Below, one piece after another: positions 1 to 64,000 of a stretch of 64,000 bases of DNA; the first letter of the stretch is position 1, and every line of letters begins with the position of its first letter. This DNA comes from Prevotella conceptionensis 9403948. GTDB taxonomy: Bacteria > Bacteroidota > Bacteroidia > Bacteroidales > Bacteroidaceae. A model generated the notes under the pieces. It worked only from the letters and a program-made list of their open reading frames with translations. It searched no databases and was not told where the DNA came from. The translations under genes and the position numbers were made by a program. Where the stretch lies: assembly GCF_000312305.1 (NCBI RefSeq), contig NZ_HE999447.1, positions 322,073-386,072 of the forward strand, read 5' to 3'.

Positions 1-2
1 CT

Positions 3-356
3 AAGCAGTATCTCGGATTAGGGGGTTATCAAGGTTGCGACTTTAATGGCCAGATAGCCGACGCAACGCTGTGTTACCTTACATATATCGTCATGGCCTT
101 GGAAAAGAGGTTCACAGAATATCAAACCATGGGCGAACTCTTTTCGGAGATGGAGGGCGAACTCATGGCACTCACGTTATGGAAGCGAGTTCTAGCCTGT
201 ATCGAACGCATTCTTCGCGTTTTGGGAGAAACGCTTGGGATGACGCCACAACAACTTATGGCTACGATCAGCGGCAACGACAAGGAGATGGTCAAAATCC
301 TTGTAATGGCGGAAACATTGGAAAAATGGGATGAAGCACGTGGACAGACTGCATAA
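3..356 (+). CDS. IS4-type transposase, C-terminal part (cut by window start)
   Basis: This is an open frame running in from the window edge and ending in TAA. The peptide begins KQYLGLGGYQG and continues through an ADATLCYLTYIV stretch, which I recognise as the C-terminal part of IS4-family DDE transposases common in Bacteroidetes; it lies just after the catalytic glutamate region of that family. The upstream catalytic core is outside the window, so I cannot tell whether the element is intact. The 200 bp downstream hold no other gene and should contain the right end of the IS, but I could not identify a terminal inverted repeat without the left end. Confidence 0.7.
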   Translation, partial: KQYLGLGGYQGCDFNGQIADATLCYLTYIVMALEKRFTEYQTMGELFSEMEGELMALTLWKRVLACIERILRVLGETLGMTPQQLMATISGNDKEMVKILVMAETLEKWDEARGQTA

Positions 357-610
357 CTTCTATTAGCCATGTGTTAAAACTCAATGGATATGGGGGACCA
401 CAGGCAAAGGCAAATGAGAAAAGACTGCGTTTTAAAGGGTGGGAAACTTTAGTTACAGGCACAAGACTAACGGGCATAAAGCCTAAAATACAGATGACTT
501 AACGCCTTAAAACCATGCGCTTTATAGACGACAAGGCACTTTAATACTTAATATGTGTTAAATTTATTATTGCCTTGTCTCAATAAAATAAAACACCCAA
601 ATATATTTCG
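357..610. other. Intergenic, IS right flank
   Basis: There is no credible gene here. The stretch should contain the right terminus of the transposon whose transposase ends at 356, followed by AT-rich DNA leading into the rplU promoter. Confidence 0.5.
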
Positions 611-618
611 TAACTTTG
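611..618 (+). promoter_or_regulatory. -7 element for rplU-rpmA
   Basis: TAACTTTG matches the Bacteroidetes TAnnTTTG -7 box. It places the transcript start near 622, just before the foldable leader. No TTTG lies at the usual 19-21 bp upstream spacing, so the -33 part is weak. Confidence 0.5.
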
Positions 619-621
619 CAC

Positions 622-702
622 CTGTTTTAGTCCGTGGAGGCTTAAAAAAAGTGTCGGAACGAGTCTGAACGCCTCGCGGAAAACCGTTTTACAAACATTA
701 TA
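622..702 (+). promoter_or_regulatory. Structured 5' leader of rplU
   Basis: Positions 631-641 (TCCGTGGAGGC) can pair with 671-680 (GCCTCGCGGA), giving a 9-bp helix with a small internal bulge that closes a loop of about 29 nt. The loop contains a second possible CGAG/CTCG pairing that would compete with it. Ribosomal protein operons are often autoregulated through such leaders, and L21 leaders are known in other phyla. Regulation by L21 is inference. Confidence 0.5.
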
Positions 703-1020
703 ATGTACGCAATTGTAGAAATTAACGGTCAACAGTTTAAGGTAGAACAGGGTATGAAACTCTATGTTCACCACATTAAAGATGTGGAGGCCGGCAAAAC
801 TGTTGAGTTTGACAAGGTACTGCTTGTAGACAAAGAAGGAGCAGTAACCGTAGGCGCACCCACCGTTGAAGGTGCGAAAGTAGTAGTAGAAGTAGTGAAC
901 CCCCTTGTAAAAGGTGACAAGGTCATCGTTTTCAAGATGAAACGCCGCAAAGACTATCGCAAGAAGAATGGTCACCGCGCTCAGTTCACGCAAGTAGAAG
1001 TTAAACAAGTAATCGCTTAA
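703..1020 (+). CDS. rplU: 50S ribosomal protein L21
   Basis: This 105-residue protein starts [17 protein letters not shown] and contains [15 protein letters not shown] near the C-terminus, the classic L21 signature. It binds 23S rRNA in the large subunit. It is followed 18 bp later by rpmA, the near-universal L21-L27 pairing. The length is normal for the family. The start is supported by the conserved MYAIVE N-terminus and by the leader and -7 box upstream. Confidence 0.98.
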
Positions 1021-1023
1021 ACG

Positions 1024-1029
1024 CAGGAG
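1024..1029 (+). promoter_or_regulatory. Shine-Dalgarno AGGAGG before rpmA
   Basis: A full AGGAGG lies 9 bp before the rpmA ATG. Strong Shine-Dalgarno sites are uncommon in Bacteroidetes, so this one stands out. Confidence 0.6.
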
Positions 1030-1038
1030 GAATTAAGA

Positions 1039-1302
1039 ATGGCACATAAAAAAGGTGTTGGTAGTTCTAAGAACGGACGCGAATCAGCTTCACAAAGACT
1101 TGGCGTTAAGATTTATGGCGGACAAAAGGTTACTGCTGGTAACATTATCGTTCGTCAGCGTGGCACGAAACACAACCCCGGCAAGAACGTGGGCATCGGT
1201 AAAGACGATACGCTCTTCGCACTTATCGACGGTGTTGTGAACTTTCGCAAGAGCCGCAAGGACAAAAGCTATGTTTCTGTAATACCGGAAGCTGAGGCAT
1301 AA
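1039..1302 (+). CDS. rpmA: 50S ribosomal protein L27
   Basis: This 87-residue protein starts [16 protein letters not shown] and contains [21 protein letters not shown], diagnostic of L27. It sits near the peptidyl transferase centre of the large subunit. The N-terminus begins directly at MAHKKG with no cleavable extension, as is usual outside Firmicutes. It is co-transcribed with rplU and followed by a hairpin terminator. Confidence 0.98.
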
Positions 1303-1333
1303 ATAAACAATTACACTTATTCCAAACAAACAA

Positions 1334-1375
1334 CAGAATCCCAACCATAGCAATATGGTTGGGATTTCTGCTTTA
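1334..1375 (+). terminator. Terminator of rplU-rpmA
   Basis: AATCCCAACCATA (1337-1349) pairs perfectly with TATGGTTGGGATT (1354-1366) around a 4-nt loop, followed by a T-rich stretch. This is a typical intrinsic terminator. Confidence 0.85.
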
Positions 1376-1789
1376 TATGGGGATGAACAAATACAAGAAC
1401 TTGTTTTAGAGAAATGCGATGAGTATTCGATGCAGTTCATTATTACAGTCAAACAGAATTGCATTTGGAAAATTGTTGTTAGAAGCGTGCACCACGTGCG
1501 TTGCCTGGAATGAATAATTCCTTACGCGGAGGAAAAGGAGGTATTTTGTTTGCTTACGATGCAGCTGCGGCTTTTCAAATCCAATTCTGTTTCACTATAC
1601 TTCAAATTTGCTTAGCAAGCATCCCCCATTTTGCAATCCGTTTGGGGTAAATGCCATTCCTATATACAAGGTTATCATTGGCCAACTTAGCTGCTTGCCA
1701 ATGAGTAAACCGTTCAACTTGTCCACATGGCAACTCATTGGTTGCTCAGCTAGTCCTCTTGTTAAGCGGTAAGCTCATTAACTCACAAA
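1376..1789. other. Gene-free stretch
   Basis: About 400 bp with no ORF showing family resemblance. I see no repeat or RNA gene before the octamer array starts further on. Confidence 0.5.
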
Positions 1790-1955
1790 CTTGTAAACTA
1801 GCTAAGGCGAAAAAAGAGGGCTGCACCTATCAACTGTTCAACCCATTTACTTGTTAACTTGTCTACTCGTTTACTTGTTAACTTGTCTATTCGTCTACTT
1901 ATTAATTTGTCTACCTGATAACTTGCCTACTCGTCAACTTTCCAACTTCAATTTG
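1790..1955. repeat. Octanucleotide array, ACTNGTNN orientation
   Basis: Degenerate 8-bp tandem units of ACTTGTCT, ACTCGTTT and ACTTGTTA type run for about 20 units. This is the reverse complement of the AGTTGNNN arrays found elsewhere in the window, so composite element A is flanked by octamer arrays in opposite orientation. Confidence 0.7.
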
Positions 1956-1970
1956 TCTTATTTTACGTAC

Positions 1971-2610
1971 AAGTTTTAACATTATGAATGCCCTTTTTAT
2001 CCACCAGCCGCCCACCTTGCCCCAAAAATTCGATTCTCGCGAAGGTTAGTTTTGGTGCAAAGAGGGTTAGTATGTTAATGCATACAAAATGAATACACCT
2101 TGCATAAAACCGCAATACGCACTAGATTTTGGGCTATTTGCAGCAAAATGCAGTGCAATATGCCGCTAAACGCAGTGCGTTTTGGTACAAAACACCTTGC
2201 GTTTTGGTACAAAATGCAGTGCGTTTTGGTGCTAAACGCAAGGCAAAATGGTGCAAAATGCAGTACAAAATGGTGCTAAATGCGGTACAGCACGCATAAA
2301 AATTCACTGCAAAGAGATGGATAAAACCTTTCTGAGCCACTAAAAACATGGCTCAAAAGGGCGAAATAGTCGTCAAAAAGTGAGATTTTAGGGTCTAAAA
2401 GTGGGTTTTGGGACTTGCAAAATTGCGAGTCGGCGACCAAACTAGAAAGGCTAAATGGTACAAAATGCAGGTTCTGCTCTCAAAAATGGACAAAACAAAA
2501 GGCGTCAAAGGCTAGAAATAGTGGCTGTTTACCTACTTTACAACCCTTTTTTTCGCTAGAACGGAGTAGAAATTAGAGCGACATTGTAAAATATAACGCA
2601 TGATTTTAAG
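1971..2610 (+). repeat. Composite brick element, copy A
   Basis: The left module begins at a TTTTAACATTATGA motif and contains TTCGATTCTCGCGAAGG. Seven tandem 22-bp bricks follow at about 2140-2293. The right module contains GGCTCAAAAGGGC and CGCTAGAACGGAGTAG and ends near TGATTTTAAG. The same order and wording recur at 25.7, 43.7 (inverted) and 55.0 kb. No protein is encoded: short frames across the bricks arise because three 22-bp units keep frame. No transposase or clear terminal inverted repeats are visible. Confidence 0.85.
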
Positions 2611-2775
2611 TTTTTGAGTTGATGGGTTATTGAGTTGGCGAGTTGGTGAGTTGGTGAGTTGGGAAGTTTGTGACTTGGGAAGTTTGTGAGTTGATGAGTT
2701 GGGAAGTTTGTGAGTTGGTGAGTTTTCCAGTTTATGAGTTCGGGAGTTCGTGCGTATGTAAAGTAAAGTAGATTA
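2611..2775. repeat. Octanucleotide array, AGTTGGTG type
   Basis: About 18 degenerate 8-bp units (AGTTGATG, AGTTGGTG, AGTTTGTG, AGTTGGGA) directly abut the right end of element A. The same adjacency is seen at the other copies. Confidence 0.8.
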
Positions 2776-2880
2776 GGTTCGGGTTAATCAGTTTATGCGT
2801 TAATGAGCTAATGGGTGTGTGGGGTATTAACTTTCGCGAGTTGGTAAATTGATGCGAGTTTTGAAACATCAGAAATGATT

Positions 2881-2914
2881 TGGGGGGCGCAAGCCTCACT
2901 GCTTACGTCCCCCA
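2881..2914 (-). terminator. Hairpin after the HU-LysM gene
   Basis: TGGGGGGCGCAAGC faces GCTTACGTCCCCCA as an imperfect stem with one wobble pair and a 6-nt loop, 6 bp past the stop codon on the minus strand. There is no strong U-run, so termination strength is uncertain. Confidence 0.5.
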
Positions 2915-2920
2915 ACAAGC

Positions 2921-4837
2921 TTAATTCTTAGATGTTGTCTTTGGTTTCTTCAATTCAAGCTTAGGAATTTTTATTTTTTGTCCTTCTTTCAGTTCCTTCA
3001 CATTTCCGTTAACAGCCTCAATGTAGCACTCCATACCAGGACCTAACATGCTTTTGCTTAGCGAATAGAGCGTTTGACCTTTGGTAACCGTTACCACATG
3101 GGCAATACCCACAATCTTATAAGCACCCGTTCTCACACGGGCGTCTTTCTCGTATTGCTTGTAGTTTTGGCTTTCGTCTGTGTTGGCCTTAGCCTTCTCT
3201 TGCTTTGGTGCAGGCTTATCCGCCGTTTTTTCGGCAGGTTTCTTATTCTCGGAGGCTGTTGCAGCAGACTTCTTATTGTCTGCTTTCTCCGCCCTTTTCT
3301 CCGCATTTTGTGCTATCTTCGCCTCGCTAGCTGCCAAATCGGCTTTGGTTTGGGCATCTATTAGCCTGTTTATCGAGTCTTCGCGTGCCGAATCGGCAGG
3401 CGAAAGTGCTTGTTCGGATGCCTTTGTATCAGAAGGTTTAGAGGTATTCAGGAGCGTTTCAAGGTGCGAAATGCGGTTGTCTTTCAGCTGCATTTGGTTC
3501 AATAGGTACCAAGCCACACCGCCAACAACCACAATAATGCCAACAACACAGGCCACAATAAGCCTTCTGCGCTTTCTTCTGCGCTCCTCTTCTTCCCATT
3601 CGTCCTCTTCGTATTCACACGAGTTTTCATCTGTTTCGTCGTCTTCGTCTGAGTCCTCTTCATCAGATTGAAGTTCGGTTTCCACATCCGAGTCGTCAGC
3701 ACTGTTGCTTTCCGTATCTTCTGGTGTAAGCTCGTCTTCTGTTTCCGGGTTCTCGTCAACAAGCGTTTGGCCTTCAACAACAGGCACCGCGCAAGCCGCT
3801 TGTACAGGTTCGCACTCGTTATCAGCGTCGGTATCGGTATCTACAATGTCATTGTCGGCATCAAGCATGTCTTCTTCTTTTGCGGGTTCGCCTTCCACAT
3901 CATTATGTGTTTCTTCCACATCGCTTGCCTCTACCCCATCTACAACATCCATTTCGGTAGCATCGGGCGTTTCGTCTGCCTGCTCAGAAAGCCCTTCAAC
4001 CGATTGGGTTTGTGCTTGTGTCCCTTCCGTTTCATCATCAGAAAGGATGTCGGGCGCGCCTGTTCCTGTTTCAATGGAGGTTTCCTCCAACTCTAACTCC
4101 GCACGCTGAACAACACGCTGTTCCTGTTCGTTGTGCCTTTCGCCGCCGTTAAGCAGGCGCAACTGGTCGGCAGTGAGGGTAAGTTGGCTTATTGCATTCA
4201 CTGCATTTTCGGTCGTAGCGGTTGGCAGCTGGTCGCCATTAAGCGCCGAAAGCTGTTGCATCGTGAGAATATGACTCTTTTCGGGAGCCTTCTTAACCGG
4301 CACTTCTGTTTCGTTGGGCACTTCTACGGGTGCGCTAGCCAATGCATCGGCAGCTTGGTTCACCACGGTTTCAATCTTAGAAGGCGGCAAAGTAGAGGTA
4401 GGCGTTAACTCTGCATCGTCCGAATTATCGTTCAAGGGCGTGCGGTCTGTATCGGATGCCGTTTCCGTCCAGTCCATTCGCTCCAACTCTTTCAAGTCAA
4501 CACCATCATTGATAACAACCGTATCGAATTGGGCAAAGGGCTTGTTCACCAAATCTTTCATGGTGCTGTCGGGCGTAAAGGAAATCTTATCGCGCCCATC
4601 AATGATTATCGGCTCGCCCGTATTAACGTCAACGCTCTTGCGCGCACTAACACTCATCACCTTAAACGTACCAAGCCCTTTTAGCTTAACTTGCTTATCG
4701 TCGTTCAATCCCACATTAAGCGTATCGAACATTGTTGCCACAAAGTTCTCGGCCTCCTTCAAAGAAAGCTTGTTTTTGTTGACAAGAGCCATTGCCAACT
4801 CGCGGATACCAACTCTGTTATTCATCTTCACCTCCAT
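2921..4837 (-). CDS. Membrane-spanning HU-LysM fusion protein
   Basis: This 638-residue protein has an HU/IHF-type DNA-binding domain at about residues 5-100 (contains LKGLGTFKV). Then come about 300 residues very rich in Asp and Glu, a basic RRRKRRR cluster at about 419-425, and one hydrophobic helix at about 426-447. An Ala/Lys/Glu-rich stalk follows, then a LysM-like domain at about 577-628 (HVVTVTKGQTLYSLS). The basic cluster before the helix predicts HU in the cytoplasm and LysM in the periplasm, so the protein could link nucleoid and cell wall; that role is inference. Its start overlaps the upstream HU gene by 20 bp. MNNRVG, 4 codons inside, is an alternative start. Confidence 0.85.
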   Translation of the reverse strand: MEVKMNNRVGIRELAMALVNKNKLSLKEAENFVATMFDTLNVGLNDDKQVKLKGLGTFKVMSVSARKSVDVNTGEPIIIDGRDKISFTPDSTMKDLVNKPFAQFDTVVINDGVDLKELERMDWTETASDTDRTPLNDNSDDAELTPTSTLPPSKIETVVNQAADALASAPVEVPNETEVPVKKAPEKSHILTMQQLSALNGDQLPTATTENAVNAISQLTLTADQLRLLNGGERHNEQEQRVVQRAELELEETSIETGTGAPDILSDDETEGTQAQTQSVEGLSEQADETPDATEMDVVDGVEASDVEETHNDVEGEPAKEEDMLDADNDIVDTDTDADNECEPVQAACAVPVVEGQTLVDENPETEDELTPEDTESNSADDSDVETELQSDEEDSDEDDETDENSCEYEEDEWEEEERRRKRRRLIVACVVGIIVVVGGVAWYLLNQMQLKDNRISHLETLLNTSKPSDTKASEQALSPADSAREDSINRLIDAQTKADLAASEAKIAQNAEKRAEKADNKKSAATASENKKPAEKTADKPAPKQEKAKANTDESQNYKQYEKDARVRTGAYKIVGIAHVVTVTKGQTLYSLSKSMLGPGMECYIEAVNGNVKELKEGQKIKIPKLELKKPKTTSKN

Positions 4838-5108
4838 TTTTGAGACGTTCCTTAATGGAAGCCGTGGGCCTAAAATTCAACACGAGTTTAGGTGGAACTA
4901 GCATGCGCTGCTGGGTGGCGGGGTTGACCACCACGCGTTCGAGTCGTTTTTTCACTTCGAATGTGCCGAATCCAGGTATCGAAACGACGTCGCCCTCGTC
5001 GAAACGTGCAGCCATTTCGTCGATGACGTTGCGCACTAAGGTTTGGGTTACGTTCTGCGTATAACCCGTTTGTTGCGCTAGTTCGGTTATAAACTCTTTG
5101 TTGTTCAT
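4818..5108 (-). CDS. HU family DNA-binding protein
   Basis: This 96-residue single-domain HU/IHF-like protein starts MNNKEFITELAQQTG and carries the beta-arm region SIPGFGTFEVKKR followed by a FRP motif (LNFRPT). It is expected to bend and compact DNA as a dimer. It overlaps rimO by 4 bp (ATGA) and the downstream HU-LysM gene by 20 bp, so all three are probably translationally coupled. The two HU domains could form a heterodimer, which would place the soluble partner at the membrane; that is inference. Confidence 0.9.
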   Translation of the reverse strand: MNNKEFITELAQQTGYTQNVTQTLVRNVIDEMAARFDEGDVVSIPGFGTFEVKKRLERVVVNPATQQRMLVPPKLVLNFRPTASIKERLKNGGEDE

Positions 5109-6400
5109 TCTATTTCACCATATAAGTCAAATTCTTCACTGTCGGTGATGCGCACGTTATAGAAACTTCCAACGCGCAATTTCACCGTTGCTGGGATAAG
5201 CACTTCGGGGTCTACCTCTGGCGAAGACCATTCCGTTCTCCCTATATAGTAGTCGCCTTCCTTTCTGTCGATAATCACTCGGAGCGTTTCGCCCACCTTT
5301 TGAGCCTCTACCTCCGCACTGATATCCTGTTGCAGGGCCATCAGTTGGTCCAGTCGGCGTTGTTTCACTTCGTCTGGTATGTCGTCTTCGTAATGTTTTG
5401 CGCTATAAGTACCTTCTTCTTCCGAGTAGGCAAAGGCACCCATGCGTTCGAAACGCGCCCATTTCACAAAGTCGAGCAACTCGTTAAAGTCGTCTTCCGT
5501 TTCTCCCGGAAATCCTACCATCAACGTTGTACGCAGGTGAATGCCGGGTATTTCTTCGCGAATGCGCTTTATCAGTTCCATCGTTTGCGCCTTGGTAACA
5601 TGCCGATGCATACGTGTAAGCATGTTGTCGGATATGTGTTGCAGGGCGATGTCGATGTATTTGCACACATTTGGCTTGTTCTTGATGACTTGGAGCAGGC
5701 TGTGGGGGAACTGATTGGGGTAGGCATAGTGCAGCCTTATCCACTCCACGCCCTTGATGTCGGCCATTTCGCTAATCAAATCGGTTATCTGGCGTTGCCC
5801 ATCGAGGTCTACACCATAATAGGTAAGCTCTTGGGCAATGATTTGAAACTCTTTTACGCCTTGCGAAACCAAGCTGCGCACCTCTTCAAGAATTTCTTCT
5901 TTGGGGCGGCTTACGTGCTTGCCCGTGATAAGCGGTATGGCACAATAGGCACAACTGCGGTCGCAACCTTCGCTAATTTTCAGGTAGGCATAGTGGCGGG
6001 GCGTGGTAATGCTGCGCGTTCCGTTGCACGATGCGATGACACCCTTTCCTAAATCTTTAAGCAAGTTTTTGTAATTGAACTTGCCGTAGAACTTATCTAC
6101 CTGCGGTATTTCCTGTTCCAACTCCTTTTGGTAGCGTTGCGACAGGCAACCCATCACATAAAGCTGTTTCAAACGCCCTTCTTCTTTGGCTTGTGCAAAC
6201 TCTAAGATGGTGTTGATGCTCTCTTCTTTTGCACTTTCTATGAAACCACATGTGTTGATAACAGCTATTTCTCCATTTGGCTTTTTGCTGTCGTGCACGC
6301 AGTGGTATCCGTTCGCTTCAAATTGCTTCATCAGCAATTCACTATCAACGAGGTTCTTTGAGCACCCCATTGTGATGATGTCAACCTGATTCTTTTTCAT
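5105..6400 (-). CDS. rimO: Ribosomal protein uS12 methylthiotransferase RimO
   Basis: This radical SAM enzyme adds a methylthio group to the conserved aspartate of ribosomal protein S12. The N-terminal domain has the three cluster cysteines at about C13 (MGCSKN), C51 (NTCGF) and C85 (MGCL). The radical SAM motif CDRSCAYC spans C146, C150 and C153, and a C-terminal TRAM-like region follows. I chose the ATG at 6398-6400 because MKKNQVDIITMGCSKN is the family start; an upstream in-frame ATG would add 29 unrelated residues. About 431 residues is normal. It lies between ftsY and the HU genes on one strand. Confidence 0.95.
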   Translation of the reverse strand: MKKNQVDIITMGCSKNLVDSELLMKQFEANGYHCVHDSKKPNGEIAVINTCGFIESAKEESINTILEFAQAKEEGRLKQLYVMGCLSQRYQKELEQEIPQVDKFYGKFNYKNLLKDLGKGVIASCNGTRSITTPRHYAYLKISEGCDRSCAYCAIPLITGKHVSRPKEEILEEVRSLVSQGVKEFQIIAQELTYYGVDLDGQRQITDLISEMADIKGVEWIRLHYAYPNQFPHSLLQVIKNKPNVCKYIDIALQHISDNMLTRMHRHVTKAQTMELIKRIREEIPGIHLRTTLMVGFPGETEDDFNELLDFVKWARFERMGAFAYSEEEGTYSAKHYEDDIPDEVKQRRLDQLMALQQDISAEVEAQKVGETLRVIIDRKEGDYYIGRTEWSSPEVDPEVLIPATVKLRVGSFYNVRITDSEEFDLYGEIE

Positions 6401-6530
6401 TCTAATGTTTGAGTACTTGTTGAGATGTCGCCTTGTCCGCACGAACAACGTGGGGAACGAAGAGGCATAGCACAGGCGCTGTGGCACTCTGGTAAGGCGA
6501 ATGGGGAATGTTGCCCCCGTTTATTCATTG

Positions 6531-6655
6531 TAAGTTGATGAGTTTGTAAGTTCACTAGTTTAATGTTTCACCATCATGTTCTCAATTAAAAACCGACGAA
6601 CTTGAAGGTTGAAGTACTCAACGAGTTCACTATATTACAAACTCAGCAACCTTTG
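6531..6655. repeat. Short octamer-like sequence between ftsY and rimO
   Basis: Words such as AAGTTGATGAGTTTGTAAGTT appear here in both orientations. They look like the octanucleotide arrays elsewhere in the window but are too few and irregular to call a full array. Confidence 0.4.
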
Positions 6656-7609
6656 TTATTCATTGAAAAGCGAATCTACGAAATGCTGGCGGTTGAAGAG
6701 TTGCAGGTCTTCCATGCCCTCGCCTAGGCCAATGTACTTTACAGGAACTTTTAATTGGTCGCTGATACCGATCACCACACCACCCTTAGCCGTGCCGTCG
6801 AGTTTGGTAATGGCCAGTGCGGTGATGTTGGTAACGGCCGAAAACTGCTTGGCTTGTTCGAAAGCGTTCTGCCCCGTTGAGCCATCTAGCACCAATAACA
6901 CTTCGTTGGGGGCTTCGGGCAGTACCTTTTTCATCACTTCCTTTATCTTCTTCAACTCGTTCATCAGCCCCACCTTATTGTGTAGTCGGCCTGCCGTGTC
7001 GATGATAACGACGTCGGCACCGTTGGCTTTGGCCGAACTAAGCGTATCGAATGCCACCGATGCGGGGTCGGAACCCATCTGCTGTTTCACCACGGGCACA
7101 CCAACGCGTTCGCCCCAGATGCAAATCTGCTCTACGGCAGCAGCCCTGAAAGTGTCGGCGGCACCAAGGTAAACCTTCTTGCCTGCTTGTTTAAACTGAT
7201 GGGCCAGCTTACCTATGGTGGTTGTTTTTCCCACTCCATTAACGCCCACCACAAGTATCACGTATGGGTTACCCGTATCGGGGAGTTCCCAACTGTCGTT
7301 GTCTTGCGTGTTATTCTCGGAAAGCAGTGCGGTAATCTCTTCTTTCAGGATGTTGTTCAGTTCGCTTGTCGACACATACTTGTCGCGAGCCACCCGTGTT
7401 TCAATTCTCTCAATGATTTTCAACGTAGTGTCTACGCCCACGTCGGATGTGATTAGGATTTCCTCCAAGTCGTCGAGAACCTCGTCGTCAACCTTTGACT
7501 TTCCGGCTATCGCACGCGTTAACTTGCTAAAAACGCTTTGCTTGGTCTTTTCCAAACCTTTGTCTAGCGTTTCTTTCTTGCTTTTGTTGAAAAACCCGAA
7601 TATACCCAT
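6656..7609 (-). CDS. ftsY: Signal recognition particle receptor FtsY
   Basis: This 317-residue SRP-receptor GTPase docks SRP-ribosome complexes at the inner membrane. Visible motifs are G1 GVNGVGKT (122-129), DTFRAAA (152-158), DTAGR (204-208) and TKLDG (268-272). The acidic N-terminal extension of the E. coli protein is missing, as in most Bacteroidetes, and the protein starts directly with a short FGFF membrane-binding helix. A -7 box (TATCTTTG, minus strand 7634-7627) lies about 18 bp before the ATG. It is the first gene of the ftsY-rimO-HU-HU/LysM run. Confidence 0.97.
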   Translation of the reverse strand: MGIFGFFNKSKKETLDKGLEKTKQSVFSKLTRAIAGKSKVDDEVLDDLEEILITSDVGVDTTLKIIERIETRVARDKYVSTSELNNILKEEITALLSENNTQDNDSWELPDTGNPYVILVVGVNGVGKTTTIGKLAHQFKQAGKKVYLGAADTFRAAAVEQICIWGERVGVPVVKQQMGSDPASVAFDTLSSAKANGADVVIIDTAGRLHNKVGLMNELKKIKEVMKKVLPEAPNEVLLVLDGSTGQNAFEQAKQFSAVTNITALAITKLDGTAKGGVVIGISDQLKVPVKYIGLGEGMEDLQLFNRQHFVDSLFNE

Positions 7610-7793
7610 TTCGTTTCTTTTTGCTGCAAAGATACTTATTTTTATTTAGAAAACCTACACAAGTGCGCGTTTAGTGGGCTATTGTTTGTGCGTTGGCATC
7701 AACCGAAAGCGGGGTTGGCTTGGCGCAAGTACGTGGAATGTGCATTCTGATACAACTATAATGGGGGTGTGATTAATATTTTTGTTGCAAAAG

Positions 7794-7824
7794 TTTGTAG
7801 ATTTAATGAAAGTATATAATTTTG
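7794..7824 (+). promoter_or_regulatory. Promoter of the acidic orphan gene
   Basis: TTTG (7794-7797), 19 bp, then TAATTTTG (7817-7824) is a near-ideal Bacteroidetes promoter. It predicts a transcript start at about 7828 and a leader of about 115 nt. The start also lies upstream of an in-frame ATG at 7847 that I reject as the coding start. Confidence 0.78.
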
Positions 7825-7942
7825 CAGCAATACAACACACAAAAGGTTGAAAACAGACTATCGGGTTGTCTTTGTGCAGACGGCACATTTACGCGACATC
7901 CCTCCGACAAACAATCATCGCAAGAAAGATAATCAATCATAT

Positions 7943-8767
7943 ATGAAACAAGAAAAAAAAGCTTTGACTCTTAAAACACTTAGCAAGAGCAACGTGTGGA
8001 GCATACAAGAGAATGACGTGTTCAGAATGTGGGAAGCAGCTGAAAAAGACGCCGACCTAAAAGATAACGCACGGCATTATATGGACGTTGTGAAAAGCGC
8101 GTTTGAAGCAGAAGAGATAAAGATAGACCGACCTGAAATCATAAAGAAGTATGAGGACCGCGGATTTAAGGTGGGAGCGATAAGGCTGGAAGAAGGACAA
8201 AAGACGAAACTGGCCATTAAGAAACGCCCCATCATGCGTGTTACCGACCTTACTTACGAAAACATACGCCACATTTCGGCAGCAAAACTCATCGAAGTGC
8301 TTGACAGAAACTTTGGCGGAGGCTGGGATTCGCTGTCACAAAGCGTGAAAGACATCATCGAAAGCGGCTTTGAGGTGAGCACGACCGTATTGCCAAAGGA
8401 CCGCTTGCACAAGAAAGGGGGCATGTTCGATAAGAAGACCGAAGACGGATTTGAAGCACTTGAAATAGAGAAAGGAACGTGGGTGGAGGCCATTTTCGTT
8501 AAGGAAAAACCCGAAATGGAAAGGGTTACATCCCGACACGACGACAACTTTGCAGACGAGAAAGACCTTAGCAGTCGTGACGAAGACAATGAGGACGAAG
8601 ATGAAGTGAACGACTCGGAAAGCCAATATAAGGACGACGAGGATGAGGACGATTCGTTCGACGAGGACATCCTCACCGAAGAAAGCTACCGAACAACGTT
8701 CGAAGAAGACAACGACGAACTGGGCATGGAGGCCGAAAACATCGGTGACGAGGACGACAATTACTAA
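7943..8767 (+). CDS. Acidic protein of unknown function
   Basis: This protein of about 274 residues starts MKQEKKALTLKTLSKS. I do not recognise the family. The N-terminal 190 residues look like a folded alpha/beta domain (for example DLTYENIRHISAAKLIEVLDRNFGGGWDSLS). The last 90 residues are extremely acidic, with runs of Asp and Glu, and probably disordered. No signal peptide or membrane helix is seen, so it is predicted cytoplasmic. I prefer the ATG at 7943 over 7847 because the upstream extension has no domain character. A strong promoter and a perfect terminator make it a monocistronic unit. Confidence 0.8.
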   Translation: MKQEKKALTLKTLSKSNVWSIQENDVFRMWEAAEKDADLKDNARHYMDVVKSAFEAEEIKIDRPEIIKKYEDRGFKVGAIRLEEGQKTKLAIKKRPIMRVTDLTYENIRHISAAKLIEVLDRNFGGGWDSLSQSVKDIIESGFEVSTTVLPKDRLHKKGGMFDKKTEDGFEALEIEKGTWVEAIFVKEKPEMERVTSRHDDNFADEKDLSSRDEDNEDEDEVNDSESQYKDDEDEDDSFDEDILTEESYRTTFEEDNDELGMEAENIGDEDDNY

Positions 8768-8805
8768 GGCCATAAATACCACATCCCACCTTCGAAAGGC
8801 AAACT

Positions 8806-8846
8806 CCCCTTAAACGGAATGCCGCCAAAAAGCTCCGTTTAAGGGG
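8806..8846 (+). terminator. Terminator after the acidic orphan gene
   Basis: CCCCTTAAACGGA (8806-8818) and TCCGTTTAAGGGG (8834-8846) form a perfect 13-bp stem. The trailing U-run is poor, so it may act mainly as a stable 3' end. Confidence 0.75.
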
Positions 8847-8921
8847 AAATTCTGTAGACAGGAGCGTCATCTGAATCGGGATAAATACATATACGCTTGT
8901 TGTTTGTAGACAATAATCAAT

Positions 8922-8929
8922 TACATTTG
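8922..8929 (+). promoter_or_regulatory. -7 element almost touching the start codon
   Basis: TACATTTG fits the -7 consensus and ends 4 bp before the ATG at 8934, so the predicted transcript start is at or next to the start codon. The upstream TTG/TTTG candidates (8897-8899 and 8903-8906) are spaced 22 and 15 bp, not ideal. Confidence 0.5.
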
Positions 8930-8933
8930 CAAC

Positions 8934-9704
8934 ATGAATGATGAAAAGAAAATATCTGTTGTTATAAATACTTACAACGCCGAACGCCATTTGATGCAAG
9001 TGATAAATGCAGCCAGTGGTTTTGACGAGATTGTGGTTTGCGACATGGAAAGTACAGACAACACCTTGGACATAGCGAAAGGCATGGGCTGCCGAGTTGT
9101 TACTTTTGAAAAGAAAGACCATAACATCGTTGAGCCCGCACGCCAGTTCGCCATTGAACAGGCTTCATTTCCATGGGTCTTGGTGCTGGATGCAGATGAA
9201 ATCGTTAGTGAAGAGCTACGAACTTACCTGTACAACCACATCTCTCAGCCTGCATGCGCAGAGGGAGTGGCCATTCCGCGCAAGAATTATTTCATGGGGA
9301 AGTTCATGCATGCTTGTTATCCCGACTATATTTTGCGTTTCTTTAAAAAAGAAGTGACAACCTGGCCCGCCATCATACACGCCTCGCCCATAGTAGAAGG
9401 CCGAGTTATTCGCTTACCTAGAAACCGTAAAGACTTGGCTTTCGAACATCTGGCTAACGACTCTATCTCAACATTGAACAACAAGAACAATGTGTATTCG
9501 GACAATGAAATCTCAAAACGGCTCCACAAACACTATGGTGTTGGTGCACTGTTAGGTCGTCCATTCTTCCGTTTCTTCCGTTCGTACATTCTCAAAGGAG
9601 GCTTTAGGGATGGCGTCCCTGGGTTTATTCATGCCGTATGGGAAGGCATCTATCAGTTCACTATTGTAGCGAAGATGATTGAATTTAGGAGGCAAGCCAA
9701 ATAG
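8934..9704 (+). CDS. Family 2 glycosyltransferase (WaaE/KdtX-like)
   Basis: This 256-residue protein starts with the GT-A fold signature ISVVINTYNAERHL and has the DXD motif in VLVLDADEIVSEEL. The compact form, with LRFFKK and a late FEHLA segment, resembles lipopolysaccharide core glucosyltransferases of the WaaE/KdtX group. It should transfer a sugar from a nucleotide donor to a lipid-linked acceptor at the cytoplasmic face of the inner membrane. It converges on the envelope glycosyltransferase cluster. The exact sugar cannot be told from sequence. Confidence 0.85.
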   Translation: MNDEKKISVVINTYNAERHLMQVINAASGFDEIVVCDMESTDNTLDIAKGMGCRVVTFEKKDHNIVEPARQFAIEQASFPWVLVLDADEIVSEELRTYLYNHISQPACAEGVAIPRKNYFMGKFMHACYPDYILRFFKKEVTTWPAIIHASPIVEGRVIRLPRNRKDLAFEHLANDSISTLNNKNNVYSDNEISKRLHKHYGVGALLGRPFFRFFRSYILKGGFRDGVPGFIHAVWEGIYQFTIVAKMIEFRRQAK

Positions 9705-9921
9705 AAGTTGGTAGATTAAACATTATTGATGCACAGAAAGAGTTGGGCATCGTGCCACGCCCATTCCTTTTAACCAACACTTCATTTTCCTTTATAAAAT
9801 GGTACGGCCTTTCTTCAAGGCTGTTACAAAAGAATTGCAAGGCCCTTCGGGATTAGGCACACAGCAGGACGAGCCATGTAATGTGACAGACTTGCTTTGT
9901 TAAGCTACCAATGAACGCAAG

Positions 9922-10710
9922 TTAAAGATGCTTGTTTAATCCATTTTCGCACCAAGCAAGATGATTGCGTTTAACTTTTTCCAGTTCGTCTAAATGGCGT
10001 TGCTCGTTACTTTTTGATGCTTCTTTATGATAAAGGTGATACACATTTCCACCCATTTTGAGTGCCTTCTTTTTTACTCCGGCGAAATGTAAACGGTAGG
10101 CAAGTTCGCCGTCTTCGTGTCCCCATTGCGCCAGGTCTTCGTTATAACCGTTTACTTTGATAAGGTCGTTTTTCCAAAACGCCATGTTGCATCCCCGGAG
10201 GTGGTCTATTTTGCGGGCATAACGCTCAGCCAACAGGTGGCGAAACAGCCGTGAACGAAAACTGTTGAGTAGAAACGTGAGGGGCAGGCTGCTGTATTTG
10301 AGTTTGAATTGAGACGTAGCTAGTATTTCTTGGGTGTTTTGGGGCGTAAGCTTTACCCTACTTCCGCATACAAAATAGTTCTTTTCCGCCAATTCGAGAT
10401 GATCAGACACAAAGTGAGGAGACAGAATAACATCCCCATCTACTTGCAGAATATAGTCACCTGATGCACGGGCTATTGCCTTGTTCATGATGGTGGTTCG
10501 CCTAAACCCTTTGTCTTCATGCCACACATGCTCAATGGGTACATTGCTTTTGGCCTGCATTTCTTCAATAAGCCGCCGTGTTTCGCCTGTAGAACCGTCG
10601 TCAGCTATAACGATTTCGTCTGGCAGTACGGTTTGTTTCAGTATGCTTCCCAAACAAATTTGCAAGGCTTGAGGCCAATTGTAGGTAGAAACGATGATCG
10701 AAGTTTTCAT
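9922..10710 (-). CDS. Family 2 glycosyltransferase with galactosyltransferase-like C-terminus
   Basis: This 262-residue protein has an N-terminal GT-A fold (TSIIVSTYNWPQAL, then IVIADDGSTGET) and the metal-binding QVDGDVIL. The second half contains RGCNMAFWKNDL and WGHEDGELAYR, the conserved acceptor/metal region of the Glyco_transf_7C type. It is the last gene of the minus-strand envelope cluster, 18 bp after the preceding GT2 gene. Donor and acceptor are unknown; a hexose added to core oligosaccharide or surface glycan is the likely job. Confidence 0.9.
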   Translation of the reverse strand: MKTSIIVSTYNWPQALQICLGSILKQTVLPDEIVIADDGSTGETRRLIEEMQAKSNVPIEHVWHEDKGFRRTTIMNKAIARASGDYILQVDGDVILSPHFVSDHLELAEKNYFVCGSRVKLTPQNTQEILATSQFKLKYSSLPLTFLLNSFRSRLFRHLLAERYARKIDHLRGCNMAFWKNDLIKVNGYNEDLAQWGHEDGELAYRLHFAGVKKKALKMGGNVYHLYHKEASKSNEQRHLDELEKVKRNHLAWCENGLNKHL

Positions 10711-10728
10711 ATATAACCGAGTTTTAAA

Positions 10729-11667
10729 TTATGAATGATATAGAAAAGGAATTACTTGATGGATTGATTTGATGATACGTTCGAGTACATAATCAGAACG
10801 TTTTACACCTAATGCTTTCGCTCTTTGCATTGGCTCTTTGCGATTTTGGACATCGGGAAACATTCGTTTAATTTTTTTGTAGAAAGCTCCGCGCGCCAAA
10901 CTTAAACGATAGGAACCAATAAAAGGTAGAGTCCAAAGGCGATGGGCGATGATAAGCTGTTCTTCAAAAACACCTTTGGTTTTCTCAGAACGTGCAGTTA
11001 CACTATCGTTATGCATTCTAAAGCGATTCAACTTCTTACGAACTTCTACGACATCCCCACGCAATGCCATCTCAATCCAGAACAACCAATCGGCGCAATA
11101 ACGCAAGCCGGCGTATCGTTTGTCAATTTGCAGGTACAGGTCTCTACGAAACAGGACACCGGCAGCATTGTAAACAGAACATCGCCACATTAACAATTTG
11201 CGCAGATAGCTTTTTGAAGGATAAAAGCGAACTGAACCATCCTCGTGCTTGTGCCAATAATCAAACTCTCTTCCAGTGGGCTTTCCATTCTCATCTACCA
11301 AGACAGCACCGGCAAAGGCAATGGCGGCCGTAGGATATTGATCGAGTGCCCTGACCAGTGTTGCCAATAAAGTAGGCTCGCAATAATCGTCGCTTTCTGC
11401 TATCCAAACATACTCGCCTTGGGCCAAGTCAATACCTTTCCGCCATTGTGCAAAGGGGCTTCCACTATTTTTCTCATTGAAAACGATGCGACTGACCAAT
11501 GGATGTGTGGCATATTGAGATAAAACAGCTTGGCTATTGTCGGTGGAACAATCATCGAGCAGAATGACTTCCATATTTTGAAAGGTTTGGGAGAGAATGC
11601 TCTCCAGGCGTTGCGGAAGAAAACGGCCATAGTTGTAGTTGGGCACAATAACGGATACCTTGGGCAT
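10729..11667 (-). CDS. Family 2 glycosyltransferase
   Basis: This 312-residue protein starts KVSVIVPNYNYGRFLPQRLESIL and has LLDDCSTDNSQ and the DXD-like IAESDDYCEP, typical of GT2 enzymes that decorate polysaccharides. The C-terminus has no clear transmembrane helix. It is separated from the upstream GT11 gene by only 14 bp and is part of the same transcription unit. The specific sugar cannot be assigned. Confidence 0.9.
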   Translation of the reverse strand: MPKVSVIVPNYNYGRFLPQRLESILSQTFQNMEVILLDDCSTDNSQAVLSQYATHPLVSRIVFNEKNSGSPFAQWRKGIDLAQGEYVWIAESDDYCEPTLLATLVRALDQYPTAAIAFAGAVLVDENGKPTGREFDYWHKHEDGSVRFYPSKSYLRKLLMWRCSVYNAAGVLFRRDLYLQIDKRYAGLRYCADWLFWIEMALRGDVVEVRKKLNRFRMHNDSVTARSEKTKGVFEEQLIIAHRLWTLPFIGSYRLSLARGAFYKKIKRMFPDVQNRKEPMQRAKALGVKRSDYVLERIIKSIHQVIPFLYHS

Positions 11668-11681
11668 AATGGGTGAGCGAT

Positions 11682-12476
11682 TTAGACTGTGGTAAATACG
11701 TCGTCGAAGTAGACAAATGACTGCGCGGTGAGCGGTACGTCTTTATCCATAATCCAGTAAAGCGGCACGCGGCGATAAAAAGACGCCCAAAGCGAGAAAG
11801 TGCTTTTAACGCCGATGAGGTAATCGCATGATGCCAAGAGTTGCAAGTCTTCGATTGCACTGCCTTCTGAAAGGAAAGTGGTGGGGTGAACAGCGGTAAA
11901 GCCATCGATATTGAGCGCGTTATCGTTAGTGCAAATGTAAATATTGATGGTTTCATTGGGATGCAATGCGGTGAAATCTTTTATGATGCGATGATATACT
12001 TCATCACTGAAGAAGTATTTTCCGCCCTGCCAACGAATGTAGTCTCCGCGCCGGATGTGTAGTCCTAAGTTAATGTCTGCCTGCGGATGGGTGTTCATCC
12101 AGCAGTTCACTTTTGCTTGAATAGTTGGTTTTATTTCAAAAATGCGAGCAATATCATCCCTATATTTGAGAAACAAGTCTGGATAACGTAGGTGCCAGGC
12201 TGCACTCGCTATAATCCAGGGCTTGCATAACTGCTGGTCTTGGATAATGTTCGACCCATCTTTAATGCAGGTGATAACGCGGAAAGTAATGAGTAGTTTG
12301 CCGAGAATATAGGTAAGTGGGTTGTGATACCACTTTTTGCAAATTTCAAAAAAGCGGTATTTATAAGAGAAACGCAACGAAACGACGGTTACTTTATGCT
12401 CTTTTCCGAAGGCGTAAAGATGTGCATATTGCAGAATATTATTGCACATCTGCCCATATCCTTTGACAAATATCAT
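11682..12476 (-). CDS. GT11-like (alpha-1,2-fucosyltransferase-type) glycosyltransferase
   Basis: This 264-residue protein carries the GT11 hallmark LGLHIRRGDY at about residues 136-145, the donor-binding arginine motif of fucosyltransferases, and later LLASCDYLIGVKSTFSLWASF. The usual N-terminal GGLGNQLFQYA is altered here to GYGQMCNNILQYAH, so donor preference could differ. Its ATG overlaps the stop of the acyltransferase gene (ATGA), implying coupled translation. A host-like fucosylated surface sugar is possible but unproven. Confidence 0.75.
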   Translation of the reverse strand: MIFVKGYGQMCNNILQYAHLYAFGKEHKVTVVSLRFSYKYRFFEICKKWYHNPLTYILGKLLITFRVITCIKDGSNIIQDQQLCKPWIIASAAWHLRYPDLFLKYRDDIARIFEIKPTIQAKVNCWMNTHPQADINLGLHIRRGDYIRWQGGKYFFSDEVYHRIIKDFTALHPNETINIYICTNDNALNIDGFTAVHPTTFLSEGSAIEDLQLLASCDYLIGVKSTFSLWASFYRRVPLYWIMDKDVPLTAQSFVYFDDVFTTV

Positions 12477-13465
12477 ATTCCTTGTTGATTTTGTTGTATC
12501 AGTTTTCGACGTTTAATGTCTTCAATGTCACCAAGATCTACCCTGCCTGTGGTTTCGTCATATCGTAGGTTAAACTCCTCCCGTGTTCTTTTCCAACGGT
12601 TATGGCTCCAAAGATAAAGGGCCGGATCTCGGCGAATGGTGTGTTGCAGCTTTTCAAAATAGGTGTCAGTCAGTTCAAAGTCTGCTCTCCCTTTGGGTTG
12701 GTCGGTTATCAATTGCATGTCGCAGCGATAATATCCACGCTTAGTTCGTGACACGTCACAATAGAAAACCACCTGATTGGTTGCCTTCATAACCTTTTCC
12801 GTTCCCGTCAATACAGGTGTATCATGATTAAGGAAATCAAACCAGTGATGGATATTGTTCCAAAACGGCACTTGGTCTGATATGTAACCCATCACGATGG
12901 GTTGTTTCTGTTGTTGGTAAGCCACTACACGTCGCAAGGTTTCTGCCATGGCAATACAACGTGCACCTTGCTTTTCCCTCACCTTCTTAAAAAGGCTGTC
13001 GAAACGTTTGTTTTCTAAAGGATGATAAATTTGCGTACACAGACCCTTGTCGCTTATCCAATAAGGTAGCGAAGTTATCCACTCCCACTGGCCATAATGG
13101 CCTAAATACACACCGCACGAACGTCCCTGGTCCACATAGTGGTCAATAACATCAGTCCCCGTAAACACGAGATGTTCCATCAACTGCCGCTTACTCATGG
13201 TCATCAGCTTAATCGTTTCCACCAAGTAGTCGCAAAACCAATGATAAAAGCCCTTCTCTATCGACCGAAGCTCAACATCCGACTTCTCAGGAAAAGAGCT
13301 CTCGATGTTCTGCCGAATAACGCGGCGTCGATATTTCACCACATAATATGTAACAAGGTACAAGAAGTCGGATATTACGTACAGCACGCAGAAAGGCAAG
13401 AGAGAAAAGACGAACCAAGCTGCATACAATAGATAGTAAGCAATGAAACTGATAACATTCTTCAT
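12473..13465 (-). CDS. Lipid A biosynthesis acyltransferase (LpxL/HtrB family)
   Basis: This protein of about 330 residues has an N-terminal hydrophobic anchor and the catalytic HX4(D/E) motif as GHYGQWEW, with the acidic member being Glu. It should add a secondary acyl chain to lipid A at the inner membrane. I place the start at the ATG at 13463-13465; a TTG two codons earlier would overlap the upstream stop. Bacteroidales lipid A is usually penta-acylated or less, and a single LpxL-type enzyme next to the exporter fits that. The downstream GT11 gene overlaps by 4 bp. Confidence 0.92.
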   Translation of the reverse strand: MKNVISFIAYYLLYAAWFVFSLLPFCVLYVISDFLYLVTYYVVKYRRRVIRQNIESSFPEKSDVELRSIEKGFYHWFCDYLVETIKLMTMSKRQLMEHLVFTGTDVIDHYVDQGRSCGVYLGHYGQWEWITSLPYWISDKGLCTQIYHPLENKRFDSLFKKVREKQGARCIAMAETLRRVVAYQQQKQPIVMGYISDQVPFWNNIHHWFDFLNHDTPVLTGTEKVMKATNQVVFYCDVSRTKRGYYRCDMQLITDQPKGRADFELTDTYFEKLQHTIRRDPALYLWSHNRWKRTREEFNLRYDETTGRVDLGDIEDIKRRKLIQQNQQGI

Positions 13466-13467
13466 TC

Positions 13468-15450
13468 TCAAGGCATCAATTTGTCGTTAACCATCCTATA
13501 CATGTATTGCTGGATGATAGCCTTAACCTCACGCTCCATCTGCGCTTGCTGTTTCACCTTCCCTTTAAGATTATGTTTCATCAAGAGGTCGTCCAGTGCA
13601 TATACAGCCTTGGTTTGCTTACCATCGAATTGCAACACATATCCATACTTCACATATTGATAAATACCGTTAAGGTAGTTTACTGCATACGTTTCCTCCA
13701 TCGGTGTTGTCATCAAGTCGCACCCGAAAGAAAGGAAGGGCTTACTATACTCCAAAATACTGAGCACAGTGGGTAATATGTCTATCTGCTGAGCGATACC
13801 GTCGCGCATGCCTGGTTCTATTTCGCCGCTGGGATCATAGATAATGATAGGCGAGCAAAATCCACCTATATCCGTTTGATATTGAGCATGGTCGCTCAGG
13901 TTGGTGTGGTCGCTTGTCAGTACAAAAATAGTGTTCTTGAACCAAGGTTGTTTGCGTGCGCTCTCGAAGAACTTACCTATGGCCATGTCGGTGTACCTGA
14001 TGCACTTGTGCATAATCAGTCCTTCTTCAGGGTATACGTCCTTATACTTTTCAGGAATGACGTAAGGCGTATGCGAAGAAACGGTGAATACTGTCGTCAT
14101 GAAAGGCTGTTTCATCTCGCTCATCTTTGTGCAATAGTATTGTAAAAATGGTTCATCCCAAATTCCCCAATGCCCGTCAAAGTCGGCATCACCGCCAAAA
14201 CGCGGGTCGGCTGCATAGTCTTCGCGTCCATAATACTCCTTAAACCCTGTTTTCTTTGCAAAAGCCAAGAAACCCATACTGCCTCGATTGGCCCCATGGA
14301 AAAAGGCCGTGTTGTATCCTTCGTTACTTAAGATGCCAGCCAAACCGGTGTAAGTGTTCATGGATTGTGGAGAAAGTACGAACGGTTCGACAAACATTGG
14401 AATTCCACAGAGCACAGAAGGCATGCCGTCTATACTCTTGCGTCCATTGCAATAAGAATACTTGTAGGTAACACTTTGTTCTATAAGTTTATCCACATTG
14501 GGGGTGTAGCCTTTATAATTACCGTCTTCCAGCTCTTTGTTCAGTGCACCTATGTATTCTCTGCCGAAGCTTTCTACAATCAATATCACCACATTCTTAG
14601 CATCAAGCGCAGATAAAGCTGAGGGCCTATGCCTGTTATGAATGGGTGTAAACACCTTTTCCAATTCTTCTTGCGACTTGAAATATTCGGGAACAGTGAA
14701 TACACTCTTACCAATGGTGCGAATAAGAGCAAATGGCGTGTTCAGCACTAGTGCACATTCGGTGGGGCGTTCAACGTATTCATTGGCATTGCTGATGGTT
14801 ATCGGTCTAATGGCTGAGTCTAAACCACCCCGACAGGCTGCAACGCCAAAGGGGGTGACGGCAGCCAACAGTAATAGCTGTATTCCGCTATAAGCCACGC
14901 GTTGCTTTACCGAAACATATTGTCCCGCCCTAACCTTAGGCGTAACGTATAGCTTGCACAGCAGAAATATCAACAATGCAGCCAACAACACCAAGTACCA
15001 GTGTTCTAAAAGCTCGCCCCAGAACACATCGCCTAGGTTGTTTTCGTTCTTAAACTCGCTGAAAACGCTTGTCGTGGTTCGCCGAAGGGTATAAGGGAAG
15101 TAAACGGAATCGCCCAAGTTGATTACCAACGTGAGTGAGTTAACCACAACGAACAACCACTTACATACCTTATGATACAACGGCGTTTCTTTCATCCACA
15201 ACGGGAAAAGCATCATCACCACATAAAGGGAGTTGGTGTAGAATATCGCCGAGCGGTCGAACATGTAGCCGCCATAAAACAATCGCCAAAGACGGGCGGG
15301 CGACAGGACGGCACAAAAGTAATTGTAGTTCTCAAACAAAAATTCTATTCGAGCCACGATATACAAGCCAAAAGCCAAAAGCAGGTTGGCAAGCAACGCC
15401 ACGAATGGCGCCAACGGACTTTGCATAATGTCCAGACGATTTCTTTTCAT
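13468..15450 (-). CDS. LtaS-like membrane phosphotransferase (sulfatase superfamily)
   Basis: This 660-residue protein has about five N-terminal transmembrane segments (to about residue 200) followed by an extracytoplasmic alkaline-phosphatase-fold domain. Metal-site motifs are NVVILIVESFGREYIG and the C-terminal LTSDHTNLSDHAQ; the likely nucleophile lies in GRKSIDGMPSV. Homologues transfer phosphoglycerol or phosphoethanolamine from phospholipids onto glycans or lipids. In this lipid A/exporter setting it may decorate LPS or another glycolipid. It is followed after 2 bp by the acyltransferase gene. The substrate is inferred, not seen. Confidence 0.88.
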   Translation of the reverse strand: MKRNRLDIMQSPLAPFVALLANLLLAFGLYIVARIEFLFENYNYFCAVLSPARLWRLFYGGYMFDRSAIFYTNSLYVVMMLFPLWMKETPLYHKVCKWLFVVVNSLTLVINLGDSVYFPYTLRRTTTSVFSEFKNENNLGDVFWGELLEHWYLVLLAALLIFLLCKLYVTPKVRAGQYVSVKQRVAYSGIQLLLLAAVTPFGVAACRGGLDSAIRPITISNANEYVERPTECALVLNTPFALIRTIGKSVFTVPEYFKSQEELEKVFTPIHNRHRPSALSALDAKNVVILIVESFGREYIGALNKELEDGNYKGYTPNVDKLIEQSVTYKYSYCNGRKSIDGMPSVLCGIPMFVEPFVLSPQSMNTYTGLAGILSNEGYNTAFFHGANRGSMGFLAFAKKTGFKEYYGREDYAADPRFGGDADFDGHWGIWDEPFLQYYCTKMSEMKQPFMTTVFTVSSHTPYVIPEKYKDVYPEEGLIMHKCIRYTDMAIGKFFESARKQPWFKNTIFVLTSDHTNLSDHAQYQTDIGGFCSPIIIYDPSGEIEPGMRDGIAQQIDILPTVLSILEYSKPFLSFGCDLMTTPMEETYAVNYLNGIYQYVKYGYVLQFDGKQTKAVYALDDLLMKHNLKGKVKQQAQMEREVKAIIQQYMYRMVNDKLMP

Positions 15451-15480
15451 GTTGTACTCCTTATTATAATAACTGTGGTT

Positions 15481-17322
15481 TCAGAGCGACTGCATGTCGT
15501 TCAACTTACGATAATAGCCATCAATGGCCAGCAGTTCTTCATGTGTTCCACGTTCAACGATGTGCCCTTCGTGTATCACACATATCTCGTCGGCATTCTT
15601 AATGGTCGACAGGCGGTGGGCAATGGCCACCGTGGTGCGTGTTTTCATCAGTCTTTCAAGGGCGTCTTGCACTAGTCGTTCGCTCTCAGTGTCCAAAGCA
15701 CTAGTTGCCTCGTCCAATATAAGTATGGGTGGATTTTTAAGCACTGCACGAGCGATGCTCACGCGTTGGCGTTGTCCGCCCGAAAGTCTGCCGCCCCTAT
15801 CGCCAATGTTTGTGTCAAAACCATGTTCCGTCTCCATGATGAAATCGTACGCATTGGCTATGCGTGCTGCCTCCTGCACATCGTGCATAGAGGCATTGTC
15901 TACGCCGAAAGTAATGTTGTTGTAAAACGAGTCGTTAAACAAGATGGCCTCTTGGTTCACGTTGCCAATAAGCTGGCGCAAGTCGTGCACGCCCAAGTCT
16001 TTCACATTGATGCCGTCGATAAGCACTTCGCCCTCTTGTACATCGTAGTAACGCGGAATCAAATCTACCAAAGTAGACTTGCCCGAACCGCTCTGCCCCA
16101 CCAAAGCCACACTCTGTCCCTTGCGTATAGTTAGATTAATGTGGCGCAACACCCATTGTTCGCCGTACCTAAACGATACGTCCCTAAACTCTATTTGATG
16201 TTCAAAGCTGCTTATGTGCACAGGGTTTTCCTTCTCCTTAATGTCTATCTCGGCTTTCAAAATCTTGTCTATGCGTTCCATCGAGGCCAAGCCCTTGGGG
16301 ATGTTATAGCCTGCACGCGAGAAATCTTTCAGCGGATTGATGATAGAATAAAGAATAACGAGGTAGTAAATAAATGTTGGGCCTTGCATCACCTGATTGT
16401 TCAGAACCAGCATTCCGCCAAACCACAGCACGATAACAATCATTACCGTACCCAAAAACTCGCTCATGGGGTGCGCCAATTGCTGGCGAATGTTCACCTT
16501 CATGATGTCGTTTCGGTAGGCGCTATTCACTTTGTCGAATCGCGCATTCATCTTATCTTCGGCACAGAATGCCTTGATAATGCGCAGTCCACCCAATGTT
16601 TCCTCCACTTGGCTCATCGTATCGCTCCACAACGCCTGTGCCTTAATGGAGTTTTGCTTAAGCCTGCGCCCCACATAACCCATGAACCAGCCGAACAAAG
16701 GCACGAAAATAAGGGTGAAAAGCGTTAGTTGCCACGACACAACAACCAGCGTGATGAAATAGGCTATGATAAGAACGGGATTCTTAAACAGCATGTCAAG
16801 CGACGACATGATGGAACCCTCAACCTCTTGAACGTCGCCACTCATTCGCGCAATGAGGTCGCCCTTTCGTTCTTCTGAAAAGAAACCCAACGAAAGCGAT
16901 GTAATCTTTCGATACATTTGGTTGCGGATGTCGCGCACAACACCTGTCCGTATGGGTATGATGGCGGCCGACGACAAGAAGTAGGAAAGCGTTTTTAGCA
17001 TAGTCATGAAAGCCAACAGTAAGCCCACAACAAGCAGGGTGGTTGTTGCTCCCCACTCCACTATCATTCGCTGTATGTAATAATTCAGGTTGTTTACGAT
17101 AATGTCTACTAGCTGGCCAATGCTCTCCGCACTTCCCCAAGCCACGTACGGCACAGGTTTAGCGGCATCGCTTGTCTTAAAGAGTATGTTCAATATGGGT
17201 ATCAGCGTTGCGAAAGAGAAGATGTTCAATATCGCAGACAAGACATTGAACACTATGGATAGGGCCAAATATTTCTTATACGGCGGCACAAAACGACGCA
17301 ATACTCGTAAAAATTCTTTCAT
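15481..17322 (-). CDS. MsbA-like lipid exporter ABC transporter
   Basis: This is a half-transporter of about 613 residues: six transmembrane helices, then an ATPase domain with Walker A GQSGSGKST, signature LSGGQRQRVS, Walker B ILILDEATSALD and the H-loop in VAIAHRLSTI. It probably flips lipid A or core-lipid A across the inner membrane as a homodimer. The start is set at MKEFLRVLRRFVPPYKK because an upstream in-frame ATG (17404-17406) falls at the -33 element of the predicted promoter. It is the first gene of the envelope cluster. Confidence 0.93.
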   Translation of the reverse strand: MKEFLRVLRRFVPPYKKYLALSIVFNVLSAILNIFSFATLIPILNILFKTSDAAKPVPYVAWGSAESIGQLVDIIVNNLNYYIQRMIVEWGATTTLLVVGLLLAFMTMLKTLSYFLSSAAIIPIRTGVVRDIRNQMYRKITSLSLGFFSEERKGDLIARMSGDVQEVEGSIMSSLDMLFKNPVLIIAYFITLVVVSWQLTLFTLIFVPLFGWFMGYVGRRLKQNSIKAQALWSDTMSQVEETLGGLRIIKAFCAEDKMNARFDKVNSAYRNDIMKVNIRQQLAHPMSEFLGTVMIVIVLWFGGMLVLNNQVMQGPTFIYYLVILYSIINPLKDFSRAGYNIPKGLASMERIDKILKAEIDIKEKENPVHISSFEHQIEFRDVSFRYGEQWVLRHINLTIRKGQSVALVGQSGSGKSTLVDLIPRYYDVQEGEVLIDGINVKDLGVHDLRQLIGNVNQEAILFNDSFYNNITFGVDNASMHDVQEAARIANAYDFIMETEHGFDTNIGDRGGRLSGGQRQRVSIARAVLKNPPILILDEATSALDTESERLVQDALERLMKTRTTVAIAHRLSTIKNADEICVIHEGHIVERGTHEELLAIDGYYRKLNDMQSL

Positions 17323-17375
17323 ATATAGGGTGTTACACACCTGCGAGGGGTGCTGTATAATGACATAATGTGGTG

Positions 17376-17406
17376 CAAAGGTAATGTAAATTACGCGCTT
17401 TCGCAA
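17376..17406 (-). promoter_or_regulatory. Promoter of the envelope gene cluster
   Basis: Read on the minus strand, TTG (17406-17404), 20 bp, then TACCTTTG (17383-17376) matches the Bacteroidetes promoter. The predicted transcript start is near 17372, giving a leader of about 50 nt before the MsbA-like gene. All six genes to 9922 could be read from here. Confidence 0.72.
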
Positions 17407-17496
17407 CTTCTTTACCCTTGTTTTTCATTATCCAGGCCATCTGTTCTGCACCTGGTGGGGTTTCTTAACAATTTTAAGTTCATCTGCTGGTGCGTA

Positions 17497-17618
17497 CATC
17501 AGTTTAGTAGACAAGTTGACGAGTTGACAGGTAGACGAGTTGAGAAGTTGACAGGTAGACGAGTTGAGAAGTTGACGAGTTGACGAGTTAACAACTTGAC
17601 GAGTTAGCAAGCTGATAG
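17497..17618. repeat. Octanucleotide array, AGTTGACG type
   Basis: About 15 units with strict 8-bp period (AGTTGACG, AGTTGACA, GGTAGACG, AGTTGAGA). Unlike most other octamer arrays it is not beside a brick element. Confidence 0.85.
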
Positions 17619-17628
17619 GCGCAGCCAT

Positions 17629-17806
17629 CTTTTCAACCTCTCAACCTTCCACCCTTTCACCCTTTCATCCTTTCACCTTTTCACCCTTTCACCTTTTCAC
17701 CTTTTCACCTTTTCATCTTTTCACCCTTTCACCTTTTCACCCTTTCACCTTTTCACCTTTTCACCTTTTCACCTTTTCACCTTTTCACCTTTTCACCCTT
17801 AATCGA
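17629..17806. repeat. Octanucleotide array, TTTCACCY type
   Basis: About 22 near-identical 8-bp units (TTTCACCC, TTTCACCT, with early TTTCAACC variants). Strand composition is extreme: almost no G on the plus strand for 170 bp. It lies 20 bp from the AGTTGACG array but has a different word and the same period. Confidence 0.9.
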
Positions 17807-17899
17807 GCATTAACAGTTGGCATATTATCCATATTTATTAACACAAAAGACCTAATCGAGTATTGAAACAAGAAAAATTTCATGTTTTTTAGCAATAAG

Positions 17900-17931
17900 T
17901 TTGGTTTATAAATAAAAAAATAGTAAATTCG
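17900..17931 (+). promoter_or_regulatory. Promoter of the GldB-like gene
   Basis: TTTG (17900-17903), 20 bp, then TAAATTCG (17924-17931), one base off the TAnnTTTG box. The predicted start is about 25 nt before the GTG. Confidence 0.62.
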
Positions 17932-17959
17932 CAACGAGAAATCAACAAAAGGTAACGAC

Positions 17960-18763
17960 GTGAAGATACTGTCATTTATACTCATGTTATACTCTTTCAT
18001 GTTTGTTGGCTGCGAAATAAAGATGTGGCACAGCATGAATGGCGATCATGGCGACTGCATTAAGGTGCAACGCTACGACCGCTTAGAGAGTCGTTACCTC
18101 TCAACAGGCGATTACTCGGCACTGCAACAAATGAACACAGACTATCCAACAGAAACGCGTACGCTGATAGAAAAGGTTTTGCAGTTGGGAACTATTGAAG
18201 ACTCTGAAATACATCATCGCTTTTTGCACTATTATCAAGACACCACCCTGCAAAGACTAATTACCGATGTAGAAGCAGAGTTTAACAACATCAACGATGT
18301 CAACGAACAATTCACCCATGCGTTTAGCAAGCTTAGTAAGTGGTTCCCTAACTTGCCACAACCAAAGATTTACTCACAGATTAGTTCGTTCGACCAAAGC
18401 ATCATCGTGGGAAACGGCACCATAGGTGTATCGCTTGATAAGTACATGGGCGAAGACTATTCGCTTTACAAACGCTTTTACACCCCCGAACAAACCAAAA
18501 CCATGTACCGCGGTTACATCGTTCCCGACGCCCTGAGTTTCTATCTCCTTGCCCAATATTCGCTAGATAGAAACGACACACGCCCGCAAATAGACCGCGA
18601 CTTGCACATGGCTAAGATATGGTGGGTGGTTAATAAAGCCACGTCTAAGCAAAGCTACCGCAACAAGTTTGTCGACCAGGTGGACAAATACATGCGTGCC
18701 CACCCTAACGTTACTTACGAAGAACTTATATCCACCGAAAATTATAGGGCCATGCTGCCTTGA
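17960..18763 (+). CDS. GldB-like lipoprotein
   Basis: This 267-residue protein has a short signal ending in FVGC (Cys18), a lipobox. The central GVSLDKYMGEDYSLYKRFY followed by MYRGYIVPDALSFYL resembles the conserved core of GldB, a lipoprotein needed for gliding and type IX secretion in Flavobacteria. Prevotella does not glide, so a role supporting secretion or the envelope is more likely; that is inference. The start codon is GTG, chosen because it lies downstream of the promoter and gives a complete signal peptide. Its 3' end overlaps the convergent radical SAM gene by 22 bp. Confidence 0.75.
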   Translation: MKILSFILMLYSFMFVGCEIKMWHSMNGDHGDCIKVQRYDRLESRYLSTGDYSALQQMNTDYPTETRTLIEKVLQLGTIEDSEIHHRFLHYYQDTTLQRLITDVEAEFNNINDVNEQFTHAFSKLSKWFPNLPQPKIYSQISSFDQSIIVGNGTIGVSLDKYMGEDYSLYKRFYTPEQTKTMYRGYIVPDALSFYLLAQYSLDRNDTRPQIDRDLHMAKIWWVVNKATSKQSYRNKFVDQVDKYMRAHPNVTYEELISTENYRAMLP

Positions 18764-19653
18764 ACAACTTGCTCGTTTGCCATTTTGCGAACGAGCAAGT
18801 TGGTAAATTCGTAATTCTTCAATCCCCATTTTGGCGCAATAAGCAAGCCTTCGGGCGATTGACTAACGAACCTTTCCAACACAAGATCCTTGCGTAGTCG
18901 TTTAACATACTCGCAAATCACATCCAAATATTCTTCTACCGTATATAAGTGGAACGGCTGTTTCATGTATTCCCTAGCCAACAACGTTCCGCGTATTATC
19001 TGCATCTGGTGTATTTTCAAGATGTCGATGGGCAAGGCAGACATGATTGTGGCTTGCCTAATGCTTTCTTCCGCATCTTCGCCAGGCAAGCCTAGGATAA
19101 CGTGCGCCCCCGTCCTTATTCCGCATTCGTGTGTTCGCTCGATGGTTTCTCGACTACACTCAAACGTATGTCCACGCTTAACGCGTTCCAAAGTTTCGTT
19201 GTTGGCACTTTCAACGCCATACTCCACAATCAGAAACGTATGCTTATTAAGCTCTTCCAAATAACGAAGTAGAGCGTCGGGCATGCAGTCGGGACGTGTA
19301 CCAATAACCAAGCCCACCACATCTTCTACCATCAAAGCCTCCTCGTACATGGCCTTAAGGCGGTCGATAGTGTCGTAAGTGCTGGTGTAAGCCTGGAAGT
19401 AAGCCAAGTATTTCATGCTGGGATACTTGCGCGCGAAAAACTTTTTGCCTGCCTCCAACTGCTCGCCAACCCCCTGCTGAGGTTCACAATAGGCAGGATT
19501 AAAGCTGCGATTGTTGCAATAGGTGCACCCTCCGAACCCCGTATGTCCATCTCTCGTAGGGCAAGTAAAGCCCGCATTAACCGATAGTTTCTGCACTTTG
19601 AAGGGGAATTGGCGCCTCATCCAGTTCCCAAAATCATTATATGGTAGTTGCAT
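18742..19653 (-). CDS. TIGR01212-type radical SAM protein (YhcC-like)
   Basis: This protein of about 303 residues starts MQLPYNDFGNWMRRQFPFKVQKLSVN, typical of the YhcC family. The cluster motif is CPTRDGHTGFGGCTYC, with the long spacing CX12CX2C of this family rather than CX3CX2C. The later HVILGLPGED is also conserved. The molecular function is unknown; a tRNA or protein modification is often suggested. I set the start at the ATG at 19651-19653, because a longer frame would begin upstream of the predicted -7 box (TACTTTTG, minus strand 19712-19705). Confidence 0.88.
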   Translation of the reverse strand: MQLPYNDFGNWMRRQFPFKVQKLSVNAGFTCPTRDGHTGFGGCTYCNNRSFNPAYCEPQQGVGEQLEAGKKFFARKYPSMKYLAYFQAYTSTYDTIDRLKAMYEEALMVEDVVGLVIGTRPDCMPDALLRYLEELNKHTFLIVEYGVESANNETLERVKRGHTFECSRETIERTHECGIRTGAHVILGLPGEDAEESIRQATIMSALPIDILKIHQMQIIRGTLLAREYMKQPFHLYTVEEYLDVICEYVKRLRKDLVLERFVSQSPEGLLIAPKWGLKNYEFTNLLVRKMANEQVVQGSMAL

Positions 19654-19700
19654 TGTTCGTATTTTTGTAGTGGTAGGCAACAACAATTGCTCGCCTTTGG

Positions 19701-19732
19701 TTTGCAAAAGTACGGATTTTTAATTATCTTTG
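19701..19732 (+). promoter_or_regulatory. Promoter of the DPP-IV gene (overlapping a divergent -7 box)
   Basis: TTTG (19701-19704), 20 bp, TATCTTTG (19725-19732). On the other strand TACTTTTG (19712-19705) lies within this spacer, so polymerases for the two divergent genes would compete for the same DNA. Confidence 0.8.
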
Positions 19733-19761
19733 TCCGCAATTACGACTAAAAACATTCAATC

Positions 19762-21966
19762 ATGAAAAAAGTAATCATATCGTGCATGGCCTTCCTCCTG
19801 TCGCTGTCTAGCGGTTCGGCGGCTGGCACGCTAGACTTGAAAAAGATTACCGATGGTACGTTCTCGCCAGAGTACATCAGCGGCATTAAACCCATTGCGG
19901 GTACCGACCTCTACGCGCAGATAAGCGACGACGGGCAACGCATCGTACGCTATTCGTTTAAGACAGGCAAACAGGTAGACGTTCTGTTCGACGTGAACGA
20001 CACGCAAGGGCAAAAGGTGAAGTCGTTCGACAGTTACATCCTTTCGCCCGACGGCACGCGCATACTTATTTGCACCAACCCGAAAAAGATTTATAGGCGC
20101 ACCTTCAAGGCCACCTATTATATATATACTGTGGCATCGCGCCGACTGGACAAACTATCCGACGGAGGGCCACAGCAAAATCCCACGTGGTCGCCCGACA
20201 GTAGGCAGGTGGCTTTCGTGCGCGACAACAACATTTTCTTGGTGAAACTGCTCTACGACAACGCCGAAAGCCAAGTTACCAAAGACGGAAAGCTAAACGA
20301 AGTGATTAACGGCGTGCCCGATTGGGTAAACGAGGAGGAGTTCGGCATTAGCAGTTCGTTGGTGTTTAATGCCGACGGAACCATGATTTGCTGGGTGCGC
20401 TATGATGAGAAAGACGTGAAAACCTTCTCGTTACAGATGTATCAAGGGCAATACCCTTCGCACAAGGAGAACCAAACTTATCCTTCTTTCTTTGCATACA
20501 AATATCCAAAGGCAGGCGAAGACAACGCCAAAGTGTCGGTATGGAGTTTCGACATCAAGTCGCGACAAACCAGAAAGCTCGACGTGCCATTGGATGCCGA
20601 CGGCTATATACCACGAATTAAGACCACCAACAATGCCGACATGATACTTGTCTACACCATGAACCGCCACCAAGACATGCTGAACGTATATACGGTGAAC
20701 CCTCGCAGCACCGTTGCACAGCTGTTGGTAAGGGAAAAAGGAGACAAGTATGTGAAAGAAGAGGCCATCGCCAACATATCGGTTTACAACAATAGCTTTC
20801 TACTTCCAAGCGACCGAGACGGCTACATGCACCTCTATCTATACGACATGGGCGGAAAGCAGATACGCAAGATAGGCGACGGAAACTACGACATCACCCA
20901 AGTTTATGGCTATGACGAGCAAACGGGCGACGTATTTTACCAAGCTGCCGTGCCTACCGCGCACGACAGACAGGTATTTGTGAACCACAAAAACGGCAAA
21001 ACTGAGTGTTTAACAAAGCAAGAAGGCTGGAACAACGCCATCTTCTCGGGCGACTTGAAGAACTTTATCAACACGTGGAGCAATGCCACCACGCCTTACA
21101 CCTTCACGCTATGCGACGCTCGCGGCAAAGTTATATCCACATTGCTAGATAACAAACAGCTCGTTGCCAAATACAAGCAAGAAGGACTTTCCGAGCCCGA
21201 ATTCTTCTCGTTTACAACAGGCGATGGCGTAAAGCTAGACGGCTGGATGGTTAAGCCTGCCAACTTCTCCCCATCAAAGAAATATCCCGTCATCATGTTC
21301 CAATACAGCGGACCGGGCAGTCAGCAAGTAGTAAACTCGTGGGGCATTGGCTCGATGGGGCAAGGTGCACTCTTCGACAGGTACTTGGCCCAAGAAGGCT
21401 TTATCGTTGTATGCGTGGATGGGCGCGGAACAGGCGGCAGAGGTTCGGCTTTCGAGAAGTCCACCTACCTGCAATTAGGCAAGCTAGAATCGCAAGACCA
21501 AGTGGCCACAGCCCGCTATCTCGCCTCACTACCCTATGTAGACGCCAACAACATCGGCATTTGGGGTTGGAGTTTCGGCGGTTTTAACACGCTTATGAGC
21601 ATGAGTTCGGGCGACAACGTCTTCAAGGCTGGCGTTTCGGTGGCTCCCCCCACTTCATTCCGCTACTACGACACCATCTACACCGAGCGATACATGCGTA
21701 CGCCCAAAGAGAATGGCAAGGGATACGACGACAACGCCATGTCGCGCGCCCACAATCTGCATGGAGCCTTACTCATTTGCCACGGATTGGCAGACGACAA
21801 TGTGCATCCGCAAAACACCTTTGAGTATGCAGAATCGCTTGTTCAGGCCGACAAAGACTTCAAAGAATTGTATTATACCAACCGCAACCATAGTATCTAT
21901 GGCGGCAACACACGCAACCACTTGTTGCGCCAGATAACCAATTTCTTTAAAGAACAACTGAAATAA
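19762..21966 (+). CDS. Dipeptidyl peptidase IV (S9B)
   Basis: This 734-residue secreted serine peptidase has an N-terminal signal peptide (to about residue 21), a beta-propeller domain, and a C-terminal alpha/beta hydrolase. The triad is visible: Ser604 in GWSFGG, Asp678 in LADDNVH and His710 in NRNHSI. The double Glu in VNEEEFGIS matches the substrate N-terminus anchor of DPP-IV. It cleaves Xaa-Pro dipeptides in the periplasm or outside, feeding peptide catabolism, a major energy source for asaccharolytic oral Bacteroidales. It is monocistronic, with its own promoter and terminator. Confidence 0.95.
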   Translation: MKKVIISCMAFLLSLSSGSAAGTLDLKKITDGTFSPEYISGIKPIAGTDLYAQISDDGQRIVRYSFKTGKQVDVLFDVNDTQGQKVKSFDSYILSPDGTRILICTNPKKIYRRTFKATYYIYTVASRRLDKLSDGGPQQNPTWSPDSRQVAFVRDNNIFLVKLLYDNAESQVTKDGKLNEVINGVPDWVNEEEFGISSSLVFNADGTMICWVRYDEKDVKTFSLQMYQGQYPSHKENQTYPSFFAYKYPKAGEDNAKVSVWSFDIKSRQTRKLDVPLDADGYIPRIKTTNNADMILVYTMNRHQDMLNVYTVNPRSTVAQLLVREKGDKYVKEEAIANISVYNNSFLLPSDRDGYMHLYLYDMGGKQIRKIGDGNYDITQVYGYDEQTGDVFYQAAVPTAHDRQVFVNHKNGKTECLTKQEGWNNAIFSGDLKNFINTWSNATTPYTFTLCDARGKVISTLLDNKQLVAKYKQEGLSEPEFFSFTTGDGVKLDGWMVKPANFSPSKKYPVIMFQYSGPGSQQVVNSWGIGSMGQGALFDRYLAQEGFIVVCVDGRGTGGRGSAFEKSTYLQLGKLESQDQVATARYLASLPYVDANNIGIWGWSFGGFNTLMSMSSGDNVFKAGVSVAPPTSFRYYDTIYTERYMRTPKENGKGYDDNAMSRAHNLHGALLICHGLADDNVHPQNTFEYAESLVQADKDFKELYYTNRNHSIYGGNTRNHLLRQITNFFKEQLK

Positions 21967-21985
21967 CCTTGGTTCATCCACAAAT

Positions 21986-22028
21986 AAAAGCCCCAAACCC
22001 TTCTGTAAAGGAAAGGTTTGGGGCTTTT
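21986..22028 (+). terminator. Terminator of the DPP-IV gene
   Basis: AAAAGCCCCAAACC pairs with GGTTTGGGGCTTTT around a loop of about 15 nt, ending in TTTT. Confidence 0.85.
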
Positions 22029-22404
22029 CCGTATATAACCGACCACACTATTACATAACACTAGCCACGCCATTACATTACATAACATTAATCATGCTTT
22101 TGCGTAACATTGGCCACACTATTGCATACAAGCACTTGGCTAGCGCGCCGTGTTTCGCCTTACTAACACAGACACAGGCAAACGTTTCTTAATTATTGCT
22201 GTCCGCTAAACTTCAATTCGGCTCGGTTTCTCTATCCGCAATGCCCATCCATAGGCGTTGCAGATTCCGTTTTCGAAAAGTAAGCCCCCTTTCAGATTAT
22301 CATTCATCCCAGAAACTCTTCCATGTAAGTGCTCTTTTACTGGCACAAGGATTAAATTCAACACAGTCGCGCAATGGCACTGAATAACGGCCATAAGATT
22401 GTAA
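22029..22404. other. Gene-free stretch with short degenerate repeats
   Basis: At 22041-22130 words like CCACACTATTACATAACA and CCACGCCATTACAT recur every 21-28 bp, a short decayed tandem. The rest shows nothing I can support. Confidence 0.45.
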
Positions 22405-22835
22405 AACATTTGTACCAAAATTTAACATTATGAGTGCCCTCGCCGTAAAAATTCCAGGCATCGGTCGGATTTTCGCGCGTATTTTTAAAGTTTGTAACCA
22501 TTTGATTTATTGACGTTTACGATAAATAAGGCACAAAAACATGCCTTTTGGCATGTATTAGGGGTGCAAAACAACATGAAGTGCTGAACCAAACGCCACC
22601 AAGCAATTTTTCATTCCAAATGGTCAAAATGCCTATAAATAACGTTGAAAATGGTGCTTTTTATGGGTTTTGGCTGCATTTTGCAGCATTTTACCTTGCA
22701 TTTTGGTGCATATTGCAATGCGTTTTGGTGCATATTGCAATGCGTTTTGGTGCATATTGCAATGCGTTTTGATGCAAAATGCAATGCGTTTTGATGCATA
22801 TTGCACTGCGTTTTGATGCAAAATACGTTGCAACA
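22405..22835. repeat. Decayed brick element, copy B
   Basis: The left-module start (AAATTTAACATTATGAGTGC) is present at about 22414-22438. The rest of that module is unrecognisable. Six 22-bp bricks lie at 22688-22819 in the opposite orientation (ATATTGCAATGCGTTTTGGT type). The internal bricks are nearly identical to each other, more so than in the other copies, which suggests local amplification within a broken element. Confidence 0.65.
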
Positions 22836-23383
22836 TCTAGCGATTAGACTCCATTTTCTTGTAGTTGCGGATGCAAATTTGGGAGAATTTTTCTTCAAAG
22901 AGAAATGCAAAAGCATAGAAAATGGCCAAAAACGGAGGGGATAAGCACGCAAAAATTGCTGAAAACTCATCGTTTGGGCGCATTTTATATAACTTTTAGG
23001 AGGTATTATTTTCTAGAATGGTTCGCCCGAAAAACGTGCTTTGTAAAATATATTTATTGTTTTAACAAATCGCAAGTAGACATTTTCCGAGATAAGAACA
23101 ACATCCATGTATCTGCATGAGCGATAAGACTAAACATAATGGGCGCAATGATGCGAACAAGTTTAAGCCCTTACTGACGTAATGATATAGGGCAACGAAA
23201 CGCGTATGGCGTTCACGTTCACCCAGTTGCGCTTTTAATTCCAATCGGCTGTCCGCTATATCGCGTTTGTGAAGAACAGAAAGGGGCTTACTTTTGGTGA
23301 GAGGTGAAACTAATTTCTCTATTTGTCGGCAACCTGAACACCATATCTGCTGTTTCAAATCTTTTAGCGGACAGCAATATTTC
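22836..23383. other. Gene-free stretch downstream of the flavoenzyme gene
   Basis: About 550 bp without a recognisable gene or repeat. Short open frames on both strands show no family resemblance. Confidence 0.4.
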
Positions 23384-23911
23384 TCAATCTGCCTTATTGC
23401 CAGTTGCAGCTTGGTTTCCTCCAGCCTTGCTCACCTTCTTGCACTTACCAGAAAACTCTTGCATCTCAATCTTAATGATTTCTGTACGATGAAACGATGC
23501 CCGCGTGTACTTCTCGCCCAATTGTTTGTGTTCAGGCGACAGCTTGTTGATAAGCAGACGCAAGGCTTTCATGCGTTCGTCTTCGTCTAATCCCACTCGG
23601 GCTTGGCCATAAATCACCACACTTTCGTATTCGGTAGTGAAATTTGCAGGCAGCAAATTAACGTTACCCACAATGCAAAGGCACACATGCGGGTTCTTGG
23701 CTATTGCCCTTAACTTCTTTCCTTCGGGTGCGCAATGCAGGTAAAGCGTATTTTCGCCGTCCCAAACGTGATTCACGGGAATGGCGTAAGGCATCCCTTC
23801 TTCGTCTATCATCGAAAGAACGCCATACTCGGCCGTATCTATCAGTTCTATGGCGCGTTGCTCGGTCAACAGTCGGTCGCGCCTTCTAACATGGTCGTTA
23901 TTGTATTTCAT
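23384..23911 (-). CDS. Pyridoxamine 5'-phosphate oxidase-like flavoprotein (NimA-like)
   Basis: This 175-residue split-barrel flavin-binding protein contains YGVLSMIDEEGMPYAIPVNHVWDGENTLYLHCAPEGKKLRA-type sequence, the layout of the NimA/5-nitroimidazole reductase-like group of the PNPOx superfamily. Substrates vary widely; a nitroreductase or general flavin reductase role is possible. The start is placed at MKYNNDHVRRRDR, since the longer frame begins upstream of the -7 box (TAATTTTG, minus strand 23937-23930). It is divergent from trmO. The C-terminus is basic and Gly/Ala-rich. Confidence 0.82.
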   Translation of the reverse strand: MKYNNDHVRRRDRLLTEQRAIELIDTAEYGVLSMIDEEGMPYAIPVNHVWDGENTLYLHCAPEGKKLRAIAKNPHVCLCIVGNVNLLPANFTTEYESVVIYGQARVGLDEDERMKALRLLINKLSPEHKQLGEKYTRASFHRTEIIKIEMQEFSGKCKKVSKAGGNQAATGNKAD

Positions 23912-24003
23912 AACTTCTTCTTTTAACGGCAAAATTAAGTATTTTTTGCCACAACAGCCCATAACATTTCATGGTTTGTGCGGTTAAAGTGGGTTAATTG
24001 CTT

Positions 24004-24011
24004 TAACTTTG
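24004..24011 (+). promoter_or_regulatory. -7 element for trmO
   Basis: TAACTTTG followed by C matches the -7 consensus, about 78 bp before the chosen ATG. The nearest TTTG is 25 bp upstream, longer than usual. Confidence 0.42.
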
Positions 24012-24088
24012 CAGCTAATTAAACCACGTATGGATTGGCCGACACCTTCGTTCTCCCACACCATCCATGCCCAAATCACAGTTGCACA

Positions 24089-24766
24089 ATGACAGAAATA
24101 CACCCCATAGCCCATTTTCGTTCGCCTTTCAGCTCGAAGTTCGGCATACCCAAACAAAGCGGATTGGTACAAGATGTACGCGGCCAAATAGTTTTCGAAC
24201 CCACTTATCGCACAAAAGACGCCCTGCGTGGGCTCGACGAGTTCGACTACCTATGGCTTATTTGGCACTTTTCGGCCAACAAACACGCACCCAACAGCCT
24301 TGTTGTTCGTCCGCCATTGCTAGGCGGAAACGCCAAGATGGGCGTGTTTGCCACGCGTTCTCCCTTCCGTCCTAATGGCTTGGGACTGTCCTCTGTGCGG
24401 CTAGAACGCATTGAATGGGAAACAAGTCAAGGGCCTGTTATACATGTTTTGGGTGCCGACTTGATGGACGGGACACCCATTTTCGACATAAAACCCTACA
24501 TCGCATACGCCGATTGCCACGTGGGGGCACGCAGTGGCTTTGTAGACAGAACGGCCATTGCACGACTTGACGTGTGCATACCCGAACGTTTTCGCCCCAT
24601 TTTCTCTCCCGAAGACCTCAAAACGCTTTGCGAGGTGCTGGCACTCGACCCTCGCCCGCATTATCAAGACAATCCCCAAAAGGTGTATGGCATGCCTTTT
24701 ATGGACAAGGATGTGCGTTTCACGGTGTCTGCCGAGGGGCAACTATTGGTGGTAGAGGTGGTATAA
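24089..24766 (+). CDS. trmO: tRNA (N6-threonylcarbamoyladenosine(37)-N6)-methyltransferase TrmO
   Basis: This protein of about 225 residues has the YaeB/TsaA beta-barrel: MTEIHPIAHFRSPFSSKFGIPKQSG at the N-terminus, then GVFATRSPFRPNGLGLSSVRL and DLMDGTPIFDIKPY, all diagnostic. It methylates t6A37 of ACY-reading tRNAs with SAM. The C-terminal 70 residues match the longer form of the family. I use the internal ATG because MTEI opens the conserved domain; the 18 codons before it are unlike the family. Confidence 0.92.
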   Translation: MTEIHPIAHFRSPFSSKFGIPKQSGLVQDVRGQIVFEPTYRTKDALRGLDEFDYLWLIWHFSANKHAPNSLVVRPPLLGGNAKMGVFATRSPFRPNGLGLSSVRLERIEWETSQGPVIHVLGADLMDGTPIFDIKPYIAYADCHVGARSGFVDRTAIARLDVCIPERFRPIFSPEDLKTLCEVLALDPRPHYQDNPQKVYGMPFMDKDVRFTVSAEGQLLVVEVV

Positions 24767-24895
24767 GCCGCCTTACCCCTATCGATTGTTAGCACAAGTC
24801 ATGGCCCCAAAACTTGCTAATAAACACATTTACACCCTTACCAACCTTCCTTTTTAATCTTTTCCTCACCATTTTGATGAAAAATTATGTAAAAG

Positions 24896-24927
24896 TTTGC
24901 CTATTTAAGAAAAGAATTATACCTTTG
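24896..24927 (+). promoter_or_regulatory. Promoter of the small secreted protein gene
   Basis: TTTG (24896-24899), 20 bp, TACCTTTG (24920-24927). The resulting leader is about 160 nt, unusually long for a 113-codon gene. Confidence 0.8.
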
Positions 24928-25091
24928 CGAACAATACTAAAAACCTAACAGGGCCATTACAACATGGGGGACGCACCATAAAAACTACTTTTCTGCTAAA
25001 CGCGGTTAACTTAATCCGAAACGTAAGTCCCACATTTGTACAAACGCATTAGAAACTGAACTAACGATAAAACAATTATAAAAACAAACTA

Positions 25092-25433
25092 ATGATGAGA
25101 ATTTCTACGCTATTGCTGGGAGCGACCTTATCGCTTTCCACTTTTTCTGCTATGATGGCGCAAACCTATTGTCAACCCACAAAGAATAGTGGAGGAAACA
25201 ATTGGGCACATGCCAATTCGCAATCGTTTTACAGCTTGAAGGTTTCTTCGGATGGTAACGAAGTATATCGGTCTACTGACGAAAAAAACATAGTAAACGG
25301 CATTGATAACGTTTCGACAGACAAAGCAGCCGCCGAAGTGCACACACTTGAAGGCATAAAGCTCAACAAGCAAGTAAACGAATTGCCTAAGGGCATCTAT
25401 ATCGTTAACGGCAAGAAGGTGGTAGTGAAATAG
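25092..25433 (+). CDS. Small secreted protein with Prevotella-type C-terminal tail
   Basis: This 113-residue protein has a clear signal peptide (about 1-24, ending MMAQ), about 50 residues without recognisable fold, and a C-terminal LEGIKLNKQ...LPKGIYIVNGKKVVVK segment. That tail occurs at the end of many larger secreted Prevotella proteins and resembles type IX sorting tails; a related tail closes the 546-residue protein at 30332-31972. The protein is thus little more than signal peptide plus tail. It could be a remnant of a larger surface protein or a small exported product. The strong promoter and terminator argue that it is expressed. Confidence 0.7.
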   Translation: MMRISTLLLGATLSLSTFSAMMAQTYCQPTKNSGGNNWAHANSQSFYSLKVSSDGNEVYRSTDEKNIVNGIDNVSTDKAAAEVHTLEGIKLNKQVNELPKGIYIVNGKKVVVK

Positions 25434-25534
25434 CAGACGAAAGAATATTCAAGGCACACCTTAATAATATGTTATCAGATATTAGAGATGTAAATTTGTG
25501 AATATGCCGTGATGGCATCAACACAATGATTTCC

Positions 25535-25577
25535 AGCATCCCTCGCACGTCATTGTGCAGGGGATGCTTTTGTTTTT
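25535..25577 (+). terminator. Terminator with alternative pairing
   Basis: AGCATCCC (25535-25542) pairs with GGGATGCT (25561-25568), followed by a T-rich run. CACAATGA (25522-25529) can also pair with TCATTGTG (25550-25557) inside the loop, giving a pseudoknot or an alternative fold. Confidence 0.75.
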
Positions 25578-25699
25578 ATCATAATCGAAAACGATTCGTT
25601 TTAGGTACTAATTGCCTTATGGGCAAGTTCGCACATATCGAGATTGTCTTTATTTTAACACCAATCAGCACACACGGCGCAATCGCTTTTGTCTACTTT

Positions 25700-26385
25700 T
25701 CAGCAAGAATTTTAACATTCTGAGTACCCTTTCCGACAACCAACTGCCCATCTTGCCGCAAAAAATCGATTCTCGCGAAGGTTTCTTTTGATGCAAAAAG
25801 GGGTTAGCATGTGCATGCGGCAAAATGAATATTCATTCCCAAAAGCCGCCATTAGCACCCATTTTGGGGCTATTTGCTGCTAAATGCAGTGCAATATGCT
25901 GCTAAACGCAGTGCAATATGCTGCTAAACGCAGTGCGTTTTGGTGCTAAATGCAGTGCGTTTTGCCGCTAAATGCAGTGCGTTTTGGTGCTAAACGCAAG
26001 GTAAAATGCTGCTAAATGCGGTGCCGAATGCTGCTAAATGCAAGACGAAAAGCATAAATATCCGCCGAAATAGCATAAACAAAACCTTATCGAACCATGA
26101 AAAGCATGGCTCAAAGGGGCAAAATGGCCGTTAAAAAGTGGAATTTTAGGGTCTAAAAGCAGGTAATTGGAGTTGAAAAAATAAGAGTCGGCAAGCAAAC
26201 CAGAAAGGCAAAATGGTGCAAAACGCAGGTCTTCTTCTTAAAAACAGACAAGTTAGAAGACGTAGCAGGTTATAAATAGTGGATGTTTGCCAACTTTTCA
26301 ACCAAAATTTTCGCTAGAACGGAGTGGGAATTAGAGCGTTATTGTAAAATAAAATAAACGATTTTAAGTTTTGTGAGTTGATGAG
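25700..26385 (+). repeat. Composite brick element, copy C
   Basis: The left module opens with AATTTTAACATTCTGAGTAC and holds AAATCGATTCTCGCGAAGG. Eight bricks of exactly 22 bp fill 25876-26051 (for example GCTAAATGCAGTGCGTTTT). The right module has CATGGCTCAAAGGGGC and CGCTAGAACGGAGTGGG and ends at ACGATTTTAAG. It is the best-preserved copy by brick count. It lies between a terminator and the pheT promoter and disrupts neither. Confidence 0.87.
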
Positions 26386-26425
26386 TTGACAAGGGGACTT
26401 AGATGACGAGTTAACCAGTAGGCTG
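26372..26425. repeat. Short octamer tract at the right end of copy C
   Basis: GTGAGTTGATGAGTTGAC and a few decayed units follow the element end. It is much shorter than the arrays beside copies A, D and E. Confidence 0.55.
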
Positions 26426-26643
26426 ATTAAACTTTTCCCTTCTTCCAGCGAAACACATACCATTTAAAGAGCAAATGCGCGACCAAAGACACGCTAGACA
26501 CGGCCAAATTTTATATCCCCAACATGCAAAACAGCGAGAACTTACGCACATGTCCGCAGGATGTACACCATTGCAAGAGGCGCAAGCCAAAGGCGTGTTG
26601 GCATCGCGGAGACGGCAACAGAAACAATTTGTAACTTCAATAT

Positions 26644-26675
26644 TTTGCGAAACTGCATGTTTTTTAGTAATTTTG
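26644..26675 (+). promoter_or_regulatory. Promoter of pheT
   Basis: TTTG (26644-26647), 20 bp, TAATTTTG (26668-26675). The leader is about 32 nt. Confidence 0.82.
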
Positions 26676-26710
26676 CGCATTATTTGGGTATACAAAACAA
26701 CTTTATATAA

Positions 26711-29173
26711 ATGAACATTTCATACAAATGGCTGAAAGAGTATGTCGACTTCGACCTTACACCGCAAAAAACGGCAGAGGTATTGACTTCTTGCGGCCTT
26801 GAAGTAGACTCTGTGGAAGAGGTTCAAACCATCAAAGGTGGCTTGAAAGGACTGTATGTGGGCGAAGTGCTTACATGCGAGGCGCATCCAGACTCCGATC
26901 ACTTACACATCACAACCGTTGACTTGGGCAAGGGCGAACCTTCTCAAATAGTATGCGGCGCACCCAATGTTGCCGCCGGACAAAAGGTAATAGTGGCCGA
27001 TGTGGGTGCCGTGCTTTATGATGGCGACAACGAGTTTGTTATTAAGAAGTCGAAGTTGCGCGGCGTTGAAAGCTTTGGTATGATTTGTGCAGAAGACGAA
27101 ATTGGCGTGGGAACGGCTCACGACGGCATCATCGTTTTGCCTGCCGACGCTAAGGTTGGCCAGCCTGCCGCCGAATATTACCAACTGGAAAGCGACTGGC
27201 TTATCGAGATTGACATAACAGCTAACCATGCCGATGCACTAAGTCATTATGGCGTGGCACGCGACCTGTACGCCTGGTTGGTGCAAAATGGTTATGAAAC
27301 TACATTGAAACGCCCCAGCTGCGATGCCTTCGTGGTAGACAATAACGACCTGCCCATAGATGTAACCATCGAGAATAACGATGCCTGCAAACGCTATGCT
27401 TGCGTATCGATAACCGACTGCGAGGTGAAAGAAAGCCCCGAATGGCTGCAAAACAAGTTGCTTACCATCGGTCTGCGCCCCATCAACAACATTGTAGACA
27501 TCACTAACTACATCATGATGGCCTACGGACAACCCATGCACTGCTTTGATGCCGACATGGTTAAGGGCCACCACATCATTGTAAAGACTCAACCTGAGGG
27601 AACAAAATTCGTTACTCTAGATGGCGAAGAGCATACGCTTGGCCCTTCTGACCTGAGCATCTGCAACGCAGAAGAACCGATGTGTATCGCTGGCGTGTTT
27701 GGTGGAAAAGGCAGCGGAACATACGAAACAACACGCAATGTTGTGTTGGAAAGTGCGTATTTCCACCCAACATGGATTAGGAAAAGCGCACGCCGCCACG
27801 GACTTAGCACCGATTCGAGCTACCGCTTTGAGCGTGGCATCGACCCTAGCGGCACGGTGTATGCCCTGAAACAGGCCGCCATTCTTTGCAAAGAACTGGC
27901 AGGTGGCAAAATATCTATGGAGGTAAAGGACGTTTACCCCGAACCAATAGCCGACTTTGACGTAGACTTGAAATATGCCTATGTGGGGCAAGTTATTGGC
28001 AAAGAGATTGGAAACGATGTTATTAAGCGCATTGTGACGAGTCTTGGCATGCAGGTGGTTGAAGAAACCAACGAAGGTTTGCAACTCAAAGTTCCCGCTT
28101 ACCGCGTAGATGTTCAACGTCCTTGCGACGTTGTGGAAGATATTCTGCGCATCTACGGCTATAATAACGTGGAGATACCCACACAACTGAAAAGTTCGCT
28201 AACGGTACACGGCGACGAAGATAGGGAGCATAAATTGGAAACGCTTATTGGCGAACAACTTGTTGGCTGCGGATTTAACGAGATACTGAACAACTCGTTA
28301 ACGAAGGTGGCCTATTACGAGGGATTGAACAACTACACGGAAGATACTTGCGTGAAACTGCTGAACCCGCTTAGCGCCGACTTGGGCATGATGCGCCAAA
28401 CATTGCTGTTTGGTGGACTGGAAAGCCTTTCGCGCAACGCCAACAGGCAGAACCAAAACCTGCGTTTCTTTGAGTTTGGCAACTGCTATCACTACCATGC
28501 CGACAAAGCAGACGAGGAAAGCCCCATAAAAGCCTACTCGGAAGAAAAGCACTTGGCACTGTGGCTAACGGGTAAACGCGTGGAAGGCTCGTGGATTCAT
28601 CCCGATGAGCAATCTTCGTTCTACGAATTGAACGGCTATGTGCAAAACATCTTCGCTAGACTTGGCATCCCTGCTGGCCTATTGGTTTACGAAAAGAGCG
28701 AAAACAACATCTTTACTTATGCCCTTAAAGTGATGAACAGGGGCGGAAAGGTTGTTGCCGAACTGGGATATGTGGCCGATGGCATTCGCAAGAACTTTGG
28801 TTTGACGAACGAAGTGTTCTTTGCTGACTTGAATTGGACTGCCCTTATTAAGCTGACAAGCAAGAAAGACATAGAATTTAAGGAGATAAGCAAGTTCCCG
28901 GCCGTTAGTCGCGACCTCGCTTTGTTGCTCGATAAGGAAGTGTTGTTTAAGGATGTTGTGGCCGTGGCCACGCAGACGGAGAAGAAATTGCTCAAGAAAG
29001 TTGAGCTGTTCGACGTGTACGAAGGCAAGAATCTGCCGCAAGGCAAGAAGAGTTATGCCGTGAACTTCATCCTGCAAGACGAGAATGCAACACTTAAAGA
29101 CAAGCAGATTGAAAGCATTATGCAGAAGTTGATAGCCAACCTTAAAGGCAAACTTGGAGCTGAATTGCGCTAA
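26711..29173 (+). CDS. pheT: Phenylalanine--tRNA ligase beta subunit
   Basis: This 820-residue subunit starts MNISYKWLKEYVDFDLTP. An EMAP-like tRNA-binding fold follows (about 40-150, VGEVLTCEAHPDSDHLHITTVDLG), then B3/B4 editing (RPINNIVDITNYIM), B5, a catalytic-like core and the ferredoxin-like anticodon-binding domain at the end (FPAVSRDLALLLDKEV). With PheS it charges tRNA-Phe. pheS is not adjacent here, so the subunits are encoded apart, as is common in Bacteroidetes. The gene has its own promoter. Confidence 0.97.
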   Translation: MNISYKWLKEYVDFDLTPQKTAEVLTSCGLEVDSVEEVQTIKGGLKGLYVGEVLTCEAHPDSDHLHITTVDLGKGEPSQIVCGAPNVAAGQKVIVADVGAVLYDGDNEFVIKKSKLRGVESFGMICAEDEIGVGTAHDGIIVLPADAKVGQPAAEYYQLESDWLIEIDITANHADALSHYGVARDLYAWLVQNGYETTLKRPSCDAFVVDNNDLPIDVTIENNDACKRYACVSITDCEVKESPEWLQNKLLTIGLRPINNIVDITNYIMMAYGQPMHCFDADMVKGHHIIVKTQPEGTKFVTLDGEEHTLGPSDLSICNAEEPMCIAGVFGGKGSGTYETTRNVVLESAYFHPTWIRKSARRHGLSTDSSYRFERGIDPSGTVYALKQAAILCKELAGGKISMEVKDVYPEPIADFDVDLKYAYVGQVIGKEIGNDVIKRIVTSLGMQVVEETNEGLQLKVPAYRVDVQRPCDVVEDILRIYGYNNVEIPTQLKSSLTVHGDEDREHKLETLIGEQLVGCGFNEILNNSLTKVAYYEGLNNYTEDTCVKLLNPLSADLGMMRQTLLFGGLESLSRNANRQNQNLRFFEFGNCYHYHADKADEESPIKAYSEEKHLALWLTGKRVEGSWIHPDEQSSFYELNGYVQNIFARLGIPAGLLVYEKSENNIFTYALKVMNRGGKVVAELGYVADGIRKNFGLTNEVFFADLNWTALIKLTSKKDIEFKEISKFPAVSRDLALLLDKEVLFKDVVAVATQTEKKLLKKVELFDVYEGKNLPQGKKSYAVNFILQDENATLKDKQIESIMQKLIANLKGKLGAELR

Positions 29174-29340
29174 ACGGGCTGCAACAAAAGATGCTGGTAA
29201 AGACATCTAACGTAAGAATATAACGATAAAAATAGATAATAATATAGGAGTGAGGCACTGACGCCCTGCTGCATGTTGCACTTATTTTGCCATGCAACGA
29301 TGTTATAAGGGCGCAAACTCGCTCGTAAACGCACAATCCT

Positions 29341-30060
29341 ATGGGAAGAGCATTTGAATATCGCAAGGCTGCGAAACTGAAAAGATGGGGCCATATGGCC
29401 CGCACGTTTACAAAGATAGGTAAACAAATTGCCATTGCCGTAAAGGCAGGAGGCCCCGAACCAGAGAACAACCCTACGCTTAGGGCCATCATCGCGAACG
29501 CGAAACGCGAGAATATGCCCAAAGACAACATCGAAAGGGCTATCAAAAACGCGATGGGTAAAGACCAAAGCGAATATAAAGAGGTGACATACGAGGGCTA
29601 TGGGCCGCATGGTGTGGCCGTATTCGTAGACACGCTTACCGATAACACAACGAGAACGGTGGGCGACGTTCGCTCTATTTTCAACAAGTTCAATGGCAAT
29701 TTGGGTACTTCTGGCTCGCTTTCGTTCCTTTTCGACCATAAGTCGGTGTTCACTTTCAAGAAGAAAGACGGACTGGAAATGGATGAATTGATACTCGATC
29801 TCATTGATTATGGCGTGGAAGACGAATACGATGAGGATGAAGAAACGGGCGAAATAACCATCTATGGCGCTCCTACCAGCTTTGGCGAAATACAAAAACA
29901 CTTGGAAGAAGAGGGCTTTGAAGTTACTGGTGCCGAGTTTACTTACATCCCTAACGACCTGAAAGAGGTAACGGACGAGGAGCGAGAAACTATCGACAAG
30001 ATGGTGGAAAGACTTGAAGAGTTTGACGATGTGCAGACGGTTTACACCAACATGAAGTAA
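29341..30060 (+). CDS. YebC/PmpR family protein
   Basis: This 239-residue protein starts MGRAFEYRKAAKLKRWGHMARTFTK, with the family core NPTLRAIIANAKRENMPKDNIERAI and YEGYGPHGVAVFVD. Members have been described as DNA-binding transcription regulators and, more recently, as factors that relieve ribosome stalling; which applies here cannot be told. The variant GRAFEYRKAAKLKRW is characteristic of the Bacteroidetes branch. It lies 167 bp after pheT and is followed by a strong terminator. Confidence 0.93.
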   Translation: MGRAFEYRKAAKLKRWGHMARTFTKIGKQIAIAVKAGGPEPENNPTLRAIIANAKRENMPKDNIERAIKNAMGKDQSEYKEVTYEGYGPHGVAVFVDTLTDNTTRTVGDVRSIFNKFNGNLGTSGSLSFLFDHKSVFTFKKKDGLEMDELILDLIDYGVEDEYDEDEETGEITIYGAPTSFGEIQKHLEEEGFEVTGAEFTYIPNDLKEVTDEERETIDKMVERLEEFDDVQTVYTNMK

Positions 30061-30139
30061 AAACAAAGCGACATTGCACTGTGGTGGCATGGCTTAGAAA
30101 CTTCTTTCTGGCCACATTCCAACATAATGCTCACTGATA

Positions 30140-30184
30140 GGTTGCGCAAGTTAGGATGTTCAATCCCCTTGCGCAACCTTTTTT
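30140..30184 (+). terminator. Terminator of the yebC-type gene
   Basis: GGTTGCGCAAG (30140-30150) and CTTGCGCAACC (30168-30178) form a perfect 11-bp stem followed by a run of T. Confidence 0.9.
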
Positions 30185-30331
30185 ATTGGATTTTTTCCTT
30201 CTGAAACAGCAGCAGTTGTCTCGCATACAAGCCTAGCTGTGGAACACAAAAAACAGTCGTCACGCGTTATTATTCACCAGCTTTCTTTCCACTAACAAAA
30301 CTTTGTTACAGCGAAAAACATTCTACATACG

Positions 30332-31972
30332 TTATCTCACGATGGTTTTCTTTCCATCAATGATGTATATTCCAGGCGCAAGCGCACCCTTATCACCCGA
30401 TATTCTTTGCCCGTTAAGATTGTATATGGTTGGCAATGGGGCGTTTATTTCATTTTCAAACGTCGGTTGTTGGATGCCATTCGTAACATCCTTTACAACG
30501 ATTGTTTTACCTTCTGCATTCTCTATATCATTGAAATAGGCCTTAAACGCCTTTATTTGTTGATTGCCGAAGAAGGCTTGCAGCTTGTTTTGCCTGTTGA
30601 GATAGTAACTTCCCGCTGGCGGCGTGGTGGCATTAAGCGTTCCCACAAATGGGCTATTGGGGTTTGTTTTGGGCGAATGCACCTGCGTTTGGGCAACAAA
30701 GATGCTCTTCGTATCTGTTTGCGGACTCACTAAATAGGGTTCGCCTGCTTGCATTCCTGCATCTGTTAGCCGTTGGAAAACAACGTTATTTCCTTCCACA
30801 TAAGCAAACTTCGCAATGACCGCTGCTTGTCCGAAAATGCTTTTCACCTCACTGGCAGAGAGCGAAACGGGCAATGTAAGGGTGTTGAACACGCCTTGTT
30901 TAAGTGCTTGATGAATTTGTACGTTTACGTTTTGCGCCTCTCCATACGTGTTTAGCTTGTCATCGTAATAGTTTATGGTTACATCTTGGGCCGTGAGCGG
31001 GTACAAGATAAGGGTTGTGCCTTGTGGAATAACAATTCCATAACAATCTATTTCCGCCCCATTGTAAGCAAAACAAGACACGCCTGCTCGCAGATCGGCC
31101 AGCTTATACTTCTCGTTGGCGGTGAACGACGTATGAACCCAGCTGTAAGTATACTCAGACAACTTGTTGAAAGGCACGTTTGGAGCCGATGCGCTTTGGC
31201 CTGAAACCTTTCTTAGATTTATCCTTTCAACGGCATTGATGGTGGGGAGGGCATCCACTTCTTCGTAAACACCGCGCACTTCGCCCGTAACGAGGTCGCC
31301 TCTTTGCCAATCGCCACGCTTGGAAACCAACACACGAATAAGTGCGGTATGGTCTTTCACAAACAATTCTGCATCATTACTGCCCAACACTAGTGCCTTG
31401 TTCATTTTCAATGTCGCAGCTTTCCCATGCTCCGTTTGTTTGAAACTGGCGATGTCGGCAATGGTTTCTTCTTCTTTTGGTCTGTCCTCGTTGGGGTCTG
31501 TTGTTGGTGGTGTCTGCCCTTCTTCGTACGCTATCTCTACTTTTTCGAGCGAAAATGTCTTGCCCCTTGGCGGATAAACCGTGATAACCAACTGCTGTGT
31601 GTTGCCTTGCCAAACATTATCAGCCGTCAATTTACCACTCGACACCTCCATTTCTCCTGCTTTCGGCAGAACTTCTTTGCCCGATTTGAGGAAATGGAGA
31701 GTTACTTTTCGCATGTTTTTCTGTGCGGCAATAATGAGCGTGTTGTTGCTGTACAAGCGCGCATAGCCCCAATTTACGGGCACAACCCTACCCTCACCCC
31801 TGCTGAAAGTGAGCAACACCCCACCTTGCTCAACGGTAGTGAGGGGATAACTTTGGCCTTTCCTAACCTTGGGCATTAGTTTGGTAAGGTCTAACACTTC
31901 TGCGCGCATGCCTACAATGCCGCAAACGCAGGCAAACAACAAGATAAAAGTTCTTATGTACAGATGTTTCAT
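30332..31972 (-). CDS. Secreted protein with Prevotella-type C-terminal tail, function unknown
   Basis: This 546-residue protein has a signal peptide (about 1-24, ending MRAE). Its beta-rich N-terminal domain includes GYARLYSNNTLIIAAQKNM. A Pro/Thr/Glu linker sits near residue 155 and an OB-like segment covers about 170-270 (TALIRVLVSKRGDWQRGDLVTGEVRG). A further beta domain follows, and the end is IYNLNGQRISG...GIYIIDGKKTIVR. That C-terminus is the widespread Prevotella surface-protein tail, also on the small protein at 25092. The enzymatic role, if any, is unknown. A -7 box TATATTTG (minus strand 32012-32005) and a palindrome lie upstream. Confidence 0.8.
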   Translation of the reverse strand: MKHLYIRTFILLFACVCGIVGMRAEVLDLTKLMPKVRKGQSYPLTTVEQGGVLLTFSRGEGRVVPVNWGYARLYSNNTLIIAAQKNMRKVTLHFLKSGKEVLPKAGEMEVSSGKLTADNVWQGNTQQLVITVYPPRGKTFSLEKVEIAYEEGQTPPTTDPNEDRPKEEETIADIASFKQTEHGKAATLKMNKALVLGSNDAELFVKDHTALIRVLVSKRGDWQRGDLVTGEVRGVYEEVDALPTINAVERINLRKVSGQSASAPNVPFNKLSEYTYSWVHTSFTANEKYKLADLRAGVSCFAYNGAEIDCYGIVIPQGTTLILYPLTAQDVTINYYDDKLNTYGEAQNVNVQIHQALKQGVFNTLTLPVSLSASEVKSIFGQAAVIAKFAYVEGNNVVFQRLTDAGMQAGEPYLVSPQTDTKSIFVAQTQVHSPKTNPNSPFVGTLNATTPPAGSYYLNRQNKLQAFFGNQQIKAFKAYFNDIENAEGKTIVVKDVTNGIQQPTFENEINAPLPTIYNLNGQRISGDKGALAPGIYIIDGKKTIVR

Positions 31973-32004
31973 GGTTATTAGTAGGTATTAATTAGTTAAT
32001 GATG

Positions 32005-32033
32005 CAAATATAGTTGTTTTGCAAATATTTGCA
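32005..32033 (-). promoter_or_regulatory. -7 box with operator-like palindrome
   Basis: On the minus strand TATATTTG (32012-32005) is the -7 box. The perfect 14-bp palindrome TGCAAATATTTGCA (32020-32033) sits where the -33 element should be, and no TTTG occurs at proper spacing. This suggests a regulator binds there. Confidence 0.55.
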
Positions 32034-32129
32034 TATCACAAAGCAGAAAGATGTAATGAATTAAGCAAAGTTTAACACTAAGGATGGATTTATGGGGAAT
32101 TAAAGGGAGTTTTAGAACAGCAGACAATG

Positions 32130-32158
32130 AAAAAAGGAAGACTAAAGTCCCCCTTTTT
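32130..32158 (-). terminator. Terminator after the TPR gene
   Basis: On the minus strand AAAAAGGGGGACT folds on AGTCTTCCTTTTTT with G-U wobbles and a 2-3 nt loop, ending in T-rich sequence. Confidence 0.7.
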
Positions 32159-32204
32159 ATAAGTCCACCCCGTTACAACAAGCACTTTAAGTGAAAAACA
32201 AAAG

Positions 32205-32885
32205 CTACCGCCGCTTACATCGTTTGTAGAGTTCGGCAAGCTCCGCACGCGGTACGCCCATCTTTGTAAGCCTGTTAAGTTCTTGCATAGCCTTATCAAA
32301 CTGTTTCATGTCGATGAGCGTTTCCACCTTATATATATAGTATTCGGTATTGGTGTTATCTTTTGATATGGCCTGCTCGTAATCGAACAAAGCCAATTGC
32401 AGCATGCCCCTTTCTCGTTCAATCCCTGCACGTACAGCGTAGGCCAAAGCCTTATCAGCGTGTTGGTTCACCAATCTGTTCGCCAAATCAAGGGCCTCAG
32501 TGTGCCGTTTCATCTTTTGATTTAAAAGGGCAAGGGCCACCAATGTTTCAAAGTTGCCCGGAATATGCACCAATAGCTTTTCGTAATCGGCCTTAGCCAG
32601 GTCGTAACGGCGCATCCGTTCGTATGCAAAGGCTCTGAAATACAATGCCGTTGCGTTGTTGGGAAAACGCGTTAAGACGTTGTCGTACTCGTCTTTGGCG
32701 TATTGCCATTGTTCCAATTGCAGGTTCAGAGCCGCTTTTCGCAAGCGTAAGTCAACAGAATCGGGGTGCATGTCGGCCTCCTTAGCCAACACGGCAATGC
32801 TGTCGCGCAACTCTTTCTTTGTCTGTGCGGCAACATTAAAGCTTATTGTGGCGACCAAGAAGGCCAAAATTATGTTTCGTTTCAT
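32205..32885 (-). CDS. Secreted TPR protein
   Basis: This 226-residue protein has a signal peptide (about 1-20, ending VAAQ) followed by about five tetratricopeptide repeats, seen as alternating helices with the A/G/Y/F/A/P pattern (for example ALYFRAFAYERMRRYDLAKADYEKLL). It is predicted periplasmic and is probably a scaffold for protein-protein contacts. It lies 80 bp beyond dnaB on the same strand and ends at a terminator. No partner can be named. Confidence 0.85.
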   Translation of the reverse strand: MKRNIILAFLVATISFNVAAQTKKELRDSIAVLAKEADMHPDSVDLRLRKAALNLQLEQWQYAKDEYDNVLTRFPNNATALYFRAFAYERMRRYDLAKADYEKLLVHIPGNFETLVALALLNQKMKRHTEALDLANRLVNQHADKALAYAVRAGIERERGMLQLALFDYEQAISKDNTNTEYYIYKVETLIDMKQFDKAMQELNRLTKMGVPRAELAELYKRCKRR

Positions 32886-32943
32886 TTCTTATATGCTGAG
32901 AATGGAGGGGTATTTTGTTTGCCAATCTCGTTATTCCCTTACT

Positions 32944-32968
32944 TTAAAGAACGCTGCAAGGAGCGTTA
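32944..32968 (-). terminator. Hairpin at the 3' end of dnaB
   Basis: AACGCT and AGCGTT (32950-32955 and 32962-32967) form a 6-bp hairpin that overlaps the dnaB stop codon and is followed on the minus strand by CTTTAAAG. It is small and may be leaky, which would allow read-through into the TPR gene. Confidence 0.45.
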
Positions 32969-34444
32969 GAACGGCATCGGTTCATCGTTCATACGCGAAC
33001 CAATCAAGCCGCCACCATCGTCGGGCAGAGCGGGTTGCGAGGGGGTATCGTCGGGGTTTTCAAACCTCGTGTACTGCCCTTTAAAGGTAAGCAGCACGTC
33101 GCCCGTGGCACCTTTACGGTGTTTGGCAATGATAATTTGCGCCATTCCGTGCAAGTCGTTACCCTTATCGTCTTCAAATATATGGTAGTATTCGGGGCGA
33201 TGCACAAACAAAACCATGTCGGCATCCTGCTCAATGGCACCCGACTCGCGCAAGTCGCTCAGCTGTGGACGCTTTCCTTCAAGGCCTTCACGATTCTCTA
33301 CGTTACGACTAAGCTGCGACAACGCAATGACGGGGATGTTTAACTCCTTGGCTAAGCCTTTAAGCGAACGGCTGATGGTTGACACTTCTTCTTGTCGGCT
33401 GCCGAATTTCATGCCGTTGGCATTCATCAGCTGCAAATAGTCTATCATGATAACGCCCACACCTTTCTCTCTAACCAAACGGCGTGCCTTGGTTCGCAGT
33501 TCGAAAACAGAGAGACCAGGCGTGTCGTCCACGTACACTTGTGCCCCTTGTAGGTTACGCAACCGTTTGTCAAGTCGGTCCCATTCATCGGGCGTTAACT
33601 GTCCGTTAAGTATCTTACTGCCCACAATCTCGCATACATTGGATATAAGTCGGTTAACAAGCTGCACGTTATTCATTTCGAGCGAGAAAAATCCGATGGG
33701 CACTTGTGCATCTACGGCGATGTTCTTAGCCAAACTTAGCGCAAAGGACGTCTTACCCATTGCAGGGCGGCCGGCAATGATAATCAGGTCGGACGGTTGC
33801 CAACCCGACGTTATCTCGTCTAGTTTGGTATAACCTGTGGGCACTCCCGTCATGCCACCGCTATTGGCCGAGGCCTTTTGCAGTATGTCGATAGCCTGCT
33901 TTATCACGGGGTCTATCTGCGTAAAGTCCTGCCGCATGTTCTTCTGAGATAGTTCGAAGAGCGCGCCCTCGGCCTCTTGCATCAGATTTTCAACGTCGAT
34001 ACTCTCGTCGAAAGCCTTTGTTTCGATGTTACTGGCAAAAGAAATAAGTTGACGAGCCAAGAACTTGTGGGCAAGTATGGCCGCATGGTACTCAATATGG
34101 GCCGAAGATGCCACTTGCGAGCTGAGTTCCACCACATAAGGTGCGCCGCCAACGTCGTCGATGGTGCCGTCGCGTTTCAGTTGTTCGGTAACGGTCATGA
34201 TGTCAACAGGCTTTTCGTCCATGTTGAGCGACCTTATGGCGGTGTATATCTTCTGGTGTCGGGGTTCGTAAAAGGTTTCGGGATGCAACATCTCGCTTAC
34301 CACGGCGAAAGCGTCCTTGTCTATCATCAAGGCACCCAGCACCACCCTTTCCAAGTCTAGTGCTTGGGGCGGCAAGTGTCCGTAGGTGTTGTCAACGGGC
34401 ACCGATTTTTTCGTTCTTCTGTTCGTATTGCTTGTTTCGGGCAT
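32966..34444 (-). CDS. dnaB: Replicative DNA helicase DnaB
   Basis: This 492-residue helicase has an N-terminal primase-interaction domain (LPPQALDLERVVLGALMID) and a RecA-like ATPase with Walker A GRPAMGKTSFAL at about 220. Also visible are the VIMIDYLQLM Walker B and the conserved RPQLSDLRESGAIEQDADMV segment. It unwinds DNA ahead of the replisome as a hexamer. No intein or unusual insert is seen. A -7 box (TAAATTTG, minus strand 34673-34666) would give a leader of about 215 nt. Confidence 0.97.
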   Translation of the reverse strand: MPETSNTNRRTKKSVPVDNTYGHLPPQALDLERVVLGALMIDKDAFAVVSEMLHPETFYEPRHQKIYTAIRSLNMDEKPVDIMTVTEQLKRDGTIDDVGGAPYVVELSSQVASSAHIEYHAAILAHKFLARQLISFASNIETKAFDESIDVENLMQEAEGALFELSQKNMRQDFTQIDPVIKQAIDILQKASANSGGMTGVPTGYTKLDEITSGWQPSDLIIIAGRPAMGKTSFALSLAKNIAVDAQVPIGFFSLEMNNVQLVNRLISNVCEIVGSKILNGQLTPDEWDRLDKRLRNLQGAQVYVDDTPGLSVFELRTKARRLVREKGVGVIMIDYLQLMNANGMKFGSRQEEVSTISRSLKGLAKELNIPVIALSQLSRNVENREGLEGKRPQLSDLRESGAIEQDADMVLFVHRPEYYHIFEDDKGNDLHGMAQIIIAKHRKGATGDVLLTFKGQYTRFENPDDTPSQPALPDDGGGLIGSRMNDEPMPF

Positions 34445-34778
34445 GTTCTATTATGTTTATATCGTGTGTTGTCCCCTATCGTTCGGGGCGTTTCTCAATC
34501 AACAATTTGGCCGTTCGCAACATGTATATCTCTTCTTCGCAACACCGGCACAACGCGCAGCAGCGTGCAACAAGCAGGCCTAAGCCGATGTTATATTGCG
34601 GGAAGAGCATAACCGAATGTGGTGCGGCATGTATTCTGCACCTTGTTCAAAAGCGAACGTAGGTACAAATTTACCAAAAATAATGCGATTAGCGATGCTC
34701 GTTGCGAAAAACATGCTGCACTTTGGTGCAACCTTTAATTTAATTTGACCAATATAAAGTCGTTGCGCAAAAATGTGT

Positions 34779-34786
34779 TACCTTTG
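34779..34786 (+). promoter_or_regulatory. -7 element for ispE
   Basis: TACCTTTG followed by C, about 25 bp before the ATG. There is no TTTG at proper distance; a TTG at 34763-34765 is too close. Confidence 0.5.
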
Positions 34787-34810
34787 CATAGTTAACAATC
34801 AAGACAATTT

Positions 34811-35650
34811 ATGATTACATTTCCCTGTGCAAAGATAAACCTAGGACTGAACATTGTGGCCAAACGCAATGATGGCTATCACGACTTAGAGACGGTTTTC
34901 TACCCCGTTCCGCTAACCGATGCCCTGGAAGTAAAGCTGATGGACGAGCAGTTTCCGTCTGAAGTGGCGTGCGACTTGAAGGTTACAGGCAACACCCTTG
35001 TAGGCGACGAGCAGCAGAACTTGGTGTGTAAGGCCTACAATTTGTTGGCGCGCGACTTCTCTATGCCACGCATACACGCACATCTTCATAAGCGTATTCC
35101 CTCGCAAGCAGGCTTAGGCGGCGGTTCGAGCGATGCCGCATTTATGATAAGGCTACTAGACGAGCGTTTCAGGCTGAACATCGGCAATGCAGAAATGGAG
35201 CGATACGCCGCCCAACTTGGGGCCGACTGCACCTTTTTCGTTACGGCCGAGCCATCGTTCGCCACAGGAAAGGGCGAAATTCTCGAACCAGTAGACACGC
35301 CACAACACAACCTTAACAGCTATTTCTTGGCTATCGTGAAACCCGATGTGGCAGTTTCTACTGCCGAGGCCTTTAAGCACATTGTGCCTAAGCGGCCTGC
35401 CAAATGCTGTCGCGACATTGTTAGGCAGCCCATAGCAACGTGGAAAGACGAGTTGACGAACGATTTTGAACAGTCGGTGTTTGCCATTTACCCCGAACTA
35501 GCCAACATTAAGCGCGAACTTTACGCGCAAGGAGCGTTATATGCGCAAATGTCGGGCAGCGGAAGTGCCATTTTCGGATTGTTCGAGCAACGCCCAAAAG
35601 AAGTGGAACACCAGTTTAAAGACCACTTCGTTTACATCACGCAACTATAA
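34811..35650 (+). CDS. ispE: 4-diphosphocytidyl-2-C-methyl-D-erythritol kinase
   Basis: This 279-residue GHMP kinase starts CAKINLGLNIVAKRNDGYHDLETVFYP. It has the ATP-binding PSQAGLGGGSSDAAF and the C-terminal MSGSGSAIFGLF. It phosphorylates CDP-methylerythritol in the non-mevalonate isoprenoid pathway. It is single and flanked by non-coding DNA, followed by an array of small palindromes. Confidence 0.95.
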   Translation: MITFPCAKINLGLNIVAKRNDGYHDLETVFYPVPLTDALEVKLMDEQFPSEVACDLKVTGNTLVGDEQQNLVCKAYNLLARDFSMPRIHAHLHKRIPSQAGLGGGSSDAAFMIRLLDERFRLNIGNAEMERYAAQLGADCTFFVTAEPSFATGKGEILEPVDTPQHNLNSYFLAIVKPDVAVSTAEAFKHIVPKRPAKCCRDIVRQPIATWKDELTNDFEQSVFAIYPELANIKRELYAQGALYAQMSGSGSAIFGLFEQRPKEVEHQFKDHFVYITQL

Positions 35651-35746
35651 AGCAGTACGGTTTCGCACTTTATAGGCACAAAGAATTGCCCTTGGAATGC
35701 TGGTTGTACACCGCCGTTTTGTTGGCAAAGTGTTAGTGAAAACTAT

Positions 35747-35866
35747 TTGTACTGCGGCTACAAACTATCTTGTAGTCGCACTACAAACGGCTTGTAGTGC
35801 GGGTACAAGCGTCTTGTAGTGTCAGTACAAGCACTTTGTAGTGCCAGTACAAGGGGGCTTGTACTG
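35747..35866. repeat. Tandem palindromes, 22-23-bp period
   Basis: Five 17-bp hyphenated palindromes of the form TTGTASTGNNNSTACAA start at 35747, 35770, 35792, 35814 and 35836, with a half unit at 35859. Arms are TTGTA/TACAA; in the second unit they extend to TTGTAGT/ACTACAA. The spacers are 5-6 bp and differ in sequence. There is no ORF. Confidence 0.9.
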
Positions 35867-36030
35867 ATGTTATAGTCAAAAAATAATTGGATTTGCAAAG
35901 CTATTGGCGCATCGTAAACAAACAAAAGTCCTCCTTATCTTCTGCGTAAGGGTTTATTGATGCCCTGCTACGCAACGTTTTGCATTCTTCTAACAACAAT
36001 TCGCCAAAAGCAATTCTGTTTGAAAAGTAA

Positions 36031-36076
36031 TTCACCCTTTCGGTAGAATAGCCGTGTATTCTGCCGAAAGGGTGAA
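36031..36076 (-). terminator. Long hairpin terminating the DASS gene
   Basis: TTCACCCTTTCGGTAGAATA (36031-36050) pairs with 36057-36076 over 20 bp with one wobble and a 6-nt loop. On the minus strand it lies about 90 bp past the transporter stop, followed by TTACTTTTC. It may also block transcription from ispE on the other strand. Confidence 0.75.
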
Positions 36077-36164
36077 CTATTATATCCATATATAAAAGCC
36101 CTTGGCTTTGAAGAACAAGCCTTTAAAGTTGGCCTTATTTGGGAACTGAAGAGCTGACAAGACT

Positions 36165-37628
36165 TTAAAGCATGCCAATCTTAGTAACCAAGAACAGCAC
36201 GATGTAACCTAACACAAGACCAATTACACCAATGGCAAGGCCAATCTTCATCATCTCGTTCTGATGAACAAGCCCCGTTGAATGGGCAATGGCATTGGGA
36301 GGTGTACTGATTGGCAAGCACATAGCAGTGGAGGCGGCGATGGCGATACCGATAAGAACGGTGGGGGTTCCGCCAATTCCTGCCAAACTATCGCCCATAC
36401 CTTTACAAACAACGGCAAGGATAGGTACCAACAAAGCGGCAGTTGCAGTGTTAGAGATAAAGTTGGAGAGGATGTAACATATCACTCCCGATATGAGGAG
36501 GATGACCATAGGCGACCAATTGCCAAACGGTATGCTCTTAATGGCTAGTTCGGCCAGTTTCGACTCGTTGAGTGCAAGCCCCAAAGCAAAGCCTCCAGCC
36601 ACCATCCAGATAACGCTCCAATTGATTTCTTGCAGGTCTTTTGCCTTAACAACGCCCGTCAAAGCAAACACCGATATGGGCAACATGGCCACAGTGTTGG
36701 CTCCTACACCCGTAAACTTGTCGAACATCCACAACAAAACGGTGACACAAAAAGTGACGGCTATCACTGGTGTTCGCCATCCGCGGTGTATATCGCCTTC
36801 GATATGCAGGTCAATCTCTTTCTTCTTGAAGGGGAAGAAGGTTTTTAACAGATACCATCCAATGAGCAACAGAATGATGGTTAGCGGCAACATGAAGGCC
36901 ATCCACTGCCCAAAGCCCAACCCAAGGTTCAACCCGTTGGGGTCGTTAAGGTATTTCAGGGCAATGGCATTGGGCGGTGTACCGATGGGTGTTCCCATTC
37001 CGCCGATATTTGCCGCTACGGGAATGGCCAACGTTAGTGCTACTCGTCCCTTACCTTCGGGCGGCAATGCCTTGAACACAGGTGTAAGGAAGGTTAACAT
37101 CATGGCTGCCGTGGCCGTGTTGGACACGAACATGGAGAAAGCGCCCGTAATGAGAATAAATCCCAAGAGAACCATCTCGGATCGCCTACCGAAAGGACGC
37201 AACAACGCACGCGCCAAAAAGACATCAAGTCCCGATTTGGTTGCGGCAATGGCCAACATGAAACCACCCAAGAAGAGGATGATGATTGGGTCGGCGAAAG
37301 TAGCCATCAATGCGCTGTGGTGTATCAACTCCGACTTGTCGATGCCCGTTCGAAAGAAGAGGAAAGCATTGTCGGAGGTGGTGAAGAGCAGCGCGCCGAT
37401 GAGCGTTACCGAAGTGGCCCACGAGGAGATAGCCTCTGTCACCCACATGATTGTGGCGAATGCGAAGATAGCTATCACGCGTTGTTGGATAACCGTCAGC
37501 CCTTCTATGCCAAAAGCTGTTGAGGGCAAGTTCCACAAAATGGCTGTGACCACCACTGCCAAGACGAACAAGGAGAATTTCTTGAATCTGAAAACCTCGC
37601 TCAATGTGTTTCTTTTGTGTTCAGACAT
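36165..37628 (-). CDS. DASS-family (SLC13) sodium/anion symporter
   Basis: This 487-residue protein has about 11-12 transmembrane segments. It has two SNT-containing repeats, MFVSNTATAAMMLTFLTPV and NFISNTATAALLVPILAVV, and paired GTPPNAIA and STPPNAIA loops, the hallmark binding sites of divalent anion:Na+ symporters. Substrates are dicarboxylates, phosphate or sulfate; which one cannot be told. It has a good promoter on the minus strand at 37693-37664. It is a single gene, divergent from the ATPase gene. Confidence 0.92.
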   Translation of the reverse strand: MSEHKRNTLSEVFRFKKFSLFVLAVVVTAILWNLPSTAFGIEGLTVIQQRVIAIFAFATIMWVTEAISSWATSVTLIGALLFTTSDNAFLFFRTGIDKSELIHHSALMATFADPIIILFLGGFMLAIAATKSGLDVFLARALLRPFGRRSEMVLLGFILITGAFSMFVSNTATAAMMLTFLTPVFKALPPEGKGRVALTLAIPVAANIGGMGTPIGTPPNAIALKYLNDPNGLNLGLGFGQWMAFMLPLTIILLLIGWYLLKTFFPFKKKEIDLHIEGDIHRGWRTPVIAVTFCVTVLLWMFDKFTGVGANTVAMLPISVFALTGVVKAKDLQEINWSVIWMVAGGFALGLALNESKLAELAIKSIPFGNWSPMVILLISGVICYILSNFISNTATAALLVPILAVVCKGMGDSLAGIGGTPTVLIGIAIAASTAMCLPISTPPNAIAHSTGLVHQNEMMKIGLAIGVIGLVLGYIVLFLVTKIGML

Positions 37629-37663
37629 ATTTATCTATGTGTTTATGGTTAGTAACAATGCAG

Positions 37664-37693
37664 CAAAGTTAAGTATTTTTTCTAGTCGGCAAA
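37664..37693 (-). promoter_or_regulatory. Promoter of the DASS gene
   Basis: On the minus strand TTTG (37693-37690), 18 bp, then TAACTTTG (37671-37664). The spacing is 1 bp short of the usual range. Confidence 0.65.
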
Positions 37694-37892
37694 AGAAATA
37701 TCAGAAAAGTTTGCGCATAAGCTGAAAAATTAGTATTCGTACGCGCAAAGAAACGCAAAAAGGCATGCTCACCGGCCTTGCATATAAGCTCTTGACGATG
37801 CACAATGGTTGCTCTACGCACGTATTTAAAGGTAAGAAGGATGGGCAATACCTAAAAAAGATGATTTAAATCACTCTTTTTGCAAGGTAGAG

Positions 37893-37924
37893 TTTGCAAA
37901 TCTAATAAAAAAATGTTATCTTTG
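37893..37924 (+). promoter_or_regulatory. Promoter of the ATPase gene
   Basis: TTTG (37893-37896), 20 bp, TATCTTTG (37917-37924). The leader is about 32 nt. Confidence 0.82.
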
Positions 37925-37959
37925 CATGGTTTTAATCGCTTAAATATAGTAGCAAAACT

Positions 37960-39147
37960 ATGGAGGCTTTCTTTCGCACTCACGCTTATCTTGTGGAACA
38001 TACCAATGCCACATTGCGTCGAACCCTTATGGATGAAATTAATTGGGACGACCGCATGATTGGCATTAAGGGAACGCGTGGTGTGGGGAAAACTACATTT
38101 TTGCTGCAATATGCCAAAGAGAATTTTGCGAAGGGCGACAGGCAATGCCTGTATATCAACATGAACAACTTCTATTTCCAAAGCCGAGGCATCGCAGACT
38201 TTGCGGCCGACTTCGTTAATCACGGCGGAAAGGTGTTGCTCATAGACCAAGTTTTCAAGCAACCGGATTGGAGTTCGGAACTGCGTAAGTGCTACGACAG
38301 GTACCCTGAGCTGAAGATTATCTTCACGGGGTCGAGTGTTATGCGACTTAAAGACGAAAATCCAGAACTGAACGGCATTGTTAAAAGCTACAATTTGCGG
38401 GGGTTCTCGTTCAGGGAATACCTCAACATCATTACTGGAAGACGCTTTAAGGCATATAGTTTGGAGGAAATAATATCGCAACACGAGAGGATTGTGAAAG
38501 AGATACTGCCTTTGGTTAGTCCTTCGCAACACTTCCGCAACTATATTCACCACGGTTTCTACCCTTTCTTTTTGGAACAACGCAACTTTTCGGAGAACCT
38601 ATTAAAGACCATGAACATGATGACCGAGGTGGACATCTTGCTCATTAAGCAAATAGACTTGAAGTATCTCACTAAAATAAAGAAACTTTTCTACTTGCTG
38701 TCACTCAACTCAACGAAAGCTCCGAACATCAGTCAGCTTGCCCAAGACATAGAGACAAGCCGAGCCACGGTGATGAATTACATCAAGTACTTGGCCGATG
38801 CGCGGCTCATCAACATGATGCACCTTGTGGGCGACGACTTCCCCAAGAAACCATCTAAGATAATGATGCACAACCCCAACTTGATGTACGCCATCTATCC
38901 AATAGTGCCCGACGAACAGGTTGTTATGGAAACGTTCTTCGTTAATGCGCTTTGGAAAGACCATCTAGTGAACCAAAGCAACAAGGAACACTACTATATC
39001 GTAGACGAAAAAAGGAAATTTCGCATTTGCGATGCCAGAGGAACGAGCAAGGTTAGATATAATAACGATACCATATATGCCCGATACAACACCGAAGTGG
39101 GAAAAGACAACAAGATACCCCTTTGGCTTTTCGGGTTTCTCTATTAA
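37960..39147 (+). CDS. AAA_14-type ATPase with Walker B Glu-to-Gln
   Basis: This 395-residue protein has Walker A GTRGVGKT (38-45) and sensor region KIIFTGSSVM. A C-terminal winged-helix-like/DUF4143-type part includes SQLAQDIETSRATVMNYIKYLADARL. The family usually reads LLIDEVHK at Walker B, but here it is LLIDQVFKQ, Asp96-Gln97. Loss of the catalytic Glu normally prevents ATP hydrolysis, so this may be an ATP sensor rather than a motor. The biological role of the family is unclear. It lies 30 bp before the PFOR gene and may be co-transcribed with it. Confidence 0.8.
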   Translation: MEAFFRTHAYLVEHTNATLRRTLMDEINWDDRMIGIKGTRGVGKTTFLLQYAKENFAKGDRQCLYINMNNFYFQSRGIADFAADFVNHGGKVLLIDQVFKQPDWSSELRKCYDRYPELKIIFTGSSVMRLKDENPELNGIVKSYNLRGFSFREYLNIITGRRFKAYSLEEIISQHERIVKEILPLVSPSQHFRNYIHHGFYPFFLEQRNFSENLLKTMNMMTEVDILLIKQIDLKYLTKIKKLFYLLSLNSTKAPNISQLAQDIETSRATVMNYIKYLADARLINMMHLVGDDFPKKPSKIMMHNPNLMYAIYPIVPDEQVVMETFFVNALWKDHLVNQSNKEHYYIVDEKRKFRICDARGTSKVRYNNDTIYARYNTEVGKDNKIPLWLFGFLY

Positions 39148-39177
39148 TACAAATACATTAATTAATATTTTATTCAA

Positions 39178-42100
39178 ATGGCAAAAGAAAAAAAGTTTAT
39201 CACTTGTGATGGTAACGAGGCCGCCGCTCACGTGAGCTATATGTTCTCTGAGGTTGCTGCCATCTATCCCATCACCCCGTCTTCGCCTATGGCCGAGCAC
39301 GTAGACACGTGGGCTGCCAAAGGTAGAAAGAACCTATTCGGACAGACGGTAACGGTTCAAGAAATGCAATCGGAAGGCGGTGCGGCTGGTGCCATGCACG
39401 GTTCGCTGCAAGCCGGCGCGCTTACCACCACCTTTACGGCATCGCAGGGCTTGCTGTTGATGATACCAAACATGTATAAGATTGCCGGCGAGATGCTGCC
39501 CTGCGTGTTCGACGTATCGGCTCGCGCCATCGCTTCGCACGCTTTGTGTATCTTTGGCGACCACTCCGACGTTATGGCCTGCCGACAAACGGGTTTCGCC
39601 ATGTTCTGTTCGGGTTCGGTGCAAGAGGTGATGGACCTCACAGCCGTTCCCCACTTGGCAACACTCCGTACAAGCATACCTTTCGTGAACTTCTTCGACG
39701 GATTCCGCACTTCGCACGAATACCAGAAGATTGAACTGATTGACCAAGACGAGATTGCCAAGTTGGTTAATCACGATGACATCAAGCGGTTCCGCGATCG
39801 CGCCCTTTCGCCCGAACGCCCCGTTACGCGCGGTACGGCAGAAAACCCCGAAACATTCTTCACTCATCGCGAGGCATGCAACCAACATTACGACAACATT
39901 CCCGAAGTAGTTGAAGAATACCTCGGTAAGATTTCGGAAATAACAGGCCGCGAATACCATCTGTTCTCTTATTATGGCGCAGAAGATGCCGAGAATATCA
40001 TCATCTTGATGGGCTCGGCCACCGAAGCTGCCCGCGAAGCAATCGACTATCAGTTGAAGCAAGGCAAGAAGGTGGGTATGATTTCGGTTCACCTTTATCG
40101 CCCCTTCTCTGTTAAGCACTTGCTGGCTGCCGTTCCCAAGACGGTTAAACGCATCGCCGTGCTCGACCGTACCAAAGAACCTGGCGCAGAAGGCGAACCC
40201 TTGTATCTCGATGTGAAGAGCGCTTTCTACGACGTAGAGAACAAACCGCTAATCGTTGGCGGACGTTATGGACTGGGTTCTTCGGACACTACGCCTGCTA
40301 AGATACTCTCCGTGTTCAACAACCTCGAACTGGAAGTACCAAAGAACCACTTTACCGTGGGCATTGTAGACGACGTTACGTTTACTTCGCTGCCCGCCGT
40401 GCCCGAAATACCTATGGGAAGCGAAGGCATTTTCGAAGCTAAATTCTACGGATTGGGCGCAGACGGAACCGTTGGAGCCAACAAAAACTCGGTTAAAATC
40501 ATTGGCGACAACACCAACAAGCACTGTCAAGCATACTTCTCTTACGACTCGAAGAAGTCGGGTGGCTTCACTTGTTCGCACTTGCGTTTCGGCAATTCGC
40601 CCATTCACTCTACCTATCAGGTCAACACGCCCAACTTCGTGGCTTGCCACGTACAGGCCTACCTGAACATGTACGACGTTATTCGCGGTCTACAAAAGAA
40701 CGGAACGTTCTTGTTGAACACCGTTTTCGAAGGCGACGAGCTGGTTAGGTTCATCCCCAACCGCATCAAACGCTACTTCGCCGAGAACAACATCACCGTA
40801 TATTATATGAATGCTTCGAAGATTGCACAAGAAATTGGGCTGGGCAACCGCACCAACACCATCTTGCAGAGTGCATTCTTCCGCATTACAGAGGTCATCC
40901 CCGTAGACTTGGCCATCGACCAAATGAAGAAGTTCATCGTTAAGTCGTATGGCAACAAGGGACAAGACGTAGTCGACAAGAACTATGCGGCCGTTGACCG
41001 CGGTGGCGAATACAAAACGCTTGCAGTAGATGCTGCTTGGGCTAACCTACCCGATGATGCTGTTGCAGCCGAAGAAGATGTACCGGCATACATCAAGGAG
41101 ATTGTACGCCCAATCAACGGACAATCGGGCGACTTGCTCAAAGTATCCGACTTCGTGCGCTACGACATGGTAGACGGTACGATGTCTAATGGTGCCGCAG
41201 CTTTCGAAAAACGCGGCGTTGAGGCCTTCAACCCCGAATGGACTGCCGAGAACTGTATTCAATGTAACAAGTGCGCCTACGTTTGTCCTCACGCTTGTAT
41301 CCGCCCGTTCGTTCTCGACGAGGAAGAAATGAAGAGCTTTGAGGATGCGACACTCGAAATGAAAGTTCCCAAGCCAATGGCTGGCATGAACTTCCGCATT
41401 CAGGTGAGCGTGCTCGATTGCGTTGGTTGTGGCAACTGTGCCGACGTTTGTCCTGGCAACAAGAACGGGAAGGCATTGGCAATGGTGCCCTTCACGCACG
41501 ACGAACAGCAGATTTCCAACTGGAACTACCTTGCTAAGAACGTTAAGAGCAAGCAACATTTGATAGACATTAAGAGCAATGTGAAGAACTCGCAGTTTGC
41601 TAAACCCCTCTTCGAGTTCTCTGGTGCTTGTGCTGGTTGTGGTGAAACGCCTTACGTTAAGCTCATCTCACAACTCTATGGCGACCGCGAAATGATTGCC
41701 AACGCCACGGGTTGCTCGTCTATCTATTCTGCATCTATCCCCTCAACGCCTTACACAACCAACGAGGCCGGTCAAGGTCCAGCCTTCGATAACTCGCTGT
41801 TCGAAGACTTCTGCGAGTTTGGTATGGGTATGGCACTGGGCAACAAGAAGATGCGCGAGCGCATTACGATGCTGCTTTCCGACCTCGTGGCCAACGATAA
41901 TGTGCCTGCCGAGTTTAAGGAGGCTGCCAACGAATGGCTCAACACCAAAGACGACGCTGACGCATCGAAGGAATCGAGTGCAAAACTCAAACCCTTCATC
42001 GAGGCCGGTGCTGCCAAAGGTTGCGAAACTTGCGCCGAACTGAAAACGCTCGACCACTATCTCGTTAAGCGTTCGCAATGGATTATCGGTGGCGACGGTG

Positions 42101-42750
42101 CCTCTTACGACATCGGTTACGGCGGTTTGGACCACGTTATCGCTTCGGGCGAAGACGTAAACATCCTTGTTCTCGACACCGAGGTTTACTCTAACACGGG
42201 CGGACAAAGCTCTAAGGCCACACCACTAGGCGCAATTGCTCAGTTTGCCGCCCAAGGTAAGCGCATCCGCAAGAAAGACCTTGGCCTCATGGCAACCACC
42301 TACGGCTACGTTTACGTGGCTCAGATTGCAATGGGTGCCGACCAAGCCCAGACTTTCAAGGCTATCCGCGAGGCTGAGGCTTATCCAGGTCCATCGCTTA
42401 TCATTGCCTACGCACCTTGTATCAACCACGGATTGAAGGCCGGTATGGGTAAGAGCCAAGCCGAAGAGGCCAAAGCTGTTGCTGCCGGCTACTGGCACTT
42501 GTGGCGTTACAACCCATTGTTGGCCGACGAAGGCAAGAACCCCTTCACGCTCGACTCTAAGGAGCCCGATTGGAGCAAGTTCCACGACTTCTTGTTGGGC
42601 GAGGTTCGTTACCTCTCTGTAAAGAAAGCTTATCCCAACGAAGCCGAAGAATTGTTCAAGGCTGCCGAAGAGATGGCCAAGCTTCGCTACAAGAGCTACG
42701 TTCGCAAGTCGCAAGAAGATTGGAGCAAAGACGAAGAAACGGTTGCCTAA
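39178..42750 (+). CDS. nifJ: Pyruvate:ferredoxin (flavodoxin) oxidoreductase
   Basis: This is a single-chain 1190-residue PFOR. In order it has the N-terminal pyruvate-binding domain (IYPITPSSPMAEHVDTWA), a gamma domain, two 4Fe-4S motifs CIQCNKCAYVCPH and CVGCGNCADVCPG, and the C-terminal TPP domain with its own cluster cysteines (FSGACAGCGETPY, then CETCAE). It converts pyruvate and CoA to acetyl-CoA, CO2 and reduced ferredoxin in the cytoplasm, the central anaerobic route. The length is normal. Codon use is strongly biased toward C-ending codons, consistent with high expression. It is followed by a strong terminator. Confidence 0.98.
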   Translation: MAKEKKFITCDGNEAAAHVSYMFSEVAAIYPITPSSPMAEHVDTWAAKGRKNLFGQTVTVQEMQSEGGAAGAMHGSLQAGALTTTFTASQGLLLMIPNMYKIAGEMLPCVFDVSARAIASHALCIFGDHSDVMACRQTGFAMFCSGSVQEVMDLTAVPHLATLRTSIPFVNFFDGFRTSHEYQKIELIDQDEIAKLVNHDDIKRFRDRALSPERPVTRGTAENPETFFTHREACNQHYDNIPEVVEEYLGKISEITGREYHLFSYYGAEDAENIIILMGSATEAAREAIDYQLKQGKKVGMISVHLYRPFSVKHLLAAVPKTVKRIAVLDRTKEPGAEGEPLYLDVKSAFYDVENKPLIVGGRYGLGSSDTTPAKILSVFNNLELEVPKNHFTVGIVDDVTFTSLPAVPEIPMGSEGIFEAKFYGLGADGTVGANKNSVKIIGDNTNKHCQAYFSYDSKKSGGFTCSHLRFGNSPIHSTYQVNTPNFVACHVQAYLNMYDVIRGLQKNGTFLLNTVFEGDELVRFIPNRIKRYFAENNITVYYMNASKIAQEIGLGNRTNTILQSAFFRITEVIPVDLAIDQMKKFIVKSYGNKGQDVVDKNYAAVDRGGEYKTLAVDAAWANLPDDAVAAEEDVPAYIKEIVRPINGQSGDLLKVSDFVRYDMVDGTMSNGAAAFEKRGVEAFNPEWTAENCIQCNKCAYVCPHACIRPFVLDEEEMKSFEDATLEMKVPKPMAGMNFRIQVSVLDCVGCGNCADVCPGNKNGKALAMVPFTHDEQQISNWNYLAKNVKSKQHLIDIKSNVKNSQFAKPLFEFSGACAGCGETPYVKLISQLYGDREMIANATGCSSIYSASIPSTPYTTNEAGQGPAFDNSLFEDFCEFGMGMALGNKKMRERITMLLSDLVANDNVPAEFKEAANEWLNTKDDADASKESSAKLKPFIEAGAAKGCETCAELKTLDHYLVKRSQWIIGGDGASYDIGYGGLDHVIASGEDVNILVLDTEVYSNTGGQSSKATPLGAIAQFAAQGKRIRKKDLGLMATTYGYVYVAQIAMGADQAQTFKAIREAEAYPGPSLIIAYAPCINHGLKAGMGKSQAEEAKAVAAGYWHLWRYNPLLADEGKNPFTLDSKEPDWSKFHDFLLGEVRYLSVKKAYPNEAEELFKAAEEMAKLRYKSYVRKSQEDWSKDEETVA

Positions 42751-42784
42751 ACGGTTTCTCGGCTTAATACCATCCTAATAAAAT

Positions 42785-42827
42785 GGGTGAGAGCTGTCCT
42801 AAATGGGCATGCTCTCACCCGTTTTTG
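42785..42827 (+). terminator. Terminator of nifJ
   Basis: GGGTGAGAGC (42785-42794) and GCTCTCACCC (42811-42820) form a perfect 10-bp stem followed by GTTTTTG. Confidence 0.9.
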
Positions 42828-43344
42828 TTTGTTTTAAAGCTATTGTCAGCGTAGGCCTTCAACACACACCTGCACCCCTAAAAGTATAGGTCAACATTTT
42901 CAAGTCTGCCGCCCAACTTATAGCCGTCGACTAAAATCTATACCGATAAGATATACGCCAACACTTACAAGCCAACCTCCCTCCTTCTAGCAAGACCTGC
43001 ACCGATAAAACGTAAGGCAATGCCTTTATGCAAGCCATTTTGCACAACAGATTTAGCGACCTACAAACTTGCGTTTACTCAAAAACAATGGCCACTTAAC
43101 ACTGCACACCCTATCCCAGACCTCATTTTCAGCAAGATTTTACGCCTCAGTCCATTATAATAGAAGAAAAACAAAATCGCAAGGCATGAAACAGATAACT
43201 TTGGTAGCCGATAATAATTGTCCACTTGCATTCTCCCACTGTTCATCTTTGTTAATATCTCAAGTAGGTAACAACTGAGATTCAACCGATTGATAACGAT
43301 ATACTTCCACGCGCTTAGAGCATCACCAACGCGCTTGGACATTC
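42828..43344. other. Gene-free stretch with a weak long-period repeat
   Basis: Three degenerate units begin with CTGCACC or CTATACCGATAA at 42870, 42938 and 42997 (spacing 68 and 59 bp). No gene or RNA is recognisable. Confidence 0.4.
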
Positions 43345-43735
43345 TAACTTGCCTATTCATCAACCCACAGACTCATCAACTTACAAACTCATCAACTCAC
43401 AAACTCATCAACTCACAGGCTTATCAACTCATAAACTTATAAACTCACATACTCATCACCACTTACGAACTCATTAACCCACAAACTCATCAACTCACAT
43501 ACTCATCAACTTACGAACTCATCAACTTACGAACTCATCAACTTACGAACTCATCAACTTACAAACTCATCAACTTACAAACTCATCAACTTACAAACTC
43601 ACCAACTTACGAACTCATCAACTTACATACTCATCAACTTACATACTCATCAACTCACAAACTCATCAACTCACAGACTTATCAACCCATAAACTTATAA
43701 ACTCACAAACCCATAATCTCCTCAACTCAAAAGTT
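43345..43735. repeat. Long octanucleotide array beside copy D
   Basis: About 48 octamers, mostly alternating CATCAACT with TACAAACT, TACGAACT or CACAAACT, so a 16-bp dimer period is also visible. It is the reverse complement of the AGTTG arrays, consistent with copy D being inverted. At about 390 bp it is the longest octamer array in the window. Confidence 0.9.
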
Positions 43736-44372
43736 TAAATTCTTATTTTTTATTTTACAATACCGTTCTAAATTTCACTCCGTTCTAGCGAAAATATAGG
43801 TCAAAAAGCAGGTAAATAGCCACTATTTCTAGCCTTTCATGCCTCCTTTTATGTCCATTTTTACGAACAAAGGATGCATTTTGCACCATTTAGCCTGTCT
43901 AGTTTGGTTGCCAGCTCGTAATTTTTCAAGCCCAATTACTCGCTTTTAACCCCTAAAATCCCACTTTTTAAGGGCTGTTTTGCCCTTTTTAGCCATGTTT
44001 TTAATGGTTCGAAAGGGTTTTGTTTATACTCTTTCAGTGGATATTTATGCGCATCGCATTGCATTTAGCAGCATTTTGCACTGCATTTAGCACCATTTTA
44101 CCTTGCGTTTAGCACCAAAATGCACTGCATTTAGCACCAAAACGCAGTGCGTTTAGCGGCATATTGCACTGCGTTTAGCACCAAAACGCATTGCATTTTG
44201 CTGCAAATGGCCCCAAAACGGGTGTTGGTGGCGGTCAGTTTAAATAAAAATTCATTTTGCCTGCATGCACAACTAGCCCCTTTTGGCATCAAAACAAACC
44301 TCCGCGAGAATCTATTTTTTGCGGCAAGGTGAGCGATTGGTGGACAGAATGGCCGCTTTTTATGTTAAATTT
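43736..44372 (-). repeat. Composite brick element, copy D (inverted)
   Basis: Read on the minus strand it has the same order: left module near 44372 (AAATTTAACAT, then GATTCTCGCGGAGG), seven 22-bp bricks at 44204-44051, and the right module with AGCCATGTTTTTAATGG and CGCTAGAACGGAGTG in complement. It ends at the octamer array. The left module is more diverged than in A, C and E. Confidence 0.85.
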
Positions 44373-44380
44373 CCTACTGA

Positions 44381-44527
44381 AAACTAGACAAAAAAAACAA
44401 TAATTCCACATACACGCTCGTAGTTAACGGCACGGAAAGCACGTGCGCTTACGACCACCAGCGCGAGCGGTTGCAGGGCTTGTTGCTCACAGCCAACGAA
44501 GACGGCATCATACAAACGCAGAAGTAA
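44381..44527 (+). pseudogene. Gene remnant, C-terminal fragment
   Basis: An open frame with coding-like codons and no start codon ends in TAA. Its product includes TYTLVVNGTESTCAYDHQR and then LQGLLLTANEDG, which looks like the end of a secreted or enzymatic protein, though I do not recognise the family. It begins 8 bp after the end of brick element copy D, so the rest of the gene may have been lost when repeats rearranged here. Confidence 0.45.
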
Positions 44528-44650
44528 TCTGCCATCGACAGCCAGTTTTCAGCTTGTAAAGAATGTATTGAATGACTTCCGCCAGGCAACTTTTTGAGAC
44601 ATAACCACGTTTCGCCAAAGACAAATGGGGCAGAATTTTGGATTTTATCG

Positions 44651-44658
44651 TATCTTTG
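44651..44658 (+). promoter_or_regulatory. Orphan -7 box before the 66-bp array
   Basis: TATCTTTG followed by CC is a good -7 element facing the satellite array, about 100 bp upstream of it. There is no matching -33 at the correct distance (TTTG is only 10 bp upstream). Transcription into the array is possible but unproven. Confidence 0.3.
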
Positions 44659-44759
44659 CCCAGTACTTCATACATGAAGAGAAGTGTTATTATCTTGGTT
44701 TTTCACCAGAAAGACGATAAACTCCCTCTCAAATTATAGAAACATTAAAAATCAAGACG

Positions 44760-46165
44760 ACCTCGGATAATTAAGGCTAAACATGCCTTATTATCGCCAC
44801 TTTTCACCAAATATAACCGATGTATAGGGCGCATCCTAGTGGGTACAGGCCAATACGCTCTCTGTTTGTCACTAGATAATGTCCTTATTTCGAGAATATT
44901 TTAGGGCATAACATCCCATATACTCACCGCCTTTCACGAGAAAAGTCGGCGATTATGGGTTATTTTTAGGGAGTAACACCATTCGCACTACTTTTTTTGT
45001 ATGGCCTTAGGTCGGTGATAATGGGTTGTTTTTAGGGAGCAACACCATTCGCACTACGTGTTTTGCGTGGCCTTAGGTCAGCGATTATAGGCTGTTTTTA
45101 GGGAGTAACACCATTCGCACTACTTGTTTTGTGTGGGCCTAGGTCGGCGATAACAAGTTACTTTTAGGGAGTAACACCATTCGCGCGACTTGTTTAGTGC
45201 GGGCTTAGGTCGGCGATTATAGGTTATTTTTAAGGAGCGACACCATTCGCACTACTTGTTTTGCGTGGCCTTAGGTCGGCGATTATGGGTTATTTTTAGG
45301 GAGCAACACCATTCGCACTACTTGTTTTGCGTGGCCTTAGGTCGGCGATTATAGGCTGTTTTTAGGGAGCAACACCATTCGCACTACTTGTTTCATGTGG
45401 GCTTAGGTCGGCGATAATGGGTTGTTTTTAGGGAGTAACACCATTCGCGCTACTTGTTTTGTGTGGCCTTAGGTCGGCGATTATGGGTCGTTTTTAGGGA
45501 GTAACATCATTCGCACTACTTGTTTTGTGTGGTCTTAGGTCGGCGATTATGGGTCGTTTTTAGGGAGTAACATCATTCGCACTACTTGTTTTGTGTGGTC
45601 TTAGGGGGGCGATTATGGGTTGTTTTAGGGAAGTAACACCTCATACACTTGCTGTTTTTTACGAATCACAGTGGCTGTTTAGGGTGTATTCTAAGGTTTC
45701 AAACAGACTATTAGTTGCCGTTTGTCCACGAGATAAAATCGGCATTAGAGGGTGGTTTAGGGCTTATTATTGGAAGTATCAACCTATAAATTCCCACTTT
45801 TCACTAGCCCCTAATTGGCGTTAGCATGTGGCTTTAAGGCATAACAACCTTTATTTCCACCGCGTTTCACAAGATATGAGCAGTACTTAGGGCCTACAAT
45901 GGGGGGCATCAACCCATTAATCTCCGTTTGTCAATAGAATAAACAGCGTTCGCGAATGTTTTAGGCATAACACAGCACACACTCGCTGCTTTTCACGAGA
46001 TATAGTCAATGGTTAGGACCATCATTGGAGTAATCAAGCCTATCATTCTCCACCTATCACTAGAAAAGTTGGCATTAGAGGGGCGTTTTAGAGCATAACG
46101 TCCCACATATCCGCCACTTTACATGAGAAAAGGCAGGTATTTAGGAGTTTTTTAGGTTGGTTTCT
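44760..46165. repeat. 66-bp satellite array
   Basis: About 21 tandem 66-bp units. The core of eleven units has the marker GTCGGCGATTATGGG (or a variant) at 44945, 45011, 45077, 45143, 45209, 45275, 45341, 45407, 45473, 45539 and 45605: exactly 66 bp each time with no indel. Outside the core, units are much diverged but keep features such as GCATAACATCCCA and TTTCACGAGA. All frames are interrupted by stops in several units, so this is not a coding repeat. Confidence 0.92.
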
Positions 46166-46190
46166 CATGATACATTCAAGTTTTGGGCTT

Positions 46191-46217
46191 GCAAACAGCC
46201 TGTAAGAGCCTGTTTGC
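46191..46217. other. Small hairpin beyond the satellite
   Basis: GCAAACAG (46191-46198) and CTGTTTGC (46210-46217) form a perfect 8-bp stem without a U-run. The 190 bp from here to the XRE gene hold nothing else I can support. Confidence 0.4.
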
Positions 46218-46411
46218 TAAGCAAACTCCATCAGGCAGCCGTCGCGCGTAGCGGTTGGCACGGCGAATGCGTGTTGCGAACAGTGAGTAAATGTATGCTG
46301 CATTCTTACCCACAAACTATTGCGTCTAATACATAAAGGAAGCATCAAAAACACTTTGTTGAAACAGAGCTATAAGTAAGTCTGCACCTTAATCGGCCAG
46401 TAAAATACACT

Positions 46412-46891
46412 TCAACTTCTACCATCCCTGCTTTCTGGATAGAACGATTCCCATGTTCGGTCGTCGTAAAAGATACGTATCTCCGTAACCCTACGTTGTG
46501 GTTTTTCAATCACTTTCACTTCAACTCGCTCGGGTTCTCTGGGGGCTTGTACCACTTTTGGGGCAACTACTGGCTGTTCGTTAAATAACGACGGACTGGC
46601 AGCAGGCGCGTCAAAGTTTAATTGCGGTTCCTTATCAGGGATTGAATGGGTAGTGGGGGTATTGTTAGCGGTCCCCGTTTCGTCTAAGTACATCTCACCC
46701 TTACCAAAGATTAACCAGTCGGTTGAAATCTTCGGAATTTTATCTTTAATAGCCTCAACGATGTTGAGGGTGGGTTTTGTGCGTCCGTTAAAAATACTAC
46801 TAAGTGACGCAGGCGACATTCCAATAGAGAGAGCAAAGGTCTGTTGACTCATGTGTTGGCTCTCCATAACCTTCTTTATTCTATCTTTCAT
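46412..46891 (-). CDS. XRE-family transcription regulator
   Basis: This 159-residue protein has an N-terminal helix-turn-helix at about 5-60 (MSQQTFALSIGMSPASLSSIFNGRTKPTL). A Pro-rich linker follows, then a short C-terminal beta motif ITEIRIFYDDRTWESF-like (seen as VTEIRIFYDDRTWESF), common in Bacteroidales regulators. It probably binds operators near its own promoter. Two AGGCCTTTTA copies lie between promoter and start codon, and many TTTACA/TGTAAA words lie upstream. Its location next to a repeat-rich, gene-poor block suggests a former accessory region. Confidence 0.85.
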   Translation of the reverse strand: MKDRIKKVMESQHMSQQTFALSIGMSPASLSSIFNGRTKPTLNIVEAIKDKIPKISTDWLIFGKGEMYLDETGTANNTPTTHSIPDKEPQLNFDAPAASPSLFNEQPVVAPKVVQAPREPERVEVKVIEKPQRRVTEIRIFYDDRTWESFYPESRDGRS

Positions 46892-46911
46892 ACCCTTATT
46901 TTTAGTGTAAG

Positions 46912-46931
46912 AGGCCTTTTAAGGCCTTTTC
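46912..46931. promoter_or_regulatory. Putative operator, tandem AGGCCTTTTA
   Basis: The decamer AGGCCTTTTA (46912-46921) is followed by AGGCCTTTT (46922-46930); each contains the palindrome AGGCCT. They lie in the leader between the XRE promoter and its ATG, a place suited to autoregulation. Confidence 0.5.
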
Positions 46932-46943
46932 GCGTTGATTTTA

Positions 46944-46975
46944 CAAAGGTAAAACAAATTTCGTGTCGCTGCAAA
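46944..46975 (-). promoter_or_regulatory. Promoter of the XRE gene
   Basis: On the minus strand TTTG (46975-46972), 20 bp, TACCTTTG (46951-46944). The predicted start is at about 46940. Confidence 0.8.
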
Positions 46976-47601
46976 TTTCTAAACGATAATTTAGCAAATA
47001 AAATGTTAGGTTTGTAAATCTAAACTATATAGGGATGTAAATATAAGTGTCCACACAAGCGATTTACATTTACAAATCAAAATAAGATTACCTAAACCAG
47101 GTTTGTAATAAGGTTTAACAAAAAACTGAATTTTATTGGTTATTAGGCTATTATAAGCGTATAAAAGGCCGATATTGCCTAAAATATGGGGTTTTAGAGG
47201 CATAAAAGGGGGTTTTTAGAGGTATAAAGGTTAGAAAACGTCTACAAATAGCTGAAAATCACGTAAAAATGAGCATGCATATTGCAATGAATAAGTATTC
47301 ATTTAGATTTTGAAACGTAATTCATATGGTTTAGTTATGTAAATATAAGACTTGTGGCACCTTTCTTTGGTTTACAAAACCAAATGTAAACAATTCTACA
47401 TTTGTAAAACAAGAGAATGATTTACATATCAAAACCCAGGAAACCCCAAACTAATATTTGTTAATTGTAAATTGAAGTAAGCCGAAAATGCAAAAACAGA
47501 ACGAGAATTGATTATTCTGAAACAAGGGTCGAATTGCTTTCAAATTCGCGAGTATTTTGGAGGTTAAAATGGGCTAACTTCTTGATTTATTTGGAAGTTA
47601 G
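46976..47601. other. AT-rich gene-free region with TTTACA/TGTAAA words
   Basis: No gene. Words such as TTTGTAAATC, GATTTACATTTACAAATC, TTTACAAAACCAAATGTAAA and ACATTTGTAAAAC recur. They could be half-sites for a regulator or simply reflect AT richness. Confidence 0.45.
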
Positions 47602-47630
47602 CCAAAAAAAAGTGCCTCTCAGAGACACTT
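47602..47630 (-). terminator. Terminator of holA
   Basis: On the minus strand AAGTGTCTCT and AGAGGCACTT form a hairpin with one mismatch, followed by a run of eight T. Confidence 0.88.
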
Positions 47631-47665
47631 ATTCTAGAACGAAAAAGGACCGAAAAAGGCCATTT

Positions 47666-48694
47666 TTAGTGCAAAATAAAGAAGATTAGCTCTTTCATAA
47701 GGTCGCCAACAGGGGTATTTGGGTTATCCAACCCCTTAGATTTAGCGTCAATCTCTCTTATCTTATGAATAATGTGCATTGTCTTCATGGCCGAGTAGTT
47801 TCTCATCCCCACCATAAAGTCTTTCACACCCCACACCGATTTCAAGTCGAGAAACTTTGCAACCTCTGTTTCGTTGTTTTTGTTTGGTGCGTAATAGGCA
47901 ATCAACAAGTTTTGGAAGAAACTGAAAAGCAAAGGCAAGAAGGCGAAGATTGACCCGGCCTTAGGGTTCTTATCGAAATACTGAATAATTTGGTTTGCCT
48001 TAAACACATCGCGGTTTACGATGGCGTTTCGCAATTCGAAACCATTAAACTCTTTGCTAACGCCAATCTGTCGTTCCACGATGTCGGGCGTAATACGCAA
48101 GTCGTTTTCGGGTAGCGAAATCAAAACCTTGTCTAGTTCCGATGTCAGCCGATTCAAGTCGGAGCCAACATGTTCAGCAATCATGATGGCCGCCTTGTCT
48201 TCCGCCGTTGCTTTCTTCGTGGCAAGATAGCCCTTAATAAAAGCAGGCAATTCGTAATCGCGTTTCTTCTTGCTTTCGAAAACAACGCCAATAGACTCGG
48301 CGCGAGCCAAAAGTTTCTTTCTTCTGTCGATGGTGCCGTTCTTATGGCAAAGCACAAGTATGGTAGTATTCACGGGGTTTTCCAAGTATTTGGCCAAGGC
48401 ATCTACCAATTTCAGGTTCTGCGCCTCTTTCACCATCACCAATCGCCGTTCGGCCATCATGGGATAAGCCTTACAAAGGTCGGCCACCTGCACCCCGTTG
48501 GTATCAACGCCAAAGAGGATGTCTTGGTTAAAGTCGCGCTCTTGCGGTTGCAACACCGTCTCTTCGAGCAAGCTTGCAATCTTGTCTATATAATACGACT
48601 CTTCGCCCATGAGCACATATACGGGCGAAAAGTTTCGCGCCTTAATGTCTTTAATGATGACTTCGGGGCCAAGCGCGTTTCGTTTTTCTGCCAT
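47666..48694 (-). CDS. holA: DNA polymerase III delta subunit
   Basis: This 342-residue clamp-loader subunit starts MAEKRNALGPEVIIKDIKARNFSPVYVLMGEESYYIDKIASLLEE, the typical HolA opening. Domain I is AAA-like with a degenerate nucleotide site, and domain III helices are at the end (KNYSAMKTM-like region, here MRNYSAMKTMHIIHKIREID). It binds and opens the beta sliding clamp. It is a single gene, divergent from the HsdR-N gene and followed by a strong terminator. Confidence 0.93.
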   Translation of the reverse strand: MAEKRNALGPEVIIKDIKARNFSPVYVLMGEESYYIDKIASLLEETVLQPQERDFNQDILFGVDTNGVQVADLCKAYPMMAERRLVMVKEAQNLKLVDALAKYLENPVNTTILVLCHKNGTIDRRKKLLARAESIGVVFESKKKRDYELPAFIKGYLATKKATAEDKAAIMIAEHVGSDLNRLTSELDKVLISLPENDLRITPDIVERQIGVSKEFNGFELRNAIVNRDVFKANQIIQYFDKNPKAGSIFAFLPLLFSFFQNLLIAYYAPNKNNETEVAKFLDLKSVWGVKDFMVGMRNYSAMKTMHIIHKIREIDAKSKGLDNPNTPVGDLMKELIFFILH

Positions 48695-48767
48695 GAAAGG
48701 TTCTTGTTAATGGATGAGTGCAGGACAACAAGTTGCTAAAACCACCTCGTCGCCCACATATTTTTAG

Positions 48768-48775
48768 TAACTTTG
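48768..48775 (+). promoter_or_regulatory. -7 element for the HsdR-N gene
   Basis: TAACTTTG followed by C, about 92 bp before the ATG. No good -33 element is seen. Confidence 0.45.
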
Positions 48776-48867
48776 CACCATAAGGCACACGGCAAACTGC
48801 GACAAGCCTGTCTTGCCGCACCCTTACCGATAAGCTTTATTGTGCTTTACACTGCAAAGATAACAAA

Positions 48868-49317
48868 ATGTATTCACTAAACCTACCCTCGTATGCAATA
48901 AAAGTGGGAGGCACGAAGGCGCGCCCCACTGTGTTCGATCCACTTCGTGGCAAGTACGTTGCCCTTACTCCCGAAGAATGGGTAAGGCAGCATTTCGTCA
49001 ATTACCTTATTCATCACAAGGGATATCCCCAGTTGCTGATGGCCAACGAGGTGGCGTTGAGCATCGGCGACAAAAGCCTTCGGGCCGACAGCGTGCTGTA
49101 CGACCGCGACTTGAAACCCCAAATGGTTCTCGAATATAAGGCACCCACCATCGCACTTACGCAAAAGGTGTTCGACCAAATAACCGTTTACAACATGCTT
49201 TTGCACGTAGACTATCTCGTGGTGAGCAACGGACTGCAACACATCTGCTGCAAAATGAACTACACCGACAACAGCTACACCTTCTTACCCTACCTCCCTA
49301 ACTATACCGAAATATAG
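48868..49317 (+). CDS. HsdR N-terminal domain protein
   Basis: This 149-residue stand-alone protein matches the N-terminal nuclease-like domain of type I restriction subunit HsdR. It has LTPEEWVRQHFVNYLIHHKGYP, then LRADSVLYDRDLKPQMVLEYKAP, where Asp and the E-X-K pair fit a PD-(D/E)XK site. No helicase, HsdM or HsdS gene is nearby, so it is not part of a restriction system here. This small form is conserved in Bacteroidetes with unknown function. It is followed 30 bp later by the BASS transporter gene, possibly in one transcript. Confidence 0.85.
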   Translation: MYSLNLPSYAIKVGGTKARPTVFDPLRGKYVALTPEEWVRQHFVNYLIHHKGYPQLLMANEVALSIGDKSLRADSVLYDRDLKPQMVLEYKAPTIALTQKVFDQITVYNMLLHVDYLVVSNGLQHICCKMNYTDNSYTFLPYLPNYTEI

Positions 49318-49347
49318 TTTCGCGCGTACATTATATATAATAAACAC

Positions 49348-50307
49348 ATGAACATCATTGCTTTCTTAAAGAAATGGACGCTGCCCAGCGGTCTTGTTAT
49401 CGGTGCTGCGGTCTACCTTTTGTTTTCGCGCATCGCCCCACTTCAACCCATTGGCAACGTGGTTGGCCCCTTTTTGGTGAAACTTCTCCCCGTGGTTATC
49501 TTCGTGATGCTCTATATCACGTTCTGCAAAATACAGCTGGGCGACCTCCGACCACGTGCGTGGCACTTCATACTGCAAGCCATTCGCATTGCTCTTTCGG
49601 GCTTATTGGTGTTGGCCATCTTACATACCACCGACCCAATGGCCAAGCTTGTGCTTGAAGGAGCCTTCGTCTGCGTAATCTGCCCCACGGCGGCCGCGGC
49701 CCCCGTTATCACCGAACGCCTTGGCGGTAGCATTGCCTCACTCACCATTTACACCATCCTTGCCAACGTGGTTACGTCGGTTATCATTCCCTTGTTCTTC
49801 CCGATGGTTGAGAAAAGTGCAGACATCACCTTCCTAACTGCCTTTGTCATGATACTACGGCGCATCACATTCGTGCTCATCGTGCCCCTTTGTCTGGCCC
49901 TACTCACGCGAAAATTCCTGCCGAAAGTGGCCGCACGCATCAAGGAAACCAAGAACTTAGCCTTTTACCTTTGGGGGTTTAACCTCTCTATCATCATGGG
50001 ACTAACCATCCGCAACATCCTTTCCACCCAAGTTTATGGCACGATTTTGGCTCTACTTCTGTTGTTGCCCCTCGTCATCAGCCTCTTGTTGTTTTCAATT
50101 GGCAAGGCCGTGGGCTACCATTATGGCGACAGCATCAGCGCCGGACAAGCCTTGGGACAAAAGAATACCGTTGTGGGCATATGGCTCACCATCGCCTTTC
50201 TCAATCCAATAGCGTCCATCGCGCCTTGCGCTTACGTGGTTTGGCAAAACCTTATCAACGCATGGCAGATGTGGTATAAGCAGAAATACGGCACGCTGAA
50301 ATGGTAA
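49348..50307 (+). CDS. BASS-family (bile acid:Na+ symporter-like) transporter
   Basis: This 319-residue membrane protein has about 9-10 transmembrane helices and the motifs VICPTAAAAPVITERLGGS and SAGQALGQKNTVVGIWLT, which correspond to the crossover helices of BASS transporters. Substrates of bacterial members range from bile acids to pantothenate and keto acids; none can be assigned. It is probably co-transcribed with the HsdR-N gene and perhaps with the DnaJ-type gene 60 bp downstream. Confidence 0.85.
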   Translation: MNIIAFLKKWTLPSGLVIGAAVYLLFSRIAPLQPIGNVVGPFLVKLLPVVIFVMLYITFCKIQLGDLRPRAWHFILQAIRIALSGLLVLAILHTTDPMAKLVLEGAFVCVICPTAAAAPVITERLGGSIASLTIYTILANVVTSVIIPLFFPMVEKSADITFLTAFVMILRRITFVLIVPLCLALLTRKFLPKVAARIKETKNLAFYLWGFNLSIIMGLTIRNILSTQVYGTILALLLLLPLVISLLLFSIGKAVGYHYGDSISAGQALGQKNTVVGIWLTIAFLNPIASIAPCAYVVWQNLINAWQMWYKQKYGTLKW

Positions 50308-50367
50308 AACACTACGCCGAGCGGCACAAAACACACTCTAAATGGTAACATATAAAGACTTACACTT

Positions 50368-51189
50368 ATGGCAATAGGAAAATGGATTGGCGGATTTCTG
50401 GGCTTTATCGCCGGCGGACCGCTTGGTGGACTAGCAGGATTAGTGCTCGGTGCACTCTTTGACGTGGGACTAGATCAGGTTAACGAGCCCGATCGCAATG
50501 GACAACCCTGGAATACGGGTGGTTCAAAAGCCAACTTCTACCAACACAACGCTACCGCCAACCAACAACAGCGGCAACAGGGCGAACGCAATTCGTTCCT
50601 CTTTTCGTTACTAGTGCTCTCGGCATACATCATTCGTGCCGATGGCAAAGTGATGCACTCGGAAATGGAAACCTTACGTTCCTTCTTGCGAAGGAACTTT
50701 GGCGAAGTGGCCGTAGAGCAGGGCGACAGCATCATCCGCAACATTTTCAATCAGCAAAAACAAATGGGCGCAATGGCTTTCGAGAGCATCATACGCGACT
50801 GTTGCTTTCAAATCGCCGCCCACATGAATAGCGCGCAGCGTCTGCAACTGCTTAGTTTTCTGGCCGAATTGGCCAAAGCCGACGGGCGCATCGACCCCAG
50901 TGAGGTGAACGCTCTTCGCTACTTGGCACAGTGGTTAGGGTTCGACGCTCGCATTCTCGACTCGATGTTCAACCTCGATAAGCACGACACGCATTCGGCA
51001 TACAAAGTTTTGGGAATATCGCCCAACGCTACCAACGACGAAGTGAAGACTGCTTATCGCAAAATGGCCCTGCAACACCACCCCGACCGCGTTGCAACAT
51101 TGGGCGAAGACATACGTTTGGCGGCCGAAAAGAAGTTCAAGGAGATTAACGATGCCAAAGAAAGGATATACAAGGAACGCGGAATGTAA
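50368..51189 (+). CDS. TerB/DnaJ-domain membrane co-chaperone (DjlA-like)
   Basis: This 273-residue protein starts with a Gly-rich hydrophobic segment (GGFLGFIAGGPLGGLAGLVLGALF), likely membrane-associated. A TerB-like helical domain follows at about 75-190 (with ADGKVMHSEM and ADGRIDPSEV, two acidic metal-like loops). The C-terminal J domain at about 208-273 contains the HPD motif in LQHHPDRV. It should stimulate DnaK at the membrane. The order TM-TerB-J equals DjlA. Confidence 0.88.
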   Translation: MAIGKWIGGFLGFIAGGPLGGLAGLVLGALFDVGLDQVNEPDRNGQPWNTGGSKANFYQHNATANQQQRQQGERNSFLFSLLVLSAYIIRADGKVMHSEMETLRSFLRRNFGEVAVEQGDSIIRNIFNQQKQMGAMAFESIIRDCCFQIAAHMNSAQRLQLLSFLAELAKADGRIDPSEVNALRYLAQWLGFDARILDSMFNLDKHDTHSAYKVLGISPNATNDEVKTAYRKMALQHHPDRVATLGEDIRLAAEKKFKEINDAKERIYKERGM

Positions 51190-51387
51190 AAACAGCTGTG
51201 CGACAAAACGCCCATCTAATATAAAGATGCAAAGCCGAAAAACGCATCAGGCAGGTATCGACTGCCAATAACGAGGAACGCACATAACACGCCCAAAACC
51301 AACAACATAGCCCAAAACACATCGTAACCACAAGTTCGTCGCACACAAACATATTGCATTTAACTGCTAATTTTTGCTAACAAAATG

Positions 51388-51417
51388 TTGCTATTTCATT
51401 TTAAACTCGTACATTTG
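51388..51417 (+). promoter_or_regulatory. Promoter of the Cys-rich peptide gene
   Basis: TTG (51388-51390), 19 bp, TACATTTG (51410-51417). The predicted start near 51421 excludes an in-frame ATG at 51374 and supports the ATG at 51464. Confidence 0.72.
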
Positions 51418-51463
51418 CGCCGATAAAATCACTATTTCAAAACAAAAACAAAAAGTAAGAAGT

Positions 51464-51739
51464 ATGAAGAAGATCATTTTCAGCGCAGCTCTTTTCGTTG
51501 CTGCAATAGGATTTGCTAACGCACAGAGTGAAGGAACAGCCAAGAAATGCGACAAGGCTAAGACCGAACAATGCGACAAAGCAGGTAAGAAGGGCTGCTG
51601 CAAGAAAGACGCTGCCGCCAAAGAATGCTGCAAGAAAGACGCTGCTTGCAAGGACAAGAAAGAGTGCAGCAAAAAGAAATGCGATAAGGCCGCTAAGCAA
51701 GATTGCAAGAAAAACTGCGACAAAAAGGCCGCCAAGTAA
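51464..51739 (+). CDS. Secreted Cys/Lys-rich small protein
   Basis: This 91-residue precursor has a signal peptide (about 1-21, ending ANAQ). The mature part of about 70 residues contains eleven Cys and many Lys, mostly in KKC, CCKK and CDKA repeats. I do not recognise a family. The spacing suggests repeated duplication of a CDKA/CCKKDA unit. Cys pairs with no hydrophobic core would suit metal binding or redox buffering in the periplasm; that is inference. It is a single gene with a good promoter and terminator. Confidence 0.75.
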   Translation: MKKIIFSAALFVAAIGFANAQSEGTAKKCDKAKTEQCDKAGKKGCCKKDAAAKECCKKDAACKDKKECSKKKCDKAAKQDCKKNCDKKAAK

Positions 51740-51820
51740 GCACGTACAATAACCTGCTTACACAGAAATTAAAAGCTAGCCGGCCAAAATTTAAATAGCC
51801 ACTAGCCAACAACAAAACAA

Positions 51821-51860
51821 GCTCCATACACGCCTCGTGGTTGTGTATGGAGCTTATTCT
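51821..51860 (+). terminator. Terminator of the Cys-rich peptide gene
   Basis: GCTCCATACAC (51821-51831) and GTGTATGGAGC (51843-51853) form a perfect 11-bp stem followed by TTATTCTTT. Confidence 0.85.
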
Positions 51861-52106
51861 TTGTAGGGCTACGCTGAATTTAGCGCGAAAGATGTGCAAC
51901 AAGGCCTGTGTATAAAGCCTTCTCTTTATAAAATTACGCAACAAATAGCCCTCGGAAATAGGTGCAAAGTGGCATAAATCGACTTGATTTTAACGCTTTA
52001 GCAGACTAAATCAAAAACACTTTAATATCTAGTCTGAATGTCCTATCGCCTAGGTACTACCCTTTCACGATAAACTCCCAACGCTCAAGTCCTCACTTCC
52101 TCGCGC
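51861..52106. other. Gene-free stretch
   Basis: About 250 bp between convergent genes with nothing recognisable. Confidence 0.5.
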
Positions 52107-52931
52107 TTATTCCGTCTCTTCTTTTGTTTTTCGGATGGCGCGTTTGCGCTTAGGTTTCTCGGCAGCAGCCGACTTATCGTTTTTAACGCCAGCCAATTCT
52201 GGGTCTACGATGATGCGTCCGCAATACTCGCAAACGATAACCTTCTTGTGCATCTTCACGTCTAGCTGTCTCTGTGGCGGTATTTTGTTGAAGCATCCGC
52301 CACAAGCGTCACGTTGAACATACACAATACCTAGTCCGTTGCGTGCGTTTTTACGAATTCTCTTGAAACTGCTCAGCAGTCGCGGCTCGATTTTCGTTTC
52401 CAAGTCACGTGCCCTATCGCGCAGTTTTTCTTCCTCTTCTTTCGTTTCGAGCATAATTTCGTCCAGCTCGTTACGCTTTTGGTGCAAGTCGCGTTCGCGG
52501 TCATATATTTGTTGTCCCGTAACACTCAGTTCGCGTTCGCACTCATCAATCTTCACAAGTGCTTCCTTTATTTTCTTGTTGCACAACTCTATTTCAAGCG
52601 TTTGGAACTCAATTTCCTTGCTCAGCGTGTCGTACTCGCGGTTGTTCTTCACCTCGTCAAGCTGTCTGTTATAGCGTTCCACGCTAGCCTCAGCCTCAGC
52701 AATCTCAGCCCTTTTCTGCGAAATAGCCCTGGAAAAGTCGTCAATTTCCCTGCGAATTTTGTCTTCGCGTATGTTCAGACCTTCAATCTCGTCTTCCAAG
52801 TCCTGCACTTCCAAGGGCAATTCTCCCCTCAGCGCACGTTTCTCATCAATAGCCGAGAGCGTTGTTTGCAACTGGTAGAGCGCTTTGAGTTTCTCTTCCA
52901 CCGACAGTTCGGTAATTTCTTTCTTTGCCAT
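52107..52931 (-). CDS. Coiled-coil zinc-ribbon protein (DUF164/CdsZ type)
   Basis: This 274-residue protein has a long antiparallel coiled coil (about 10-185, rich in Glu, Arg and Lys heptads). A C4 zinc ribbon follows at about 205-245, with CGGC and CEYC as the two pairs. A basic tail is rich in Lys and Arg. The family is widespread and tied to nucleic acid or translation functions, but the exact role is not settled. It lies 3 bp downstream of the Nif3 gene, a pairing seen in many Bacteroidetes. Confidence 0.9.
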   Translation of the reverse strand: MAKKEITELSVEEKLKALYQLQTTLSAIDEKRALRGELPLEVQDLEDEIEGLNIREDKIRREIDDFSRAISQKRAEIAEAEASVERYNRQLDEVKNNREYDTLSKEIEFQTLEIELCNKKIKEALVKIDECERELSVTGQQIYDRERDLHQKRNELDEIMLETKEEEEKLRDRARDLETKIEPRLLSSFKRIRKNARNGLGIVYVQRDACGGCFNKIPPQRQLDVKMHKKVIVCEYCGRIIVDPELAGVKNDKSAAAEKPKRKRAIRKTKEETE

Positions 52932-52934
52932 AAC

Positions 52935-53750
52935 TTATAAATAGATGATGGGATTGGTGTTGGTCTGCGTCAGAATGCACTTCACGCCCTGGCACCTTTC
53001 CTCGATTATTGTTTTAAATATCTCGTTCGTAAACTGCTCGCTTTGATAATGTCCAATCACAGCAATTTGTATTTCCTGTTCATGATCAAAGTAATCGTGG
53101 TAGTGCATCTCGCCCGTTACAAAGGCGTCTGCCCCTGCTGCGATGGCGTCTGCTAACAAAAAAGCCCCAGACCCGCCGCAAATGGCCACCTTACTGATGG
53201 GGCGGCGCAACAGCTGGTTGCACATCACGCATTCCACATCGAACGTTTTTTTAAGCAAAATCACGAAATCGTCGGCCGCCAAAGGCTGCTCAAACACACC
53301 CATCACGCCCGATGCCCCTTCAACACTGATGCTTTCGCCCTTGTCGTTAAAGGTCTCTACACGCTTTCGCGCCCCGAAAAAGTCTGCATTTAGCAGTCCC
53401 ATTTTCTCGGCAATCTTAAAGTTCACGCCGCCTCGTGCATTGTCAATGTTGGTGTGCAAGGCAGCAATGGTAATGTCGTTCTTTATAGCCTTCATCACCG
53501 TTCGCTGAACGGCATTGGCGTCCGACACTTGTGCCAGCTTACGAAAGATAAGCGGATGGTGTGCAACAATCAAGTTGCAACCCTTGGCCACAGCCTCATC
53601 CACAATCTTCTCAGTCACGTCAAGACACAATAAAGCCCCTGATACTTCCGCCTCTGTCAATCCAACCTGCAAGCCGGCATTATCAAATCCTTCTTGCAGG
53701 GGCAGGGGCGCGAATTGTTCAAGGGCACGTAGCACTTCCTTTATTTTCAC
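52935..53750 (-). CDS. Nif3-like dinuclear metal centre protein (GTP cyclohydrolase I type 2)
   Basis: This 271-residue protein has conserved metal ligands in VAHHPLIF (His pair), ALHTNIDNARGGVN (His, Asp) and IGHYQSEQF (His, Glu). It lacks the PII-like insertion of about 100 residues present in many Bacteroidetes members, so it is the short form. Function is unsettled; the hexameric ring may be a hydrolase. It shares a promoter and transcript with the zinc-ribbon gene. Confidence 0.9.
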   Translation of the reverse strand: MKIKEVLRALEQFAPLPLQEGFDNAGLQVGLTEAEVSGALLCLDVTEKIVDEAVAKGCNLIVAHHPLIFRKLAQVSDANAVQRTVMKAIKNDITIAALHTNIDNARGGVNFKIAEKMGLLNADFFGARKRVETFNDKGESISVEGASGVMGVFEQPLAADDFVILLKKTFDVECVMCNQLLRRPISKVAICGGSGAFLLADAIAAGADAFVTGEMHYHDYFDHEQEIQIAVIGHYQSEQFTNEIFKTIIEERCQGVKCILTQTNTNPIIYL

Positions 53751-53778
53751 GCTAACTTAGCTTTATGTTATTGAAGTG

Positions 53779-53809
53779 CAAAGTTACTAATTTCTACTGA
53801 CATAGCAAA
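53779..53809 (-). promoter_or_regulatory. Promoter of the Nif3/zinc-ribbon pair
   Basis: On the minus strand TTTG (53809-53806), 19 bp, TAACTTTG (53786-53779). Confidence 0.78.
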
Positions 53810-53863
53810 ATATTAGGGCGCAGTTAACAGGTCATCCTGTTAACAATGGGCCTTTACCAGCTC

Positions 53864-54754
53864 TTACCAATCGTCCAGGCAACTCGTTGCCTCCACTTCG
53901 TCCTCCACCTTATTGGGCAAAGTGGGGAAAAAGTCGATGCCCGTGATGCGTTCCACCTCGTCGATGGTATTCACGTAATAGCTTTTAGGGCGGTCGTCCC
54001 CTTCGTTGCGATAAATAAAACCAATAGCTTTTGGTTGTCCTTCCATACACAGCACCACCTTAAAGAAAGCCTCTGGCACCGTTACCTTGTTTTTTCCGAT
54101 GGTTTTATGTTCGCCTTTCATCAGTATAGGCCCCGCAACGATGTAGATACAACCATACTTTTTAGCCCATTTCCTGCACTGGCTTTCCAACTCTTTCCAA
54201 TCACCAACGTTCAGCTTATGGTCTTGGGGACATATATTAGTGAGCAGAAACGATTGCTTTTGCGCAGTAGCATCCCAACAATTGTCTGCCGAGGGGCAAA
54301 GGCGTCCGCGGTCGTAGCCGTTTCTCACGTAGTCAGCATCAACGGCTCTTGGCTTTGGCACCTCCTTGTCCTCTTGAAACCTCATTCCCTTACGTTCGTT
54401 GGCACCTTCTGTATGTTCGGCCGTTAGTTTCCATGCCACCCAGTTGGGTATCCTCAAATCGCTGTTATACGATGCCATGTAAGCCACGCGCTTCAACAGT
54501 TGTTCGGGCCTATCAGTTAGTTTTCCAGGAACTTCAAGTGGCCCCAAACCTTTCCTCTGCACCCAAGTACACTTGTGCACAACCGTATCTCGAACACTGT
54601 CTTCCCCTTCATACAGCCGCTGTTTAGCTACCTGCTGTCCTTGAAGAGGTTGCACACCCACTATCGACTTGCCGCTTTTTACGGGTTGCAAGCCAAAGGC
54701 CGACAAATAAGTAAAGGCAAATAACGCCAGATAAAATACTTTTCTCGTTTTCAT
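53864..54754 (-). CDS. NUC-type nuclease paralog with altered catalytic His and lipobox
   Basis: This 296-residue protein of the DNA/RNA non-specific endonuclease family has SADN, LTNICPQDHKLNVGDWKELE and the rest of the fold. The catalytic DRGH motif reads DRGR (codon CGC; CAC in the paralog at 56098). The signal sequence ends LSAFGLQ, where the paralog has LSACGLQ with a lipobox Cys. Both changes are single-base differences. The reading frame is fully intact, so this is not a frameshifted pseudogene. It may be an inactive or repurposed copy. A -7 box (TAAATTTG, minus strand 54788-54781) lies upstream. Confidence 0.88.
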   Translation of the reverse strand: MKTRKVFYLALFAFTYLSAFGLQPVKSGKSIVGVQPLQGQQVAKQRLYEGEDSVRDTVVHKCTWVQRKGLGPLEVPGKLTDRPEQLLKRVAYMASYNSDLRIPNWVAWKLTAEHTEGANERKGMRFQEDKEVPKPRAVDADYVRNGYDRGRLCPSADNCWDATAQKQSFLLTNICPQDHKLNVGDWKELESQCRKWAKKYGCIYIVAGPILMKGEHKTIGKNKVTVPEAFFKVVLCMEGQPKAIGFIYRNEGDDRPKSYYVNTIDEVERITGIDFFPTLPNKVEDEVEATSCLDDW

Positions 54755-54998
54755 ATTTACTTCAAGTTTTCATAAGTGTGCAAATTTACTAATTAATTCG
54801 CATAAAACACCAGTTTCGCACTACACAAATCTTCCTTATCCACAACACAAAAAGCACTAGCACAACGAGCCAGCACACATTTCAAGAAACAAAAAGAAAC
54901 CATAAACACCAGTGGGAGCAGGCAAACGACGAACTAAATGAAAACGCTTGTCAACCATTAAACCTATCAGCCTGCCGAGTTTTTGTAATCTTTTCGGC
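54755..54998. other. Gene-free upstream region
   Basis: About 240 bp containing a -7 box for the nuclease paralog (54781-54788) and nothing else clear. Confidence 0.45.
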
Positions 54999-55640
54999 GC
55001 AAATTTTAACATTATGAGTGCCCTTTTCGGCTACCAATTGCCTGCCTTGCCGCAAAAAATCGATTCTCGCGAAGGTTTGCTTTGATGCCAAAAGGGGTTA
55101 GTTATATATGCAGGCAAACTGAATATTCATTCTATAAAATCGCCTTCCGTACCAGTTTTTGGACTATTTGCGGCAACATGTACTGCAATTTGCTGCAAAA
55201 CGCAGTGCAATATGCCGCTAAATGCAGTGCGTTTTGATGCTAAACGCAGTGCGTTTTGATGCTAAATGCAAGGTAAAATGGTGCTAAATGCAGTGCAAAA
55301 TGCAGCTAAACGTAAGACGAAAAGAATAAATATGCACTGCAATGGCATAAACAAAACCCTTTCGAGCCATTAAAAACATGGCTCAAAAGGGCAAAATAGG
55401 CCTTAAAAAGTAGCATTTTAGGGGCTAAAAGCGAGTAATTGGGAGTTAAAAAATATGGGGTGGCAACCAAAATAGAAAGATTAAATGGTGCAAAATGCAG
55501 GTTGTTTTCTTAAAAACAGACAGAACAAAAGACAGGAAAGACTAAAAACAGTAGATATTTACCTACTTTTTAGCCTGTATTTTCGCTAAAACGGAGTGAG
55601 AATTAGAGCGATATTGTAAAATAAAATATAATAATTTAAG
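54999..55640 (+). repeat. Composite brick element, copy E
   Basis: The left module starts AAATTTTAACATTATGAGTG and has AAATCGATTCTCGCGAAGG. Seven 22-bp bricks lie at 55170-55323. The right module has ACATGGCTCAAAAGGGC and CGCTAAAACGGAGTGAG and ends at ATAATTTAAGC. It sits between the two nuclease paralogs, so it may have taken part in their duplication or simply landed between them. Confidence 0.87.
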
Positions 55641-55735
55641 CTTTTGAGTTGGTAAGTTTGTGAGCTGATGATTTGGTGAGTTGATAAGATTGTGAGATTG
55701 TGAGTTGATGTATTCGGGAGTAGCTGGGTTTCGTG
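55641..55735. repeat. Octamer array at the right end of copy E
   Basis: About 11 decayed AGTTGGTA, AGTTTGTG and AGTTGATA type units directly after the element. Confidence 0.7.
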
Positions 55736-55818
55736 TCTTTATAAGCCAGCGAGTTGATTTGTCCTGCACTCCGTATATGAGAGGAATGCTTGCCTTGTTG
55801 TTGGCATCACAAAGATAA

Positions 55819-55866
55819 CAAACCCCGCTCAATTTATAGAAAGATTAAAAGTCAAGACGACTTCTA
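55819..55866. repeat. 48-bp segment shared with 44729-44766
   Basis: AAACCCCGCTCAATTTATAG, then ATTAAAAGTCAAGACGAC, closely matches a segment just before the 66-bp satellite. It marks a second dispersed sequence near brick elements D and E. Confidence 0.6.
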
Positions 55867-56097
55867 TTTGTTTGTAAGTTATCTATCGTAAGTTTACCAG
55901 TTTTTTACATGATAAAACTTCTAAAACGGGCTAAGAAATAAAGTCAAAAACGAATAACTCATCACCCCAAAGCTAAAAAGATTGTCGACTAAACTCCCAA
56001 CAAGCAAAGCTACTACTCCCCTTACTCCTTATTAAGTCCCTAAACAAGCCCTCTTAACATCTTAAAAGCAGAAACTTCACCGCTCTTTTACCAGTTC
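55867..56097. other. Gene-free stretch
   Basis: About 230 bp of AT-rich sequence with no recognisable gene, downstream of the second nuclease gene. Confidence 0.45.
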
Positions 56098-56976
56098 TTA
56101 CCAATCGTCCAAGCTACTCGTTGCCTCCACTTCGTTCTCCACTTTGTCGGGCAAAGCAGGGAAAAAGTCGATACCTGTGATACGTTCCACGTCGTCGATG
56201 GTATTCACGTAATAGCTTTTAGGCCTATTTCCCGACTCGTTACGATAAATAAAGCCAATGGCCTTGGGCTTTTTCTCCATGCACAACACCACCTTAAAGA
56301 AAGCCTCTGGCACCGTTACCTTGTTTTTTCCGATGGTCTTATGTTTCCCCTTAAACAGCACAGGACCCGCCACTATATAAATGCTGCCATACGTTTTAGC
56401 CCACTTCCTACAGAGGATTTCCAGTTCGTGCCAGTCGCCAACGTTCAGGTTATGGTCTTGCGGACACACATTCGTAAGCAAAAACGATTGCTCTTGTGCA
56501 GTAGCATCCCAGCGATTATCGGCCGATGGGCAAAGGTGTCCACGGTCATAACCACTCCTTACGTAGTCAAAGTCCACCGCCCTAGGCATTGGCACATCGG
56601 TATCTTCATGAAACTTAACGCCCGCCCGCTTGTTCTTTCCCTCGGTATGCGCCCCTGTAAGCCTCCACGCCACCCAATTAGGTATGTGTAAGTCGCTGTT
56701 ATACGATGCCGTGTAAGCCACTCGTTTCAATATCTGTTCAGGTCTGTCGGTCAGTTTCTTAGGCACTTCAAGTCCATCAGCAACCTTATATGCTGCTTTC
56801 CCTTGCTTATCGGTGCCATATCCGTTCTTGCCTTCCGAATTAATCTGCCCGTCTTTCTGTTCTTGATAGGCATACTTTCCACCCAACTGCCGGCCAAGCT
56901 TAGACGGTTGCAGGCCACAAGCAGACAAGCAGAGGCCCGCCAATAACGCCAAACTATATACTTTCCGTGATTTCAT
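56098..56976 (-). CDS. NUC-type DNA/RNA non-specific endonuclease, lipoprotein
   Basis: This 292-residue protein has a signal with lipobox LSAC (Cys19), so it is probably a membrane-anchored lipoprotein. The nuclease domain has the intact DRGH motif in YDRGHLCPSADN and the Mg-binding Asn in LTNVCPQDHNLN. It should degrade DNA and RNA outside the inner membrane, for nutrient scavenging or defence against extracellular DNA. It is paralogous to the gene at 53864, very similar from about residue 75 to the end. Confidence 0.92.
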   Translation of the reverse strand: MKSRKVYSLALLAGLCLSACGLQPSKLGRQLGGKYAYQEQKDGQINSEGKNGYGTDKQGKAAYKVADGLEVPKKLTDRPEQILKRVAYTASYNSDLHIPNWVAWRLTGAHTEGKNKRAGVKFHEDTDVPMPRAVDFDYVRSGYDRGHLCPSADNRWDATAQEQSFLLTNVCPQDHNLNVGDWHELEILCRKWAKTYGSIYIVAGPVLFKGKHKTIGKNKVTVPEAFFKVVLCMEKKPKAIGFIYRNESGNRPKSYYVNTIDDVERITGIDFFPALPDKVENEVEATSSLDDW

Positions 56977-57366
56977 AAATGCTGTTCAGCTGTATCTTTC
57001 GTTTATAAACATCGTAAGTAGACTTGTTTGATGAGGTACTAATCCAGCAAACAAAGTACCAAATTATGCAACAAAGGTAGCAAAATAATACTACAACAAC
57101 AAATTAAAGCCCTAAATACGGTGCAAAACTCCCACGCACAACAAAAGAACATTGTCCCTTCAATAGTCAACACAAGCCGTACTTCAAATAGCTATTGCCA
57201 AGCCATATTTAGCCCAACCCTACCGCAACCAAACGACAAAGGTGCTATTCATTACCCTTGAAAGCAAACACAACAGACAACAGAAACAAGCGGCAATGCG
57301 TAACTTCGAAAACGCCAAATGCAATGATGGTGAAGACATTGGCAAGGTAAATGTGTTGAAATTTAA
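56977..57366. other. Divergent upstream region
   Basis: A -7 box for the nuclease (TACCTTTG, minus strand 57079-57072) is visible. No gene or repeat was recognised in the remaining 300 bp. Confidence 0.45.
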
Positions 57367-57398
57367 TTTGGAACATATTGAGAAAATTCATATATTTG
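57367..57398 (+). promoter_or_regulatory. Promoter of the outer membrane barrel genes
   Basis: TTTG (57367-57370), 20 bp, TATATTTG (57391-57398). The start is predicted near 57402, with a leader of about 165 nt to the ATG at 57570. Confidence 0.78.
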
Positions 57399-57569
57399 CA
57401 AGGTGTAACCCCTATCTGCACACCTAGAAATGTGCAGAATGGTTACCTATACCCCATGACACAACCAAAGCCCGCTGGCAACGGCAATGCGGAACCCCAT
57501 ATCAGAGCGTCTTACATCAAAGAGAAGACCACCAACACCCCACCGTTTCATCCCTTATCCCAACGACAA

Positions 57570-59975
57570 ATGAAAATATTAAACACATATCTATTGCTCA
57601 TGTTCCTTTGTCTTTCGGTTTATATAGAGAAGGCAGAGGCACAACAAACACTGACCCTTCTCGTGAGCGACAGCCTTAGTGGAGAGCCCCTAACCTTCGT
57701 CAACATTAAGGTTAAGCGTGCGAAAGACAGCTTGGCATGTTACTCCGACTCTATCGGCAAGTGCGTAATTCCACTCCAAGCAGGAAATTACGAGTTGCTG
57801 TTTAGCAATGTAGGTTACATCAATCACAAAGAAAACATAACACTCGATGCAGACAAAACACTGCACATAAAACTCTCGGCCAATGCCAAAGTATTGGGCG
57901 AAGTATCGGTTGTGGGACGAAAACGCCTTATCAAGATAACACACAACGGATTGGAATACGACCTATCGAAAGACCTTGCCATACAATCCACCAACCTACT
58001 TACCGCCCTCAACCGCGTTCCGTTGGTGAATGTAGATGCCAACGACAACATTACGGTGAAGGGCAGCACCTTTTTCTCCATCTTTCTTAATGGGCATCCT
58101 TATCGCATTGCGCAGTCTTCGCCCAAGGCCGTACTGCAATCCATCCCCGTTAGCACTGTGAAAAAGATTGAGGTTATCGACCGCATAAACGCCCGTTATG
58201 GCGGCGATGTGGGCGATGCGATAATCAATATCGTTACCAATCAGCAACTTTTCGACAACTATGCCCTAACCCTTAACGCCGGGGCAAACACCCAACCAAG
58301 GGCCAATGCAGGCCTCAACCTCATGGGAACGTACAAAAACATAGACTATTCATTGGGTTATAACTACGCTCTTGATGGCCAACGAAAGCAGCCCATTAAC
58401 TCAAAGAGCAGGTATGCGCAAGGTTCGCTATGGCAAGAATACAACGGTGAAGGCATTGGCGACGGCGATTGGAAAAGGCATACCGTAAGGGGCATGTTGC
58501 AATGGAGGCCCGACACGCTAAACACCTTGTATCTAGACGGACACGCCTTGATAGAACAAACCAACCTAAACACCCTGTGGCAACAAACCTTTAACGAACA
58601 AGGACAACTACCTTTACATAGTGCTTACGACTCTGAAAACAAGAACACAGCCGGCACTGCCGAAGCGAATGTCATCTATCGAAACCTCTTTCGCAAGACG
58701 GGAGACGAGCATTGGGTTGTAGGTTACCGATATACCTACAACCCTGACGTAAGACATTATTACCAAACCAACAGCAATTTACTTGGCAACGAGCGCAGAA
58801 TCAGGCGCAAAACCAACGGCGGACTGCACGAGCATAGCTTGTCGGTAGACCTCAATCTGCTTAACAACGACAACGCAACGTTGCTCATTGGCGGTAAACA
58901 AACCTTACGAAACGGCGACATCCAATCTTCGCACAGAATGTTGAAAGACGGAGAATGGGTAGACGATGTGGCAGAAAGCCTACAACAACAGCATCTGAAA
59001 TACACACAAAACGTATCGGCTGCTTACGCATCTATTTCGCTTGGTGTAGGCAACTTTACCCTAGACGCCTCGCTAAGGTGGGAATATGGCGACTTAAAGA
59101 TGCAATATCCAAAACAAACGGCGTACAACTTTGCTAGCAGAAAACATTATGTCCTACCATACGCAGGTATATACTATCAGGGCAAAAGTTCTTCATTGTC
59201 ACTTAATTACAATGCTGGCATAACACGCCCAAGCATACTCATGTTCAACCCTTTTAAGGCTATTGTGTCGCAATACTTAGCGGCTGAGGGCAACCCACAA
59301 CTGAAAAACACCTACACGCACACACTGGAAACATCGTATTCGCTTTACTCCAACACGCTGTTCCTCTCTTATAGCCTACATTACAAATGGATAAACCAAC
59401 CCATCATGGCCTTTCCTCGATACGACACTCACCAAAAACAGCTCATCACCCAATATCAAAATATAGCCTTCGCACGTGATTTTGGGTCGAACCTTTACTT
59501 TAATTACCGTCCCATACCGTTGCTTTCGCTCACTTTCTCTGGAAATATTGATTGGTATAAGAATCAAGAAAGCGAACAACTTTGGGATAAAAGCAACATC
59601 GCACACAACCTAACGCTGATGTGCGACGTATTTTTGAAGAAGAACTGGACCATTGGCTTGCAGTACGGCAACTACAAAAACCCAGCCGAGATATGGGCCA
59701 AGTCGCACGCCTTCTCCATCTCATCACTGGCAATAAGCAAGTCGTTCTTTAAAGGCGCACTCAATGTGAGGGCAGTAATGAACTCGCCTTTCCAAAAGTA
59801 CAACGAGCTGTTGGTTGAACAACATCTCACCCACTTCTGGCGTTCGCAAGCCAACTATCTCACGGCTAGGGCCTTCGGCCTAGACATAACCTATACCTTT
59901 AAAAGCGGAAACCCCAAAGAGCTGAAACGCGACAGCCGCTTAAAGAGTTCAGACCAAAAGACAGGTGTTGAATAA
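57570..59975 (+). CDS. TonB-receptor-like outer membrane beta-barrel protein 1
   Basis: This 801-residue protein has a signal peptide (about 1-25, ending AEAQ). A carboxypeptidase regulatory-like fold follows at about 28-110 (SDSLSGEPLTFVNIKVKR), then a plug-like domain (GLEYDLSKDLA, PLVNVDANDNITVKGS) and a long beta barrel of the OMP_b-brl_3 type. A classic TonB box is not evident. The frame opens further upstream, but the promoter lies inside that extension, so I use MKILNTYLLL. It is followed 14 bp later by a second barrel gene. Substrate unknown. Confidence 0.85.
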   Translation: MKILNTYLLLMFLCLSVYIEKAEAQQTLTLLVSDSLSGEPLTFVNIKVKRAKDSLACYSDSIGKCVIPLQAGNYELLFSNVGYINHKENITLDADKTLHIKLSANAKVLGEVSVVGRKRLIKITHNGLEYDLSKDLAIQSTNLLTALNRVPLVNVDANDNITVKGSTFFSIFLNGHPYRIAQSSPKAVLQSIPVSTVKKIEVIDRINARYGGDVGDAIINIVTNQQLFDNYALTLNAGANTQPRANAGLNLMGTYKNIDYSLGYNYALDGQRKQPINSKSRYAQGSLWQEYNGEGIGDGDWKRHTVRGMLQWRPDTLNTLYLDGHALIEQTNLNTLWQQTFNEQGQLPLHSAYDSENKNTAGTAEANVIYRNLFRKTGDEHWVVGYRYTYNPDVRHYYQTNSNLLGNERRIRRKTNGGLHEHSLSVDLNLLNNDNATLLIGGKQTLRNGDIQSSHRMLKDGEWVDDVAESLQQQHLKYTQNVSAAYASISLGVGNFTLDASLRWEYGDLKMQYPKQTAYNFASRKHYVLPYAGIYYQGKSSSLSLNYNAGITRPSILMFNPFKAIVSQYLAAEGNPQLKNTYTHTLETSYSLYSNTLFLSYSLHYKWINQPIMAFPRYDTHQKQLITQYQNIAFARDFGSNLYFNYRPIPLLSLTFSGNIDWYKNQESEQLWDKSNIAHNLTLMCDVFLKKNWTIGLQYGNYKNPAEIWAKSHAFSISSLAISKSFFKGALNVRAVMNSPFQKYNELLVEQHLTHFWRSQANYLTARAFGLDITYTFKSGNPKELKRDSRLKSSDQKTGVE

Positions 59976-59989
59976 TAGCTGCAACTACA

Positions 59990-62383
59990 ATGCCCCACAC
60001 AAAAAAGACAGACAACTGCATGTTGAAGAACGCTATGCGTTCGCAGGCACAAGCTTTTCTCTCGCTCCGCAAAAAGCTATGCCTCGTGTTGCTCTGCGCC
60101 ATGCAGATAATTTATGCCCAGAGTTTTTCCCTTATCGGTAAGATAAACGACAACACAACACGAAAGCCCATAAAGGCAGCGCAAATAACCTTATTAGCAG
60201 CCGATGGAGTAAGCGCAAAGGCATCTATAGCGAGTAACGAAGATGGTAAATTCGCCTTAACCAGCCTTCCCCCTGCCTCCTATCATCTACGCATAACCAG
60301 CGTGGGCTATAAGCCTATGCTGCTAACCACCGTGGAATTGAACAAAGACATAGACCTAGGCGAACTTCTTTTAAAGCCCGACACCGTGCAACTAGGTGAA
60401 GTTATGGTGTCGGCCAACCTACAAAAGAATGCCGATAGGTGGGTTTTCTACCCCTCGGACGCAATAAAGCGACAAAGCACAGATGCCTACGACGTGCTGC
60501 AACGCATGGCATTACCCGACCTTCAATTCGACTTGATGAACCGAACGCTATCTTCGCAGAAAGGCGGTGCACTGCAAATACGCATCAATGGCGTGCCTTC
60601 TAAACAGTCAGACCTTGCTGCCCTGCAACCACAAGACATCGCCAGGGTGGAATACATCGACAACCCAGGCATCGCTTACGGCGATGGCGTGGCCGCTGTG
60701 TTATTGGTTCACACCAAACGAGGATACGAGGGGATGCAAGGCGGAGTGCAAATCGCCAACGCCTTAACCACAAAACAAGGCAACGCCTACGCCTATTTGA
60801 AGATTGTTGGGCAGAAACACCAACTCGCCATCACCATAGACGGGCTTTATAAAAGCGTGGGTGGCGTGTTCAACAACAGCGACAAAACCTTGCGTTACCC
60901 TGCCAACGAATTGACACTTAACACCAAAGGCGACGACAAGGCTTACCGCTATCGCAACGGCAGCGTGAAATTGGAGTATAACAAACTGCTAGACACGCGC
61001 AACTCTTTCTTCAACATCGTGGCCAATTACGCCACATCGCGCCAGCCCGAAAATGTTTCACAAAGCCATGCGCAAAGCAACGGCGCGCCCTTCTTCTCAG
61101 AAGCGTTGCTCACTAGGGACAGAACGCACAACGCCTCGCTAGACTTTTACCTCGACAAGCAATTCGCTAGCAAAGCAAACCTGCTGGCCAACCTCACGGC
61201 AACCTACATCGGCAGCGACTATCGCAGGGCTTACAGCAAGGCATACCATGCCGCTGCACAGCCTGCATTCTCCAATGCCTACGACGTTGACGGCAAACAC
61301 AAGTCGGTTATCGGCGAGGTTATCTTCAAGCAACCGTTGTCTAAGCAACTCAACCTTACCATCGGCACGCACAATCGCCTATCCAAAACCAACAACACTT
61401 ACGTTGCAACCAACACAACGACCCCCACTTCGCTGCTCAACTTCAACAACTACGACTACGTAGAACTAAGCGGTATGCTGGGCAAATTGGCCTATTCGGT
61501 AGGTGGGGGCTATTCGTTTTACCGCATGAAGAACGACAGTCTTGTGGCGCAATACCACTTCTTTCGACCTTCCCTCACACTATCCTACCCGCTTTCAAAG
61601 ACATTCAGGCTGCAATATTATCTCGGCATCAACCCTGTGGAGCCACAATTGGCCATGCTGTCGGGCTTCGTCCAAACGCAGTCAGAATATGAATTGTGGC
61701 AAGGCAACCCACATCTCAAGCCCTATCAGGCCTATATCAACCAGCTTTCGCTTAGCTTTCAGAAGCGGGAAACCATGCTAGGCTTCGTTACCTACCTGCA
61801 CTACAGCAACCATCCCTTCACAAACAATCCCCCCGTATATGATGCCGCAACCAACATGTTCGTCTATACATCGGCAAATCAGCACAGCTTCACCCACCTG
61901 CAAATGCGCCTCTACGCCAGCCAGAGCCTCTTTTCGCAATCCTTGAGACTGTCGGGGTGGCTCACACTTAACCGCTACATCAACAATGGGTTAAGCTTTT
62001 TCACCACCTATACAGACGTGATTGGCAGCCTGTCTGCGAGCTACGACCGCCCCAAATGGGGTTTGCAAGCCAGCTTCCGTTCGGCTATCACCACCATGTT
62101 CAACCAAACCAAGACGCGAACAGCACCCAACTTGCAGCTAAGTGCCTATTACAACCTCCACCGCTTACGTTGCACCCTCAGCATAAACAATCCCTTCATG
62201 TCGGCCGCCACCACGGTTTCGACAATGAATAGCGAACTAATCAGTGCCACCACATACAAGTTTGCCAAATATAAAGATAGCCTTGTGCAGCTCTCCCTTA
62301 GATATAGCTTCAGGAAAGGAAAAGTGCGCAACCTGCAAAAACAAATGGATAATGCCGATAACGATGCGGGAGTGGTGAGGTGA
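59990..62383 (+). CDS. TonB-receptor-like outer membrane beta-barrel protein 2
   Basis: This protein of up to 797 residues has a hydrophobic signal at about 30-44 (LCLVLLCAMQIIYAQ), a carboxypeptidase-like domain (IGKINDNTTRKPIKAAQITLLAADG), a plug (ALQIRINGVPSKQSDLAAL) and a barrel. The signal is preceded by a long charged N-terminus, so an internal ATG at about 60020 or 60035 may be the true start. It is similar in layout to gene 1 but clearly diverged, so this is an old duplication. Spacing of 14 bp suggests one operon. Confidence 0.82.
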   Translation: MPHTKKTDNCMLKNAMRSQAQAFLSLRKKLCLVLLCAMQIIYAQSFSLIGKINDNTTRKPIKAAQITLLAADGVSAKASIASNEDGKFALTSLPPASYHLRITSVGYKPMLLTTVELNKDIDLGELLLKPDTVQLGEVMVSANLQKNADRWVFYPSDAIKRQSTDAYDVLQRMALPDLQFDLMNRTLSSQKGGALQIRINGVPSKQSDLAALQPQDIARVEYIDNPGIAYGDGVAAVLLVHTKRGYEGMQGGVQIANALTTKQGNAYAYLKIVGQKHQLAITIDGLYKSVGGVFNNSDKTLRYPANELTLNTKGDDKAYRYRNGSVKLEYNKLLDTRNSFFNIVANYATSRQPENVSQSHAQSNGAPFFSEALLTRDRTHNASLDFYLDKQFASKANLLANLTATYIGSDYRRAYSKAYHAAAQPAFSNAYDVDGKHKSVIGEVIFKQPLSKQLNLTIGTHNRLSKTNNTYVATNTTTPTSLLNFNNYDYVELSGMLGKLAYSVGGGYSFYRMKNDSLVAQYHFFRPSLTLSYPLSKTFRLQYYLGINPVEPQLAMLSGFVQTQSEYELWQGNPHLKPYQAYINQLSLSFQKRETMLGFVTYLHYSNHPFTNNPPVYDAATNMFVYTSANQHSFTHLQMRLYASQSLFSQSLRLSGWLTLNRYINNGLSFFTTYTDVIGSLSASYDRPKWGLQASFRSAITTMFNQTKTRTAPNLQLSAYYNLHRLRCTLSINNPFMSAATTVSTMNSELISATTYKFAKYKDSLVQLSLRYSFRKGKVRNLQKQMDNADNDAGVVR

Positions 62384-62496
62384 CAACATACATTCGCCCT
62401 GCAGACATCCTTACATGTAGAAAGGAGTAATGTTTTCACATTAACTTTTTTTCATTCATTTCTTTAACGCCAGAACTAGTAAACGCGATAGATCAT

Positions 62497-64000
62497 ATGC
62501 ATAAGACCATCTTTCTTCTTCTCTCCCTATTGTTGCCTTTATTCCCTAGCTGGGGACAGAGCATCTCTGGACAGATTGTGGATGAGAAAAATACGCCCAT
62601 TGAATACGCTAGCATTATTGGCGTTTCACCATTAGACACGACTAAGACAATCGTTTCCGCCTTTAGTAAAGAAGGGGGGTATTTTGTTTTAGACTGCTCT
62701 TTACACAAAAATGACACGCTGCGTTTGAAAATTAGTTGCGCTGGGTATAAAACATTTCACACTGTTGTGGCGGCCAATCATACGTTTGAAAAGCCAATAG
62801 CGCTGGAAGAGAGCGTGATTGGACTGAATGAAATTGTAGTTTCTGCATACAAACAAGCGATTACGCTTGCAGACGGGAAGATAGGAATAGACACAGAGAA
62901 GCTTAGATTAGGCAACAACGACAATGTGTTAGACGTGTTGAAGCGAGCTCCTGGCGTTGTTGTTTCTCATGATGCCATAACAGTTCAAGGTAACGACCCA
63001 CTTGTAGTTATCGATGGGGTGAAACAAAGGATGCCAATGGGCATTCTTCTCACTTACCTTAAGTCGATGCCTGCCGCTAATCTTAAGCGATTATTCATAA
63101 AGAGCATGGCAACCGCAGAGAATAGGCTGTCTGGTGAAGACGCAACAATTGAGTTGCAGACAAAGAAAATGCAAACACGCGGCTCCAACATCAGCAACAC
63201 TATCCACGGAACGCTTCTACGTAACAACGCTTTCAGATGGGGCGATTACATTGACATACGAGCCAGGCATGACAATCTGTCAGGAAGTGCAACTGCTGGA
63301 TACGTCAAATCTAAACTCAAATCTGAGGAAGAGGAAAGATTTCCTTATGAGCAACACGAGAAATTGATTAACCAGAAAGCGACTAGAGATAAGGATGCCT
63401 ATTTCGGAGTGTTGAACATGAGCTGGATGCCGAGCTTCTTAAAAGGGAGCTTAAATTATTTTGTGTCTTACTATGTGGACGATTCACGGCGTAAGGGCAA
63501 AGAAGCTTACAATACAGATGCTGTCCTAGATAAGCTTACAGAGAGAGAAATCAATGATTGGACCGACTTGTTGTCCACAAACATCGAGTATCTTTCGGCA
63601 GATACATGAAACACCAGTTCAAAATATCATACGGCCTGCTTGCTGGTAGCGACGACTATGCCCAAACCGTAAACAATAGCTTGGGAAACTCGGTTAATAC
63701 CAACAAGACAATGGATGGACATAGACATATCATAGAAACCCAATACACTTTAAAACGACCTAAGTTTGTGTATACTGTCGGCAACCAGAACTACATTTCT
63801 AAAATGAACGAAAACGTTAAGTCGAAGAATGGCTCTGACTTCTCAATGTGGGAAACCATCATGGGGCTGTACATGTCGGGCAAAATTAAGTTAACTCAAG
63901 ACCTGTCGCTGTACTTGGGGGCGCGGACGGAGTATGCACATTATAAATATCTAGTGGCTAATACTATTTCAAGGAGCAAAGAATGGAACGTTGCTCCTTA
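62497..64000 (+). pseudogene. Outer membrane beta-barrel protein 3, frameshifted, cut by window end
   Basis: Frame 1 runs from 62497 to a TGA at 63607-63609: signal peptide ending WGQ, then a carboxypeptidase-like domain (SGQIVDEKNTPIEYASIIGV), a plug (NDPLVVIDGVKQRM) and the first barrel strands. Directly at the stop a different frame opens (ATG at 63606) and continues to the window end with barrel-like strands (HQFKISYGLLAG, FVYTVGNQNYISKM, KLTQDLSLYLGARTEYAHYKY). Together they equal one family member with a 1-base shift near 63605. The 4-bp ATGA overlap would also allow coupled translation of two pieces. Confidence 0.75.

Follow-up and report, generated by a model that had tools for sequence, protein, structure and literature searches.

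The 22-bp tandem repeats ("bricks") found in the window, by which we mean the whole 64,000-bp stretch of DNA that was analysed (G000:C5:322073-386072), belong to a dispersed family that we interpret, with a probability of roughly 0.65, as IS5-type mobile elements that are non-autonomous and carry a conserved cargo, the core. This interpretation follows from shared IS ends, 3-bp duplications and empty sites in related genomes. In an element, IS ends enclose a core of 648 bp that contains about seven bricks, often preceded by a piece of an rhs gene in antisense and followed by octamer repeats. Its second end is an inverted copy of the IS left end. Such elements have inserted at new sites with a 3-bp duplication, and the transposase of a resident IS probably moves them in trans.

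The source genome comprises 4.08 Mb in 102 contigs. A locus of Hoylesella shahii DSM 15611 (L081) matches the source locus L040 at 93% identity over 1,759 bp, element and flank included; hence, the source organism is a near relative of H. shahii. Two entries of our genome collection, G174 from the genus sample and G398 retrieved via L081, are evidently one H. shahii genome, as two core copies are identically placed in both.

Copies in the window and unity of the core

Four copies, A, C, D and E, had been proposed in the window, and all four lie at about the positions claimed, with D inverted as described. In copy C (core 25694-26354, plus strand), the left module (coreL, 25694-25885) contains the conserved block AATCGATTCTCG and the sequence TTTTAACATT, which starts at 25710 and not at 25700, where the copy had been taken to begin. 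The brick array (25875-26042, plus strand) carries the directional motif TGNNGCNAAA, and the tandem arrangement was recovered by TRF with period 22 and 7.6 copies. The right module (coreR, 26044-26354, plus strand) includes TTTTCGCTAGAACGGAGTG at 26308-26326 and TTGTAAAATA at 26342-26351 and is followed by a short octamer tail of the AGTTGATG type, delimited by eye (26367-26391, plus strand). The core of copy A (1961-2596, plus strand) lies between two octamer arrays, at 1846-1940 and at 2609-2752. IS ends were not recognised at copies A and C of the window. Copy D (core 43739-44386, minus strand) has a long octamer array on the right side of the element (43357-43729, minus strand). Copy E has its core at 55001-55635 (plus strand). 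A fifth array at about 22394-23080 (plus strand) resembles the core in its left end, in its bricks and in some of its right end, but not in the interior, and is treated below as family B.

Genome-wide, the right module TTTTCGCTAGAACGGAGTG occurs at 182 sites with up to three mismatches, as compared with one site for the reversed pattern. A search with the core against its own genome gave at least 40 long matches including itself, the others with 75-82% identity; this is a lower bound, as 40 of 285 candidates were scored. We examined 113 distinct sites, namely 96 of the 100 best right-module matches and others in the same stretches, which form a non-random part of the 182 and favour intact copies. 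CoreL, bricks and coreR occur together at 108 of the 113 sites. The modules are therefore one unit, the core, and do not occur separately; the order of left module, bricks and right module given in the initial annotation thus proved correct.

Core length was measured in 107 of the 108 cores, the remaining one being cut. All 107 have 648 bp plus or minus whole multiples of 22 bp, within 3 bp: 88 are 648 bp long, 11 are one brick and 1 is two bricks shorter, and 7, including copy C, are one brick longer. The core ends were extrapolated from BLAST segments in this measurement, which may therefore overlook indels at the very tips of the core, and several other counts are likewise based on segments defined by BLAST. 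A tree of the cores is star-like (terminal branches sum to 14.2, internal branches to 2.2), with some young subfamilies whose terminal branches measure 0.03-0.06. Octamer repeats of the AGTTGATG type adjoin the core, with at least five in register on the right side in 41 of 109 cases and on the left side in 14 of 109; long octamer arrays beside the core are thus not universal. Regarding coding capacity, no ORF of at least 150 codons runs through the bricks into coreR at any of the 113 sites, and the core gave no clear three-base periodicity.

IS ends, partner IS and movement

Beyond the core, many copies extend to a terminal repeat, GAAGTCGTCTTGACTTTTAATATTTC, which recurs in inverted form at the opposite end, giving inverted repeats of 26 bp. 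The 18-bp end of this repeat occurs at 178 sites genome-wide, as compared with 3 for the control. Among the 113 sites, a left IS end was found at 48, a right one at 65 and both at 33. Within the window, copy D keeps the left end (to 44764) and copy E the right end, an inverted copy of the IS left end (55709-55864, plus strand) whose last 18 bp are identical to the terminal repeat. The element bounds proposed at first cover the cargo but not the mobile unit; the actual limits of many copies lie further out, at the IS ends.

The left-side piece of the elements translates as the N-terminus of a transposase and has 69 matches in its own genome, including two open reading frames that are 310 and 304 codons long. 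In its complete form, the IS measures 920 bp, shares the ends GAAGTC..GACTTTT with the elements and is resident in three copies (DNA identity 100, 97.9 and 97.2%; protein identity 100, 98 and 92%, the third with a stop). Its transposase scores 113.2 bits with NF033580, the NCBIfam IS5-family equivalog (cut-off 110), and contains the domains PF13340 and PF01609; from these sequence matches, we class the predicted product as an IS5-type DDE transposase. A solved structure was not found for it at E 0.01. At E 1e-60, the transposase is present in 4 of 299 genus genomes, namely the source, H. shahii and two others (61-66% identity). Genome G289, though holding a few cores, is not among them.

The brick elements have no complete transposase gene, and the N-terminal piece alone was found in them. 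The earlier statement that no transposase is visible thus needs amending for copy D, which has the first 234 bp of the IS5-family IS, comprising the left end and the N-terminal part of the transposase (44527-44764, minus strand); it is right in that the complete IS lies elsewhere in the genome. Next to this piece, copy D contains a fragment captured from an rhs-type gene, which runs antisense to the element (44410-44524, minus strand). The consensus of the full element is 1,228 bp long (21 aligned rows, one site twice; some of the underlying pairings, e.g., L039, took the wrong terminal repeat) and has the order IS bases 1 to about 234, rhs fragment where present, coreL, bricks, coreR, octamers in varying number, and inverted IS left end. 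The brick elements measure about 0.9-1.9 kb, with most of the transposase gene replaced. Over all 113 sites, a transposase fragment is present at 50 and the antisense rhs fragment, of about 110 bp, at 48. The latter was identified by its translation, which matches rhs open frames elsewhere in the genome with 65% identity over 34 residues; the short captured fragments gave no Pfam or NCBIfam hit. In two loci (L108, 2509-3252; L117, 1165-1410), 245-740 bp without a match to rhs lie between the IS piece and the core. The source genome also contains short pairs of the same ends, 260-460 bp in size; IS bases 1-297 and 842-920 could be identified in one such pair, L110.

Evidence of movement comes from the flanks. 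Identical 3-bp flanks were found in 15 of 37 non-overlapping pairs of IS ends, with 2.1 expected from shuffled pairings; at other lengths, none of the 37 pairs is identical at 4 or 5 bp and one is at 6 bp. Counted among the 37 are short MITE-like pairs and all three copies of the IS; of the latter, one has a 3-bp duplication (TTT) and two have none. In addition, ten constructs of joined flanks were searched against H. shahii and G289, with a match through the join taken as an empty site. Empty sites were obtained for L111, L041 and L037 in both H. shahii and G289 (73-94% identity) and for L010 in H. shahii only (74% identity); at some joins, the relatives differ from the source genome by a few bases. 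The other six constructs gave one-sided, repeat-only or no matches in the two genomes. On these grounds, the description as a dispersed, MITE-like composite element is borne out, with IS-type inverted repeats, 3-bp duplications in 15 of 37 pairs and four empty sites.

The same data speak against the notion that the copies belong to larger, gene-containing duplications, an outcome that the initial annotation had named as one that would refute it. Target duplications accompany the paired IS ends, relatives have four of the sites in empty form, and the flanks differ between the copies compared. Nothing was found in favour of such duplications, and we consider them extremely improbable.

Constraint among copies and between species

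The captured gene pieces in the elements provide an internal reference for the evolution of the core. In 20 complete elements, the core has 20 indels per 1,805 substitutions, as opposed to 37 per 898 in the transposase and rhs pieces (Fisher 1.5e-6); by segment, the ratio is 0.006-0.020 in the core and 0.036-0.048 in the pieces. Columns with at most one change among 31 elements make up 40-44% of the core and 6-18% of the dead segments, a contrast that is strong for A, C and G and weak for T (0.34 vs 0.27). The average change from the core consensus is 14-17% by segment, and individual 12-mers, AATCGATTCTCG and TTTTCGCTAGAA among them, change by 1-2%, the value of the latter being biased, as TTTTCGCTAGAA served as search hook. 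The column variance exceeds the binomial one 3.4-3.8 times in the dead segments and 5.6-6.2 times in the core; the copies are not independent of one another.

Copies without IS ends behave similarly. When slow and fast columns were defined on the 33 both-ended copies and applied to 20 end-less ones, the slow columns differed by 2.9% and the fast ones by 32.6%; per copy and with the search hook left out, the values are 0.6-7.1% and 26-41%. With columns defined on half of the both-ended copies, the slow/fast ratio is 0.07 in the other half and 0.15 in the end-less copies, so that the constraint in the latter may be weaker.

Between species, we compared four orthologous pairs, whose members occupy one and the same place in the two genomes, as judged by a match that extends over 650 bp or more of one flank. 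Pooled, the slow columns have 14 changes in 697, the fast columns 87 in 967 and the upstream transposase and rhs pieces 82 in 1038; the slow columns were defined on source-genome copies, three of which are partners in the pairs. One pair (L185/L064) has no contrast (4/165 slow, 7/232 fast), and the other three show it. The difference between slow and fast columns at orthologous sites argues for selection in place, and the indels add nothing to this argument: the four pairs have 7 core indels per 138 substitutions and 3 upstream per 82. Of the seven core indels, three are whole-brick changes (22 or 44 bp) and four are of 1-2 bp. The core is thus not short of indels between species, and this count does not support the result among copies.

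A different explanation would be an inert minisatellite MITE similar to BrickBuilt (see below), with an array made by slippage and a conservation that reflects recent spread, gene conversion or mutation bias. The overall plan is that of BrickBuilt, and the young subfamilies with terminal branches of 0.03-0.06 would agree with recent spread. Slippage is expected to add and remove whole units, and H. shahii and the source genome differ by one brick at the same site. The nearly equal number of small indels per substitution in core and upstream pieces between species also fits. Against this, indels per substitution among copies are almost four times more frequent in the dead segments, the conservation is column-specific and not uniform, the slow columns remain slow at orthologous sites when pooled, and in 107 cores no length departs by more than 3 bp other than by whole bricks. 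We therefore regard an inert element as distinctly unlikely. The retention of the key letters of the 22-bp repeats suggests that these are of use to the cell.

Brick motif, palindrome and structure

Within the brick array, the TG, GC and AAA columns of TGNNGCNAAA change by 1.8%, as compared with 21% for the other brick columns. Each copy has on average 8.6 motifs on the plus strand of the element and 0.1 on the other strand; in the dinucleotide-shuffled consensus, the values are 0.42 and 0.13, respectively. Four further motifs lie outside the array in the consensus (0.19 expected), out of the 22-bp register. The motif is absent from the IS itself.

Each array had been described as a row of sites capable of forming cruciforms or hairpins. 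The near-palindrome behind this idea, AAACGCAGTGCGTTT, is present (e.g., 25926-25940), but the palindrome itself is not what is conserved: its right arm is variable. The 7-bp arms do pair in many bricks. In 581 motif-bearing bricks, the four pairs that vary on both sides are paired at frequencies of 0.368, 0.675, 0.806 and 0.676, where independence predicts 0.466, 0.707, 0.787 and 0.687. Three of the four informative pairs thus lie below the prediction and one (0.806 vs 0.787) slightly above it, i.e., the arms do not covary. At the RNA level, some consensus windows, mostly over the bricks, fold below column-shuffled controls (z to -11.6), yet the RNAalifold consensus, computed for both strands from 30 of the 107 copies, is very weak, with energies between 0 and -5.4 kcal/mol per 120 columns. 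As the conserved motif is, moreover, directional, a row of cruciform or hairpin sites is very improbable, and this part of the initial annotation was not upheld. A structured non-coding RNA was also considered and rejected, given these weak folds and the lack of any Rfam hit in five sources (the window, L032, L040, L104 and L108).

The motif on one strand, the 22-bp spacing and the absence of arm covariation indicate directional sites that are spaced by two helical turns. Our best guess from these sequence features is that the bricks are a phased protein-binding array. In such an arrangement, the core might serve as a platform for a host DNA-binding protein, which would occupy one TGNNGCNAAA site after another, 22 bp apart and all facing the same side of the helix; we rate this tentatively, at somewhat less than an even chance. 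Candidate roles of an array bound in this way would be local regulation, silencing or folding of the chromosome. Mobility would then spread the putative platforms between genes, and selection would keep them there. A more far-reaching version, in which the core has been domesticated as a chromosomal binding platform and is maintained by selection, with more than 100 sites on an IS5-type chassis, lineage-specific and with a nucleoid-organising or centromere-like role, is rather doubtful.

Gene context

To assign gene orientation, octamer arrays that read as long ORFs were removed, after which 94 of the 113 sites could be classified and 19 could not. Of the 94 copies, 35 and 21 lie between tandem genes in the two directions (p 0.08), 22 between convergent and 16 between divergent ones. 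The right gene faces the element in 57 of 94 cases (p 0.049, uncorrected), which we do not count as a bias. The claim that no copy breaks a promoter found no support as a general rule, as 16 of 94 copies lie between divergent ORFs, judged by ORF orientation. The lack of a clear orientation to neighbouring genes argues against a simple role as promoter or terminator.

Beside copy A, the ORF at 2924-4837 encodes 638 amino acids with an N-terminal bacterial DNA-binding domain (PF00216); HU is far shorter than 638 amino acids. Copy E sits between two ORFs on the minus strand (53867-54754 and 56101-56976) that encode DNA/RNA non-specific endonucleases (PF01223).

Family B and other genomes

The array at about 22394-23080 begins with TTTAACATTATGAGTGCCC, has bricks at 22697-22820 and ends with CTAGAATGG and TTTGTAAAATAT. 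It represents a related family, B, with at least nine full-length matches in its own genome, itself included, at 73% identity or more (40 of 262 candidates scored). Family B shares with the core the TTTAACATTATGAGTGCCC start, the 22-bp bricks, CTAGAA.GG and the TTTGTAAAAT end, but differs in the interior. It has no IS ends of its own; those in L256 belong to a neighbouring IS. By eye, family B and the core are each bounded on either side by imperfect direct repeats, TTGTAAA..TTTTAACA.

Long matches to the core were found in 3 of 398 genus genomes, namely the source, H. shahii and G289, with two candidates scored per genome. At a threshold of 0.001, 14 of the 398 have any match, mostly a short one to the bricks. 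The right half of the core with an IS end also occurs in Alloprevotella sp. Lung230 (L080). Both flanks of copy C were found in G289, 633 bp apart and without the core, and the right flank is present without the core in H. shahii. The right flank of copy A lacks the core in both H. shahii and G289. For copies A and C, either the IS ends have decayed, or the core moves otherwise, or the relatives have lost the core.

These observations bear on a further alternative: the core could be a mobile element of greater age that has its own ends (TTGTAAA..TTTTAACA), to which the IS ends were added later as a chassis, and its constraint would serve its own movement. In support, 21 of 109 classified cores have neither an IS end nor an rhs or transposase piece, these end motifs and the bricks recur in family B in the absence of IS ends, and the flanks of copy C lie 633 bp apart in G289 without the core. 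However, inspection of the flanks revealed no enzyme, target preference or duplication for the core alone, the slow columns persist at fixed orthologous sites, and beside copy C there are, by eye, apparent remnants of the left spacer of the IS type. We consider this alternative unlikely, although less so than an inert MITE; it is compatible with the IS5-type element with cargo that we prefer, and the two are not exclusive.

Paired GCTAAAYGC sites number 408 in the source, 103 in H. shahii, 12 in G173 (control 5) and 5 in G289 (control 0). They occur in 12 of 299 genomes, in several at spacings other than 22. A genus-wide system of brick arrays is not claimed because of these other spacings and because the reversed control hits many genomes. 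Period-22 arrays are present in four of seven short-match loci from other genomes, which had been picked for brick likeness.

The core has no match in annotated plasmid or phage collections, and two exact patterns have none in viral contigs. A phage or plasmid origin was therefore rejected. A likeness of the element ends to Xer/dif half-sites was also weighed and set aside.

Comparison with known systems and significance

Bacterial MITEs are mostly regarded as inert or as stray promoters. Classical IS-derived MITEs are internal-deletion derivatives, and the short pairs of 260-460 bp in the source genome are comparable to them; unlike such MITEs, the brick elements have foreign cargo and two IS left ends in place of a left and a right one. 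Pack-type elements of eukaryotes carry gene fragments. The present elements resemble them in being non-autonomous with a captured host gene fragment (rhs) and differ in being bacterial and of IS5 type, with a fragment that is antisense and decayed. Iteron or centromere-like arrays of plasmids consist of directly repeated, directional sites of about 22 bp; unlike these, the bricks are present in more than 100 chromosomal copies, and the core has no counterpart in the plasmid and phage collections. Among the open-access papers searched, judged by title or the opening of the abstract, we found no description of such elements or of intergenic 22-bp tandem repeats in Prevotella or Prevotella shahii.

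The closest relative in plan is the BrickBuilt MITE of Porphyromonas gingivalis, with which the elements had been compared at first sight as similar in layout and distinct in sequence; this comparison is apt (PMC4596501). The BrickBuilt paper describes a leader, spacerless tandem bricks of fixed size and a tail, intergenic locations, IS5-family-like ends and a strain-variable number of bricks (PMC4596501). The fixed order of leader, tandem bricks and tail is common to both families and is found here at 108 of 113 sites. By eye, the bricks are unrelated, with 22 bp here and 23 bp (AGAYCATARTATCCTCTCRTRTG) in BrickBuilt, and so are the terminal repeats, GAGACCTTTGCA in BrickBuilt (PMC4596501). 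According to the same paper, BrickBuilt has 19 copies in strain ATCC 33277, as compared with 182 right-module sites here, and target duplications of differing lengths, as compared with 3 bp here; its copies are reported to be without transposase remnant, whereas transposase and rhs pieces are present in our family (PMC4596501). Set against that account, a constrained directional motif is a further feature of the present family.

The same elements permit a comparison of dead captured gene pieces with a slower-evolving cargo, with and without transposon ends and across species, which makes a possible recruitment of a bacterial repeat family by its host directly testable. The motif TGNNGCNAAA every 22 bp also offers a precise bait for a candidate binding protein.

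Other repeats near the elements

Several other repeats were noticed in the window and at other loci. Another tandem array of period 22, with the motif TTGTAGTGC..GTACAAG, lies at 35740-35853; one like it adjoins element L038, and H. shahii and G289 have short matches to it at scattered places. Immediately beyond the IS end of copy D, at 44945-45640, a unit of 66 bp (3 x 22) is repeated 10.5 times in tandem. Arrays with periods of 8, 16 or 24 bp, of the AGTTGATG type and of CACCTTTT, were found at 17506-17605, 17650-17797 and 43357-43714. Some arrays of this kind adjoin cores and some stand alone, and those that flank the core of copy A have opposite orientations. A dispersed repeat, AACAATGTCGAGCTTGCTC...CATTGTCATG..., adjoins several elements (flanks of L006, L012, L014 and L022), and repeats of the CACTCCCCTCTCCCCTTGGAGAGGGG..GGGGGTGAGGCC type lie near cores in the flanks of L015, L021 and C9:99671. 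Finally, the stretch CAAACAGAATTGC.TTTGGAAAATTGTTGTT, found at 1447-1617 and in the left flank of the core at C2:225935, recurs near cores and in H. shahii (L283) and is perhaps one more dispersed repeat.
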